From the IMG/VR virus record IMGVR_UViG_3300027759_000195, positions 1 through 38,585 of that record: a stretch of 38,585 bases of DNA; one strand, written 5' to 3'. This DNA comes from a virus. Positions 1 to 38,585 of this stretch are shown here, one piece after another. The translations under genes were made by a program, and so were the position numbers. Each line of letters opens with the position of its first letter. Positions within the stretch are counted from its first letter, which is position 1. Under the pieces are notes generated by a model that saw nothing but the letters and a program-made list of their open reading frames with translations, had not been told where the DNA came from and searched no databases.

Positions 1-99
1 AGTCGCAGCACCAGTCGCAGCACCAGTCGCAGCACCAGTCGCAGCACCAGTCGCAGCACCAGTCGCAGCACCAGTCGCAGCACCAGTCGCAGCACCAGT
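1..99 (+). repeat. 12-bp tandem repeat (left copy of junction minisatellite)
   Basis: Eight units of a 12-bp sequence (reading gtc gca gca cca) without variation, the same repeat as at 38464-38585. It codes for VAAP units. Confidence 0.95.
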
Positions 100-304
100 A
101 ACTACTTTTTCAAAAGCACCATTTAATACTGGTGATGAGTTGTTGGGGTATGCAATTGAGATCTATCGGAAATTAGAAAAGATTGAAAAAGGGAAGGAAT
201 TAAAGATCCAAGGGGTTTTGGATAAGCTTGGTGTTCAAGCAATGAATGAAATCCCATTCGACAAATACGATGAGTTCTTTTATGAAATGGAGAAACTTGG
301 ATAA
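2..304 (+). CDS. VAAP-repeat protein, C-terminal part (start at 38389)
   Basis: The reading frame starts inside eight perfect VAAP units (2-97). It then encodes a 67-residue acidic/basic helical domain with the segment KLEKIEKGKELKIQGVLDKL and ends in TAA at 302-304. That stop overlaps the ATG of the DUF2800 gene (TAATG). With the 38389-38585 part the protein would be about 165 residues: helix, linker of at least 17 tetrapeptides, C-terminal domain. Its place as the first large gene before DUF2800/DUF2815 suggests a role in replication or recombination, but this rests only on context. Confidence 0.75.
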   Translation, partial: VAAPVAAPVAAPVAAPVAAPVAAPVAAPVAAPVTTFSKAPFNTGDELLGYAIEIYRKLEKIEKGKELKIQGVLDKLGVQAMNEIPFDKYDEFFYEMEKLG

Positions 305-1581
305 TGACCACTCATGCACCGCTAAGCCCAAGCGCAAGGAGTCGTTGGTCCAAGTGCCCCGGGTCAGTTGCGAAAGAATCGCAGTATGAAAACAAGAGTG
401 GTCCTTCGGCAATCGATGGGACTCACACGCATACGATGCTTGAGCACTGTCTCAAAAATCAAATAGACCCACTTTTGCTTGTCGGGACAGATATGAGGGA
501 TGATGACGGTGCCTTTACAATTGATATTGAAAGGGCTCGGCGAGTCGGTGTCACGCTTGACTATGTTTTAGAAAAAACAAAAGGGGGTGGTTACACCGTT
601 TTATCTGAGACCAAAGTTAATCCTGCTCGAGCGTTGGGTCGTACTGATATGTTTGGAACTGTGGACATCCAGATTATTGGAAACAAGACGTTAGAGATAG
701 TCGACCACAAGGACGGTATTGGTATTGTTGTAGCTGAAGGGAATCTTCAACTCGAACAATACGCAATCGGTGCATTATGTGAGTTACCCAAAGAGCACAA
801 AGATGTCGAGAAGGTGATCATGACCATTTCTCAACCGAAAAACGCATTAAAGGGTTTACCGATGATTACGTCTTGGGAGTTGTCAGTAACAGAACTTTTA
901 GATCTTGAGCGAGTCGGCAAGATTATCAAAGAAGCGTCCGCAACCGATAACCCTGATGCGCCATTGGTGCCCGGTGAGTCCCAATGTAAGTTTTGCAAAC
1001 ATGCGGGAGCATGTACTGCGTTAGCGGCTGAGTCTTTAAACGCCATCGGGGTTAGTTTTCCGGATGTGTCGATAACTGAGCCGAAGAATATTGTTGAGCA
1101 AATTGCGCAGACCGATGCCAAGAAACTGACAAATGAAGACATTCAGATGGTCCTCGAATCATCTCCGTTGATTCGAGGGTTCATTGAGGCCGTTGAAGAA
1201 GAGGCAATGGCTCGTTTTAAAAGTGGGTCCGTCATCCCAGGATTTAAGGTAGTTAACGGTCGAGGGAGTCGTGAATGGAAGACATCCGAGGAAGACATGA
1301 TTAAACGATTGGGTAGGATGGGCATTCCGAAATCATCCACTTACATCAGTAGTTTTGTGAGCCCTTCACAGGTTGAAAGATTGAGTTGGGTGAAGAAGGA
1401 TGGGTCTCGGCACCAACTATCGAAAAAACAGATTGAAATGTTAAACAAGGAGTATGTTAACAAGAAGAGTGGGAAACCAATGATCGCACCGGAGTCCGAT
1501 GACAGGGTTGCTATTGTTTTAAATGCTGCGCCCATGTTCCCGGTAATATCGGAGCCGTCGTTGCCCGGTTGGATGGCATAG
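304..1581 (+). CDS. DUF2800 family protein, RecB/Cas4-like nuclease
   Basis: A 425-residue protein that matches the phage DUF2800 family as I know it, a branch of the PD-(D/E)XK nucleases related to Cas4 and AddB. Visible features: SKCPGS near the N-terminus (C18), GTVD at 118-121, EIVDHKDG at 131-138 giving the D/E...D-x-K core, then QLEQY at 149-153. A cysteine trio CKFCKHAGAC (C228, C231, C237) follows. C18 plus these three is the four-cysteine arrangement that holds an Fe-S cluster in Cas4/AddB. The ATG overlaps the previous stop. It is coupled to the DUF2815 gene, a pairing common in phage replication modules. Expected role: exonuclease in phage recombination or replication; activity is inferred. 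Confidence 0.88.
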   Translation: MTTHAPLSPSARSRWSKCPGSVAKESQYENKSGPSAIDGTHTHTMLEHCLKNQIDPLLLVGTDMRDDDGAFTIDIERARRVGVTLDYVLEKTKGGGYTVLSETKVNPARALGRTDMFGTVDIQIIGNKTLEIVDHKDGIGIVVAEGNLQLEQYAIGALCELPKEHKDVEKVIMTISQPKNALKGLPMITSWELSVTELLDLERVGKIIKEASATDNPDAPLVPGESQCKFCKHAGACTALAAESLNAIGVSFPDVSITEPKNIVEQIAQTDAKKLTNEDIQMVLESSPLIRGFIEAVEEEAMARFKSGSVIPGFKVVNGRGSREWKTSEEDMIKRLGRMGIPKSSTYISSFVSPSQVERLSWVKKDGSRHQLSKKQIEMLNKEYVNKKSGKPMIAPESDDRVAIVLNAAPMFPVISEPSLPGWMA

Positions 1582-1607
1582 AAATTATACAAGAAGGAAG
1601 AATACAA

Positions 1608-2345
1608 ATGACAACAAGTAACGGAATCGTCCTAATATCAAATGCAAGATTATCGTTTCCTCACCTGATCGAGCCGCAGAGTCGACAACGGGAGGATGGG
1701 TCAATGAACGTAACGTACAACTGCGACATTCTTTTACCAAACGATCACCCTGATCTTAAGAAGTTTATGGAGCAGTGCTACCAGGTCGCACTTGCCACAT
1801 GGAAGGAAAACGCAAACACTGTGCTTGAGATGATCAATGCCCGTAGCAATACTCGATGTTTCGGTAAGGGTGACGACAAGCGTAACGCTAAGACGTTTCA
1901 AATTTACGATGGTTATGATGGCATGACCTATATCACCGCGTCTCGTAAGCTTGCTGACGGTGCTCCTCAGATGATTAACCCCGATGGGACCGCTCTTCAA
2001 AAGATCGACGCTCAAGGAAACCCAAACCCAGAGTATCCGAGACTTTACGGTGAAATGAGTCGCCGATTGTATGGTGGATGCCGAGTCAATATTGCACTTA
2101 AGCCCTGGCCACAAAAGGCAGCCCCTCATAATAAGAACACTAATGGAATTCGGTGCGACCTTATGGCAATTCAGTTTGCCGGAGATGACAAACCATTTGG
2201 TGAAAAGAAGGAACTTGATGTATCTGGTGGTTTTAGTGCTGTTCAAGGAATCGAGCCAATTGCAGCGTCGCCTTCCGCTCAAATGCCCGCAGCACCATTT
2301 CAACAAGCCCCCTCTCTTCCTTCATTCTTTGGGGTTGCAGGATAA
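1608..2345 (+). CDS. DUF2815 family protein, probable ssDNA-binding protein
   Basis: A 245-residue protein of the DUF2815 type, which is fold-related to T7 gp2.5-like single-strand DNA binding proteins. The N-terminus has the typical NARLSFPHL segment. The middle carries YDGYDGMTYITASRK and RLYGGCRVNIALKPWP. A Pro/Ala/Gln-rich tail from about residue 218 replaces a structured end. I chose ATG 1608, which follows aagaaggaag at 1591-1600, over a TTG at 1569 inside the upstream gene. It lies between the DUF2800 nuclease and the DNA polymerase, consistent with coating ssDNA during replication. Confidence 0.85.
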   Translation: MTTSNGIVLISNARLSFPHLIEPQSRQREDGSMNVTYNCDILLPNDHPDLKKFMEQCYQVALATWKENANTVLEMINARSNTRCFGKGDDKRNAKTFQIYDGYDGMTYITASRKLADGAPQMINPDGTALQKIDAQGNPNPEYPRLYGEMSRRLYGGCRVNIALKPWPQKAAPHNKNTNGIRCDLMAIQFAGDDKPFGEKKELDVSGGFSAVQGIEPIAASPSAQMPAAPFQQAPSLPSFFGVAG

Positions 2346-2701
2346 TGAGTAAGTTCATTGCCGTTGATTCGACTGAGCATGGCTCACAGAATGTTGTGAT
2401 TCTGAGAGTTTCGGACATCATTCGAGTTACTTCAATGGGTCCCGCTCGGTGCTGCATAGAACTTGTAAATGGTCCAAATGTGGTTGCCGAACAAACCGTC
2501 CGCGAAGTCGCTAAACGTATAAACGGTGCTGATAAGGAGGTTGTTAAAAAGGAACCTTTTAAAGTCAACGTACGAGTAGATGGTGTCAAGAACGTAATTT
2601 ATCAGGAGAGAAACCTGAACTGTGAGAAAAGCGTGACTGCCTTCATTTATGACCTTAAGACCCTGTCGTTAGACGGAATGGCGGTCGTGGTTAGACCATG
2701 A
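2345..2701 (+). CDS. Small replication-module protein, unknown function
   Basis: A 118-residue protein starting at a TAATG overlap with the DUF2815 stop. The N-terminal half alternates short hydrophobic strands (VVILRVSDIIRV, CIELVNGPNVV) and ends in REVAKRIN. This resembles the small beta-barrel FlbD-like fold in which a short peptide encodes substrate recognition. The C-terminal half, after KKEPFKVNV, shows no motif I can name. It sits between ssDNA-binding protein and polymerase, so a replication accessory role is possible but unproven. Confidence 0.75.
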   Translation: MSKFIAVDSTEHGSQNVVILRVSDIIRVTSMGPARCCIELVNGPNVVAEQTVREVAKRINGADKEVVKKEPFKVNVRVDGVKNVIYQERNLNCEKSVTAFIYDLKTLSLDGMAVVVRP

Positions 2702-2726
2702 ATCACTCCAACGGAATATTGTTATT

Positions 2727-4580
2727 ATGAACAATGACTTCATATACGACATTGAGACTTTCCCAAACGTGTTTACCTTGTCAGTGGAGCACGCTTGCGC
2801 TCCACTTAGATGGTGTTTTGAAATAAGTGACTTCAGGAATGAATCACGGGAAATCTTGTCATTCTTGAAGTCATTGAAGTCCATGGGGGCCCGGATGGTT
2901 GGATTTAATAATCTTGGGTTCGATTATCCGGTACTCCACACTTTAATCCTAACCGGACGATGTGAACCGTCCATTCTGTACAAAAAAGCCATGATGATCA
3001 TCCAGTCACAAGATGACGATAATCGGTGGGTTCACCAGGTGTACAAGGATGACCGGTTTATAGAACAGATTGATCTTTACAAGATTCATCATTTTGATAA
3101 CAGAGCTAAGGCAACGAGTTTGAAAGTTCTTGAATTCAATATGAGAGCTGATAGCATCGAGGATCTCCCGTTCCCTGTTGGGAAGAACCTCACCAGAGAC
3201 GAGATCGTGGTGTTAAAGAAGTACAACATGCACGACGTCAAGATGACTAAATTGTTTTATCACCAAACCCTCAAAATGATTAAGTTTAGAGAGGAGTTGA
3301 CCAGGAACTATCAGCGGGACTTCATGAATCACAACGACACCAAGATCGGTAAAGATTATTTCATTATGAAGCTTCAGGAGGCCGGTGTGGAGTGTTATGA
3401 ATATGGCTCGAAAGGACGCACTCCTCGGCAGACAAGAAGGTCATCGATTCAATTATTCCATGCAATCCTTCCGTCAATCAGTTTCCAGCAGCCGGAATTT
3501 AATCGGATGGTCGAGTGGTTGAGAGGTCAGACGATCGTTGAGACTAAGGCAGTATACAAGGACCTCAGCGTCACGATTAAAGGGTTCAAGTTCGTGTTTG
3601 GACTGGGTGGCATCCATGGATCAGTTGATTCACGGATAGTCGAATCCGATAACCGTTACGTCCTGATTGATTTGGACGTGTCATCGTATTACCCAAACCT
3701 GGCAATCGTGAATAACTTCTACCCTCAGCACCTCGGGGAGATGTTTTGTAAGATCTACAAGTGGTTGTACGAAGAGCGACGGAAGTACAAAAAGAAGAGT
3801 ACCGAGAGTGAGATGTTGAAGCTCGCATTAAACGGTGTCTACGGGGACAGTAATAGCGTGTTCAGCGTCTTTTATGATCCGTTATTCACGATGAGGATCA
3901 CACTCAATGGTCAGCTTCTGTTGTGTCAGTTGGCGGAGAGAGTGATGCAGTTCTCTGAACTTATTCAGATCAACACCGACGGTATGACAGTTCGAATCCT
4001 TCGGGATGACCTAGTAAAGCTCCAGATCGTTTGTCAGACATGGGAAGGCGAGACCGGGTTATCTTTAGAGTCAGCGGCATATTCGAAGATGTTTATCCGC
4101 GATGTGAATAATTACCTTGCTGTTTATGATAATGGTGACATTAAAAGAAAGGGTGCATATGAGTACGATCTGGACTGGAACCAGAATCACTCAGCTTTAG
4201 TGATCCCAATGGTGGCTGAGAAAGTGCTGGTTGAAGGGGTGTCAATCAGAGAGACTGTTGAGAACTGGTCGGAGCGGATGGATTTCATGATGAGGGTTAA
4301 GGTGCCTCGTAGCAGTCGGTTAGTGATCCAATATCCTTCTCAATGGGGGGACACCGACTTCCCACTTCAGAATATTACCCGGTACTACGTTGCAGTAGAT
4401 GGTGGGAACCTTGTCAAAATTATGCCCCCTTTAAAAGGGAATACTGAAGATCGCCGGTTCAATATCGAGAGTGGTTGGGGTGTTCAAGTGTGTAACGATA
4501 TCAAGGATGCCGGGAACTTACCGATAGATTATGAGTATTATATTCAGGAGGTTGAAAAGTTATGCATTGGACTAAAGTAG
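2727..4580 (+). CDS. DNA polymerase, family B, compact (617 aa)
   Basis: Proofreading exonuclease motifs come first: Exo I YDIET (D8, E10), Exo II GFNNLGFDYP near residue 60, Exo III YNMHD near 167. The polymerase domain follows: motif A DLDVSSYYPN near 314, motif B KLALNGVYGDSN near 365, and motif C INTDG near 414. Motif C has NTD where most family B enzymes have DTD, keeping the second catalytic aspartate. At 617 residues it is shorter than typical family B polymerases (700-900+), and only about 50 residues separate motifs A and B. The start follows a weak ribosome-binding site 25 bp after the previous gene. It is presumed to be the phage replicase. Confidence 0.92.
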   Translation: MNNDFIYDIETFPNVFTLSVEHACAPLRWCFEISDFRNESREILSFLKSLKSMGARMVGFNNLGFDYPVLHTLILTGRCEPSILYKKAMMIIQSQDDDNRWVHQVYKDDRFIEQIDLYKIHHFDNRAKATSLKVLEFNMRADSIEDLPFPVGKNLTRDEIVVLKKYNMHDVKMTKLFYHQTLKMIKFREELTRNYQRDFMNHNDTKIGKDYFIMKLQEAGVECYEYGSKGRTPRQTRRSSIQLFHAILPSISFQQPEFNRMVEWLRGQTIVETKAVYKDLSVTIKGFKFVFGLGGIHGSVDSRIVESDNRYVLIDLDVSSYYPNLAIVNNFYPQHLGEMFCKIYKWLYEERRKYKKKSTESEMLKLALNGVYGDSNSVFSVFYDPLFTMRITLNGQLLLCQLAERVMQFSELIQINTDGMTVRILRDDLVKLQIVCQTWEGETGLSLESAAYSKMFIRDVNNYLAVYDNGDIKRKGAYEYDLDWNQNHSALVIPMVAEKVLVEGVSIRETVENWSERMDFMMRVKVPRSSRLVIQYPSQWGDTDFPLQNITRYYVAVDGGNLVKIMPPLKGNTEDRRFNIESGWGVQVCNDIKDAGNLPIDYEYYIQEVEKLCIGLK

Positions 4581-4608
4581 GAGTAACTTTGGTGTACAGA
4601 AGGTCTCG

Positions 4609-4701
4609 ATGGTGGAACTTATTAGGGTGGTGGAAGACTTACTTGAAAAGGCGGCGCCGCAGCATTTTCTCTCACCAGGTGGGGACCACTCGAAGGTCTA
4701 A
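4609..4701 (+). CDS. Possible 30-residue peptide
   Basis: An ATG preceded by agaagg opens a 30-codon frame reading MVELIRVVEDLLEKAAPQHF then LSPGGDHSKV. It fills most of the gap between polymerase and the next gene. The helical, acidic start looks protein-like, but the length makes it uncertain. No function can be given. Confidence 0.35.
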   Translation: MVELIRVVEDLLEKAAPQHFLSPGGDHSKV

Positions 4702-4725
4702 TTGATTTAATAGGAGGGTGATGAA

Positions 4726-5001
4726 ATGACGAAGTGTAAAGTGTGTAGTGGGGAGATGAACACCGGTGCCGTTGGTGATCGGGATTGCGGAGGCGATTGT
4801 CTTCAGTGTCTGGCAGACTGCGGAGACCTCGATTGCAAGGAGTCACTAGTTCTGGATTCTATCGATCGAATATCTCGGGTTGTTCGCAAGATGTTGGAAG
4901 AAGTTAACAATGAGTGGGGGGAAAACGAAAGAATTTCACATATTTTAGAATACGCGCGTATGAAGTTTAATTTTGAGGAGAATTGGAATGGAAAACATTA
5001 A
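4726..5001 (+). CDS. Cysteine-rich small protein
   Basis: A 91-residue protein with a strong ribosome-binding site (ggaggg, 4713-4718). The first 37 residues carry eight cysteines, including CKVCSGEM and CGGDCLQC, a likely zinc-binding knuckle. The rest is a helical segment rich in Glu and Arg. It overlaps the next gene by 14 bp and lies inside the replication operon. The family is unknown to me; zinc binding is inferred from the CxxC pairs. Confidence 0.7.
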   Translation: MTKCKVCSGEMNTGAVGDRDCGGDCLQCLADCGDLDCKESLVLDSIDRISRVVRKMLEEVNNEWGENERISHILEYARMKFNFEENWNGKH

Positions 5002-5314
5002 CCGTGAGCAACAACTGTCCATAATTTGTGACAGCCTAACCGGTAAAAAACACGATTCTCAAAAACCCCGATGGTCTCTTCTTCCAGAGAAGACAATCGG
5101 ACAGATAATCGAGGTGCTTGAACATGGCGCTAATAAGTACGACGTCGATAATTGGAAGAGGGTTTCCGACCAACGGGTGCGATATTACAACGCATTAATG
5201 CGTCACATTGACGCATGGTGGAATGGTGAGAGGTTAGATAAAGAGTCTGGTAAATCTCATTTGGCTCACGCTGCTTGTTGTGTTTTATTCCTGATGTGGG
5301 AGGAGTCAAAATGA
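4988..5314 (+). CDS. dATP/dGTP diphosphohydrolase-like protein (DUF5664 type)
   Basis: A 108-residue protein with the family pattern KHDSQKPRWSLLP near residue 21, GANKYDVDNW near 47, then ALMRH, GERLDKESGKSHLAHAACC. This is the domain annotated as dATP/dGTP diphosphohydrolase, which I know from many phages and from base-modifying phages such as cyanophage S-2L. The start at 4988 is chosen because GAGGAG lies at 4975-4980. It would hydrolyse purine deoxynucleotides and so tune the dNTP pool. No PurZ-type adenylosuccinate synthetase is visible in the window, so a diaminopurine genome is not supported. Confidence 0.8.
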   Translation: MENINREQQLSIICDSLTGKKHDSQKPRWSLLPEKTIGQIIEVLEHGANKYDVDNWKRVSDQRVRYYNALMRHIDAWWNGERLDKESGKSHLAHAACCVLFLMWEESK

Positions 5315-5493
5315 CTATTTTGAAGTTGTACGGTTGGGGGGTATTAGTGGTGTATAGCTTCATCATCCTTATTGTATTTACAAGAAGTTTGGCAAGGGTG
5401 ATAAAAGGCGGGGCTCGGCTTGCTAATCACGTCAATTTTAAACATGATGAACTCTGCGATCTTGAGGAGTCAGCAAAAAAGAGAGGGTGTTGA
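5311..5493 (+). CDS. Small single-span membrane protein
   Basis: A 60-residue protein starting at an ATGA overlap with the preceding stop and behind aggag (5301-5305). Residues 5-24 (KLYGWGVLVVYSFIILIVFT) form one hydrophobic span followed by Arg/Lys, suggesting the charged tail faces the cytoplasm. The C-terminus is polar. Function unknown; its place among nuclease genes may be only operon packing. Confidence 0.7.
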   Translation: MTILKLYGWGVLVVYSFIILIVFTRSLARVIKGGARLANHVNFKHDELCDLEESAKKRGC

Positions 5494-5494
5494 C

Positions 5495-5815
5495 ATGCTT
5501 GAAAAAGAAATCGAGTCACGCGTCTGCGTGTCAGCAAAAAAGAAGGGTATTGTTCCTTATAAGTTTACAAGTCCTTCAAGAGCCGCAGTTCCCGATCGCT
5601 TACTTTTGTCCAAGATTCCTAACTTTTTGGTTCCGGTTATCGCTCGATATGTAAGATTTATTGAATTTAAAAGGGGTGGATGTAAACCTACTGTTCCTCA
5701 GCAACGGGAGCACCAGCGCCTAAGAGATCTGGGGTTTATGGTTGATGTGATTGATAATGTCGGGGATGGTGAGAATATACTTATGATAATGGACTCAAAA
5801 GAAAAAGAGATTTAA
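5495..5815 (+). CDS. VRR-NUC domain nuclease
   Basis: A 106-residue stand-alone VRR-NUC protein. The conserved core is visible: N-terminal E near residue 5, PDRLLL (catalytic D) near 33, and FIEFKRGG (E-x-K) near 56, followed by QQREHQRLRDLGF. VRR-NUC proteins are PD-(D/E)XK nucleases, often acting on branched DNA such as Holliday junctions. The stop overlaps the helicase ATG (TAATG). VRR-NUC next to an SNF2 helicase is a common phage pairing and suggests joint work on replication or recombination intermediates. Confidence 0.88.
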   Translation: MLEKEIESRVCVSAKKKGIVPYKFTSPSRAAVPDRLLLSKIPNFLVPVIARYVRFIEFKRGGCKPTVPQQREHQRLRDLGFMVDVIDNVGDGENILMIMDSKEKEI

Positions 5816-7224
5816 TGTTAACCCTAGACGAACTTCACCCTTATCAACAAAAGGCCGTTAACTTCCAGTCAACCCGTGCAAACTCGATGCTTTGGCTCGA
5901 TATGGGTCTTGGTAAGACAATCGTCACCCTGACAACTATTCATCACCTGTTAAATACGAAGTTCCTAAGAGGTGTCATCATCGTGGCACCAAAAAAGGTT
6001 TGTCAGCTTGTATGGAGGCAAGAGGCTTCTAAGTGGGTACACACCACCGGCATTACATTCAGCATGGTCACTGGTACCCCTGACCAACGAGCAAGAGCTT
6101 TAATGAGACAAGCTGATGTCCATCTTGTTAATTACGAAAATTTGAAATGGTTATGTGAGACCCTTCACACTTACTACATTAAAAAAGGTAAAGCTTTCCC
6201 ATTTAACGGCATTGTTTGGGATGAGGTAAGTAAAATGAAAAACTCAGAAACCAAACGTGTACGTAGTGTTATGAAAGTCCTTGATAATTTCGACTGGACA
6301 ACAGGTCTTACTGGAACCCCTGCTTCTAATGGGTATAAGGACCTCCATGGTCAGTACCTTGTGGTAGACAAAGGTCAGCGACTAGGAACCAGCAAGACAG
6401 TGTTTCAAGGGCGGTTTTATTACAAAGTGCCAGACACTCACGTCGTTAAGGCGTTTGACAACTCGGAAGAGATGATTAAGGGGCTGATAGGTGATATTAC
6501 ACTTGAGATGTCGGCGGAAGACTACAACCCACTCCCGGATCTGATCGTCAACGATGTTGTGGTTGAGATGAGTCCAGAGCTCCGAAGTAAATATGATCAA
6601 TTAGAGAGAGATTTCTTCTTCCAACTCGATAGTGGGGTAGATATAGAGGTGTTCAATAAGGTTGCTCTTATGAACAAGTGCCTCCAGTTCAGCAATGGGG
6701 CTGTGTACCCAATAGCGGGGATGCCGTTATGGGAAGAAGTCCATGACCTTAAGTTAGACGCACTGGAAGACATAATCGAGGAGGCCAACGGAAACCAGAT
6801 TCTCTGCGCGTATCAATTCCGGTCCGATGGTGACCGCCTAATGAAGAAGTTCAAGAGTATGCGACCTGTTAATTTGACCGAGTGCAAGTCCGACAAATCG
6901 CTTAATGACGCCATGAGTAGATGGGCGTCCGGGGATTGCCAGTTAATGATCGGTCACCCAGCATCCATGAGTCACGGCATTGACGGTCTTCAAAAGAACG
7001 GTCATATCCTCGTATGGTACGGTCTCACTTGGTCTCTGGATTACTATAAGCAGTTCAACTCCCGGCTAAGGAGGCAAGGTCAAGGTGTCCCTATCCTATG
7101 TCACAGAATAATGGTAAAGGACACCCTGGATCAGGCTCAAGGTGTCCGACTAAACGATAAGGATGTAACCGAGACCGCGTTGAGAAAAGCGATCAAAGAG
7201 TATCGGATTCTAAAGGGAACCTAA
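5815..7224 (+). CDS. SNF2-type DEAD/H helicase
   Basis: A 469-residue superfamily 2 ATPase. Motif I is DMGLGKT at 29-35, motif II is VWDEVSK near 136 (DEVS in place of DEAH), motif III is TGTPASNG near 167, and motif VI is QFNSRLRRQGQ near 405. The Q-like start is LHPYQQKAV. Length fits phage SNF2 helicases that accompany VRR-NUC genes. It is the last gene of the rightward replication block, and its 3' end overlaps the 3' end of the leftward gene at 7210 by 15 bp. Likely role: translocation on DNA and remodelling of replication forks. Confidence 0.92.
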   Translation: MLTLDELHPYQQKAVNFQSTRANSMLWLDMGLGKTIVTLTTIHHLLNTKFLRGVIIVAPKKVCQLVWRQEASKWVHTTGITFSMVTGTPDQRARALMRQADVHLVNYENLKWLCETLHTYYIKKGKAFPFNGIVWDEVSKMKNSETKRVRSVMKVLDNFDWTTGLTGTPASNGYKDLHGQYLVVDKGQRLGTSKTVFQGRFYYKVPDTHVVKAFDNSEEMIKGLIGDITLEMSAEDYNPLPDLIVNDVVVEMSPELRSKYDQLERDFFFQLDSGVDIEVFNKVALMNKCLQFSNGAVYPIAGMPLWEEVHDLKLDALEDIIEEANGNQILCAYQFRSDGDRLMKKFKSMRPVNLTECKSDKSLNDAMSRWASGDCQLMIGHPASMSHGIDGLQKNGHILVWYGLTWSLDYYKQFNSRLRRQGQGVPILCHRIMVKDTLDQAQGVRLNDKDVTETALRKAIKEYRILKGT

Positions 7225-7572
7225 TTGTCCTTTCAACGCTGTGTATTGTGTCTGAATTAATTCCTTGAGTTGATCATCTGAGATAATGAAATTAGGGGTG
7301 GCGTCTTGAACTGCTTTAATAACGGCATCGAGACGTTCGTTCCCAGTGGCGTCAGGTAATCGCTTTGCAGCATATCGAATAGCATGCTTGACGATCTTGC
7401 GGAGATTGGGGTCATCAATTGAAGTAACTTGAGAGTTTACTTCCAGGAACAATGATTCGCGGAGTCTACCCACTTCCTTTTTAATCAACGAATAAAAAGC
7501 AGCACCCATTGCAATAGTGATACCCCATTCGAGTAGGGGTTTGACCGGGTTAACGATGTCTAAAATGTTCAT
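7210..7572 (-). CDS. Probable holin-like membrane protein
   Basis: A 120-residue protein. The start at 7572 is chosen for its ggagg and its ATGA overlap with the lysozyme stop. Residues about 11-32 (LLEWGITIAMGAAFYSLIKK) form one membrane span near the N-terminus. A long helical soluble region follows. One-span proteins of this size next to an endolysin match several holin families (for example the LL-H type), though I cannot assign the family. It is last in the late operon. An alternative is a virion-associated membrane protein. Confidence 0.6.
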   Translation of the reverse strand: MNILDIVNPVKPLLEWGITIAMGAAFYSLIKKEVGRLRESLFLEVNSQVTSIDDPNLRKIVKHAIRYAAKRLPDATGNERLDAVIKAVQDATPNFIISDDQLKELIQTQYTALKGQLGSL

Positions 7573-8048
7573 GATTCCTCCAATATTTTGCATAACCTTC
7601 TCGCCCACCCTCTACCAAAAGTATCCCAGGTCGGTAGGTTAGTCAAAGAGGTGAGACGCTGGGATAAAATTCCCCGCAGGGTCTTCTCAGGATCTGACTT
7701 CTGAATCTTGGCAAGAGTCACAGGTCCGAATATCCCGTCATCCTTTACTCCGAGCGCCCTTTGCAACCATCGAATGGATGACCCGACACCGGAATTAACA
7801 GCAGCATCAAATACTGGGTATTTTAGAATCTCTGGGATTACATCTCCCTTTACAGCGTCCCAATAATCGGCTTTATAAATCGCTTTAGCTTTAGCTAAAG
7901 GAAGTTGTCTCATGTTTCCCAAGTATCCGTGCCGCATAGCCACAACTTTAGTGACTCCGTAGGTTGTCTCACCTCCGGGATCTTTGGGATTATTTACATA
8001 CCCTCCCTCAAAACCGATTACTTTTTCAAAGGCATCATCGAAGTTCAT
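7569..8048 (-). CDS. Endolysin, glycoside hydrolase family 108
   Basis: A 159-residue lysozyme. The N-terminus shows IGFEGGYVNNPKDPGGETTY: E14 in the EGGY motif is the catalytic glutamate of GH108. The C-terminal third has VKDDGIFGPVTLAKI, the peptidoglycan-binding type 3 domain that follows GH108 in phage endolysins. No signal peptide is seen, so export depends on a holin; the next gene encodes a one-span membrane protein. It overlaps both neighbours by ATGA or TAATG junctions. Confidence 0.93.
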   Translation of the reverse strand: MNFDDAFEKVIGFEGGYVNNPKDPGGETTYGVTKVVAMRHGYLGNMRQLPLAKAKAIYKADYWDAVKGDVIPEILKYPVFDAAVNSGVGSSIRWLQRALGVKDDGIFGPVTLAKIQKSDPEKTLRGILSQRLTSLTNLPTWDTFGRGWARRLCKILEES

Positions 8049-9880
8049 TATTGTTCATCCTCATCTCCGTTGAAGGTGGCATTAATTCTTCCTGCCGTAC
8101 CTAGTCTTTTCAGATTATTCAATTCCCCAAAGTCCTTTGCCTTCTGTGACCTCCCCATTGCCTTGGACAATGCGTTCTTTGCAGTACCGGGGTTTAACAT
8201 TTCTAGAGCTATCTCGTTGGCCAATTTTTTGCTGATGGATCCTCCCAGCCTTTTAAAGATATTATTCGAGATGGTTATTACTGGATTTATCATATGAGGA
8301 ATCTGAGGAGCTTCGACAACATTACCCAGGGGAACTTTCCCGGAAGCAGCTGCAGCATATTTTTCAGATAATGCGCTTTTTCGAAGTTCTTCTTGAACTG
8401 ACTCTACTACCCTCATTTGATCAGGGGTCAATACTTCAGATAAATTATTGTAACGCGCTTTCCCCTCGGTAGCGCGTTCAATGGTTCCCGAAGCCTCACG
8501 GGTAGCTGTTGCAAATGCTGATGATCTTAATTTACCAGTTTCCTCACCTAACGCGGGGGTTAATTTTTCAGATAAATACTGACCTACTTGTATCCTATTT
8601 ACAGGCTTGCTCATTTCACTATATACATGTTCCGCAGCATCGTATCCGGGGATAGATTCTGATAAAAGTCCCTTAACTTTACTCAAAGTTCCTCGGATAA
8701 ACATATTATCCTTATTGGCGATTGTTGTTTTGATATCGTCTAATACAGAGGCGACAGCTCTAGTGTCAGTTATATACTTAGGGGCTTTAGAACCCGGAAA
8801 TATATTAGGGTCTAGGTCTTGTCTCAATAATGGGTCGACTTCAGTTCCCTGAACCCCTTTACGAAGGAGTCCTCTGAGTTTACCGAGTTCTTGAGTCAAT
8901 CGGGTATTTTTCGGATTATCGTTAATGGTCTTCCTTAGAAACTCGTCAACTGGTGCAACATCTGCGATGTCACCGCCCGAACGTGCCGCCTCATATAATG
9001 GATCTGCCATATTCGAGCGGGTCTTGATTGCTAAATTTAGAGCATTCTGATCTTGAGCAATTGCTCCTATAGCTGAGGTCAGTGCGTTATTATTAGTCTC
9101 TGTCCTTTGCATGAATTCCGTCGGTAACCAATCCTGAGCAGATCTTCCCAGATTTTGAAATTTAGTCACACCTGTATCAACTGCGGCATGGGCTGCTGTT
9201 GGATTAAATCCAGGAACATCAGATGACGCATTGTTTAAAGCGTTCATTATTTGTTGACCCTGACCCTCAGCAGCGTTTAAGTAAACCTTAGACTTGGGCG
9301 AGATATTGTAAAGAGTCTCTACCCCTTTCCCTAACATTTTCATCGGAATAGTCATCGGATTCACTACTTTAGAAGCCGTCCTTAAGGCATTTTTCGCAAC
9401 AGGCATTCCTGCTTTTCCTGCCAATAATGAAGCACCTTCCCCCAAAGAAGCTACGTCTAAGGCGAACCCTACAGGATCTTCCGCAACGGTGCGCTTCACG
9501 TTCTCCCATCCCCCATATCGATTCCAGAGAGCTGCGGGGGCATTTACCACCGCTTGAGATAGATTGTCAGTTTGTTCAGGAGAGAACCCACCCTTGAGTA
9601 ATGCCTTCCCTAACCCTACTACAAGAGTACCCATTCCCTCAACTAACGATGTCGCTGACTTTGGTAAGTTAGTTAAGGCTTCACCAGGGACCTGGGACAA
9701 TTTGTAGTTTTTTTGCCAGCTTGTTGCTGAGGAAGGGTCTCCTCCTGTATAAGTGTGACCATCTTCAACATCACCTATCTTTAACGATGGTGAGGCAATT
9801 GACTCCCAGCTCGACTGGGTAGACGGGTCTCCTCCGATATATCTGTGACCATCTTCGATGGTGCCGACTTTAGGAATCAT
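8048..9880 (-). CDS. Putative DNA ejection / internal virion protein
   Basis: A 610-residue protein, starting at an ATGA overlap with the upstream stop rather than at the TTG 18 bp further up. Near the N-terminus a 30-residue unit occurs twice: VGTIEDGHRYIGGDPS, then IGDVEDGHTYTGGDPS. The middle is Ala- and Gly-rich and helical, with amphipathic stretches near residues 75-110 that may contact membrane. Position after the gp7-like gene and before lysis genes matches the P22 block gp7-gp20-gp16, whose products are ejected with DNA. Assignment rests on synteny and composition; sequence alone gives no family I can name. Confidence 0.6.
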   Translation of the reverse strand: MIPKVGTIEDGHRYIGGDPSTQSSWESIASPSLKIGDVEDGHTYTGGDPSSATSWQKNYKLSQVPGEALTNLPKSATSLVEGMGTLVVGLGKALLKGGFSPEQTDNLSQAVVNAPAALWNRYGGWENVKRTVAEDPVGFALDVASLGEGASLLAGKAGMPVAKNALRTASKVVNPMTIPMKMLGKGVETLYNISPKSKVYLNAAEGQGQQIMNALNNASSDVPGFNPTAAHAAVDTGVTKFQNLGRSAQDWLPTEFMQRTETNNNALTSAIGAIAQDQNALNLAIKTRSNMADPLYEAARSGGDIADVAPVDEFLRKTINDNPKNTRLTQELGKLRGLLRKGVQGTEVDPLLRQDLDPNIFPGSKAPKYITDTRAVASVLDDIKTTIANKDNMFIRGTLSKVKGLLSESIPGYDAAEHVYSEMSKPVNRIQVGQYLSEKLTPALGEETGKLRSSAFATATREASGTIERATEGKARYNNLSEVLTPDQMRVVESVQEELRKSALSEKYAAAASGKVPLGNVVEAPQIPHMINPVITISNNIFKRLGGSISKKLANEIALEMLNPGTAKNALSKAMGRSQKAKDFGELNNLKRLGTAGRINATFNGDEDEQ

Positions 9881-11007
9881 TTTTTGTATTTTTCCCAAGG
9901 TCTCCCTACAGCATTGCTCTTACCTTCATTATTCTTCACTTTAGGTACTTCCACTTTTTGTAATTGAGCACCGTTTACGATCTCTTGGTCAAGAGTATCA
10001 ATCCGTTTATTCCAAGCCTCAGCACTTCTTATGCCTACCCGTCGATTGATTTCAGCTAAACGTTTTATATTCTCAGGAGATGACGTTATTTGACCAGCGG
10101 TACTTTTTTCTAGGAAGTCTAAGTCCTTATTGCTAAACCCTTGACCTGACCCTAACCCTGACCCTTTGATGGCAGCAAGTGTGGTTTTTTGCATACTAGA
10201 TATCAGGTTTTCAGTATTTTTTATTTTTTCGGTGTCGCTTCCACCCGCCATATTCAGCGCCTTAGCTAACTGGAGTTTTACAGTAGCGCCGGTTCCAGTG
10301 AATACCTTACCCGCATCGACCAGATCTATAATCTCTTGAGAGTTTGTTACTAGATCGGGAGCCTTCTTAGCCAATTCCTGTAAAGCTGCGTCCTGAATAG
10401 CATTTTGTTTACCCATGGTTTGAGCATAGGATGTCCGACCTTTGTTATCAATATTTATTGTTGTCTGGGGAGCGTTCGGACTCTTTTTTATGACAGCTTC
10501 AGAATCAGGGACCATTGTTGCCGCATTTTTCCCGTATTTTCGAACAACCATCATTCGAGTCTTATCTCCGGTGTTTTGCTCATAGAAGTGGTTTTCCATT
10601 GCCTTTTCCACACCAATCTTAGACTGAGTCAATAACTCTTGGAATCTCCCCGCTTGAATCATTGACGATATCTGTTGGTTTGACTGCTCGGGAGTGACAC
10701 CCATTCGCTGAAAGTATCCTTTTAATACAGGGTTGGAGTGGTTTGAATTATGCCATGCGATAAACTGTTCGGGATCTTGGACTGTTGCTAATAATTCACG
10801 CGACTTTGCAAGTTCAGCAGCTTCAATTTCTCCTTGCATCTTTTGATGAGTAAGTTCAGCAGTCTTTTGATCAGATATGCCTTTGGCAAGGGCGTTATCA
10901 TTTCGAATCTCCCCCATTTGAAGCCCCAACATGTTTGCGTACTGGTCCACTGCATTTGGAATTTCTAATTGTTTCATTCCTTGAATTAAAGAGGTGTCTA
11001 AAGGCAT
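9877..11007 (-). CDS. Putative DNA injection protein (gp20-like position)
   Basis: A 376-residue, largely helical and Gln/Lys-rich protein with no cysteines, typical of phage ejection proteins. Segments such as GSGLGSGQGFSNKDLDFLEK and RRVGIRSAEAWNKRID are reminiscent of injection proteins in P22-like phages. It starts behind aaagga and sits between the gp7-like gene and the 610-residue protein. Function inferred from order and composition. Confidence 0.6.
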   Translation of the reverse strand: MPLDTSLIQGMKQLEIPNAVDQYANMLGLQMGEIRNDNALAKGISDQKTAELTHQKMQGEIEAAELAKSRELLATVQDPEQFIAWHNSNHSNPVLKGYFQRMGVTPEQSNQQISSMIQAGRFQELLTQSKIGVEKAMENHFYEQNTGDKTRMMVVRKYGKNAATMVPDSEAVIKKSPNAPQTTINIDNKGRTSYAQTMGKQNAIQDAALQELAKKAPDLVTNSQEIIDLVDAGKVFTGTGATVKLQLAKALNMAGGSDTEKIKNTENLISSMQKTTLAAIKGSGLGSGQGFSNKDLDFLEKSTAGQITSSPENIKRLAEINRRVGIRSAEAWNKRIDTLDQEIVNGAQLQKVEVPKVKNNEGKSNAVGRPWEKYKK

Positions 11008-11011
11008 TTAA

Positions 11012-11707
11012 TCATCCTTTCTGATAAGAGCTTTTGTTCAATAGATTCATCAAATTCTGATTCTGTTGATACCCCAAGTATTGATTTATTCCTCCGATTA
11101 TAGCATTTCCCCCCGCCATCTGTCCGGCAGCATTAGCATTGGCCCCTTGCAGATAATTTTCACCAGCAGCGTTTGCATAATTAGCACCAGTCTGACCAAG
11201 AAAGTTACTTGCTGACTGTCCCTGAGCTGCTAAGCTCTGTAAAGGATTTAGTTGGTTTAATCTATTTGTATTATATCGGTTAAATGCATTTTGGTATTCT
11301 TGGGACGCCATGTTTTGCCCATAATTAGTTGCAGCTTTCAATGCCCCTCCCGAAAATAATCCCCCTTTTGCGGAAGCCGTTCGGTCTAATGATTTTAACC
11401 CCTCACTTAATCGAAACGCATAACCTGGGTCTTGTTGGAAGTCCTGCAATCCGAAGTCACGTGAGTATTTTCCAAAATCAGGATTTGTAGCATCATTACC
11501 GATACCAAGCAGTGCCATTAATCTGTTTTGTGCAGAAAGTCCTGCTTGTCTAAAAGGTTCTTGATCTAACCTTGTTTGATCATATTGTTGTTTCTGAAGC
11601 TCTGAAGCACGATTTGCGGCACCTGCTTGTGTGTCGGCGGCATTCTTAGAGCTAAGATAGTTTGCGCCTGCTCCAACAACTATACTACCAGCAACCCAAA
11701 ATGTCAT
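11012..11707 (-). CDS. DNA transfer / injection protein, P22 gp7-like
   Basis: A 231-residue protein with a Gly/Ala-rich start (VAGSIVVGAGANYLSSK), a Gln-rich helix, and the widely shared segment QDPGYAFRLSEGLKSLDRTA followed by KGGLFSGGALKAATNYGQ and QEYQNAFNRYN. This pattern is typical of phage DNA transfer proteins of the P22 gp7 group, which are packaged in the head and enter the host envelope with the genome. It overlaps the cupin gene by an ATGA junction. Confidence 0.82.
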   Translation of the reverse strand: MTFWVAGSIVVGAGANYLSSKNAADTQAGAANRASELQKQQYDQTRLDQEPFRQAGLSAQNRLMALLGIGNDATNPDFGKYSRDFGLQDFQQDPGYAFRLSEGLKSLDRTASAKGGLFSGGALKAATNYGQNMASQEYQNAFNRYNTNRLNQLNPLQSLAAQGQSASNFLGQTGANYANAAGENYLQGANANAAGQMAGGNAIIGGINQYLGYQQNQNLMNLLNKSSYQKG

Positions 11708-12138
11708 GATATTTCCTTCATCTTTAACATGTTCCCTGGAAGATAAACAGAGTCAGGAGCATCTTCGACTAACTCTTTTTCGATCTCGTCAATATCTGTT
11801 TTATCTGTTATGTGTACAGTCATTCCAATCGCATCAGTTAATGCAAGAGTGACCCTTTTAGTACCTGCTTTTGATTCCACAACATCGCCGGGATAAAGAT
11901 GCCTCATTCCACTTTCTGTCCATGCCACGATCTCACCAGATACACAAATGAACAAGTGATCCTTTTTATGAGTTTTTCCAATAACAATTGTGTCTTTTGT
12001 ACGAAATACCCGGCGGCAATACATTCCCCCTGAAAAGAAATGATCTGTTATTGGCTGTGTCTGGGGAAGTTGTGATATTTCAGTTTGCAGTTCTTGTATT
12101 TGCTCTTTTGTCGGGACAACCGTTTGTGTAATCTCCAT
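11704..12138 (-). CDS. Cupin-fold phage protein
   Basis: A 144-residue protein with a central beta-barrel pattern: GKTHKKDHLFICVSGEIVAW, then MRHLYPGDVVESKAGTKRV. The H...(G)...PGD spacing is that of a cupin. A cluster of H residues (HKKDH) could bind metal. Similar small cupin proteins lie near tail genes in many podoviruses, where their role is unknown. A long N-terminal helix (about 1-35) precedes the barrel. Confidence 0.7.
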   Translation of the reverse strand: MEITQTVVPTKEQIQELQTEISQLPQTQPITDHFFSGGMYCRRVFRTKDTIVIGKTHKKDHLFICVSGEIVAWTESGMRHLYPGDVVESKAGTKRVTLALTDAIGMTVHITDKTDIDEIEKELVEDAPDSVYLPGNMLKMKEIS

Positions 12139-12479
12139 TATTGAGTTATCTCACGCCCATTGGCCCGGATATTAATCGCAGTTGCCGTCCCAGCAATCGT
12201 AGAGATAAAACTACCCCCAGATAATAAACTCCCCACTATTTCAGGGAAAGTATACACCTCGGAAGGCTGGAGGGCTTTTGTTTTTGTGATTAAGTTTTGA
12301 TTTCCAGCAGTATCTGATAGGGTGACCAGATTCACACTGATTGTTGCAACACTGCCGCTGTAGTTAGTGGCGGTGAATTTATCAATTAATGTATACGCAC
12401 TCGTAGGGGTTGTGTATTGAGTAGTCTGGGAATTTTCTGCAATTTTAGGAGGAATTAATACTTTAAGCGTTACTGTCAT
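12138..12479 (-). CDS. Small phage structural protein, unknown
   Basis: A 113-residue Thr/Ser-rich, beta-strand-rich protein (FTATNYSGSVATISVNLVTL, LQPSEVYTFPEIVGSLLSGG). Proteins of this pattern, where a coordinate-like VTLSDTAG is followed by a gauge of tolerance to missing data, often lie beside tail fiber genes. No named domain is recognised. It lies directly after the tailspike gene, separated by 1 bp from its stop. Confidence 0.6.
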   Translation of the reverse strand: MTVTLKVLIPPKIAENSQTTQYTTPTSAYTLIDKFTATNYSGSVATISVNLVTLSDTAGNQNLITKTKALQPSEVYTFPEIVGSLLSGGSFISTIAGTATAINIRANGREITQ

Positions 12480-12480
12480 T

Positions 12481-14595
12481 TTACACCTCGTTGATACCTA
12501 CAACCCAGTTTGAATAAGTGTCTACAGTTGCCGTCCAATTCGAATTATCACCAGATGATATAAAAACCCTGATGTCAACATTTGTCAACTTGTATATATT
12601 TGAAAAAATAGCGCGGGTTGCATTATATAAGATATTAACATCAGTTCCTGTAGTTACCTGAGCAGATGGGTTTCTTGGATAAAGATACTTAAAGCTAATC
12701 GTGTTTGATAATGTGTAACTAGTTCCACTAGTTGCGGTAATAGCTATTCTTCCGGTTTGACTTTGCAGTCGATGAGGCGCATTTGTATAAGCCCCTCCCT
12801 GAGCGTTATGAAAAAGCGTGCCACTAGGGAAACCTGAAATATTATCTATAATTATGAAATCACAACTTGCCGTTCCCGAATCGAGACGCGTTCTTAATAC
12901 GGCCCCTACATTATCAATATCTGCAGAAAGTCCTGTGATTTTTATGTTAACGGGAACTGTGCACCCCGCATTTCGATATTTCATAACATCCGACCCACTA
13001 GACTGATTGATTGCCTTAATATGACAATCATTGATAAGAAATGTACATTTCTTATCAGTGGCGGCACTAACCGCAGTTGAATTACCACCTACATCAATGA
13101 TCCCACGACTTGATGATGAGGTATCTACATTTGTAAACAGATTACACCCATTTAACTCGAAATAACCGCCTTTGATTTCTGACGAATATATTACTGTTCC
13201 TGATGATGAGTTAGTTATGTAACAATTATCATAACTCACATCCATCCCACCAAAAGCAGCCCCGTTATATATTGCGCAATCTTGATAATGCACGTCTTGA
13301 GAGTTTCCATGAATATCAGCAGAAGAAACCCCAGAAGATTTATCATTCTTTAATATGGAATTCTCATTCCTAATATTTCTATTAGGAACTCCAGCAGTCA
13401 CGTCCCCTCCTCCAATAGCAATAGCATGACGCCGAGCATATGAATTTAACTGAGTGTTAATTACATCTTGACAATTTGATACAACAAGACCGTAATCATC
13501 TGATGTTATCCCTTTATTGTATACATTTAGATTTGATGTTCTAACCTGGTAACATCTGTCGAACACCACTCCCGAGTATGATGTAGACTGGATTGTAACA
13601 TTATCAAATATGGGGTTTGCACAGAATGACACATTAACCATGGCATTTGTACTTCCATTCCCTCCTATTATTTTCAAATTACTAACTCTAACAGGAGCAG
13701 ATGTTAACTTATACACATTCACTGTAGCAGGGTTGTAGGTGTCATATAACGGACTTGTTGTTAAACATGTGTTTCCCGATACCCCAAGGCACTCGCACCA
13801 TTCCCCCTTCCGATAATAAGATCTAGCAGAACTCCATGAGTAATCTGTGGGGTCATAAACACACAAAATATCCCGTGTTGATAACGATGGTGTTGATGCA
13901 AACACAATGCTGTTATTTCCAATAGTGGCAGATGAAATGTCTTCAATTTGGGCAAGTGATCCACTGATTGAAATCATTGTCCCGGCAGAAGCAGATGTAA
14001 AATCAAGAATCGTAGAGTCCCCGTCGCCTTCCATAATTAGGCTTGAGGTTGTAGAAATTGGGGAGGTGAGTGAATAGGTTCCTGCAGGAATCTTTAAGGT
14101 GTACCCGTTGGTACTGGCATAGGCGATGGCGTTTGCAAATGCTCCGTTATTAACCGATGCACTGCCTCCATTTACTGCCCCAAAATCTAAAACGTTTACA
14201 ACTTGCCTCATTTTAGATTGAGCTGTCTGAGCAACTGCTCCAGATCCGTTTTGTACAAATCCTACTAGTGAACTTCCTGTTGAGTTAGATAAGTTTAATG
14301 TACTAACTGCTCCTGTTATGTCATCCCATGTTTTGATTAGCACCCCTGTCGAGGTGGTCAACTCAAATTTGTAGTTTACATTGTACGTCAGCCATATCTG
14401 ATACGGAACACGGCCACCTGAATCAAGGATTATAGGATTGGAGTTTTGGACATTCCCCGCAGACGTCGTATAAGTCACAGCGGGGGTCGTGGATCCGGCA
14501 AGGTATGTGTATAACTTACCTCCCGATAATGGAACACCTGAATCAGTAAAAAACTGAAACCCAGCTCCGGCTAATAATGAGTAAGATACTGTCAT
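12481..14595 (-). CDS. Tailspike with beta-helix (pectate lyase-like) domain
   Basis: A 704-residue protein. The first ~110 residues (LLAGAGFQFFTDSGVPLSGG ... DSGGRVPYQIWLT) form the head-binding-type domain found in phage tailspikes. Then VNVLDFGAVNGG...IPAGTYSLTSPI, near residue 133-175, starts the pectate-lyase-3 / parallel beta-helix region, with many short Asn/Ser-rich strands up to about residue 560. A C-terminal beta-rich part probably mediates trimer formation. Such spikes bind and often cleave surface polysaccharide; the specific glycan and catalytic residues cannot be read. Confidence 0.85.
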   Translation of the reverse strand: MTVSYSLLAGAGFQFFTDSGVPLSGGKLYTYLAGSTTPAVTYTTSAGNVQNSNPIILDSGGRVPYQIWLTYNVNYKFELTTSTGVLIKTWDDITGAVSTLNLSNSTGSSLVGFVQNGSGAVAQTAQSKMRQVVNVLDFGAVNGGSASVNNGAFANAIAYASTNGYTLKIPAGTYSLTSPISTTSSLIMEGDGDSTILDFTSASAGTMISISGSLAQIEDISSATIGNNSIVFASTPSLSTRDILCVYDPTDYSWSSARSYYRKGEWCECLGVSGNTCLTTSPLYDTYNPATVNVYKLTSAPVRVSNLKIIGGNGSTNAMVNVSFCANPIFDNVTIQSTSYSGVVFDRCYQVRTSNLNVYNKGITSDDYGLVVSNCQDVINTQLNSYARRHAIAIGGGDVTAGVPNRNIRNENSILKNDKSSGVSSADIHGNSQDVHYQDCAIYNGAAFGGMDVSYDNCYITNSSSGTVIYSSEIKGGYFELNGCNLFTNVDTSSSSRGIIDVGGNSTAVSAATDKKCTFLINDCHIKAINQSSGSDVMKYRNAGCTVPVNIKITGLSADIDNVGAVLRTRLDSGTASCDFIIIDNISGFPSGTLFHNAQGGAYTNAPHRLQSQTGRIAITATSGTSYTLSNTISFKYLYPRNPSAQVTTGTDVNILYNATRAIFSNIYKLTNVDIRVFISSGDNSNWTATVDTYSNWVVGINEV

Positions 14596-14607
14596 GAACC
14601 TATAATA

Positions 14608-15345
14608 TCATGAGAAATAGGACATTGTGAATTGAATGAGTCCTACAGACGCTGCTCCAGATACAGTTAATATAGTACCAGACGTACCTGCTTCCATTGT
14701 AGATATTTGTACAGTACTTGTAGAAGCGACCCCTTGAATGTTGGCGAACACTCTTGTTGTAGGGAATGTCAGCCCACTCATTGATACCAAAGTGCCCCCT
14801 GAGTAAACGGTTGTTATTGGAAATGGAAGAGATACTCGAATATTTCCAGACCCTCCCGTAAATGAATCCCATTCAACATATGTGTCACATTGGACCAAAT
14901 TTCCAATTTTTATATAATTTCCATAACGTGAAACATAGTTTACTGTTGGGTCAGAAACACTCGCTGTTATTACAGGGGTCCAATTTCCAATTGAATAATC
15001 TTTAGACGCAACTGTACCCAATTGGGGATCTGACGGTGCAATAATATCATAGGGTATAAAAGGTTGGGGAATAGGTAGTGTCTGAGATTGCTGATTAACT
15101 TGCTGAATTAATGCAACAAGAGATTCTTGCAAAGATGTGACATTACCAAACTGGTCATTTTCTGATGTGGGAAAAGGTTCAGAGGCAGGAGCATATTGAA
15201 GTTCCTCTAAAGATACCTCGTTAGTTCCCGCACCAGTAAGATTAAACAAATTAACAAAGAAACGATACCATTCCCGAGATATTAATTGGGTCCGAGGATC
15301 TATTAGTGGGACCCTTCCTGCAGGTATGTTGGTGATGTTAGGCAT
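14608..15345 (-). CDS. Tail protein, probable fiber/needle-adjacent structural protein
   Basis: A 245-residue protein beginning with the phage motif PAGRVPLIDPRTQLISREWY followed by RFFVNLFNL, seen in podoviral tail genes. Residues 60-100 are Gln/Ser-rich and may be coiled. The C-terminal half is beta-rich (NWTPVITASVSDPTVNY, YIKIGNLVQCDTYVEWDS), like virion proteins of the type that end in a compact beta-domain. It overlaps the gp10-like gene by 8 bp, so it belongs to the tail module. Confidence 0.65.
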   Translation of the reverse strand: MPNITNIPAGRVPLIDPRTQLISREWYRFFVNLFNLTGAGTNEVSLEELQYAPASEPFPTSENDQFGNVTSLQESLVALIQQVNQQSQTLPIPQPFIPYDIIAPSDPQLGTVASKDYSIGNWTPVITASVSDPTVNYVSRYGNYIKIGNLVQCDTYVEWDSFTGGSGNIRVSLPFPITTVYSGGTLVSMSGLTFPTTRVFANIQGVASTSTVQISTMEAGTSGTILTVSGAASVGLIQFTMSYFS

Positions 15346-16771
15346 TAGTTGGTGTCACATATAGCTCAGCACCCATTATTGCAATTTTTACCGGGTCAGT
15401 TCCTGACACCTCATACACTCTGTCTCTTATTTTCATGGTGGTCCCTAATCGTCGCCATATCGTCCGATATCCATATTCCCCAATCCTACCCATAGATCTG
15501 GAGTGTTCATTGGACCATGTGTGCCCTCCATCATCAGACCACCGCAATATCACCTGAGGATCACTTCCTTGCCCTAATGTTAACCCAACTCCAGTTTCAC
15601 AATCGAGCTGAAGACAGTGATGGTCGGATCTTTTTAAATTATTTTTATCGGTAGGAAGTGCCCTCCATGATCTTAACCATTTTTGAATTTGCCCATTATC
15701 TTGATAAGCATCTAGATCAAAAGCATACAGATTTCCATTTTCATAATCACCCACAGTCACATTGTTATTGAAAAACATTTGACAATTGCTTCTATGCCTT
15801 GTGAACTCTCCGTTGGTAAACCCGGCACGTTCATGCCAAGAAGAGGTTGCTACATCGTACACCCAGGTTGTGTTAGCACTTGGAAATATGAGCACATAAA
15901 AAGAATGCCCATCTTGTTGATAGGTATACCCTATTGCATCTGATAAATCAGAATATTGCTGTATTTGCCATTCGACAGCATGTGTAGATATTCGTTCAGG
16001 TGAGTAACCAACAGCCCTATACACTATTCCACAACCTCGCTTGTCAGCACCTAACCACAATACCGTGTTATCAAGTTTTGCAACTGAATAAGGGGCTTTG
16101 CACCCTACCTCTACAAAGGCTCCTTGAATAGGACTTAATGGGAAATCCAACTCCCCAGAGTTATACCATACTTCAACTGACGTTGTTCCAAATAACCACA
16201 ATTCGCGATGGTCGACAATTAAAGATACTAACCCGTCAGGTGAACCTTCAGCACTTCGAAACTCTAAAGGATCAATAGATGTCCCATCTAAAAGAGAGGT
16301 TACCCAAACACGCTGACTATTAGGCTCATTGAATACGAAATATCCGTCAATATATGACACTGTCACCGCTCCAGGAAAATCAGAGTCAGTTATCTGACCA
16401 AACGCAAATGTCGATGCGTTGTATATAAAGCTTGGTCCATTACAGGCTATGAACAATTGAGTTCCGTTGTCTGCCATACTTACAGGGCCAGAATTTCCAT
16501 AAATTGAGCCTATTAAGGTTGCTGTATATGCAGAGTCAACCCGATATAATTCTGATCCTGAAACTACGTACCCATATTCACCAAACGTCCACAATCCTCT
16601 TAATGGTCCTGTGCCCACTGTAGTTAAAAGAGACAACCCCGGAGCCCGATTAAGAAACCCCTGTTCTTTACCCGCTTCAGGCACCACCTCAGGAAATAAA
16701 TTCACCATTCGATTGTTTGCAGCATTTATACTCCGGGTTACATAAGACGATCCTAAGATGGGGGTTTTCAT
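15338..16771 (-). CDS. Packaged DNA stabilisation protein, P22 gp10-like
   Basis: A 477-residue protein of the P22 gp10 family. The N-terminus ILGSSYVTRSINAANNRMVN followed by LFPEV is characteristic. Repeated beta-propeller-like blades follow (LWTFGEYGYVVSGSELYRV, VSYIDGYFVFNEP, LWLFGTTSVEVWYNSGELDF). The C-terminal LRWSDDGGHTW and RIGEYGYRTIWRRLG are also typical. gp10 forms the tail hub below the portal ring and keeps packaged DNA in the capsid. The gp4-like gene lies next to it. Confidence 0.9.
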   Translation of the reverse strand: MKTPILGSSYVTRSINAANNRMVNLFPEVVPEAGKEQGFLNRAPGLSLLTTVGTGPLRGLWTFGEYGYVVSGSELYRVDSAYTATLIGSIYGNSGPVSMADNGTQLFIACNGPSFIYNASTFAFGQITDSDFPGAVTVSYIDGYFVFNEPNSQRVWVTSLLDGTSIDPLEFRSAEGSPDGLVSLIVDHRELWLFGTTSVEVWYNSGELDFPLSPIQGAFVEVGCKAPYSVAKLDNTVLWLGADKRGCGIVYRAVGYSPERISTHAVEWQIQQYSDLSDAIGYTYQQDGHSFYVLIFPSANTTWVYDVATSSWHERAGFTNGEFTRHRSNCQMFFNNNVTVGDYENGNLYAFDLDAYQDNGQIQKWLRSWRALPTDKNNLKRSDHHCLQLDCETGVGLTLGQGSDPQVILRWSDDGGHTWSNEHSRSMGRIGEYGYRTIWRRLGTTMKIRDRVYEVSGTDPVKIAIMGAELYVTPTNA

Positions 16772-17488
16772 TTAATAATTCCCTGCAAATATATTAAACC
16801 TTTGACGAGTTGCCATTAATGAATAAGGCATTGACATGACATCATTAGGGCTGTTAATTCGTTTTAAATTTCTTTTACTTGTCATTGCAATCCTTTGAAC
16901 TTGACCACTGGGCTCAATTCCAAACTCAGAAGCTATTTCACAGGCCAAATTATATCGAAATGCCCTAAGGTATCCTGGAGGAAAAGATAATACGGTTGCT
17001 AATGTTGCAAGTTGAGACAACTGCTCAACTGATATAAAGTGCCATTCCAACACTTGGATAGGTTTTGGGTAAATTGTTATTGAAATATTAGGATACTCCA
17101 TGTTTACCCAAGCAACCTGTGGGTAACTGCTAGTAGCTGTTTTTAAAGCGATCCCGTCATACTGTTCTTGATTGATAAATCGGATCCCGTATGAAATAGG
17201 GCTAGATCCAGTAGTTTTAAAATAGGTGGCATCGTCTAATAATATTGGCCGATTTCCAACAAAATCTCCAGATGGACCAAGCGTTCTGGTGATTTCATTA
17301 GCGGGCCATAAAAATACTTGATCTTCTGTATTAAATACCGAGAGTCTTTCTGTGTTCCATGAATCAATCATTTGGTTCATTGCAGTTAAACAATCTTCAG
17401 ACGTAGCTGCTGATGGCGATTCCCCCTCGGCCAATTGACCAATTAATCGAAGGGTCCCATTAATTAAATCACCTGCTGTTGTAGTCAT
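16772..17488 (-). CDS. Head-tail adaptor / DNA stabilisation protein, P22 gp4-like
   Basis: A 238-residue protein with helical start (GDLINGTLRLIGQLAEGESP, ALNQM-type helix with MNQMIDSWNTERL) and the segment VFLWPANEITRTLGPSGDF. The C-terminal part includes FPPGYLRAFRYNLACEIASE. This fits the gp4-like head completion proteins that extend the portal. It directly precedes the gp10-like gene with no gap. Confidence 0.82.
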   Translation of the reverse strand: MTTTAGDLINGTLRLIGQLAEGESPSAATSEDCLTAMNQMIDSWNTERLSVFNTEDQVFLWPANEITRTLGPSGDFVGNRPILLDDATYFKTTGSSPISYGIRFINQEQYDGIALKTATSSYPQVAWVNMEYPNISITIYPKPIQVLEWHFISVEQLSQLATLATVLSFPPGYLRAFRYNLACEIASEFGIEPSGQVQRIAMTSKRNLKRINSPNDVMSMPYSLMATRQRFNIFAGNY

Positions 17489-17691
17489 TACTCACTCAAC
17501 CCAAGCATTCTGTTTAGCGAATTGGATGCGGAAGATGATTTCTTTTCTTTTGAATTACGTGATGTTTTCAAAGACGGTTCTTCTTGATTATAGGTAAATC
17601 TTACCCACCCAAGAGTTTCGTCAACCTCTGCTTCTTTTTCATCACAAGCGACTTTTGTCCCATGTACAGGGTGTCTTAAGTAAATAACCAT
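17488..17691 (-). CDS. Small basic/acidic protein of head-tail region
   Basis: A 67-residue protein starting with VIYLRHPVHGTKVACDEKEA and a small strand segment, followed by a Lys/Ser-rich disordered tail. Short proteins with this HPVHGTK-like start occur beside gp4 homologues in podoviruses. Function unknown. ATGA overlap with the next gene. Confidence 0.7.
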   Translation of the reverse strand: MVIYLRHPVHGTKVACDEKEAEVDETLGWVRFTYNQEEPSLKTSRNSKEKKSSSASNSLNRMLGLSE

Positions 17692-17819
17692 TAGTCTTCC
17701 TTTATTTCTGGTGGTAAGTCTAAATTATTGATCTTATCCAATAACATCTGATAAATCCCAATAGCTGTTTGAATCTTGCAAATAAAATCTTCCACCTGAG
17801 TAGATTTACTATTAATCAT
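17691..17819 (-). CDS. 42-residue protein between coat block and head-tail genes
   Basis: ATG at 17819 opens a 42-codon frame reading MINSKSTQVEDFICKIQTAI and ending LDLPPEIKED. Its TAA overlaps the ATG of the 67-residue protein (TAATG), the same coupling seen across this operon. The first gene downstream of the terminator hairpin, with only a weak ribosome-binding site. A helical acidic peptide; function unknown. Confidence 0.6.
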   Translation of the reverse strand: MINSKSTQVEDFICKIQTAIGIYQMLLDKINNLDLPPEIKED

Positions 17820-17835
17820 TTACGGTCAGCCTTTT

Positions 17836-17867
17836 TAAGAAGAACCGCCCCAAGCAATCGGGGCGGT
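17836..17867 (-). terminator. Intrinsic terminator behind the coat block
   Basis: On the minus strand an 8-bp perfect stem ACCGCCCC/GGGGCGGT with an 8-nt loop (stem arms 17860-17867 and 17844-17851) is followed by TTCTTCTT. It starts 6 bp after the stop of the 141-residue gene, as expected for a rho-independent terminator or partial attenuator. Confidence 0.75.
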
Positions 17868-17873
17868 CAAATA

Positions 17874-18299
17874 CTATCCCAACCGATACAAAGACCAGGT
17901 AGCAGTGCCAGTCTTCCGTGCTCTAAATAGCGCAGACGAAATACTTGTCACCGCATCGTTACTTGCAACGGTGACATTCCCTACCAATGTCCAACCAGTA
18001 CCTACTGCAATAGTAGCATCTTCAGCACCAACGGTGCTGACATTGATTACTGCAAAGTCAATACTGTTGTTAACCACGAGGTTGGTAAAAGCAGCGTCCA
18101 TTAATGTGCCTGTGGGCAATGTAAGAGTTGTTACCGCACCGCCAGCCTGGTTGACTGTAATGATTCCGGCAGCAATCTGACTTGTGGTTAAAGTAGCGGA
18201 AGTCGATGCTGTAGCTGGAGCAATCTGAATTCCAAACTTTATTTCACCTTGGTTTCCGTCCGTGGATTGGTATCCACCACCAACACTAGGAATAGGCAT
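17874..18299 (-). CDS. Small virion protein next to coat gene, possible decoration protein
   Basis: A 141-residue protein, rich in Ala, Thr and Val with many beta-strands (SATLTTSQIAAGIITVNQAG, FAVINVSTVGAEDATIAVGT). It follows the major capsid gene with 23 bp between them, behind aaaggag, and precedes a terminator, so it should be made as abundantly as coat. That position and size suit a capsid decoration protein. The family is not certain. Confidence 0.65.
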   Translation of the reverse strand: MPIPSVGGGYQSTDGNQGEIKFGIQIAPATASTSATLTTSQIAAGIITVNQAGGAVTTLTLPTGTLMDAAFTNLVVNNSIDFAVINVSTVGAEDATIAVGTGWTLVGNVTVASNDAVTSISSALFRARKTGTATWSLYRLG

Positions 18300-18322
18300 T
18301 ATAATTCTCCTTTATTTAAAGA

Positions 18323-19540
18323 TTAACCGAATAACCGGACACCCATTTGGGGTCGAATTACACTAGTTCCATACAATACATCGATACGGGTAGGCATGCG
18401 GTCGTTGTTAATATCATATTGACTAACGATTCTCATGCTAATCCCTTTGTAAACTTGACGTGATGCCATATGGACACCTTGTGGTAAAAGCAAATCAGCA
18501 GTTGCAAATGCAATTGCATCTTTATGGTAAATCAAGTTTTGAGGGTATGCAGTTGATGCAGCCCCTACAAATGTGACAGCAGCATTATCAACAGGGAATG
18601 CGTCAATTGTCGCAAGAGGATTAGATGCTGTGTACATAGGAGGAGATACTGCAATGTTCGTCCAAGCTCCACCTGATGCAGTATTTGCAGCAGTGACTAC
18701 AAATTGTTGCAATGACCCAGTGGTTGCGCGAGTTTGAGGGTTTACTGCATACACTCCAGCAATTGTGAACACATCACCGACTGCAACGGTTGCAGAACCA
18801 GTTCCTCCGTCAATGCTAATCGTAGACTGACCTTGAGTGCTGATGGTTCCATTTACCAAAATGGTATCGGAGGTTGAACGACTCCCAGTTGTAAAACTAG
18901 CGATTGATTGAGACATGTTGATTTCTTCATACCCCAAAACACCAGTTCCCATCATACCATTTTTAAATTGCCGAGAAATGGTGTCAGTTGGGTTAAACAG
19001 CCCTTTAAGTCCTTCAACCAACCCAGCATTAGCGGCAGGGTTGACAGTTGCAAACCGAGGGGTTTCTACAGCAGCAGCCTCATTCAATTTTTGTTGACCT
19101 TGAAGTAGGACGGCAGATGTTGCAGGAGTGGTCCCAGGAGTACCGACTGTTTGATAGAAACTTTTATAAGCAGTAGCTGCAACATCAGCGTCAATATATG
19201 ATGCCAACTGGCTCATTGCTGGTTTAAGAATGATGTCGGAAAAGTCATCCAACTGCATTGTCATTTCAGCAGTTGTGAAGTTAACATCAATACCGACTTG
19301 GTTTGCTACCGTCAAGGTTGTTGATTGCTCATTTGTATCCTGTACCTGCAATGCCGCACCATTACGAACTGTGTATCGATTAGGTAACCGAATCCTCAAC
19401 GATGTCCCAATTTTTGCCCCAGAAATTGCATATGAGTCATCGTATTGACGGTTAATATTACGGGTAATTACAAGATTATTCTCCAAAACCTCAAGGGATT
19501 TTCGAGTAATCATGTCAATGGTTAATAGATTATTTGCCAT
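18323..19540 (-). CDS. Major capsid protein, P22 coat (gp5) family
   Basis: A 405-residue protein of the P22 coat family. The N-arm (LLTIDMITRKSLEVLENNLV), the strand NRYTVRNGAAL, and the helical MTMQLDDFSDIILKPAMSQL are in the expected order. The centre holds an inserted beta-rich region (about 230-300), and the C-terminus has YHKDAIAFATADLLLPQG and RQVYKGISMRIVSQYDI. HK97-fold subunit forming the head shell. Preceded by gaaaggat and by the scaffold gene. Confidence 0.95.
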   Translation of the reverse strand: MANNLLTIDMITRKSLEVLENNLVITRNINRQYDDSYAISGAKIGTSLRIRLPNRYTVRNGAALQVQDTNEQSTTLTVANQVGIDVNFTTAEMTMQLDDFSDIILKPAMSQLASYIDADVAATAYKSFYQTVGTPGTTPATSAVLLQGQQKLNEAAAVETPRFATVNPAANAGLVEGLKGLFNPTDTISRQFKNGMMGTGVLGYEEINMSQSIASFTTGSRSTSDTILVNGTISTQGQSTISIDGGTGSATVAVGDVFTIAGVYAVNPQTRATTGSLQQFVVTAANTASGGAWTNIAVSPPMYTASNPLATIDAFPVDNAAVTFVGAASTAYPQNLIYHKDAIAFATADLLLPQGVHMASRQVYKGISMRIVSQYDINNDRMPTRIDVLYGTSVIRPQMGVRLFG

Positions 19541-19557
19541 GATAGATCCTTTCAGTA

Positions 19558-20310
19558 TTATTGAAACCGTTTGGCTTCAAGTTTTTTGAGTTGTTCTTTC
19601 CGATTCAACTCAACCCACTCATCCATGCTTAATTCTTTAGCTGCTCTAGGGTCATCAGTTGTGTAAGACTTAGTCCCGGTTCCTTTAGACGATATTGGGT
19701 TGATCGGAGCAGGGACATTTGTTGATTTCTTCACCAAAGGTGCCGTCGACAACTTAACCTCTAACTTTACGATTTCCCTAATCTGATCTAACGGTGCCAA
19801 GTCTGCAATCCTAGCTGACTCTTTTGGATTACTTCCTAAATAGTAAGCTATCTCTGGACCATCCTCAGAAGCTCGGATTGTTTCAGCCATTACATCTGTA
19901 ACTTTATGATTCCCATAAGCTACTTGCTTAAAGTCTGGATGTTTTTCGATTGCTCCTTCTTCTAGGTCCCTGTATTTTTCAAGTACAGCTTCCATTTGTT
20001 TCTGAGTTTCTCGACTCGAAATAACTTCATCAGCGTAAGCTTTGGCATACTCCTCAGGTGACTCAAATTGATCAATTGTCGGAATTACTGGCGGCTTGAG
20101 GTCAGGTTTGGGTAAATTTTGTTTCTCCCATTTCCGATGTTCTCTTGCTAATCGTTTTCTAAAAATTGCATCTAATTCATCTTGAGTAAATGTCTTAACT
20201 TGCTCTTTTGACGATATCTCTTCCGGTTGCAGGACTTCATGTTCTAAAGGAACCGTAACTTCAGAATCAGGCGCAGGAATTTCTGCTATTTCAATATCAA
20301 TTTCGGTCAT
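19558..20310 (-). CDS. Scaffolding protein
   Basis: A 250-residue, highly charged and helical protein with FTQDELDAIFRKRLAREHRK near residue 41 and a long Glu/Lys helix up to about 130. The basic C-terminus (NRKEQLKKLEAKRF) fits the coat-binding end of scaffolds. Position immediately before the coat gene is standard. It is needed for procapsid assembly and then released. A promoter lies 45 bp upstream (20356-20384). Confidence 0.85.
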   Translation of the reverse strand: MTEIDIEIAEIPAPDSEVTVPLEHEVLQPEEISSKEQVKTFTQDELDAIFRKRLAREHRKWEKQNLPKPDLKPPVIPTIDQFESPEEYAKAYADEVISSRETQKQMEAVLEKYRDLEEGAIEKHPDFKQVAYGNHKVTDVMAETIRASEDGPEIAYYLGSNPKESARIADLAPLDQIREIVKLEVKLSTAPLVKKSTNVPAPINPISSKGTGTKSYTTDDPRAAKELSMDEWVELNRKEQLKKLEAKRFQ

Positions 20311-20355
20311 TTTAAACCCTTTTCCCTAGTGATACGCGCTAGTACATTTGCAAAG

Positions 20356-20384
20356 ATAATAGTTTAGAAATGCCGCAGGGTCAA
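20356..20384 (-). promoter_or_regulatory. Sigma70-like promoter before scaffold/coat genes
   Basis: On the minus strand TTGACC, 17 bp, TATTAT: both hexamers match consensus at five of six positions. It reads into the scaffold and coat genes and would raise their level over upstream late genes. Confidence 0.6.
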
Positions 20385-20386
20385 TA

Positions 20387-20704
20387 TTAATCCTTGCCAA
20401 ATATTAAATTGGTCATTAGACGCGCACCTTTTAAAACATTAACAATATACATTGCGCAAAACCCAATAACCGCCGATAAAGTGTATAACCATGTTTTGTA
20501 CCTATAGGCCATATCCTCAAGAACTTCTACTCGTTCCATCACCTTACTATTAAGAGAGACCACATCGTTTTTTAAATCGTGTAAAAACAAGTCGTTTTTG
20601 TGCTCAAATCGTGTAAATGTGTCTCTAGCATCCTTAAATCTTGAGTCAATCATTTTTGACACTTCTAAATACTGAGTCTTATTCAATTCTTCGTCCTTAG
20701 TCAT
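20387..20704 (-). CDS. Coiled-coil protein with one C-terminal membrane span
   Basis: A 105-residue protein. The first ~75 residues are a charged helix likely to form a coiled coil. Residues 72-95 (LYTLSAVIGFCAMYIVNVLK) form one membrane span, followed by a short tail. A gggag ribosome-binding site lies before ATG. Size and topology resemble holin-accessory or DUF1515-like phage proteins, but it is far from the lysis genes. Function unknown. Confidence 0.65.
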   Translation of the reverse strand: MTKDEELNKTQYLEVSKMIDSRFKDARDTFTRFEHKNDLFLHDLKNDVVSLNSKVMERVEVLEDMAYRYKTWLYTLSAVIGFCAMYIVNVLKGARLMTNLIFGKD

Positions 20705-20749
20705 CAGATCTCCCTTTTTAGATCAAACCACTTTAGTCCATATTGTAAT

Positions 20750-20755
20750 ATTATA
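20750..20755 (-). promoter_or_regulatory. Possible -10 element before the coiled-coil membrane gene
   Basis: A perfect TATAAT on the minus strand 46 bp before ATG 20704, in an AT-rich gap (20705-20766). No good -35 hexamer is seen at 16-18 bp, so it is only a candidate. Confidence 0.3.
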
Positions 20756-20766
20756 CATTACAGACT

Positions 20767-21024
20767 TCAATTTTTTGATAACCCCTTGTCATTAATCAAA
20801 ACATCTTTTTGGTCTAACCCATTAATTTCAACCTGATTTTTGTCCGTTATCAAAATTCCAACTTCGCCACATTTTGACACGTACTGATCATAATCTGTAA
20901 AAGTTTGAATAAACTTATGCCCAGTAGTCATGCATTGGTCGGAATCAACAACCCCGTGCGAAAATATCTCCCCGCTGTTTGCAATAAACCAAGTTCTGAC
21001 TTTTGGATAATTAATATATTGCAT
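20767..21024 (-). CDS. Small protein after BspA-like fiber gene
   Basis: An 85-residue protein; the start at 21024 is chosen for its TAATG overlap with the fiber stop. It begins MQYINYPKVRTWFIANSGEI and includes a small beta-sheet pattern and an acidic end. This resembles short tail-fiber chaperone-like or assembly proteins encoded behind fiber genes, but there is no recognised domain. Confidence 0.6.
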   Translation of the reverse strand: MQYINYPKVRTWFIANSGEIFSHGVVDSDQCMTTGHKFIQTFTDYDQYVSKCGEVGILITDKNQVEINGLDQKDVLINDKGLSKN

Positions 21025-22157
21025 TACGGCGTCCCCCCATCTGTGATTGTCCATAGTTTAGTACCTGTTAGAATTGCACGCCCTGTAGTGGGTGCCCCAG
21101 CACTGTAATGAGCCGTCCCAGCACTAAATGTAACATTACTTTGTATAGTTGCCTGTGACGGCCAGCCAGTTACGGAATCGAGCAACTTATTGTAATTTGT
21201 TATTGTAAATCCTGATGAATTGAACATAGAGGTCGCATTTGTTAATGCAGCAATGCTCCAAGTGGAAACATCTTGATTGAACGCTGTGGCTAAATTAAAC
21301 ATTCCCCCCATGTTAGTCACTTTTGACGTATTGAATGACAATGGTTGATTAAATGACGTAGCGCTGTTGAACATATTTGACAATGAAGTGACGTTTGCCG
21401 TGTTAAAATTTGAAACGGGTTGATTAAAATTTGTGCAAGCTGAGAACATATTGAGCATAGTGGTAGCTAGAGCAGTACTGAAATTTGAAACGGGTTGATT
21501 AAAATTTGTGCAAGTTGCGAACATTGCCTGAAAATTGGTAGCTAGAGCAGTACTGAAATTTGAAACGGGTTGATTAAAATTTGTGCAATCTTGGAACATT
21601 GCCTGAAAAGTGGTAACTAGAGCAGTGTTTAAACTTGATACGGATTGGTTAAAGTTAGTGCACCCTCGAAACAGTTCGGCCATATTCGTAACTTCAGTAC
21701 AATTATAAAAATTAATAGTTTGATTGAGTGATGTGCACGATCTAAATGCACTAGTTAAAACAACGGTACCTCCAAGATTTAAGCCATCGGTTGCCGTAAT
21801 TGTTAAATTTGAGCATCCGAAAAAATAAAGGCCTTGATTTTTACCTAATCTAAAATCAGGACCCCATTTTTCAACAGTAAGTATTTTTAATCGATCTCCA
21901 CCATTATTAAACACAAGACCTTCAAATTTCCCGTAGATCTTGATTGTATAAGTGCCTGTAGATGCGTATACATGGGTCCAATTTGCGTCGTTATACGTCG
22001 TCATGTAGTTGCTAGACCCGTCGCCCCAATCCACTGTGCAGGCATACGTTCCAGCACTATGGGTGGGGATTACAATTGTTTTTGTTGCAGACCCTGCGTT
22101 TTCTGTATTCCAGGTAGAAATAAACGCCCGATCTTGTAGTAGTCCCGCTGTTATCAT
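21024..22157 (-). CDS. Fiber/receptor-binding protein with BspA-like (DUF285) repeats
   Basis: A 377-residue protein. Residues about 20-80 (CTVDWGDGSSNYMTTYNDAN, HVYASTGTYTIKIYG) form a PKD-like beta-sandwich with the WGDGS and GTYTI marks. Then come six to eight 25-residue units with MF/F..CTNFNQPVSNFSTA, the DUF285/BspA leucine-rich type known from bacterial surface adhesins. Three units around 21411-21580 are nearly identical in DNA with a 75-bp period. The end (GWPSQATIQSNVTFSAGTAH) is a closing motif of such proteins. Likely a surface adhesin used for host binding. Confidence 0.8.
   Translation of the reverse strand: MITAGLLQDRAFISTWNTENAGSATKTIVIPTHSAGTYACTVDWGDGSSNYMTTYNDANWTHVYASTGTYTIKIYGKFEGLVFNNGGDRLKILTVEKWGPDFRLGKNQGLYFFGCSNLTITATDGLNLGGTVVLTSAFRSCTSLNQTINFYNCTEVTNMAELFRGCTNFNQSVSSLNTALVTTFQAMFQDCTNFNQPVSNFSTALATNFQAMFATCTNFNQPVSNFSTALATTMLNMFSACTNFNQPVSNFNTANVTSLSNMFNSATSFNQPLSFNTSKVTNMGGMFNLATAFNQDVSTWSIAALTNATSMFNSSGFTITNYNKLLDSVTGWPSQATIQSNVTFSAGTAHYSAGAPTTGRAILTGTKLWTITDGGTP
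21405..21655 (-). repeat. 75-bp tandem repeat inside the BspA-like gene
   Basis: The string gaaacgggttgattaaaatt recurs at 21412, 21487 and 21562 with an exact 75-bp spacing, and a more diverged unit follows. The near identity of the units suggests recent expansion. Confidence 0.85.
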
Positions 22158-22160
22158 GTG

Positions 22161-23615
22161 TTACCCAATTGCAAAATTAGCGGTTAGGGTAATGCTAAAT
22201 TCTGTTACAGTGTGTGTCCCTGATTGAGACCCCGATGTAGCTACAAAAGTTGCGGCTTGAGCATTTACTAAAGAGGTGGAAAGTCTAAAAGTATTAGCGT
22301 CAACAACTGTCACCCAATAATTAGTGTTAGCGGTTACCCCCGTAGGCAATGCACCGGTTGTTGTAAATTGAACCCTTTGCCCTGAAGTTAACCCATGGGC
22401 AGTCCATGTAACTACACAGGGCGTTGCAATTGTCATCGTTGCAGTCCCAGTTGAGTATGAGTTTACAAGGTACATCAACTGATCCATTACCAACTTCCCT
22501 GTAGATAATACAGGCGCTGAACTGCCTGCGAACCTATAAGGCCATGCATATGCGAGTGTGCGTGAACCGGTAATGTCTTGTCTGACAGTAATAACTCCGG
22601 ATTGCCCAGCAACAGGGTTAGTGGGTACCCCAAGGGTCCTGTTACCTCCAAGTGTTAAGTTGAAGTTGTTTGATGCTGATAAATCTATGGCTACAGTGGC
22701 CGCGTCCGTTAATGTAGTAAAACTAAAGCGTTGAGCTTTAGACCATAAATTAGCCGCAGTAGTGTCGATAGACGCAGATCTTAATGCTACAGACGAGTTA
22801 ATTGTTCCCACTACGTCTAATGCGTAAGACGGCGAAGTTGTCCCAATGCCGACTTTCCCATTACCATCGATAGTAGTCGATACGGCCCCTCCAGTAAAAA
22901 ACTTAATGCCTCTAAAACAAGCGATCGCCATTGTTGTTCCTGGAGTAGGTGACATAGACGAATCATTAAAAAAAGATACAGCGTAATTTCCTAAAGTATC
23001 ACCATCATATGTAAAGGTGTCAGATACGGATAATCCTATAATGTTAGGAAGGGTTCCGCCGATCTGTAAGCTAGTTGTCACGCTAGGACTTATTGACCTA
23101 ACTAGTCCGCCAGTCCCAGTGGATGCAGCCCCACCAAGCGTATCTACCATTGCTGATACCGTCGTATCATCCAGTACGGTTGCTGCCGCTGCCGTTATAA
23201 TGGTTGACACTCCCAAAGTTAGTGTTGAGGCACCATTATTGACTCCAGTTCCTCCGTTGCTTGCCGAAAGTGTTCCAGTTACCCCAGTTGCCAATGGTAG
23301 CCCGGTCAGATTAGTGGCAACTCCAGAAGATGGGGTACCCAACGCTGGAGTTACTAAGGTGGGGGAAGTAGCAAGTACATTATTTCCCGATCCAGTGTTT
23401 GTCACTGAAACCAAGTTTTTGGACGTATCAGTAGCAACGGCAGAAGATGCTGTAAGACCAGTAACGTTTACATTAGACGCAGTTACTGTTTTTCCGGTGG
23501 TCAAATTATCAACACTTACTTTTACAGTAGTACCACCTTGAACTATTGGTAGTACTTCTGATCCTGCTAAAGGAGTAGTTGCTGGTGATAATGCGGATAT
23601 TTTTAAATCAACCAT
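22161..23615 (-). CDS. Tail fiber-like protein
   Basis: A 484-residue protein. The N-terminus LKISALSPATTPLAGSEVLP is the short anchoring motif common to phage fiber proteins. Low-complexity Thr/Gly/Val strands follow (LVTPALGTPSSGVATNLTGL, LSASNGGTGVNNGAS), typical of fiber shafts. A module near 240-300 (GKVGIGTTSPSYALDVVGTI) is a recurring fiber unit. Near the C-terminus is TGVTANTNYWVTVVDANTFR. It lies next to the BspA-like adhesin and probably carries or accompanies it. Confidence 0.8.
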   Translation of the reverse strand: MVDLKISALSPATTPLAGSEVLPIVQGGTTVKVSVDNLTTGKTVTASNVNVTGLTASSAVATDTSKNLVSVTNTGSGNNVLATSPTLVTPALGTPSSGVATNLTGLPLATGVTGTLSASNGGTGVNNGASTLTLGVSTIITAAAATVLDDTTVSAMVDTLGGAASTGTGGLVRSISPSVTTSLQIGGTLPNIIGLSVSDTFTYDGDTLGNYAVSFFNDSSMSPTPGTTMAIACFRGIKFFTGGAVSTTIDGNGKVGIGTTSPSYALDVVGTINSSVALRSASIDTTAANLWSKAQRFSFTTLTDAATVAIDLSASNNFNLTLGGNRTLGVPTNPVAGQSGVITVRQDITGSRTLAYAWPYRFAGSSAPVLSTGKLVMDQLMYLVNSYSTGTATMTIATPCVVTWTAHGLTSGQRVQFTTTGALPTGVTANTNYWVTVVDANTFRLSTSLVNAQAATFVATSGSQSGTHTVTEFSITLTANFAIG

Positions 23616-23616
23616 A

Positions 23617-23784
23617 TTATGTCTCCAATAGGATCAATGATCCATTTTCTTGTAATAAGTTTCCATTAGCTTCGGTTTGCAAATTACCACCTACAGTAGG
23701 CTCCGATGGCGCTCCCCCACCCCCAAAAGAGAGACCTCCTATTAATCCTATAGACGGTGAATTACGTACCTCACCCCAACTCAT
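23617..23784 (-). CDS. 55-residue Gly-rich protein
   Basis: ATG at 23784 overlaps the upstream stop (ATGA), and the frame of 55 codons ends at 23617, just ahead of the fiber ATG. It reads MSWGEVRNSPSIGLIGGLSF and then a GGGG segment and polar tail. Small Gly-rich proteins before fibers occur in related phages. Function unknown. Confidence 0.65.
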   Translation of the reverse strand: MSWGEVRNSPSIGLIGGLSFGGGGAPSEPTVGGNLQTEANGNLLQENGSLILLET

Positions 23785-24098
23785 CGTATATTACAAGGCT
23801 TTGCGTAGATAGTCCCCGCATCTGCTATTTGAATAGCGCTTACAGTCCATTTAGCCCCGGTTCCTTTCCCGCTTCCTGTAGGGGTGATGAATGGTATTGG
23901 GGTGTAAGGTGGAAGATATGTACCATTTGAAGTGGTTGCAACCGTTCCTTCTCCAACAACTACGTAGCAGGAACTAGTTGATGTCAATAAAACCCCTTGG
24001 GGACCTGCCGCCCAACCAGTAGTTGTTCCCGCAGTTCCTGTGTAGGCGGCGCTTTGCTGATTAAATTGAGGAGATGATGCTGGATTAAATAGTTCCAT
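23781..24098 (-). CDS. Small beta-rich virion protein
   Basis: A 105-residue protein starting MELFNPASSPQFNQQSAAYT, followed by strands such as LLTSTSSCYVVVGEGTVATT and PPYTPIPFITPTG. This matches a widespread short phage protein encoded near portal or fiber genes, thought to be structural. Preceded by aaggac. Confidence 0.65.
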   Translation of the reverse strand: MELFNPASSPQFNQQSAAYTGTAGTTTGWAAGPQGVLLTSTSSCYVVVGEGTVATTSNGTYLPPYTPIPFITPTGSGKGTGAKWTVSAIQIADAGTIYAKPCNIR

Positions 24099-24107
24099 GA
24101 GGTGTCC

Positions 24108-24470
24108 TTAATTTAGGAATTTTAACTTATACAAAGTTCGAAGGTACAATTCGACAATTTCATCAATTAAATTCTGAAGAGTAGTATCATTTTTGTTAAC
24201 CACACTATATCGCTCTTTTTCAATAGTATCCAACTGTTTTTGTAAGAAAGTAATGATGTTTGCTGACTCTTTTATTCCGGGTTGTAAGATTTGACCAATC
24301 AACCCATACCTTCCTTGATATGTTTCAGCAAATTTGTCAGCCAAATCTATAACCTTGTCATAAAATTCACCCAATGCTCTATGTTTGCTAAAACTGCCGG
24401 TGTTTAGGTGCACACTATGCGCGACATTTCTACTTAAAAATAATATGCCAACAAACTCATTAGGCTTCAT
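24108..24470 (-). CDS. DUF5856-like helical protein (ferritin/Dps-like fold)
   Basis: A 120-residue all-helical protein with HSVHLNTGSFSKHRALGEFY then KVIDLADKFAETYQGRYG, the arrangement I associate with DUF5856, a phage family with a Dps/ferritin-like appearance. The H/E residues (H17, H20, H30, E35) fit the first two helices of that fold. The ATG overlaps the portal stop by 11 bp. Role in the virion or in the infected cell is unknown. Confidence 0.6.
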   Translation of the reverse strand: MKPNEFVGILFLSRNVAHSVHLNTGSFSKHRALGEFYDKVIDLADKFAETYQGRYGLIGQILQPGIKESANIITFLQKQLDTIEKERYSVVNKNDTTLQNLIDEIVELYLRTLYKLKFLN

Positions 24471-26604
24471 TTAACATTCTTTCTTCGTTGGGTATATCGC
24501 CATCAATCATATTTTGATCATCAATTTCCTGCTCAATACTTCCTCCAGTTACTATGTCACCTGTACTCATAGCCCCATGAAGAGTCCCTAGTATAATGTC
24601 TTGGATTTGTTCTTCTGACATTCCTGATTGCATGGTTGCAAGACGTTTTGTTTCAGCATCATAAGCTTTAATTTTTGCCTCGTAGTCTTTTCGTGCGGCC
24701 TCTTGAACTTCCAACGACTTTTCAACGTTTTGAAGCATCTGATGCATTTGGTTCATTTCTTGACCCATTTGCTCAATTTGCTGTTGAGCTGCTTGCATTT
24801 CAGGAGACTCATCTGGATTACTTAATAACTTTGGGTCAATTGTTTTAGCAAGACGTTTCGCAATCTCTTGAGCCCCAGGCCAATCCATATCTTTAACAAA
24901 TAGATCCCCCGCAACAGCCCATAATTGAGGATTACCTTGTAATAACTGGGCCATCGCTTCTAAAGCTTCTTGCCGTTTTGTCATGTAACTTGGACCTGTG
25001 GTCACACATACATCGTACTTACCAACACCAAGATTATAAATTTTTTCTATAACAATTCCGCGCTCGTCTATTATCTTTCTTACGGGCTCTGGTTGGTCTG
25101 GATTAGTTTTAACCGTACTTGTCTCGCCGTCAATTCCAATAATTCGGGCAATTCGTTCAGTATCGTAAATATGCGGAATCAGATCCACAATTTGTCGAGT
25201 AATATATCGAATTGCACGAGCTAGATTATCTACATAGTGGTAAGTGCTTGTGTCCGTTTGTCGTTCTCTGGCTAAAATGGCCTTCCCTGACCTCTCATTT
25301 GAGGTTGCACCAATACTAGAGTCATATTGACCAGTCGTGGCCTTAATGTCGTCGGCAGCACCCATTTTAGCTTGAATTAAACCTGTTTGGGCCATAGGGG
25401 GCATTGCACGTTGAGGAAGAGGGAGAACTTGCCCTTGACCGTCTTTTACATCGGGGTTTACCTCTAAATAAGGCCAGTTTTGAGTATTAGCAGTTTTCCA
25501 CTGGTGCTCATACCCCTCAAATTGACCCCCGTAAGCTATAAAAGGAGCCTTAGGAGCAAGAGCAAGCATCTCAGCTTCTTGACTAACCCAGTAGTTGTAC
25601 ATACGTTGAGCGTCTTTAGCGTTCCTAACAAGTCCTGAAACGTAAACTTTCCCGTCCACTTCATATTCATTACCAACAACTCGGACAACTGGAATGTACT
25701 TACCCAGCCATTCAGTGCTTTCTAGGACCTCATAGCCGTTTATCTTGCACCATTTAATCACTTTTTGAGAAGATGCTCTTGATTTTCTAGGTTCACCAAA
25801 CTCTGCTTTTAACGCTTTATCCATACTCGTTCCCAAAAAAGCAGTCATTCCGTTTGAGTATAGATTCAATGTTTTCTCTTTATACTCTGTGTAAAAATAC
25901 TCAGCAATTGTCACGGTCTTTTCGTTAACCCACTGAGACACCGATTGATCGCCAACCCCCAATGTTTGAATTGAGCTAGCAGGGGTGGCGTTAGGATATA
26001 ACCGTTCGTACTCATCACGATCCATGTGTTGTGTAATAAAGCACCACCGGGCGTCTGAACCACAAGGGTCTTCTATTAAAGGATCCATATACACACTGAA
26101 ACTGTTACGGATTCTACCAATCTTAATATCTTGGTCAAATGAGTCCGCGTCACAAAAATCGGTCAGAATTCGGATATACCCTTCCCCATAAGACACCTGG
26201 TTCTCACATGCTGTATCATAAGCAACATCAGCATCACTTATGTACTCAATATGTCTAACCATACCGTTAAAGATCTCAGCTACTTCAACGTCTGCTTTGT
26301 CATCTACTGGGATCACTTTACCCGATGGCCGATTCTGCCGTTGATCATTGGTGACCTGACGAACGTGTTGAGGAAGTTTGTTAATTGTTAAACAAGGTCG
26401 TGCATTGATTGTCTGTCCCTGCACTGCCCCTCGTGTTGCCAAAATATCTTCAGGCCATTGCCACTGGTTGTCAGGTGACCCACCGTAGAATTTTAAATCG
26501 TCAAGTTCATCATTTCTGGAGTCAGAATATGCAGCAATTGCTGTCGACATTCGGTCTCTGGCTTCTGATAATAACTTATCATCATCCTTTGACGGATTGG
26601 ACAT
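24460..26604 (-). CDS. Portal protein, P22 type
   Basis: A 714-residue protein of the P22 portal family. Conserved features: DLKFYGGSPDNQWQW, RPCLTINKLPQHVRQVTNDQ, CENQVSYGEGYIRILTDF, and KATTGQYDSSIGATSNERSG near 420. A long Gln/Met-rich coiled coil (about 600-660) would form the barrel region inside the head. An aaggag precedes ATG. The dodecameric portal is the DNA entry and exit channel. It stands in the standard order terS-terL-portal. Confidence 0.95.
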   Translation of the reverse strand: MSNPSKDDDKLLSEARDRMSTAIAAYSDSRNDELDDLKFYGGSPDNQWQWPEDILATRGAVQGQTINARPCLTINKLPQHVRQVTNDQRQNRPSGKVIPVDDKADVEVAEIFNGMVRHIEYISDADVAYDTACENQVSYGEGYIRILTDFCDADSFDQDIKIGRIRNSFSVYMDPLIEDPCGSDARWCFITQHMDRDEYERLYPNATPASSIQTLGVGDQSVSQWVNEKTVTIAEYFYTEYKEKTLNLYSNGMTAFLGTSMDKALKAEFGEPRKSRASSQKVIKWCKINGYEVLESTEWLGKYIPVVRVVGNEYEVDGKVYVSGLVRNAKDAQRMYNYWVSQEAEMLALAPKAPFIAYGGQFEGYEHQWKTANTQNWPYLEVNPDVKDGQGQVLPLPQRAMPPMAQTGLIQAKMGAADDIKATTGQYDSSIGATSNERSGKAILARERQTDTSTYHYVDNLARAIRYITRQIVDLIPHIYDTERIARIIGIDGETSTVKTNPDQPEPVRKIIDERGIVIEKIYNLGVGKYDVCVTTGPSYMTKRQEALEAMAQLLQGNPQLWAVAGDLFVKDMDWPGAQEIAKRLAKTIDPKLLSNPDESPEMQAAQQQIEQMGQEMNQMHQMLQNVEKSLEVQEAARKDYEAKIKAYDAETKRLATMQSGMSEEQIQDIILGTLHGAMSTGDIVTGGSIEQEIDDQNMIDGDIPNEERMLNEA

Positions 26605-26701
26605 CTTGAGTCTCCTTAAGGTTTACGTTCCACACGGTTTTGATGTTCGGACACGTATGGTCTGGGAACACTTGATTACCACAATAAACGCATTCAATCA
26701 T
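26582..26701 (-). CDS. 39-residue CxxC protein between terminase and portal
   Basis: ATG at 26701 gives 39 codons ending at 26582, 23 bp inside the portal gene. The start reads MIECVYCGNQVFPDHTCPNI: CxxC plus a third cysteine and a histidine give a zinc-ribbon-like pattern. The frame also contains the portal ribosome-binding site, which suggests translational coupling. The conserved-looking metal motif supports a real gene. Confidence 0.55.
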   Translation of the reverse strand: MIECVYCGNQVFPDHTCPNIKTVWNVNLKETQDVQSVKG

Positions 26702-26710
26702 TAATTTATT

Positions 26711-28249
26711 CTACGCACCCATCCATGAAGTGGCAACCCCTCCCGATCGTGAACCGGTCGATATTCGACGCACGGGGTCACTTTTTTCTTTTTTGACCCC
26801 AGAGTAAACGGAGATCATTAATGTGAGCCACACTGCATCAGCTCCATCTGTGGATGCAATCCCTCTCATCTTCATTTCTTTTTTACTCTCTATCATTAAA
26901 GCCCCTTTGTTGTTTGATTTCCGTTTTGGGCTAATCATATCGAGTCTCATCTTTTTGTCATCGGGAAGGTGAGCCGTTCGAATATATGCTTTACCTTCCG
27001 CCCACATCTCAGCTCTTTTATTACCCCAAGCTACAGGGTTCTTAGACGCCCAGGACGAGTTAATTGATGTTATTTTATACCGGAGTCTCTTCAAGCTTCC
27101 GAATATACCCCAACCCAAACCACCTTCATCAATTACAATATAATCAGGCTGATATTCTTCTATGTCATTAAGCAACTTATTAAGAAGCTCATCAGGGTCA
27201 TCTTCTTTATGGTACTTAATGGTTAAGATGTCGCGACCTTGTCGAACGGCAATTGAACATGGGTCTGGGTTCCCTTTACCGGGATCAATCCCCATTACTT
27301 TTGGTTCATGATAATCATTATACCGTTCTCGTTTTATTGCATCATTAACCATTGTCGCAGAGATGTACTGTCCATCCCCACTGCTTGGGAACTCCCCATA
27401 CACCTCCACCCGAGCTTCGTACGAATCTTCTCCGTGTTCTGCAATGATCTGGTTGTATATCGACTTGTCAGTATCTTCAACTGTACGGGCATCGATTTGA
27501 TCATTAACCCAAAATGCCTGTTTTGCGTTGAAACACTCATAAAAATACCCTTGGTTTCTACGAGGGTTGGAGAATGCCAACCAATATCGATCTGTGATGT
27601 TCTCAGTAAAGAACCCTGATGCTACACTCCAGATCCCATCCGCAATCCCAGACGCTTCGTCAAATATGACCATCATACCGTCATAGTTATGTACCCCCGC
27701 GTATGAATCAGGACTCTCTTCGCTCCACAATTTCCCCTCTGCGGCCCAGTATCGTGTCCCTTTCTTCAGGTCCCTCTCCACCAGTGTCGTTAACCACGAT
27801 GCTGGCACTAGCTTGGTAGCGGATGGTTCCCACCAGTGGCAGTTAATCGACATGATGCACCACTTGGTCAACTCACCCCATGTGACTGATCGTAACTGGT
27901 TCTCGCTGTTGGCACTCACAATTACCGTGGACCCAATTCGAGTGGTCAACATCCAAAGTATTAACCATGCTACCAAGGCTGACTTACCGATCCCCCGACC
28001 CGATGCAATGGCTGATCTAAGCGCCGCCATGTCAACTTTACCCTTGTTGTCTTTTATGTGCTGGGTGATTCTTCTTAAAACCTTCCGCTGCCACTTACGA
28101 GGTCCTGTAAAGTTGGCGAGTGGGGTATTCGCTTTACCCCAAGGGAACACGTACATTACAAACGCTTCCAAATCATCGGCTATACGAGGAGACCATAGGT
28201 GACTCATTAATAACTGTTCGTCCTCAGACGAGTGAATAGGTTTCTGCAT
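26711..28249 (-). CDS. terL: Terminase large subunit
   Basis: A 512-residue packaging ATPase/nuclease. Walker A is SGRGIGKSAL (84-92). Walker B is MMVIFDEAS near 190. The C-terminal nuclease has its first acidic site in VMGIDPGKGNPDPC near 315, then YIVIDEGGLGWG near 370. The start is at a TGATG overlap with terS and behind ggagg. It drives DNA into the procapsid and cuts concatemers. Confidence 0.95.
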   Translation of the reverse strand: MQKPIHSSEDEQLLMSHLWSPRIADDLEAFVMYVFPWGKANTPLANFTGPRKWQRKVLRRITQHIKDNKGKVDMAALRSAIASGRGIGKSALVAWLILWMLTTRIGSTVIVSANSENQLRSVTWGELTKWCIMSINCHWWEPSATKLVPASWLTTLVERDLKKGTRYWAAEGKLWSEESPDSYAGVHNYDGMMVIFDEASGIADGIWSVASGFFTENITDRYWLAFSNPRRNQGYFYECFNAKQAFWVNDQIDARTVEDTDKSIYNQIIAEHGEDSYEARVEVYGEFPSSGDGQYISATMVNDAIKRERYNDYHEPKVMGIDPGKGNPDPCSIAVRQGRDILTIKYHKEDDPDELLNKLLNDIEEYQPDYIVIDEGGLGWGIFGSLKRLRYKITSINSSWASKNPVAWGNKRAEMWAEGKAYIRTAHLPDDKKMRLDMISPKRKSNNKGALMIESKKEMKMRGIASTDGADAVWLTLMISVYSGVKKEKSDPVRRISTGSRSGGVATSWMGA

Positions 28250-28824
28250 CAGTCCTCCACCTCTCGATATTCAGCATCTACAACTAACCGCGTCGCGGCT
28301 TCTTCAAGGGCCTTGGTGATACTGATCGCACCCGAGTGCTCAATTTGTTTAATCTCCCCAAACCGTTTTTTGTTCCAAACACCAAGAAGGTATTTTAACG
28401 TGTTTATTTTAAGAGTGGATCTCTGGACGTCTTCGAAACTGTCCGAGCCCTCGGCAATACCGGGCAACTTGGAGGCTATGATCTCACAACCCAACTCAAG
28501 CGCTTCATAATACTTCTCTTTACGAATTGGATCTTTAAGTATCCATCTTAGAAACCGCGCTCTGTCAAACTCACGGACGTCATCTTTTAAAATGTTACCA
28601 AGCGTTTCACCGCAAGAAAGCTTATCCAAAACGGTGTCTAGAATTATCTCGTACTGCATGACGATGAGTTCCTTTACGTCATTACGGACAAATCGGTCGT
28701 CTTTACCAATAAGCCACTTTGGCAATGGTGAAGACATTATAGTTTGGGAAGTTGGGTCTTGTTGGAATTGGGAGTCTTGGGGGGATGCGTTAATCGCGCC
28801 TAGAGTCCCTGAAGTGTTACTCAT
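28249..28824 (-). CDS. terS: Terminase small subunit
   Basis: A 191-residue protein directly before terL. A Gln/Ser-rich start is followed by a helical DNA-binding region (FVRNDVKELIVMQYEIILDT, GNILKDDVREFDRARFLRWI) and the YEALELGCEIIASKLPGIAE stretch common to small terminases. It recognises the packaging site and loads TerL. No clear ribosome-binding site precedes ATG 28824. Confidence 0.8.
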   Translation of the reverse strand: MSNTSGTLGAINASPQDSQFQQDPTSQTIMSSPLPKWLIGKDDRFVRNDVKELIVMQYEIILDTVLDKLSCGETLGNILKDDVREFDRARFLRWILKDPIRKEKYYEALELGCEIIASKLPGIAEGSDSFEDVQRSTLKINTLKYLLGVWNKKRFGEIKQIEHSGAISITKALEEAATRLVVDAEYREVED

Positions 28825-28830
28825 AGTAAG

Positions 28831-29387
<557 letters not shown>

Positions 29388-29531
29388 TTAACACTGTCTC
29401 TCGGAGTACGTGTACAGTGGGTCAGCGACTCGATTGAATCCCGCAACCAACGTCTTAACGGTATCTCGGTCCAACCATCTAACAACCCAACGTGATTCCG
29501 AGTTTTCCCAGACACCGTAGTTACCACTCAT
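29388..29531 (-). CDS. 47-residue protein expressed from the operator region
   Basis: ATG at 29531 follows a strong gggagg with good spacing and opens a 47-codon frame: MSGNYGVWENSESRWVVRWL and then DRDTVKTLVAGFNRVADPLY. Upstream lies a promoter with an operator-like palindrome (29567-29595). The strong initiation site and promoter make it convincing despite its length. It runs leftward ahead of the late genes; a small regulator or host-takeover peptide is possible, unproven. The operator-like site 29412-29424 lies inside the gene. Confidence 0.65.
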   Translation of the reverse strand: MSGNYGVWENSESRWVVRWLDRDTVKTLVAGFNRVADPLYTYSERQC

Positions 29532-29545
29532 AAAGATTCCTCCCT

Positions 29546-29596
29546 TTTAACATTCTAACCCACTGTACTATATACCCAATGGGTTAGAATGTTAAA
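29546..29596. repeat. 17-bp perfect inverted repeat around the leftward promoter
   Basis: Arms 29546-29562 and 29580-29596 are exact reverse complements (core ttaacattctaaccca), separated by 17 bp. The element covers both hexamers of the leftward promoter. Confidence 0.9.
29567..29595 (-). promoter_or_regulatory. Leftward sigma70-like promoter with operator in spacer
   Basis: On the minus strand TTAACA, 17 bp, TATAGT (five of six matches each). The spacer contains the palindrome ACCCATTGGGT (29574-29584). It would transcribe the 47-codon gene at 29388-29531. Confidence 0.6.
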
Positions 29597-29822
29597 CATT
29601 GTTAATTTAACCCATTGTACTACGTTAACCCATTGTACCATGGGACAGTGGGTAGTTTTGACCCATTGTACCACTTAAAACCCGTTGGGTAGGTGGTACA
29701 ATGGGTCATCTGTGAAACCCTCCGTGAAACATTGAAAAAGTGTGTACAGTGGGTCAGAAATAGCCCAGGGGGTCAGCATTTTGGTGGTACATTGGGTTTT
29801 CTGACCCACTGTACGATAAGTC

Positions 29823-29931
29823 AGCGACAAAAATAATACAGGGGGATACAGGAAATCCTTAATATATTGAAATATTTCCCTGAATCCCATTTTCCGATAT
29901 TCCTATACCCGTTTCAAGTATTTTTGTCGCT
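29823..29931. repeat. Nested inverted repeat with AT-rich centre, possible origin element
   Basis: Outer arms AGCGACAAAAATA (29823-29835) and TATTTTTGTCGCT (29919-29931) are exact reverse complements over 13 bp. Inside, ggatacaggaaat and atttccctgaatcc are imperfect complements around an AT-rich core. Operator-like sites flank it on both sides (29804 and 29940). Confidence 0.75.
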
Positions 29932-30007
29932 ACCACATCACCCACTGTACACAACAGAATCCCTCAACCCATTGTATCGCCCCCATCACAATAGTCAAAA
30001 ATAACCC

Positions 30008-30036
30008 TTGACCCAATGGGTTATCCGTGATACAAT
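30008..30036 (+). promoter_or_regulatory. Rightward sigma70-like promoter with operator overlapping the -35
   Basis: TTGACC, 17 bp, TACAAT (five of six matches each). The palindrome ACCCAATGGGT (30011-30021) covers the end of the -35 and the first part of the spacer, so a bound regulator would block RNA polymerase. It reads into the accessory operon starting at 30089. Confidence 0.7.
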
Positions 30037-30088
30037 GTCTTCATTGAGTCAAATTGATTCATCTAATTAAACTCGAGGAGAACGAGCT

Positions 30089-30229
30089 ATGGTATTATTC
30101 GAAATAATCAACCGTCACGGTGAAGTCATCGACATTTGTGACGACCCCACCGACGCACTGGAGTATATCTCAGAGCTTTCCACAATAACCGGGTACACCT
30201 ACACCGTCCGGGAGGTGTTTGGAGAATGA
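30089..30229 (+). CDS. 46-residue first protein of the accessory operon
   Basis: ATG at 30089 follows gaggag and lies about 50 bp downstream of the promoter. It reads MVLFEIINRHGEVIDICDDP and then TDALEYISELSTITGYTYTV, a short beta-hairpin-helix pattern. Stop and next start overlap (ATGA). Unknown function; as the promoter-proximal gene it is probably well expressed. Confidence 0.7.
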   Translation: MVLFEIINRHGEVIDICDDPTDALEYISELSTITGYTYTVREVFGE

Positions 30230-30396
30230 CCATTAAATATTCGATAATGTCCGCGGTATTGTTCTGGTCGTCCATCACCATTTCTCAACCCGTCCCCGCA
30301 GTGGCCTGGCGTTGTTATGCGGGGGCATTCCTAATGATGGTCGCCACGTTCTTAATGGCCCAAGCGGTCCACTCAATTAACGAGGGAGATAATTAA
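30226..30396 (+). CDS. Two-span small membrane protein
   Basis: A 56-residue protein with hydrophobic stretches at about 5-20 (YSIMSAVLFWSSITIS) and 31-48 (YAGAFLMMVATFLMAQAV), separated by a short Pro/Arg turn. It is coupled to the previous gene. Function unknown; a second two-span protein lies at 31449. Confidence 0.65.
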   Translation: MTIKYSIMSAVLFWSSITISQPVPAVAWRCYAGAFLMMVATFLMAQAVHSINEGDN

Positions 30397-30397
30397 A

Positions 30398-30607
30398 ATG
30401 GAATTTGAAATAAAACCACTTAGTGAACCACCAAAAGACATTTCCGATAGATCGGTACTCGGCTGGTACATTAATGAGTGTGGCAATGGATGGGACCTTC
30501 TGCACGTACAGGACGCATGGAACTCAGATGGATCTATTAATCATCAATTTAACCACTTTAACGGGAGCGTTACGCACTGGACCGAATTGCCAGGGGAACC
30601 GAAATGA
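30398..30607 (+). CDS. Small acidic protein, unknown
   Basis: A 69-residue protein behind ggagataattaaaATG. Trp/Gly/Asn-rich middle (GWYINECGNGWDLLHVQDAW). No family recognised. It overlaps the next gene by ATGA. Confidence 0.65.
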   Translation: MEFEIKPLSEPPKDISDRSVLGWYINECGNGWDLLHVQDAWNSDGSINHQFNHFNGSVTHWTELPGEPK

Positions 30608-30891
30608 AAAACAAACACGCAATCGAAGTTAAATATATTCGCCCAACTAATTTCAGAGGTTCACGATTTAAGCTCACATCAAACCGCTTCAAACAGTCCC
30701 TAACATTCAGGTACGACTACGCGGCGGGAAATGTATACGAGTCCCTAACACTCAGTTACGACTACGCGGCGAGAAATGTATACGAAATGGCGGCGACTGA
30801 GCTTACACGCCTAGGTTTCACATTTGACACGTTCGCAGCGACTAAAGATGGATACGTAATCCTGGTAAACGAATTTAAGAGGTTGAAATAA
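30604..30891 (+). CDS. Small protein with internal duplication
   Basis: A 95-residue basic protein. Residues about 31-45 and 46-60 are two copies of a unit (SLTFRYDYAAGNVYE, SLTLSYDYAARNVYE) from a 45-bp tandem duplication. The C-terminal half (LTRLGFTFDTFAATKDGYVI) looks like a small alpha/beta fold. Unknown function. Confidence 0.65.
   Translation: MKNKHAIEVKYIRPTNFRGSRFKLTSNRFKQSLTFRYDYAAGNVYESLTLSYDYAARNVYEMAATELTRLGFTFDTFAATKDGYVILVNEFKRLK
30695..30784 (+). repeat. 45-bp tandem duplication in the 95-residue gene
   Basis: Copies 30695-30739 and 30740-30784 differ at only a few positions and keep the frame. Confidence 0.92.
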
Positions 30892-30940
30892 TCAAGTGGG
30901 CTGTGTTCGACAAACAAAAAACAGACAGTGAGGTACTAAA

Positions 30941-31180
30941 ATGACACCACCAGAAGTAATCGAACACCAAAAGAAACTATTTGAAGAAAGCGCGTCGGCT
31001 AATTTAACTAGATTGAGGGATTGGTTCCCGTTCCATCGATATCAGTTTGTGGCGTTCAATCCTAAAAATGGCGAGACGTGGCAGAATAAATGTTCGACGA
31101 AGCACAGGGCTAATCATTTAGCTCGAAAGGGTTGGATTGTTTATCTAAACGACAGGAGGAAAAATAATGGCGATAATTAA
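30941..31180 (+). CDS. Small basic protein, unknown
   Basis: A 79-residue protein after a gtgagg site. It carries WFPFHRYQFVAFNPKNGETW and STKHRANHLARKGWIVYLND, basic and aromatic, so nucleic-acid or protein contact is possible. No family recognised. It overlaps the next small frame by 14 bp. Confidence 0.6.
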   Translation: MTPPEVIEHQKKLFEESASANLTRLRDWFPFHRYQFVAFNPKNGETWQNKCSTKHRANHLARKGWIVYLNDRRKNNGDN

Positions 31181-31238
31181 AAAAACGCAACTTGAACGCC
31201 TTGCCTTTATAGAGTTCACCCTTAAGGAGATAAATTAA
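31167..31238 (+). CDS. 23-residue peptide
   Basis: A very strong ribosome-binding site (aggagg, 8 bp before ATG) opens 23 codons: MAIIKKTQLERLAFIEFTLK, then EIN. It ends inside the ribosome-binding cassette of the next gene. It may be a real leader or peptide; length limits confidence. Confidence 0.45.
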   Translation: MAIIKKTQLERLAFIEFTLKEIN

Positions 31239-31239
31239 A

Positions 31240-31452
31240 ATGAGTATTTTTAAAGGTATTTTTAGGGCTATTGCATCCCCCGTCGAGATAGTGGCTCGAA
31301 CCGCATCTGGCGTATTTGAAACTGATTTTGATTTTGATGAACCTATGTCGGGGGTCGATGTGGCCACATTAGGAGTCAGTAGAGTTATTAGGAAAGGGGT
31401 ATCGGCAATTAAAAAAACCTCGGATGGAATCGTCTCTGAGTTTGAATCATGA
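31240..31452 (+). CDS. Small phage protein with hydrophobic start, unknown
   Basis: A 70-residue protein reading MSIFKGIFRAIASPVEIVAR then DFDFDEPMSG and a helical end. Proteins with an IFK..R.I..P...A start recur as small accessory phage proteins. Function unknown. ATGA overlap with the next gene. Confidence 0.6.
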   Translation: MSIFKGIFRAIASPVEIVARTASGVFETDFDFDEPMSGVDVATLGVSRVIRKGVSAIKKTSDGIVSEFES

Positions 31453-31625
31453 CCCGCCCCCTATTCGCCCTTATATCCCTTCTTCTATTCCTCGTAGCCG
31501 CTCATACCACGTCACTCGTAAATGACGACTACGCGTACAGATGGGGGGCTAGTATCGTGCTTGTGGTATTGGCTTTGAGTTTCGCGATTAATGCGATAAT
31601 AACAAATGATCAAGGAGACAATTAA
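31449..31625 (+). CDS. Second two-span small membrane protein
   Basis: A 58-residue protein with spans at about 4-19 (PLFALISLLLFLVAAH) and 33-51 (GASIVLVVLALSFAINAI). The topology is the same as the protein at 30226. The 3' end reads into the ribosome-binding site of the Cys-triplet gene. Confidence 0.65.
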   Translation: MTRPLFALISLLLFLVAAHTTSLVNDDYAYRWGASIVLVVLALSFAINAIITNDQGDN

Positions 31626-31626
31626 A

Positions 31627-32376
31627 ATGAAAACCGAGATATTTAGTAGTTACGACGAATTTTTGAACAGACCCGACAAACAAACAAACGGTGTGTCCGT
31701 TGGGTTTTCAAAAAAGTACCCGGGTTTTACTTTGGATAACGAGACAAATTCAGGTTGTTGGGATTGCAGCGATTGCAGCGATTGCCGCGATTGCCGCGAT
31801 TGCCGCGATTGTTGGGATTGCTACGATTGCAGCGATTGTTGGGATTGCAACGGTTGCAGCGGTTGCGGCGGTTGCGGCGATTGCTACGATTGCCGCGGTT
31901 GCCGCGATTGCCGCGGTTGCAGCGATTGCCGCGATTGCCGCGGTTGCCGCGATTGCCACGGTTGCGGCGGTTGCGGCGATTGTTGGGAGTGCTACGATTG
32001 CCGCGGTTGCAACGGTTGCCGCGATTGCCGCGATTGCCGCGATTGCCGCGGTCAATCAAACGAGCCACTTGTTATCCCAAAAATTGAAAATATTCATCAG
32101 AAATTATTAGAAGCTTGCAGTGGCGATAATTCGCTTGATATGTCCAATTGGCACACGTGCGACACAACACACTGCCGGGCTGGCTGGATAGTAACGCTGG
32201 CCGGAGAGGATGGTAAGAAATTAGAGGGTCATCTAGGTACTCCGTTAGCGGCCAATAAAATATATAAAGCAAGCTCAGATATAAAGGTCGATTGGGCACT
32301 AAGATTTTACGAGTCAGACGATGTTGCTATGGCTGACATAAAGCGTTGCGCGGAATTAGAAAAAGAAGGTAATTAA
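31627..32376 (+). CDS. Cys-triplet repeat protein (33 consecutive C-x-D/G units) with conserved C-terminal domain
   Basis: A 249-residue protein, start chosen behind aaggagacaattaaaATG. Residues 44-142 are 33 consecutive triplets with Cys at every third position and Asp or Gly at the third place (CWD, CSD, CRD, CYD, CGG, CWE and so on). The array is followed by a separate domain from about 152, including MSNWHTCDTTHCRAGWIVTL and GTPLAANKIY. I know that C-terminal domain from other phage proteins, where repeats precede it. Every-third-residue cysteine would put thiols on one face of a regular helix or solenoid, fit for metal binding or redox, but no structure is known to me. The next genes encode other repeat proteins. 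Confidence 0.75.
   Translation: MKTEIFSSYDEFLNRPDKQTNGVSVGFSKKYPGFTLDNETNSGCWDCSDCSDCRDCRDCRDCWDCYDCSDCWDCNGCSGCGGCGDCYDCRGCRDCRGCSDCRDCRGCRDCHGCGGCGDCWECYDCRGCNGCRDCRDCRDCRGQSNEPLVIPKIENIHQKLLEACSGDNSLDMSNWHTCDTTHCRAGWIVTLAGEDGKKLEGHLGTPLAANKIYKASSDIKVDWALRFYESDDVAMADIKRCAELEKEGN
31756..32052 (+). repeat. 9-bp tandem repeat encoding 33 Cys-x-x triplets
   Basis: Thirty-three in-phase 9-bp units of the type tgc-cgc-gat. All frames of both strands remain largely open through it because of the period. Confidence 0.95.
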
Positions 32377-32377
32377 A

Positions 32378-32896
32378 ATGGCTAACGATAAATACGAATT
32401 AATAGGAGAGCCGAGCATTGACGGACTTCGCCGAATCCGAGCTCTCCGCGATATCGGTAACTCAGTTAAGGCCGGAGACGTAGGCGGGTGGGTTGAGTCG
32501 GATAAAATTTTATCATTTCTCGGCGATGCGTGGATCTCTGGTAATGCGAAGGTCTCTGGTAATGCGAAGGTCTCCGGCAATGCGTGGATCTCTGGTAATG
32601 CGAAGGTCTCTGGTAATGCGAACGTCTCCGGCAATGCGTGGATCTCTGGTGCTGCGAAGGTCTCCGGCGATTCGTGGATCTCCGATAATGCGCATGTCTT
32701 TGGTGATTCGCAAGTCTCCGGTTATGCGCAGGTCTCCGGTACTTCGTGGATCTTCGGTAATGCGATGGTCTCCGATAATGCGCGTATCTACTTTGATGCG
32801 CAAGTTTCCGGTAATGCGGTGGTGACCGGTAATGCGCGTATCTACGGTAATTGGGTGGTGAACGGTAATGCACGTCTCGGAGGAAGTTTAATATGA
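32378..32896 (+). CDS. Left-handed beta-helix (hexapeptide repeat) protein, paralogue 1
   Basis: A 172-residue protein. Residues 1-48 are a non-repeat cap (KYELIGEPSIDGLRRIRALR, DVGGWVES) typical of phage YdcK-like proteins. From about 49 on come hexapeptides of the form NA-x-V-S-G (AWISGNAKVSGNAKVSGNA), some 19 units. This is the LbH pattern of acyltransferases, but no active-site loop or conserved His is seen, so a structural or binding role is more likely. First of three tandem copies; the first 120 bp are identical to copy 2. Confidence 0.82.
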   Translation: MANDKYELIGEPSIDGLRRIRALRDIGNSVKAGDVGGWVESDKILSFLGDAWISGNAKVSGNAKVSGNAWISGNAKVSGNANVSGNAWISGAAKVSGDSWISDNAHVFGDSQVSGYAQVSGTSWIFGNAMVSDNARIYFDAQVSGNAVVTGNARIYGNWVVNGNARLGGSLI

Positions 32897-34366
32897 TCAA
32901 GGAGACAGTTAAAATGGTTAACGATAAATACGAATTAATAGGAGAGCCGAGCATTGACGGACTTCGCCGAATCCGAGCTCTCCGCGATATCGGTAACTCA
33001 GTTAAGGCCGGAGACGTAGGCGGGTGGGTTGAGTCGGAGAAAAATTTATCACATCTCGGCGATTCGTGGATCTCCGGTGATGTGCGTGTCTACGATAATG
33101 TGCGTGTCTACGGTAATGCGTGGATCTCCGGTAATGCGATGCTTTTCGGTAATGCGATGGTTTACGGTGATGCGCAGGTCTCCGGTTATGCGCAGATCTT
33201 TGATGATGTTCAGATCTTTGATGATGCGCATGTCACCGGTAATGCGATTGTCTCCGGTAATGCGACGGTTTTCGGTGATGCGCTGGTTTGCAGTAATGCG
33301 CGTGTCACCGATAATGCGCAGGTCACCGATAATGCGCGTATCTACTTTGATGCGCAAGTTTCCGGTAATGCGCGGGTCTCCGGTTTTGCAAAGGTCGAAG
33401 ATAATGCGACGGTCTCCGGTAATGCGTGGGTCTTTGGTGATGCGCGTGTCTCCGGTTATGCGCGTGTCTCCGGTAATACGCGTGTCTCCGGTAATGCGCA
33501 GGTCTTTGGTGATTCGCAAGTCTCCGGTTATGCGCACGTCTCCGGTAATTCGCAGGTCTTTGGTGATGCGCGTGTCTCCATTTTTGAAGAAGGTTTAATA
33601 TGAGAAGGACAATTAAAATGGCTAACGATAAATACGAATTAATAGGAGATCCAACCATTGACGGAATTCACCGAATCCGAGCTCTCCGCGATATCGGTGA
33701 CTCAGTTAAAGCCGGAGACGTAGGGGGGTGGGTTGAGTCGGATAAAAACTTATCATGCCTCGGCGATGCGTGGATCTCTGGTAATGCGATGGTTTTCGGT
33801 GATTCGGTGGTGAACGGTAATGCACGTGTCTCCGATAGTGCGATGGTCTCCGGTAATGCACGTGTCTCCGGTAATGCGCAGATCGAAGATAGCGCGATGC
33901 TCTCCGGTAATGCGCGGGTCTCCGCTAATGCGCGTGTCACCGGTAATCCGTTTGTCTCCGGTGATTCGTGGATCTTCGATAATGCGACGGTCTCCGGTAA
34001 TGCCCAGGTCTTTGGTGATTCGCAAGTCTCCGGTAATGCGCAGGTCTCCGGTAATGCGCGTGTCACCGGTAATGCGATGGTCTCCGGTAATGCGCGTGTC
34101 ACCGGTAATCCGTTTGTCTCCGGTGATTCGTGGATCTTCGATAATGCGACGGTCTCCGGTAATGCCCAGGTCTTTGGTGATTCGCAAGTCTCCGGTAATG
34201 CCCAGGTCTTTGGTGATTCGCAAGTCTCCGGTAATGCGCAGGTCTCCGGTAATGCGAAGGTTTTCGGTAATGCGATGGTTTTCGGTGATGCGGTGGTGAC
34301 CGGCGATGCGATGGTTTTCGGTGATGCGGTGGTGACCGGCGATGCGGTGGTGACCGGTGATTCAGA
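32520..34366 (+). repeat. 18-bp periodic repeat region of three beta-helix genes
   Basis: Hexapeptide-coding 18-bp units with core ggtctccggtaatgcg run through three genes, interrupted by the caps. Includes 120-bp and 114-bp identical segments between and within genes. Confidence 0.9.
32914..33603 (+). CDS. Left-handed beta-helix protein, paralogue 2
   Basis: A 229-residue protein with the same cap (120 bp identical, 32919-33038 against 32383-32502) and about 29 hexapeptides with more varied positions (VYGNA, IFDDV, VTDNA, VCSNA). The start at 32914 is chosen behind aaggagacagttaaaATG over an ATG 21 bp upstream. It also shares the stretch encoding ARIYFDAQVSGNA with paralogue 1, a sign of exchange between copies. 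Confidence 0.82.
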   Translation: MVNDKYELIGEPSIDGLRRIRALRDIGNSVKAGDVGGWVESEKNLSHLGDSWISGDVRVYDNVRVYGNAWISGNAMLFGNAMVYGDAQVSGYAQIFDDVQIFDDAHVTGNAIVSGNATVFGDALVCSNARVTDNAQVTDNARIYFDAQVSGNARVSGFAKVEDNATVSGNAWVFGDARVSGYARVSGNTRVSGNAQVFGDSQVSGYAHVSGNSQVFGDARVSIFEEGLI

Positions 34367-34376
34367 GGAGGTTTAA
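33618..34376 (+). CDS. Left-handed beta-helix protein, paralogue 3
   Basis: A 252-residue protein with a slightly diverged cap (KYELIGDPTIDGIHRIRALR) and about 33 hexapeptides. It contains a perfect 114-bp direct repeat (33926-34039 and 34088-34201, offset 162 bp, nine hexapeptides). The start at 33618 is behind aaggacaattaaaATG. It is the longest of the three, as if grown by internal duplication. Confidence 0.82.
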   Translation: MANDKYELIGDPTIDGIHRIRALRDIGDSVKAGDVGGWVESDKNLSCLGDAWISGNAMVFGDSVVNGNARVSDSAMVSGNARVSGNAQIEDSAMLSGNARVSANARVTGNPFVSGDSWIFDNATVSGNAQVFGDSQVSGNAQVSGNARVTGNAMVSGNARVTGNPFVSGDSWIFDNATVSGNAQVFGDSQVSGNAQVFGDSQVSGNAQVSGNAKVFGNAMVFGDAVVTGDAMVFGDAVVTGDAVVTGDSEEV

Positions 34377-34411
34377 TACGAGATGGCAGAATTAGAAGAA
34401 AAGGAGAGATA

Positions 34412-34861
34412 ATGAAAAGTCTTAATCTTTACCCCGGATGCCCATTGTCACTACTAGACATGACTTACGAGGAGATTGTGCGACATACCGGTGACATAAA
34501 TGTAATTCTTGATATCCACGAGAAGAGGCATTGTGTAATAAAACCGTATTACCACCGAATCACCGAAAACCGTCGCATTACCGTAGACACGCGCTTTACC
34601 TGCACCCCATGTGGTATAGACATGGGGTTGAGGGACCCGTTCCGAAGGGTTAAAGTTTTAAAATTTAACGGGGCTTTATTGAATCGCGAGTTGAATGGCG
34701 TAAACGATTTTGAGGTAATTAATTTTTACCACACTCGTCATTGTATTGGTGATTTATATAGAGAGTTCAGGACCACTGCGGTTCAGGATGTTCGGTGTGA
34801 TACGTGCGGATTGTCTCATTTTATTTTTAAAGCAAAAGAAAAGGATCAAAAAAATGACTAA
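34412..34861 (+). CDS. Cysteine-containing protein with an inverted beta-helix repeat fragment inside
   Basis: A 149-residue protein behind aaaggagagataATG. Cysteine pairs suggest metal binding (TCTPCGI near 69, RCDTCGL near 130). Residues about 47-61 (YHRITENRRITVDTR) are the antisense reading of the neighbouring beta-helix repeat. The reverse complement of 34551-34594 encodes ARVYGNATVFGDSVV, and 26 bp of it differ from copy 3 at one base. The rest of the protein is not repeat-like. Function unknown. Confidence 0.65.
   Translation: MKSLNLYPGCPLSLLDMTYEEIVRHTGDINVILDIHEKRHCVIKPYYHRITENRRITVDTRFTCTPCGIDMGLRDPFRRVKVLKFNGALLNRELNGVNDFEVINFYHTRHCIGDLYREFRTTAVQDVRCDTCGLSHFIFKAKEKDQKND
34551..34594 (-). 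repeat. Inverted fragment of beta-helix repeat
   Basis: Reverse complement matches the 18-bp repeat units of 32914-34376. It is closest to 33786-33811 (25 of 26 bases) on one side and to part of 33102-33126 on the other. Weaker similarity seems to extend into both flanks. Confidence 0.85.
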
Positions 34862-35144
34862 AGTTTATTGTGAAGATTGTAAGCACTGCGCGTTCTCTTA
34901 CATAGGATCGCTTGACGGACTTTATTGCACCAATGAGTCGTTTGCATCATTTAAAGACACCCCATTCCGGCGTGTAATAGTATTTAAAAGGTTGCAAGAG
35001 GTAAACGAGAACAACGATTGCTCTTTATTTGAACCGAAACTGTTAGAACCGAAACCGTTAGAACCGTTAAAAAGTAATGATAAAAATGGTTTTATAATAA
35101 AACTAATTGCGAAAATAGTACCGGGATGGATTAAATTAAAATGA
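34854..35144 (+). CDS. Cysteine-motif small protein
   Basis: A 96-residue protein; ATG 34854 overlaps the previous stop and follows aagga. It starts with YCEDCKHCAFSYIG and has a later GLYCTN and NNDCSLF. The C-x2-C-x2-C start plus two later cysteines resembles a small zinc site common to many phage accessory proteins. A Leu-Glu-Pro repeat (EPKLLEPKPLEPL) links to a hydrophobic, basic tail. Confidence 0.65.
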   Translation: MTKVYCEDCKHCAFSYIGSLDGLYCTNESFASFKDTPFRRVIVFKRLQEVNENNDCSLFEPKLLEPKPLEPLKSNDKNGFIIKLIAKIVPGWIKLK

Positions 35145-35326
35145 TGAAAAAGTTAATTGCAGCAGTTGCGACACTGCCTCAAAAAGATCGCGCTAAATTA
35201 GACGTATTGGACGCGTTGGACACTTTGTGTGCATCGCAATCAATACGGGAGGTAATTGTATCTCTCGAACGATTAGAGGCGCGGATGGCGGAGCTTGAAC
35301 AATTTAGTGAGTCAGAAGAAGATTAA
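35141..35326 (+). CDS. Small coiled-coil protein
   Basis: A 61-residue helical protein (ATGA overlap). A hydrophobic start is followed by LDVLDALDTL and SLERLEARMAELEQF with heptad character, ending acidic. Probably dimerises; function unknown. Confidence 0.6.
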   Translation: MMKKLIAAVATLPQKDRAKLDVLDALDTLCASQSIREVIVSLERLEARMAELEQFSESEED

Positions 35327-35350
35327 ACGAGAAATTGAGGAAAAACAATC

Positions 35351-35569
35351 ATGACAATCAGTAACGACTTCATAATCGAATTAAAGAAAAAGGGATTCAC
35401 CCGAGACCGCATCGCCCGACTTCTCGGCGTCTCAGTATTCCTCGTTCAAAAGTGGGACAATGGTCAACGAAAGATCAGCCCCAGTGTCTCCCAGTTGATC
35501 ACCGTGTTAAAACTCGTTCAGCTTATGGCACCCCCTGTGTATGAGTCCGTTTTAAAAGAGTCCATTTAA
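35351..35569 (+). CDS. HTH DNA-binding regulator, Cro/CI-like
   Basis: A 72-residue protein behind a ttgagg site. Residues 15-40 (FTRDRIARLLGVSVFLVQKW) form a helix-turn-helix with recognition helix VSVFLVQKW, followed by DNGQRKISPSVSQLITVL, the dimer helix of Cro/CI-type regulators. It is the last gene of the accessory operon, whose promoter carries ACCCAATGGGT, so autoregulation through that operator is the simplest hypothesis. Confidence 0.75.
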   Translation: MTISNDFIIELKKKGFTRDRIARLLGVSVFLVQKWDNGQRKISPSVSQLITVLKLVQLMAPPVYESVLKESI

Positions 35570-35576
35570 CATTATT

Positions 35577-35593
35577 AGTGGGGGGGGACCACT
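35577..35593. terminator. Weak hairpin between convergent genes
   Basis: AGTGG (35577-35581), a G-rich 7-nt loop, CCACT (35589-35593), between the stops of the HTH gene and the leftward primase gene. No T-tract follows on either strand, so termination is doubtful. Confidence 0.3.
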
Positions 35594-35607
35594 TGGTGTT
35601 GTTGGTA

Positions 35608-38040
35608 TTATTCGTTATTACCATTCACCAATAGACGTTTCCATCCCCGGGACTCTCGGATCTGATCCACCCGTCGTTGCTTCGCCTCTATAATCGCCCT
35701 TCGGTTGTCTTTAAACTGAGTTAGAATCGAGGGGTTGATGGCCCATACGGCAATGTGTTGGTTTTCCCGTGCGCCATCATCTATCCGACTAACCCACTCC
35801 GCTTTCTCAAGTATTGCCATTCCTCCATACACGACCTGATCAGCTTTCCACACGTTCAAATCCTCCAAGCGTCGGCGTGCGCTGGCCTTTATTTCGTGAA
35901 GTGTGATCTTCTCAAGGTTTGAATTTTGAACAATATAATCGATCAACCACGAATCGAACGAAGATATATTCGACAGTTCGGACAATGCGTACCGGAGGGA
36001 CGGGATTATGTACGTTTTGATTAATCGGATTACCCGGAACACCACTGACTCGGAGACCTCTGTACAAAACGGAGACTCGATTGCATGGAACAGTAAAATT
36101 AGTCGGCCACAGGTTCCTTCTATTTTACCAAACGCGGTCATGAACACGTCAGATGCCGATAGTAACCGCTCGTCCCGCTTGGCCTCCTCGTACCATGTCT
36201 GGAAATTCCGAAATAGGGTGTAGGCATCACTTGATAACTTGTAAACAATTGGTGGAAGCGATTGAGTAGTTCGTAATAGTGACTCCCACTGCTTCGCCGA
36301 GGTCATGAACTCAGACAAAGGTTCGCCGCGCTTGGTATAACCCTCCCTCAAAACAGCAGGAATGAACCGTTGAAGAAGCCCATCAGACGATAGTGAATTA
36401 AGAACTTCTTGAAACACCTTCGGTTGAATATTTCCGTAAATACTAACAGCCAAGTTCTCACAATGAATCGATCCTGCCCCCACTCGGTCCATGTCGTAAG
36501 CCTTCCCCTCATAACTGACCACCCATGTAGAGCGGTCCTCCCCAGACGAACGTTCGCATAATTTCCTAACCCATGACGACATTTCGTCGAGAGTGCATAG
36601 AAGACCCCGAGGTCTCTCAGCACAATGACGAACCAATTTCTGACTCGTGATATCAGTGACTGTTATCTTCAGTGGGACAGGTTGCGAAGGGAGGTCTGGT
36701 ACTGTTGGTATCGCATTCGATCCCATCATCGCCTCAGGACTCGCAGAAAACTCCAAGAAACTCTTTTTCGCGGCAGCGTATGCCGCTTCGTGACCCTCCC
36801 AAACCAACAATTCCTTTTTGAACCGCGGTCTATCCTCCAGTTCTAATTGTACAAGGGGGTCCAGCATCGGTGCCGCCCCAGGGGTCTTTTTATCGGCAGG
36901 GTCGCCAATAGTCATAAGCCAAAGAATCGGGGGCACTTTGAACCCCGGCATTAACTCCAATCGAATCCGGGAATCAATTACACCACAGACCGACCCAAGA
37001 CCGGCCCATAATGGCACAAGGGGGTCACAGCCTACAGCTTCTGATATTTCTTTAGCTCTCTTTTGTAAAATGGTGGGCCAGAGCGATAAATCCATCTCAG
37101 GTGGCAGCGGTCTAATCCCTTCATGGATTTCAAGTGGTGGGGTTAATGACCCAACATTTTTAAAAAGAGTTGAGGTGTCGTCGGGCTTCCGAACCCACCC
37201 GTGCTCAGACGCAATTCGAAATAGTGTGCCCAATGTTATGGGTGCTCCTCTATCGGTCTTAAAACTTTTCCATTGACCCACCATTGCAGGTCTTCCTGGG
37301 TATTTTATGCTTGATTTGCTGGACCAGGCGTCCCATTCGCTAAATGCAACGGTGTCACATTTGTTCTGATTACCCCAGTGATGCAGAGCCATGCCTATAT
37401 TGATCCATTCCTCCCTACAAAGGTCGGGAGGTGTTAACAGAAGTGCCTCCCGTATCGTTTGAAGAGACGTCAGGGTTAAAGGGTCGGATACACTCTCGGT
37501 GACCTTCACCTCTATTAATGATTTCCAGTAATCAAGAAGTGAATCAGGAATGACAGGAGGATTCGTGTAGTCGGCAGCCCCTTCCCAACGATAAGGCTGA
37601 CTCGTGTCAGGGTGAATTGACGGCGGTAAGACATCCTGACAAGTGAGTCCGTTAGAAGTGGCACATCGAAATTCCAAAATGGTACCAGTTGGGCCGTTTA
37701 CTCGTTTAGATGGTAAGGTCAATCCACCCGGCATTTTGTACAAGAACTTTGCTCGCCCCGTCCTCCCCGATTCAATTCTTACAGTCTTCGGGTCGTTGTA
37801 GAGGTCAGGTAAAGAGATTCCCTTTTCCCCCAATAAGTCAACAGCAAGATCAGTATCATCAATGTCCAAAGCCATCGTTCCAGAGTACGCGTGCATCAGC
37901 CCCACCCCATGATCAGTAGGAATCATCCAGGCTGCAACAAGAGCGTTTTCAATAGTGTTCCAATTAATGATACGCGGACCTTTTCCTCCGCGTGGTATAG
38001 GTATGATCTTCCAACCGGCGTTTATATAGTCTTGAATCAT
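35608..38040 (-). CDS. Primase-polymerase with DUF3987 helicase-like domain
   Basis: An 810-residue protein. The start at 38040 is chosen for its ggaag at 4 bp over a GTG at 38112. Residues about 1-180 are a bifunctional primase-polymerase domain (PF09250 type) with ALDIDD (D59, D61) as catalytic acids. About 205-300 is a primase C-terminal domain (CREEWINIGMALHHW, GTLFRIASEHGW). About 330-760 is DUF3987. In it, GDPADKKTPG near 380 takes the place of the Walker A and is degenerate, and LLCTLDEMSSW near 483 is the Walker B. It primes replication for the family B polymerase and is transcribed away from the replication operon. Confidence 0.85.
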   Translation of the reverse strand: MIQDYINAGWKIIPIPRGGKGPRIINWNTIENALVAAWMIPTDHGVGLMHAYSGTMALDIDDTDLAVDLLGEKGISLPDLYNDPKTVRIESGRTGRAKFLYKMPGGLTLPSKRVNGPTGTILEFRCATSNGLTCQDVLPPSIHPDTSQPYRWEGAADYTNPPVIPDSLLDYWKSLIEVKVTESVSDPLTLTSLQTIREALLLTPPDLCREEWINIGMALHHWGNQNKCDTVAFSEWDAWSSKSSIKYPGRPAMVGQWKSFKTDRGAPITLGTLFRIASEHGWVRKPDDTSTLFKNVGSLTPPLEIHEGIRPLPPEMDLSLWPTILQKRAKEISEAVGCDPLVPLWAGLGSVCGVIDSRIRLELMPGFKVPPILWLMTIGDPADKKTPGAAPMLDPLVQLELEDRPRFKKELLVWEGHEAAYAAAKKSFLEFSASPEAMMGSNAIPTVPDLPSQPVPLKITVTDITSQKLVRHCAERPRGLLCTLDEMSSWVRKLCERSSGEDRSTWVVSYEGKAYDMDRVGAGSIHCENLAVSIYGNIQPKVFQEVLNSLSSDGLLQRFIPAVLREGYTKRGEPLSEFMTSAKQWESLLRTTQSLPPIVYKLSSDAYTLFRNFQTWYEEAKRDERLLSASDVFMTAFGKIEGTCGRLILLFHAIESPFCTEVSESVVFRVIRLIKTYIIPSLRYALSELSNISSFDSWLIDYIVQNSNLEKITLHEIKASARRRLEDLNVWKADQVVYGGMAILEKAEWVSRIDDGARENQHIAVWAINPSILTQFKDNRRAIIEAKQRRVDQIRESRGWKRLLVNGNNE

Positions 38041-38073
38041 GAAGCTTCCATTCGTTATTTTGTAAAGCAGGCG

Positions 38074-38103
38074 TTGACAACTGTACAGCACTGGGTTTAC
38101 AAT
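38074..38103 (+). promoter_or_regulatory. Rightward promoter of the replication operon
   Basis: TTGACA (perfect), 18 bp, TACAAT (five of six). Transcription would start near 38110, leaving a leader of about 100 nt before the small protein at 38214. The spacer contains a composite operator-like site GTACAGcacTGGGT (38083-38096). Confidence 0.6.
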
Positions 38104-38108
38104 TGCAA
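38080..38108 (-). promoter_or_regulatory. Candidate leftward promoter for the primase gene
   Basis: On the minus strand TTGCAA, 17 bp, TACAGT (four of six each), about 40 bp before ATG 38040. It overlaps the rightward promoter and an operator-like composite site. Confidence 0.4.
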
Positions 38109-38171
38109 TCACCTGTTGAACGGAGACAATCGTTATGATTGGTTTTGACAGGTTGGGTGTCAGGTCTGATG

Positions 38172-38187
38172 GGAGGAGAAATCCTCC
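38172..38187 (+). promoter_or_regulatory. mRNA hairpin in leader of the replication operon
   Basis: GGAGGA-GAAA-TCCTCC: a 6-bp perfect stem with a GNRA tetraloop in the leader 27 bp before ATG 38214. The TCCTCC arm could also pair with the gene's own AGGAG, so the hairpin may control translation. Confidence 0.6.
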
Positions 38188-38213
38188 TTACTAAATTAAT
38201 GAAAGGAGTACCA

Positions 38214-38405
38214 ATGAATAGAAGTTTAAACGTATCAATGGGGGTAAGGGTCCCAAAGATACTGTATGAGAAATTCTCGAAGAAGGCCAAACTACACGGC
38301 GGTTCTTCAGAACTGCTGCGTGAAATGATGGAAGCATTTGTAAGTGATCGATTAAAAATAACTCAAGACCCAGAAAAGGAAAAGCTATATGTCTCTGGAA
38401 AGTAA
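38214..38405 (+). CDS. Small ribbon-helix-helix-like protein
   Basis: A 63-residue protein; the start is behind gaaaggag rather than upstream alternatives. MNRSLNVSMGVRVPKILYEK gives a short strand and first helix, and GSSELLREMMEAFVSDRLK the second. This is the size and order of Arc/MetJ-type (RHH) regulators, which bind DNA as dimers, although a match is not certain. First gene of the replication operon, divergent from primase, and a candidate autoregulator. Its end overlaps the VAAP protein start. Confidence 0.6.
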   Translation: MNRSLNVSMGVRVPKILYEKFSKKAKLHGGSSELLREMMEAFVSDRLKITQDPEKEKLYVSGK

Positions 38406-38585
38406 CATTGCAGATCTAGCCAAAGCAGTTGAGGGATTGTCTCAAGCATTGAAGCTCACACTGGCAGCACCAGTCGCAGCACCAGTCGCAGCACCAGTCG
38501 CAGCACCAGTCGCAGCACCAGTCGCAGCACCAGTCGCAGCACCAGTCGCAGCACCAGTCGCAGCACCAGTCCCAGCACCAGTCGC
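38389..38585 (+). CDS. VAAP-repeat protein, N-terminal part (runs off window end, continues at 2-304)
   Basis: The ATG lies inside the 3' end of the preceding gene (stop 38403-38405). About 28 residues of a helical, amphipathic N-terminus are followed by nine four-residue VAAP units; the last unit is VPAP. The frame stays open to the window end and joins in frame, across the junction, to the repeat at position 2. N-terminal helices followed by an Ala/Pro linker and a small C-terminal domain are seen in some phage early proteins. I do not recognise a named family. The Ala-Pro repeat should be an extended, flexible linker. Repeat number is uncertain because the sequence was broken inside it. 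Confidence 0.75.
   Translation, partial: MSLESNIADLAKAVEGLSQALKLTLAAPVAAPVAAPVAAPVAAPVAAPVAAPVAAPVAAPVPAPV
38464..38585 (+). repeat. 12-bp tandem repeat (right copy of junction minisatellite)
   Basis: About ten units of the same 12-bp repeat found at 1-99, with one variant near 38572 (gca to cca, Ala to Pro). Joining end to start keeps the frame but leaves a 6-bp short unit, as expected from an assembly broken in a repeat. Confidence 0.95.

Follow-up and report, generated by a model that had tools for sequence, protein, structure and literature searches.

A conserved site array between the early and late genes of a freshwater phage group, probably read by an MqsA-like protein and surrounding a candidate replication origin

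A dense cluster of short sites, repeated in both orientations between divergently transcribed genes of a phage, raises the question of whether such a locus controls transcription, replication, or both. The cluster considered here lies in a virus record of 38,585 bp (G000; "the window" refers to this whole record). The preliminary description had proposed either a regulator array or a replication origin between divergent units; the evidence presented below suggests both at once, with putative operators placed at the early promoter and the array centre occupied by a conserved stem-loop. We consider it probable that the locus is an early/late control array that is read by a small MqsA-like helix-turn-helix (HTH) protein and is arranged around a candidate origin stem-loop. 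The window phage is a P22/Sf6-like podovirus, and its portal shares 72% identity with that of Phage DSL-LC05, which was assembled from a freshwater lake and belongs to the proposed family 'Luchaoviridae' (PMC10611076). PMC10611076 does not use the terms iteron, repressor, operator or origin of replication, and a literature search did not find a description of the phage array. The array is placed between the small terminase gene and an early plus-strand operon:

28249-28824, minus strand: small terminase (terS, Sf6 type), the first late gene beyond the array
29412-30021, no strand assigned: whole array, with nine exact sites, three one-mismatch sites and three palindromes
30089-30229, plus strand: first early gene after the operator promoter, 46 aa, at which the early operon starts

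A motif scan identified nine exact copies of ACCCAYTGTAC (29412-, 29558+, 29610+, 29628+, 29661+, 29696-, 29744-, 29804+ and 29940+, the signs denoting orientation), three one-mismatch copies (29643-, 29787- and 29967+) and three palindromes (ACCCAATGGGT at 29574 and 30011; ACCCGTTGGGT at 29680). The resulting total of 15 sites in both orientations over 610 bp bears out the earlier estimate of about 14 copies, including its two ACCCAATGGGT palindromes and one ACCCGTTGGGT palindrome. A scan of the whole 38,585-bp record found no exact copy outside 29412-29950 and no match to a reversed control pattern, and mononucleotide shuffles yielded a mean of 0.025 and a maximum of one exact site, versus the nine observed; the sites are thus not equally common elsewhere in the genome, a possibility that the preliminary description had left to a whole-genome scan. 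Spacing within the array is irregular, and neighbouring sites often pair into longer inverted repeats (29546-29596, 29659-29708 and 29744-29814). The elements outside the array centre and the early promoter are as follows:

29091-29174, plus strand: 28-bp direct repeat in three copies, with the site variant ACCCATGGGG / TGACCCATGGGG
29558-29596, minus strand: long inverted repeat (the repeat spans 29546-29596) with promoter-like TTAACA-17-TATAGT (29595-29567)
29659-29708, plus strand: 50-bp near-palindrome, with sites 29661+ and 29696- around the palindrome ACCCGTTGGGT at 29680-29690
29675-29702, plus strand: promoter-like TTAAAA-16-TACAAT, inside the 50-bp near-palindrome
29744-29814, no strand assigned: inverted pair of ACCCACTGTAC sites with 17-nt perfect arms and site ACCCAATGTAC (29787-29797) between them
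29940-29977, plus strand: site pair flanking the stem-loop on its early side, the one at 29940-29950 exact and the one at 29967-29977 with one mismatch

The variants carried by the 28-bp repeat are probably additional sites of lower strength towards the late genes. This repeat does not feature in the preliminary description, and neither do the central inverted repeat and the early promoter-like sequence described below. Just upstream of terS, at 28869-28914, lies a long (TG)n microsatellite.

Conservation of the array was assessed in phages that share the replication protein of the window phage. A homologue search with the PrimPol-PriCT_2-DUF3987 protein (35608-38112), using an alignment of the window and DSL-LC05 proteins, recovered homologues that were 54-60% identical and defined 79 other IMG/VR phage loci, besides a near-identical copy. 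In all 50 of these loci that reach terS, and likewise in the window, ACCC(A/G)nTGGGT palindromes are clustered directly before this gene; with the window included, at least three sites were present in 51/51 and at least five in 49/51 of the PrimPol-group loci reaching terS. In a comparison of 44 arrays, the density of sites with 9 or more of 10 positions matching was 4.64/kb in the region and 0.107/kb elsewhere, a 43-fold difference, and none of nine scrambled half-sites showed such enrichment in the array region of these arrays. The site of the group can be written as (A/G)ACCCAnTGGGT(C/T), a palindrome of 11-15 bp. Most group phages carry palindromes and the window phage carries asymmetric sites; ACCCAYTGTAC is most simply read as a derived form of the family palindrome in which one half has been altered. 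The earlier statement that no named family has this site consequently needs qualification, as the palindromic parent is common to dozens of uncultivated phages, including DSL-LC05, and its geometry matches that of the MqsA operator (PMC4894380). A direct search of the collection with two exact sites was dropped, as beyond near-identical copies (L017 and L021) it returned only collagen-like coding repeats, microsatellites and coding sequence.

Terminase and portal relatives with other replication genes carry different array motifs at the same locus, including GTTTACRTAAAC in MW202483, TGCTACAA in Rhodoferax phage P26218, GTGAGTACTCAC in ctfPj964 and either TTGTCCACA or TGACCCAAA in VapE-type contigs. 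An array before terS is therefore, as judged from these genomes, a recurrent layout in which the motif changes between lineages with different replication modules. Neither the HTH protein nor the Arc-like ribbon-helix-helix (RHH) protein discussed below was found in the terminase relatives with other motifs, and arrays were not evident in the more distant P22-like phages PAE2, X14, VvAW1 and 1.211.A. A host-oriC-like reading fails for the PrimPol group because DnaA boxes (TTATCCACA, with at most one mismatch) are not enriched in its arrays; the VapE-type relatives do carry arrays of TTGTCCACA, which resembles the DnaA box of high-GC bacteria. Six VapE-type terminase relatives (L026, L032, L033, L035, L061 and L075) have two arrays, 0.3-1.4 kb upstream of terL, one consisting of TTGTCCACA/TGACCCAC(A) and the other of GTTAGT-n4-ACTAAC palindromes nearer terS, and in L029 and L062 TGACCCAAA occurs in 9-bp tandem pairs. 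In MW202483 (L002), an annotated DnaA helix-turn-helix protein (7083-7379) occupies the place of the PrimPol-group HTH gene, alongside the GTTTACRTAAAC array.

Several sites overlap promoter-like sequences. The elements next to the early operon are:

29967-29998, minus strand: promoter-like TTGACT-16-TACAAT (29998-29971), with its -10 inside site ACCCATTGTAT (29967-29977)
30008-30036, plus strand: early promoter-like TTGACC-17-TACAAT with TG before the -10, 10 of 12 matches
30011-30021, no strand assigned: putative palindromic operator ACCCAATGGGT over the early promoter -35, as in L089, L110 and L131

In the window this -35 overlap reads TTGACCCAATGGGTtatccgtgaTACAAT. The other arrangement at the early end of the array has a palindrome between the -35 and the -10, flush with the -10 (e.g., TTGACAccttgACCCAATGGGTTATAAT in L101), and in at least 20 of 46 arrays a strong early promoter has one palindrome fitting exactly between its -35 and its -10. 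Within the window, the promoter-like TTAACA-17-TATAGT similarly holds the palindrome at 29574-29584 in its spacer, with the site at 29558-29568 over its -10. Across the 46 arrays, 32 of 79 early-strand promoter-like sequences overlapped a site, versus 11.9 expected, with 20 exactly abutting the -10, and late-strand sequences showed no excess (3 of 41, versus 5.9 expected); the loci are related, and these counts are hence not independent. Near terS, a well-conserved palindrome is often found a short distance upstream of a likely late promoter, and activation of the late promoter through this palindrome is a guess. In several loci (L001, L093, L107, L150 and others), the leader downstream of the early promoter repeats CGTAACC just before the ribosome-binding site.

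The same position, immediately upstream of terS in all loci reaching that gene, could also suggest a pac/packaging site that is recognised by the neighbouring small terminase. We regard this as very improbable, as position and phase of the array are tied to the early promoter, and the pac of P22/Sf6-like phages lies in terS itself. An operator array for an MqsA-like repressor that is encoded by the early operon and shuts off early transcription is the likely alternative. A role in lysogeny appears unlikely for such a repressor because no integrase was found in 14 group records, which may themselves be incomplete; a lytic switch fits this absence better than a lysogeny repressor does, and the window phage is probably virulent.

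Three DNA-binding candidates are conserved along with the array:

35351-35569, plus strand: XRE/MqsA-like HTH protein, 72 aa, downstream of the early promoter on the same strand; best candidate reader
35608-38112, minus strand: PrimPol-PriCT_2-DUF3987 primase-helicase with a predicted C-terminal winged helix; candidate origin-acting replication protein
38214-38405, plus strand: Arc-like RHH protein, 64 aa, conserved in the group; alternative reader

Co-occurrence alone cannot single out the reader, as all three co-occur with the array. The HTH gene was present in 71 of the 79 IMG/VR loci as well as in the window and DSL-LC05, on the early strand in all loci, and most loci that lack it end before its position. 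When compared with PDB, the HTH family profile matched chains of MqsA (E 7e-5 to 1.5e-4), among them that of the DNA-complex entry 3o9x, and 17 of 53 family members matched Pfam MqsA_antitoxin; the window protein on its own matched generic HTH models only. Its structure model (pLDDT 89, helices spanning 3-70) had HigA2, Aca2 and P2 C as its closest folds. The palindrome TAACCCAATGGGTTA at 29572-29586 is AACC-N5-GGTT, the same geometry as that of the MqsA operator, AACCT-N3-AGGTT, i.e., AACC-N5-GGTT (PMC4894380).

Two natural experiments, few as these are, bear on the choice of reader. Locus L152 has no ACCCA array, and the recognition helix of its HTH protein reads GVENATYRKW versus the usual GVPVFTLRKW, with the RHH strand unchanged, an ordinary PrimPol winged helix and the stem-loop retained. 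In the window, where the site is altered, the recognition helix (GVSVFLVQKW) is likewise unusual, being the least typical one. These changes alongside changes in the sites are suggestive of a tie between the HTH protein and the array. At 13500-13640, L152 carries an AT-rich loop enclosed by two near-perfect arms, each about 24 bp long (ATGTGACAAATTGACTCCGCGCG and its complementary sequence), with two further single copies of GAGTCAATWTGTCAC towards terS.

We thus favour the 72-aa HTH protein as the likeliest reader on account of its MqsA relationship and the matching operator spacing of TAACCCAATGGGTTA, its location on the early strand downstream of the promoter with the best-placed site, and the suggestive recognition-helix changes in L152 and the window. 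Both it and the RHH-like protein at 38214 had been put forward initially, and the HTH protein emerges as the better candidate and the RHH-like protein as the less likely one. RHH proteins often bind multi-site operators, and this one is conserved in the window, in DSL-LC05 and in 74 of the 79 loci. The presumed recognition strand of this protein (FLTVRV/FLTIRV) is, however, unchanged in L152, where the ACCCA sites are missing, neither an exact site nor a palindrome adjoins its gene in the window, and the geometry of the sites matches an MqsA-type HTH instead; we consider it quite improbable that the RHH protein reads the array.

The centre of the array holds an element of a different type:

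29823-29931, no strand assigned: central stem-loop element (AGCGACAAAAATA...TATTTTTGTCGCT), a site-free inverted repeat and candidate origin core

In the window this element folds with a z of -4.3 (0 of 200 shuffles were as good). In most of 35 loci the array has a site-free gap of approximately 120-180 bp with sites on both sides, and across these 35 loci the arrays contain a stretch that is among the most AT-rich of its locus (60-bp windows; median, 0.35th percentile). An nhmmer profile of the stem-loop matched nearly all of 46 loci (E down to 1e-41), and also its own reverse strand; the window stem-loop, which was placed by position, inverted repeat and gapped alignment, had no match by this profile. 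In 32 sequences including the window, a 21-pair helix with arms GTGACA...TGTCAC, which was set by hand on the same alignment and towards which the test leans, was 77.7% paired versus 41-45% in slid controls, with covariation of 0.296 versus at most 0.138 and 85 two-sided changes versus at most 43. RNAalifold retained 7 pairs only, and single-strand DNA folding reached significance in the window and in DSL-LC05, whereas L150, L116 and L101 fell short of it; some of the stretches from these three began inside the left arm. The covariation of the arms could also reflect paired protein sites changing in concert rather than a stem.

For proteins that combine PrimPol, helicase and winged-helix domains (pRN1, phage BIP-1), a stem-loop of about 100 nt has been proposed as the starting point of replication (PMC4234260), and in PICI origins an AT-rich stretch is flanked by sites on either side (PMC6092414). 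Given this proposal and this flanking-site layout, the stem-loop is the best origin candidate in the locus, and we put the prospects that it is a replication origin for the PrimPol protein at roughly even. The modelled C-terminal part of that protein is winged-helix-like and matches generic winged helices, with no P4 alpha origin-binding domain among the matches listed. The cumulative GC skew has its minimum at 30-31 kb, which agrees with an origin but is confounded by gene orientation and would be expected of a divergent promoter region as well. Because promoters are AT-rich as well, AT-richness by itself was considered weak grounds for assigning an origin.

A further explanation holds that the sites are mainly origin iterons, at which an initiator (the PrimPol winged helix or the HTH protein) would melt the AT-rich stem-loop, with the promoter overlap representing autoregulation as in iteron plasmids. 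The two sets of sites flanking a conserved AT-rich stem-loop in most of the 35 loci, a layout shared with PICI origins (PMC6092414), the proposal of a stem-loop origin in PrimPol replicons (PMC4234260), the GC-skew minimum at the array, and the other motifs in relatives with other primase types, some of them DnaA-box-like (TTGTCCACA), all agree with it. So does the palindromic promoter site of the window, where most other sites are asymmetric. In iteron plasmids, operators are palindromic and iterons asymmetric. We nevertheless consider this explanation unlikely, as the sites are irregularly spaced and in both orientations, their placement is constrained most strongly relative to the early promoter, the array has no initiator gene beside it, and L152 keeps the stem-loop and an ordinary PrimPol winged helix without an ACCCA array.

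Computation establishes the array, its conservation, its overlap with promoters, the conserved covarying stem-loop, the MqsA-type relationship and the geometry of the sites, whereas HTH binding, repression, late activation and origin function are inferred. On the operator reading, the array would be the main control region, with the sites acting as operators for the phage's own MqsA-like HTH protein (35351-35569), itself made from the early operon. As this protein accumulates, it would bind the early-promoter palindrome, block RNA polymerase and shut off the early operon, its own gene included; weaker and asymmetric sites would be occupied later, and sites just upstream of the late (terminase) promoter may aid late-gene activation. 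The stem-loop, flanked on both sides by the array, would serve as the origin for the PrimPol-DUF3987 primase-helicase, and bound HTH protein could also tune replication. Only tentatively do we join these parts into a composite in which the 10-15 operators of one MqsA-like repressor would serve to shut the early promoter while also lying on either side of a PrimPol stem-loop origin, a single small protein might time early shut-off, late switch and replication, and related phages might keep the layout with an unrelated site and protein.

This arrangement shares features with several known systems. The early/late switch of phi29 uses p4 sites between A2c/A2b and A3 (PMC3100819), and both phages have several inverted-repeat sites between divergent early and late promoters, some over early promoter elements; the phi29 sites serve an early phage protein, for which the HTH reader is the candidate here. 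Unlike phi29, which has four longer sites and a non-HTH protein, the window has about 15 short sites with a stem-loop at their centre and an MqsA-like HTH protein. The phage protein resembles MqsA/HigA-type XRE repressors (PMC4894380) in its HTH domain, and the sites share the operator geometry AACC-N5-GGTT, whereas the protein consists of the HTH only (72 aa, without the N-terminal domain of the MqsA antitoxin proper) and would face 10-15 sites rather than the two of MqsA. As in PICI/SaPI origins (PMC6092414), two sets of short sites flank an AT-rich stretch; however, the PICI origin lies immediately 3' of rep, whereas the primase-helicase gene ends 5.6 kb from the array in the window (approximately 1.5-5.8 kb across the group), and the sites described here also overlap a promoter. 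With pRN1 and Bordetella phage BIP-1 (PMC4234260) the group shares a PrimPol(-PriCT_2)-helicase-winged-helix protein, the winged helix being predicted here, and a stem-loop of about 100 nt conserved in structure more than in sequence, but those replicons have their stem-loop after the replication gene and showed no origin iterons, whereas here the stem-loop lies inside a putative operator array. Iteron-plasmid origins differ in their regularly spaced direct repeats, contrasting with the irregular spacing and both orientations seen here. Phage L5 likewise has many short asymmetric sites, its repressor-binding stoperators, but these are scattered over the genome rather than confined to one region.

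These results predict a regulator, its operator, an early promoter and a candidate origin for a large, experimentally untouched freshwater phage group. If true, an MqsA/HigA-type HTH, known mainly from toxin-antitoxin systems, would act as a master lytic switch, and the stem-loop would exemplify a PrimPol stem-loop origin in a virus of bacteria, a possibility that the pRN1 study had left undecided. Variation among members of the group (palindromes, the asymmetric window sites, the L152 helix without an ACCCA array) lends itself to a study of protein-site co-evolution.

Two further observations concern the record itself. The early operon of the window encodes, at 31606-34376, one repeat protein of the DCRDCRDC type and three consecutive YdcK-like beta-solenoid (hexapeptide) repeat proteins, the first of these three having a Pfam match. 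Both record ends (1-100 and 38460-38585) consist of the same 15-bp tandem repeat CAGTCGCAGCACCAG (VAAP codons), at which the contig probably broke; the genome map is probably circular and the record probably complete or nearly so.

Follow-up and report, generated by a model that had tools for sequence, protein, structure and literature searches.

Cysteine-triplet arrays in phage proteins with exchangeable repeat fronts: a putative capped rod

A 249-residue protein encoded by a lake phage contains 33 consecutive triplets that each begin with cysteine, and the protein has hundreds of phage relatives. The gene lies on the plus strand (31627-32376) of a tailed-phage contig from IMG/VR, all 38,585 nucleotides (38.6 kb) of which were analysed and are referred to here as the window. 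Rather than an accident of sequence, the array probably represents a repeat rod of a new kind. The reading that we prefer, with a probability of about 0.45, is that of a three-part capped rod in which a core of inward-facing cysteines, set in triplets that run in-out-out, would serve, during the early phase of infection, as a scaffold or a surface for binding. Attribution of the protein to a phage in an initial annotation of this DNA was borne out.

Translation of the reading frame gave three segments, all on the plus strand. The N-terminal domain, residues 1-43 (MKTEIFSSYDEFL...NGVS...NETNSG; 31627-31755), is conserved in more than 30 phage relatives. The 33 C-x-(D/G/E) triplets follow as residues 44-142 (31756-32052), with cysteines at residues 44, 47 and so on to 140 (CWDCSDCSD...CRDCRG); the count, coordinates and register given for this array by the initial annotation were exact. 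Residues 143-249 (32053-32373) comprise a linker and a helical C-terminal domain, the conserved part of which (residues 151-245) carries a WHxCxTTHCRAGW motif. The third place of the triplet had been described as fixed at Asp or Gly; this was so in 32 of the 33 triplets (Asp 21, Gly 11), the other being a Glu (CWE), and it is a local flavour only, the family having Asp, Gly, Arg, Tyr or Asn in this place with Cys alone near invariant. The middle place was occupied by Arg (14), Ser (5), Trp (4), Gly (4), Tyr (3), Asn (2) and His (1), whereas Ser predominates here in the family (79%). The array contained no Thr, its cysteine spacing was strictly CxxC with no CxC, and its net charge was −8 over 99 residues (22 acidic, 14 Arg).

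The protein-coding frame proved to be real. A AAGGAGAC ribosome site lies upstream of the ATG and is a good site for the 249-residue ORF, while the N- and C-terminal domains are conserved in-frame in other phages. A frame artefact was ruled out by these conserved flanks together with recovery of the same register from different DNA units. At the DNA level the window array is a 9-nt tandem repeat (TRF, 81% matches), and ten TGY codons at 9-nt spacing were matched 24 times in the window and never in 100 shuffles. The alternative reading frames across the array are likewise open. TGT was found only ahead of TGG (Trp) which, in combination with the tandem 9-nt DNA, indicates that the units in the window spread by recent duplication. 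Taken alone, the window array is insufficient to prove selection, and it is the relatives that supply this proof.

Relatives were obtained by several routes. A search of viral contigs detected 15 relatives with a single-protein query and 431 with an alignment query, of which the best 80 of the 431 were kept, and a search of a genome collection detected 34. A scan for TGY at every 9 nt gave at least 120 stretches; among the matches listed, about 50 loci were real genes as judged by their flanks, the rest being artefacts or unclear. Raw DNA pattern searches also collect artefacts, such as antisense collagen-like repeats (CSPCSP, CTPCTP), and these were excluded by eye. The register was counted in 72 distinct relatives that had been retrieved via the C-terminal domain and not via cysteine. 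Cys occupied 2274 of 2286 register positions in this set and 3505 of 3513 positions in 116 distinct arrays. The replacements were mainly Leu, Ser, Ala and Phe, with no His, Asp or Glu, and were few in number (8 in the strictest set). Array length ranged from 12 to 59 triplets in the 72 relatives, some of these arrays being clipped by contig ends, and the genome set extended the range down to 5 and 9 triplets (loci L143 and L145); length is free from 5 to about 59 triplets, a relative at L243 having 20.

An alternative to selection on the protein is that 9-nt repeat expansion within a real gene produced the array as a by-product, yielding a disordered spacer in which Cys as such is of no use. 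The tandem repeat in the DNA, the recent duplication evident from the tie between TGT and TGG and the disorder of the array in AlphaFold models are all in keeping with this explanation. Against it, many DNA units gave one protein register, with 36 distinct commonest 9-mers across the 72 relatives, and synonymous change was apparent at both Cys (TGC 1918 versus TGT 356) and Ser (TCN 1616 versus AGY 214). Use of TGT in the arrays correlated with T-ending codons in the flanks (rho 0.33, p 0.004). As differing DNA units and synonymous Cys and Ser codons accompany the same register, the constraint acts on the protein: to the extent that sequence data can demonstrate this, many phages maintain a Cys at every third residue at this level. 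The idea that the array is a mere product of the DNA repeat, which the initial annotation had raised as a refutation, was contradicted by those relatives that keep the Cys register with different DNA units, and an origin as a useless by-product is regarded as improbable.

Evidence for a rod came from the domains that flank the array. It had been proposed that the C-terminal domain is known from other phages and that the repeat fronts attached to it are exchangeable, and both proposals gained support. The domain is present in many phages, residues 151-245 of the window protein matching the profile of PHROG 31265 (E 1.4e-27), and it lies behind Cys-triplet, pentapeptide, LRR-like and Ala-rich fronts. 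Pentapeptide-array proteins share it with the window protein at 53% identity over 98 residues and match PHROG 31265 over nearly its full length; the WHxCxTTHCRAGW domain ends such proteins at loci L013-L017, L153-L157 and others, from both phages and bacterial contigs, and the pentapeptide fronts were confirmed by PF00805 (E 1e-24 and 2e-40). The same domain was observed behind an LRR-like front (L158) and an Ala/Trp-rich front (L171), indicating that more than three kinds of front exist.

Other Cys-triplet proteins terminate in a second C-terminal domain (IGSR...CGCF), as do YdcK-type left-handed beta-helix proteins. This IGSR cap is contained in PHROG 7964, the family of the genes downstream of the array gene in the window, and lies behind left-handed beta-helix arrays at loci L303 and L322; the versions from Cys-triplet and left-handed-helix proteins were matched with an HHalign probability of 97.9% and a BLASTP E of 3e-11. 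The same arrangement of the IGSR cap recurs in the cultured Bacteroides phage BF766P1. Two separate caps, hence, are each joined at one and the same position to arrays of either type, Cys-triplet or established beta-solenoid. This sharing of caps with beta-solenoid arrays is the strongest evidence for the Cys-triplet array being a solenoid-like rod, and the sharing of caps with fronts that are free of Cys arrays argues against a function that depends on thiols alone.

Structure prediction was informative for the caps. The C-terminal domain was modelled by AlphaFold2 as helical with a pLDDT of mostly ∼90, and the N-terminal domain of a relative was modelled as a small alpha/beta unit with a pLDDT of ∼80. 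The array itself had a pLDDT of ∼30 to 35 in two runs, with alignments of 21 and of 32 sequences. AlphaFold may fail on repeats that depend on metals or disulfides, so the low pLDDT does not refute an ordered array. The first whole model gave no useful match to BFVD or the PDB with Foldseek, and its best Z score with VIA-align was 3.0, in the C-terminal domain region and below a meaningful level. The residues in the x position of 139 arrays exhibited no clear higher-order period, apart from a weak excess in the range of 3 to 7 triplets (ratio of 1.10 or less); an earlier autocorrelation of 79 arrays had given a weak hint at 4 to 5 triplets that was not sharper in the 139, and no coil length is therefore indicated. 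The triplet periodicity would fit a right-handed beta-helix with in-out-out triplets, the fold of insect antifreeze proteins, but the array model lacks confidence and the x positions carry no coil-length signal. The solenoid or rod of the initial annotation stands as the best inference, although structure prediction gave no confident fold for it.

In the capped rod that we favour, the N-cap would be followed by the Cys-triplet rod and then by the helical C-cap. By analogy with the solved in-out-out helix of the beetle antifreeze protein, Cys would fill a very narrow core, and Ser, Arg or Trp together with Asp, Gly, Asn, Arg or Tyr would form the outer surface and the turns. The rod may fix the spacing between the caps or present a long repetitive surface, and the capped rod might act on a factor of the host or of the phage in the early phase of infection. 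With Cys facing inward, the thiols would be structural (packed, disulfide-joined or metal-joined) and not a store. Replacement of Cys by Leu, Ser, Ala or Phe would be easier to reconcile with a packed core than with metal ligands, although this argument is thin because the replacements are few. Arrays of 5 to 9 triplets (L143 and L145) speak against a rod, as they would give barely one or two coils. The early timing is suggested by the neighbours of the relatives: 107 proteins were compared, and the named families among the 25 commonest of 100 PHROG families were nearly all of DNA metabolism (exonucleases, Erf annealing proteins, DNA polymerases, methyltransferases, primase, helicase, Gam and ParB, with one lipoprotein). 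These 25 included no family of head or tail proteins, and the relatives tended to lie among genes for replication and recombination. The Cys-triplet gene may, on this evidence, be an early gene in a DNA-metabolism region. A more radical form of the capped rod, with a new architecture in which a one-dimensional rod has a continuous inward line of thiols closed by metal ions or disulfides and serves, in the modular early protein of very many phages, in place of pentapeptide and left-handed-helix rods, is conceivable but doubtful.

Several other functions could be imagined for a ladder of cysteines, among them the metal store and the redox sink suggested by the initial annotation. CxxC and CxxCxxC spacings are typical of zinc and Fe-S sites, and the array could form a metal-thiolate chain, flexible without metal, in which neighbouring CxxC pairs wrap Zn, Fe, Cu or Fe-S as a store or as a metal-stabilised rod. 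Such a chain would account for the near absence of Cys replacement, for the failure of AlphaFold to yield a metal-free fold and, having no fixed turn, for the lack of a coil period. The same caps function, however, with pentapeptide and left-handed-helix fronts that lack a Cys array, Cys was replaced by Leu, Ser, Ala or Phe and not by His or Asp, and no metal-handling family was detected among the 25 commonest of the 100 neighbour families; a metal chain is rather unlikely. The 33 thiols, in an array devoid of an obvious hydrophobic core and with a Cys spacing that is kept while other residues drift, could alternatively act as a buffer or sink against an oxidative or electrophilic host defence. 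For this many cysteines would suffice, an exact three-residue register at more than 99% of positions would not be required and caps would not be expected to be held in common with Cys-free fronts, making a redox role very improbable. DNA mimicry, as by the pentapeptide gyrase inhibitors or Ocr, would be consistent with the inferred rod shape, Asp in 21 of the 33 triplets, exchange with pentapeptide fronts and the location of relatives near DNA-metabolism genes. The slight net charge of the window array and the values in the 72 relatives, which average −0.14 per triplet (range, −0.65 to +0.27), are near neutral and disfavour the strong form of this suggestion from the initial annotation; mimicry of DNA seems most unlikely.

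The protein was compared with established families. The array matched PHROG 15341 (E 1.2e-18), as did the N-cap plus array of Cys-triplet relatives, and neither this family nor PHROG 31265 has an assigned function in PHROGs. No match to the window protein was obtained up to an E of 1 with Pfam, including the pentapeptide, ferredoxin and zinc-finger families, or with the PADLOC anti-phage defence profiles, and none was obtained with NCBIfam; no description of Cys-triplet arrays in phages was found in the open-access literature. As unnamed PHROG clusters, the sequences of the family are already known, and Pfam, NCBIfam and PADLOC all lack the repeat. From its sequence the protein would be a capped repeat rod of a kind outside the pentapeptide, YdcK and antifreeze families, the defining repeats of which were looked for in it and not found. 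Metallothioneins are Cys-rich proteins with CxC motifs, and the strict CxxC spacing of the window array excluded membership of this class. Pentapeptide repeat proteins (PF00805), defined by at least 8 contiguous A(D/N)LXX-type pentapeptides (PMC8145042), form a four-sided right-handed beta-helix and have an array in the same place before the same C-terminal domain, but the window array has a period of three and not five residues, with Cys in place of the A(D/N)LXX core. The IGSR cap is common to Cys-triplet relatives and YdcK-type left-handed beta-helix phage proteins (PF18836, phrog_7964/5070); the latter differ in having a hexapeptide-type repeat with 18-nt periodicity and no Cys array, and the window protein bears the other C-cap and was not matched by this family.

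The best PDB sequence match, a weak one (phmmer E 0.026), was to the insect antifreeze protein TmAFP (1EZG). TmAFP is a right-handed beta-helix with side chains arranged in-out-out, the four inward residues of each 12-residue coil being C, S, C and A (PMC8038014). Every third residue thus faces the core, Cys making up half of such residues; placing Cys at all of the inward positions would read CxxCxxCxxCxx. The TmAFP repeat (TCTxSxNCxxAx), however, has 12 residues with ice-binding ranks of Thr, whereas in the window array all inward places would be Cys. Membership of the antifreeze family and a function in ice binding were rejected on the absence of Thr and the wrong repeat, and the resemblance is likely to be an analogy only. 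A Cys-triplet gene without the C-terminal domain in Vibrio phage 1.238.A (L002, 4001-4375) is annotated as 'insect antifreeze protein', which is very likely a mislabel derived from Cys spacing. This cultured phage, the host of which is Vibrio breoganii, carries NVP1238A_68 as its Cys-triplet gene.

If the capped-rod reading is correct, phages possess a widespread class of modular capped rods in which three chemically different repeats serve one place, one of them built on cysteine alone and outside the coverage of Pfam. A three-residue repeat of very simple sequence would join the known solenoids and, if the thiols carry metal, the result would be an unusual metal rod. Front swaps on constant caps would offer a direct way of asking what the rod does, and the reading would help to make sense of the hundreds of phage genes annotated as 'hypothetical', some of which carry an erroneous insect antifreeze label.

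Two to four paralogous Cys-triplet genes were present per phage in several cases, often close together (L029, L057, L094, L106, L028, L045 and L205). The copy in Flavobacterium phage FL-1 (L001, 3986-4817) shifts frame within its C-terminal domain, through either sequencing error or decay, and its annotation comprises two short hypothetical proteins; other phages have intact copies. At L058 and L136 the triplets take another form (CQTCQGCQSC) and are preceded by a long N-terminal region of a different type (MASQNEIVWKKDLTDIQSGLE...).

In the window, the Cys-triplet gene sits within a plus-strand series of small genes, and an exonuclease, a DNA polymerase, a helicase, a primase/helicase, a major head protein and a large terminase are also encoded. 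Directly downstream on the plus strand are three tandem YdcK-like genes (32378-34376): the first (32378-32896) matched left-handed beta-helix families in Pfam and PHROGs (phrog_5070/7964), and the second (32893-33603) and third (33600-34376) matched PF18836. All three match PF18836, and their first ∼45 residues are nearly identical, a recent gene multiplication. A 24-nt leader with a ribosome site (ATGATCAAGGAGACAATTAAAATG; 31606-31629, plus strand) precedes the array gene and recurs at 32893-32916, before the second YdcK-like gene, the copies differing by one base (2 matches, 0 expected by chance). YdcK-like genes near a Cys-triplet gene were otherwise detected at a single further locus (L222), and a general linkage was rejected as a rule. 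Other repeats in the window were a (GT)22 run at 28869-28912, a 28-nt repeat of 2.6 copies at 29091-29164 and a 75-nt repeat of 3.4 copies at 21406-21662, inside a minus-strand ORF (21024-22157). Both contig ends (1-99 and 38464-38585) carry the same 12-nt tandem repeat (AGTCGCAGCACC), which suggests that the genome is circular or terminally repeated and was collapsed within a repeat.

Follow-up and report, generated by a model that had tools for sequence, protein, structure and literature searches.

Short-range template-switch mutations have reportedly arisen in great ape genomes. A transient switch to a nearby template may copy a short stretch of DNA, and this is what such mutations share with the locus described here, although in this phage the event is one that we infer. 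Repeat DNA within coding sequence is represented by the Rickettsia palindromic elements (RPEs), which are described as families of about 150 bp with many insertions, found in frame in unrelated genes (PMC10969869). Nematomorpha mitochondrial genes contain coding palindromes, perfect repeats embedded within the genes (PMC6649704).

The viral record analysed here has 38,585 bases and is referred to as the window. About 50 nt of an upstream repeat array have most likely been copied in inverted orientation into a downstream gene of this record, and were probably kept since the reading frame stays open. As with the RPEs, repeat DNA in frame within an unrelated coding gene adds a peptide. Unlike the RPEs, as far as that account characterises them, the case here consists of one 50-nt stretch from an adjacent coding array, with no element structure and no family (PMC10969869). 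The Nematomorpha palindromes, in their published outline, are likewise inverted repeats in coding DNA with both arms encoding protein. In our case, however, the arms are imperfect and lie in different genes, and one of them is a solenoid array (PMC6649704). The donor family of the segment in phages is that of the YdcK-type beta-solenoids (PF18836, phrog_5070/7964). Unlike these, the segment is read antisense and forms no solenoid in its gene. Our literature search on YdcK-type solenoids found no paper, and among the papers that our searches listed we recognised no report of an inverted solenoid-repeat copy inside a neighbouring gene.

The probable donor beta-solenoid genes

By its terminase, the window is related to podoviruses, among others, that carry P22-type annotations. 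A plus-strand cluster located between the terminase genes and a primase/helicase gene holds three head-to-tail solenoid paralogues, and the ORF hosting the inverted segment is positioned directly downstream. The paralogues span 32378-32896 (gene 1; PF18836 5.1e-16, phrog_5070 1e-51), 32893-33603 (gene 2; PF18836 3.9e-26) and 33600-34376 (gene 3; PF18836 3.9e-32). Their PF18836 scores of 57.6, 89.1 and 107.8 bits, respectively, exceed the Pfam cut-off of 30 and place all three among the YdcK-type proteins. Their N-terminal domains are nearly identical (84-86% to gene 3), and behind each of them comes an array whose 18-nt units encode YdcK-type beta-solenoid hexapeptides. Gene 3 matches 72 phage records. 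Genes 1 and 2 have an exact 120-nt repeat in common (32383 and 32919), and gene 3 contains an exact 114-nt direct repeat (33926-34201) with an offset of 162 nt, which is nine units. Judging by the sequence, both repeats appear to come from recent array and gene duplication.

Other repeats were also observed in the window. The ORF at 31606-32376, which adjoins the solenoid genes, has a long DCRDC-type repeat run with a 9-nt unit (phrog_31265 and phrog_15341). A CA/TG dinucleotide run, translated as HTHTHT or CVCVCV, is found at 28821-29022 near the terminase genes. Both window ends (1-304 and 38389-38585) lie within one (VAAP)n tandem repeat, so the record probably either is circular or was interrupted at this repeat.

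A sharp-edged inverted segment

In a repeat search of the window, the reverse complement of the 50 nt at 34551-34600 resembled the 18-nt arrays of the three upstream genes. The segment, on the minus strand relative to the arrays, comprises 2.8 repeat units, and its reverse complement gives GKARVY GNATVF GDSVV in the solenoid reading. The original prediction had seen beta-helix hexapeptides in the reverse complement of 34551-34594, which we confirmed with a somewhat larger true extent, and its match of 25 out of 26 nt between the reverse complement of 34551-34576 and 33786-33811 is exact as given. The best single donor stretch is located at 33238-33287 in gene 2 (plus strand) and agrees with the segment at 44/50 positions (88%). 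The stretch 33780-33811 in gene 3 (plus strand) is identical to the second and third units of the segment over 31 of 32 nt. Per unit, the identity of the segment to the arrays is 16/18 (gene 1), 18/18 (gene 2) and 14/14 (gene 3). No array stretch in the window is identical to the entire 50 nt.

The highest match among background 50-mers was 29/50 (n=6898, genome outside 31.6-35.6 kb) and among mononucleotide shuffles of the segment 31/50 (n=5000), compared with 44/50 for the segment itself. Scored with a cyclic 18-nt profile, the segment reached 56.7 bits, and none of 396 background tiles exceeded 21.9. Outside the arrays, the window has no other inverted match than this one (E 3e-11), whereas a mobile palindromic element would be present in several dispersed copies per genome.

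The segment is 50 nt long and has sharp edges. For the rest of 34412-34861, four tests gave nothing significant as an antisense-repeat signal. The forward score in the antisense direction had p 0.10-0.24 for 34412-34550 and p 0.67-0.91 for 34601-34739. On the N flank, the Smith-Waterman alignment gave p 0.21 and 0.39 and the RNA duplex energy p 0.16, while the profile scores of the immediate 20-30 nt flanks had p 0.24-0.34. The N-flank profile peak of 15.0 bits at 34486-34497 is weak, above the 95th and below the 99th percentile of tiles. The N flank also holds an exact 12-nt inverted match, ATGTCACCGGTA. An antisense origin of the whole gene had been suspected by eye (GTCACCGGT, TCGTGGATATC, AAAACCGT-ATTACC and a gapped continuation) and was rejected by the statistics of the flanks. 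From the earlier proposal, the inverted repeat copy in the gene is supported by the match, the profile and the shuffles, while a partly antisense birth of the gene finds no significant signal in the flanks beyond the 50 nt.

The segment is read in a stop-free antisense frame

The host ORF (34412-34861, plus strand, 149 aa in the ORF list) is a putative gene. It is preceded by a Shine-Dalgarno-like AGGAGA, and its 3' end overlaps the start of the next ORF (34854-35144). The codons of the gene are positioned exactly opposite the solenoid codons; at 34598-34600, for instance, the coordinates put the gene codon ACC against the repeat codon GGT. The predicted translation of the full segment is YHRITENRRITVDTRFT, residues 47-63. 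The peptide named in the original prediction, YHRITENRRITVDTR, was right and corresponds to residues 47-61.

In the codon-aligned antisense frame we found no stops in any of the three arrays, and in the other antisense frames 0-8 per array. It is the sole antisense frame that is stop-free in every array, and the one in which the segment is read. Taking the three antisense frames together, 50-nt slices were open in 83% of cases within the arrays, in 48% elsewhere on the minus strand and in 44% on the plus strand. Therefore, a piece of array that lands in the codon-aligned register leaves the gene open. The same property leads annotators to call antisense genes over such arrays, as in the Acidovorax phage AP1 (OM049504). 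There, UIS65439.1 (L026, 19917-20477, minus strand) reads RIAVDPRIAVD repeats, antisense of a plus-strand solenoid gene, and is probably a mis-annotation.

The host protein and its relatives

By eye, the host protein has two RHC...CxxCG modules (RHC...CTPCG and RHC...CDTCG). The two modules align with each other (shuffle p 0.006-0.014) and, from the CxxC motif, presumably bind zinc. The segment occupies the stretch directly preceding the first CxxC motif. In the second module, an antisense repeat signal is absent and the place of the segment is shorter by 5 residues. Neither Pfam nor PHROGs gave a family for the host protein at E 0.1, so solenoid repeats were not found in its translation, and NCBIfam gave a negligible match only (E 0.088). 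Solved structures gave no match at E 1, and the single-sequence AlphaFold model had a mean pLDDT of 31.5 and was unusable.

A tblastn search with the host protein against 50,697 records of phages and 72,556 of plasmids gave no match at E 1. In IMG/VR, the relatives of the host gene were limited to two contigs of the same virus, which are identical to the window over 32300-35300 and about 99.95% identical over longer stretches, with one short gap. Both carry the segment in the same orientation (2/2, inverted allele 0/2); given how little they differ from the window, they may be non-independent assemblies. A pattern search of GTDB contigs found no relative of the host gene; since these scans need exact 8-residue peptides, distant relatives may be missed. 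The 93 other fetched loci (1.55 Mb) contained no host-gene relative at E < 0.05. Related phages were reached via the terminase and the primase, and the nearest relative found was Phage DSL-LC05 (Dishui Lake), with 59.7% for the terminase and, across 76% of the query, 57.0% for the primase. Its region between terminase and primase has neither the host gene nor the arrays, so it does not discriminate between insertion and birth. Since no orthologue lacking the segment was found, insertion, replacement and gene birth around the segment are not separable.

Inverted array pieces in other loci

To see how often such pieces recur, we surveyed 91 sequences, which were the window and 90 loci; the related loci were taken from the best 80 of 354 confirmed stretches. 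The survey covers arrays detected by a regular expression, which were present in 84 sequences; the remaining 7 were set aside. In five of the 84, inverted matches lay outside the arrays: the window, L043, L046, L058 and L068. No second inverted array piece inside a coding frame was found among the 84. From the length and number of their matches, L046, L058 and L068 look like whole solenoid genes on the opposite strand. The piece in L043 (7249-7296, about 49 nt, two solenoid units) is positioned just upstream of a minus-strand gene and reads VYGDAQVYGDAT followed by a stop, and is thus a non-coding relic and not a case of antisense coding. Within the arrays of L044 and L110 there was a single inverted match apiece, and displaced direct matches were observed in 2/84 (L050 and L076). 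When the arrays were reversed but not complemented as a control, spurious matches down to 9e-6 appeared in 2/84 loci (L056 and L071), so weak matches in the survey mean little. In Vibrio phage 1.139.A (MG592510), the solenoid array in the gene of a 'trimeric LpxA-like protein' (L033, 3994-4133) is annotated as three CRISPR spacers.

Origin of the segment

The match, its boundaries and the open frame are what is observed here. Most likely, some 50 nt of the solenoid array upstream were copied in inverted orientation, through a local template switch during replication or through fold-back repair. The piece would then have been inserted or exchanged in the downstream gene of the same cluster. The host gene would stay open through the piece and gain or exchange 17 residues directly ahead of the first CxxC. 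We suppose that the protein tolerates these residues or profits from them as a strand-turn-strand that would extend a putative zinc-binding hairpin.

We take the segment to have been copied rather than inverted in place. The account as a whole is favoured by a match that is strong and sharply limited, by the segment being a mosaic of units present in the arrays and by its presence in both other contigs. That the arrays recombine is indicated by the exact 120-nt and 114-nt direct repeats, and the shorter second module without repeat signal also fits. The donor is kept nearby, with arrays 0.2-2 kb upstream, as a template switch or fold-back repair would require. Of the other marks of such an event, inspection of the junctions by eye found no clear microhomology, and no segment-free allele was found. 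Since the arrays belong to a widespread family, the direction was presumably from array to gene, and the stop-free codon-aligned antisense frame would account for the persistence of the segment.

The main rival is a relic: an inverted solenoid gene was once here and decayed, and a new ORF arose over its remains, with 50 nt still recognisable. The gene-length opposite-strand matches in three surveyed loci, the non-coding relic at L043 and the exact 12-nt match in the N flank are in line with it. However, uniform decay would give a gradient, and by unit the 50 nt are almost undecayed while the flanks have no significant remnant signal. We therefore regard a decayed gene as unlikely.

Still less probable is that the segment was kept for RNA or DNA pairing, whether it folds back on the array as a long hairpin of one common transcript or serves as an inversion arm. 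The RNA of 34200-34640 folds at -171 kcal/mol (z -6.66, 0/100 shuffles as low) and the predicted fold joins 34248-34298 to 34550-34600, while the downstream gene by itself, with the array left out, has z -1.58. This low energy comes from the inverted repeat itself, and any inverted repeat of this size folds likewise. Moreover, the start region is not clearly sequestered and translation would disrupt the hairpin, and against an inversion arm both other contigs have the same orientation.

We give little credit to an artefact of assembly or annotation. It is true that the record was drawn from a collection of metagenomes, that assembly of repeat arrays is difficult and that, as in Acidovorax phage AP1, long antisense ORFs over such arrays are annotated as genes elsewhere. 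However, the 50 nt are identical to no array stretch, the two other contigs carry the identical sequence, and the ORF has an open frame, a ribosome-site-like sequence upstream and an overlap with the next start.

Finally, although the antisense peptide sits smoothly ahead of the CxxC and a second, similar module exists in the gene, a zinc-module sequence that resembles the antisense repeat by accident or convergence is scarcely credible, being refuted at the DNA level by 44/50 against the background and shuffle maxima.

What the probable inverted copy would mean

Under inverted copying from the array into the gene, it could be imagined that stop-free arrays act as a both-strand coding reservoir. 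Inverted pieces would then give neighbouring genes an in-frame RITxxx peptide, here a working zinc-module hairpin. We hold this extension to be doubtful. That arrays could be a good source of peptides is suggested by their stop-free codon-aligned antisense frame; since the survey returned no second coding case, such a general role is so far unsupported. The locus is thus a single, so far one-off example of repeat DNA seeding new protein sequence. It would be a clean small case of antisense coding DNA reused as protein, in which the donor, the boundaries and the frame are all visible.
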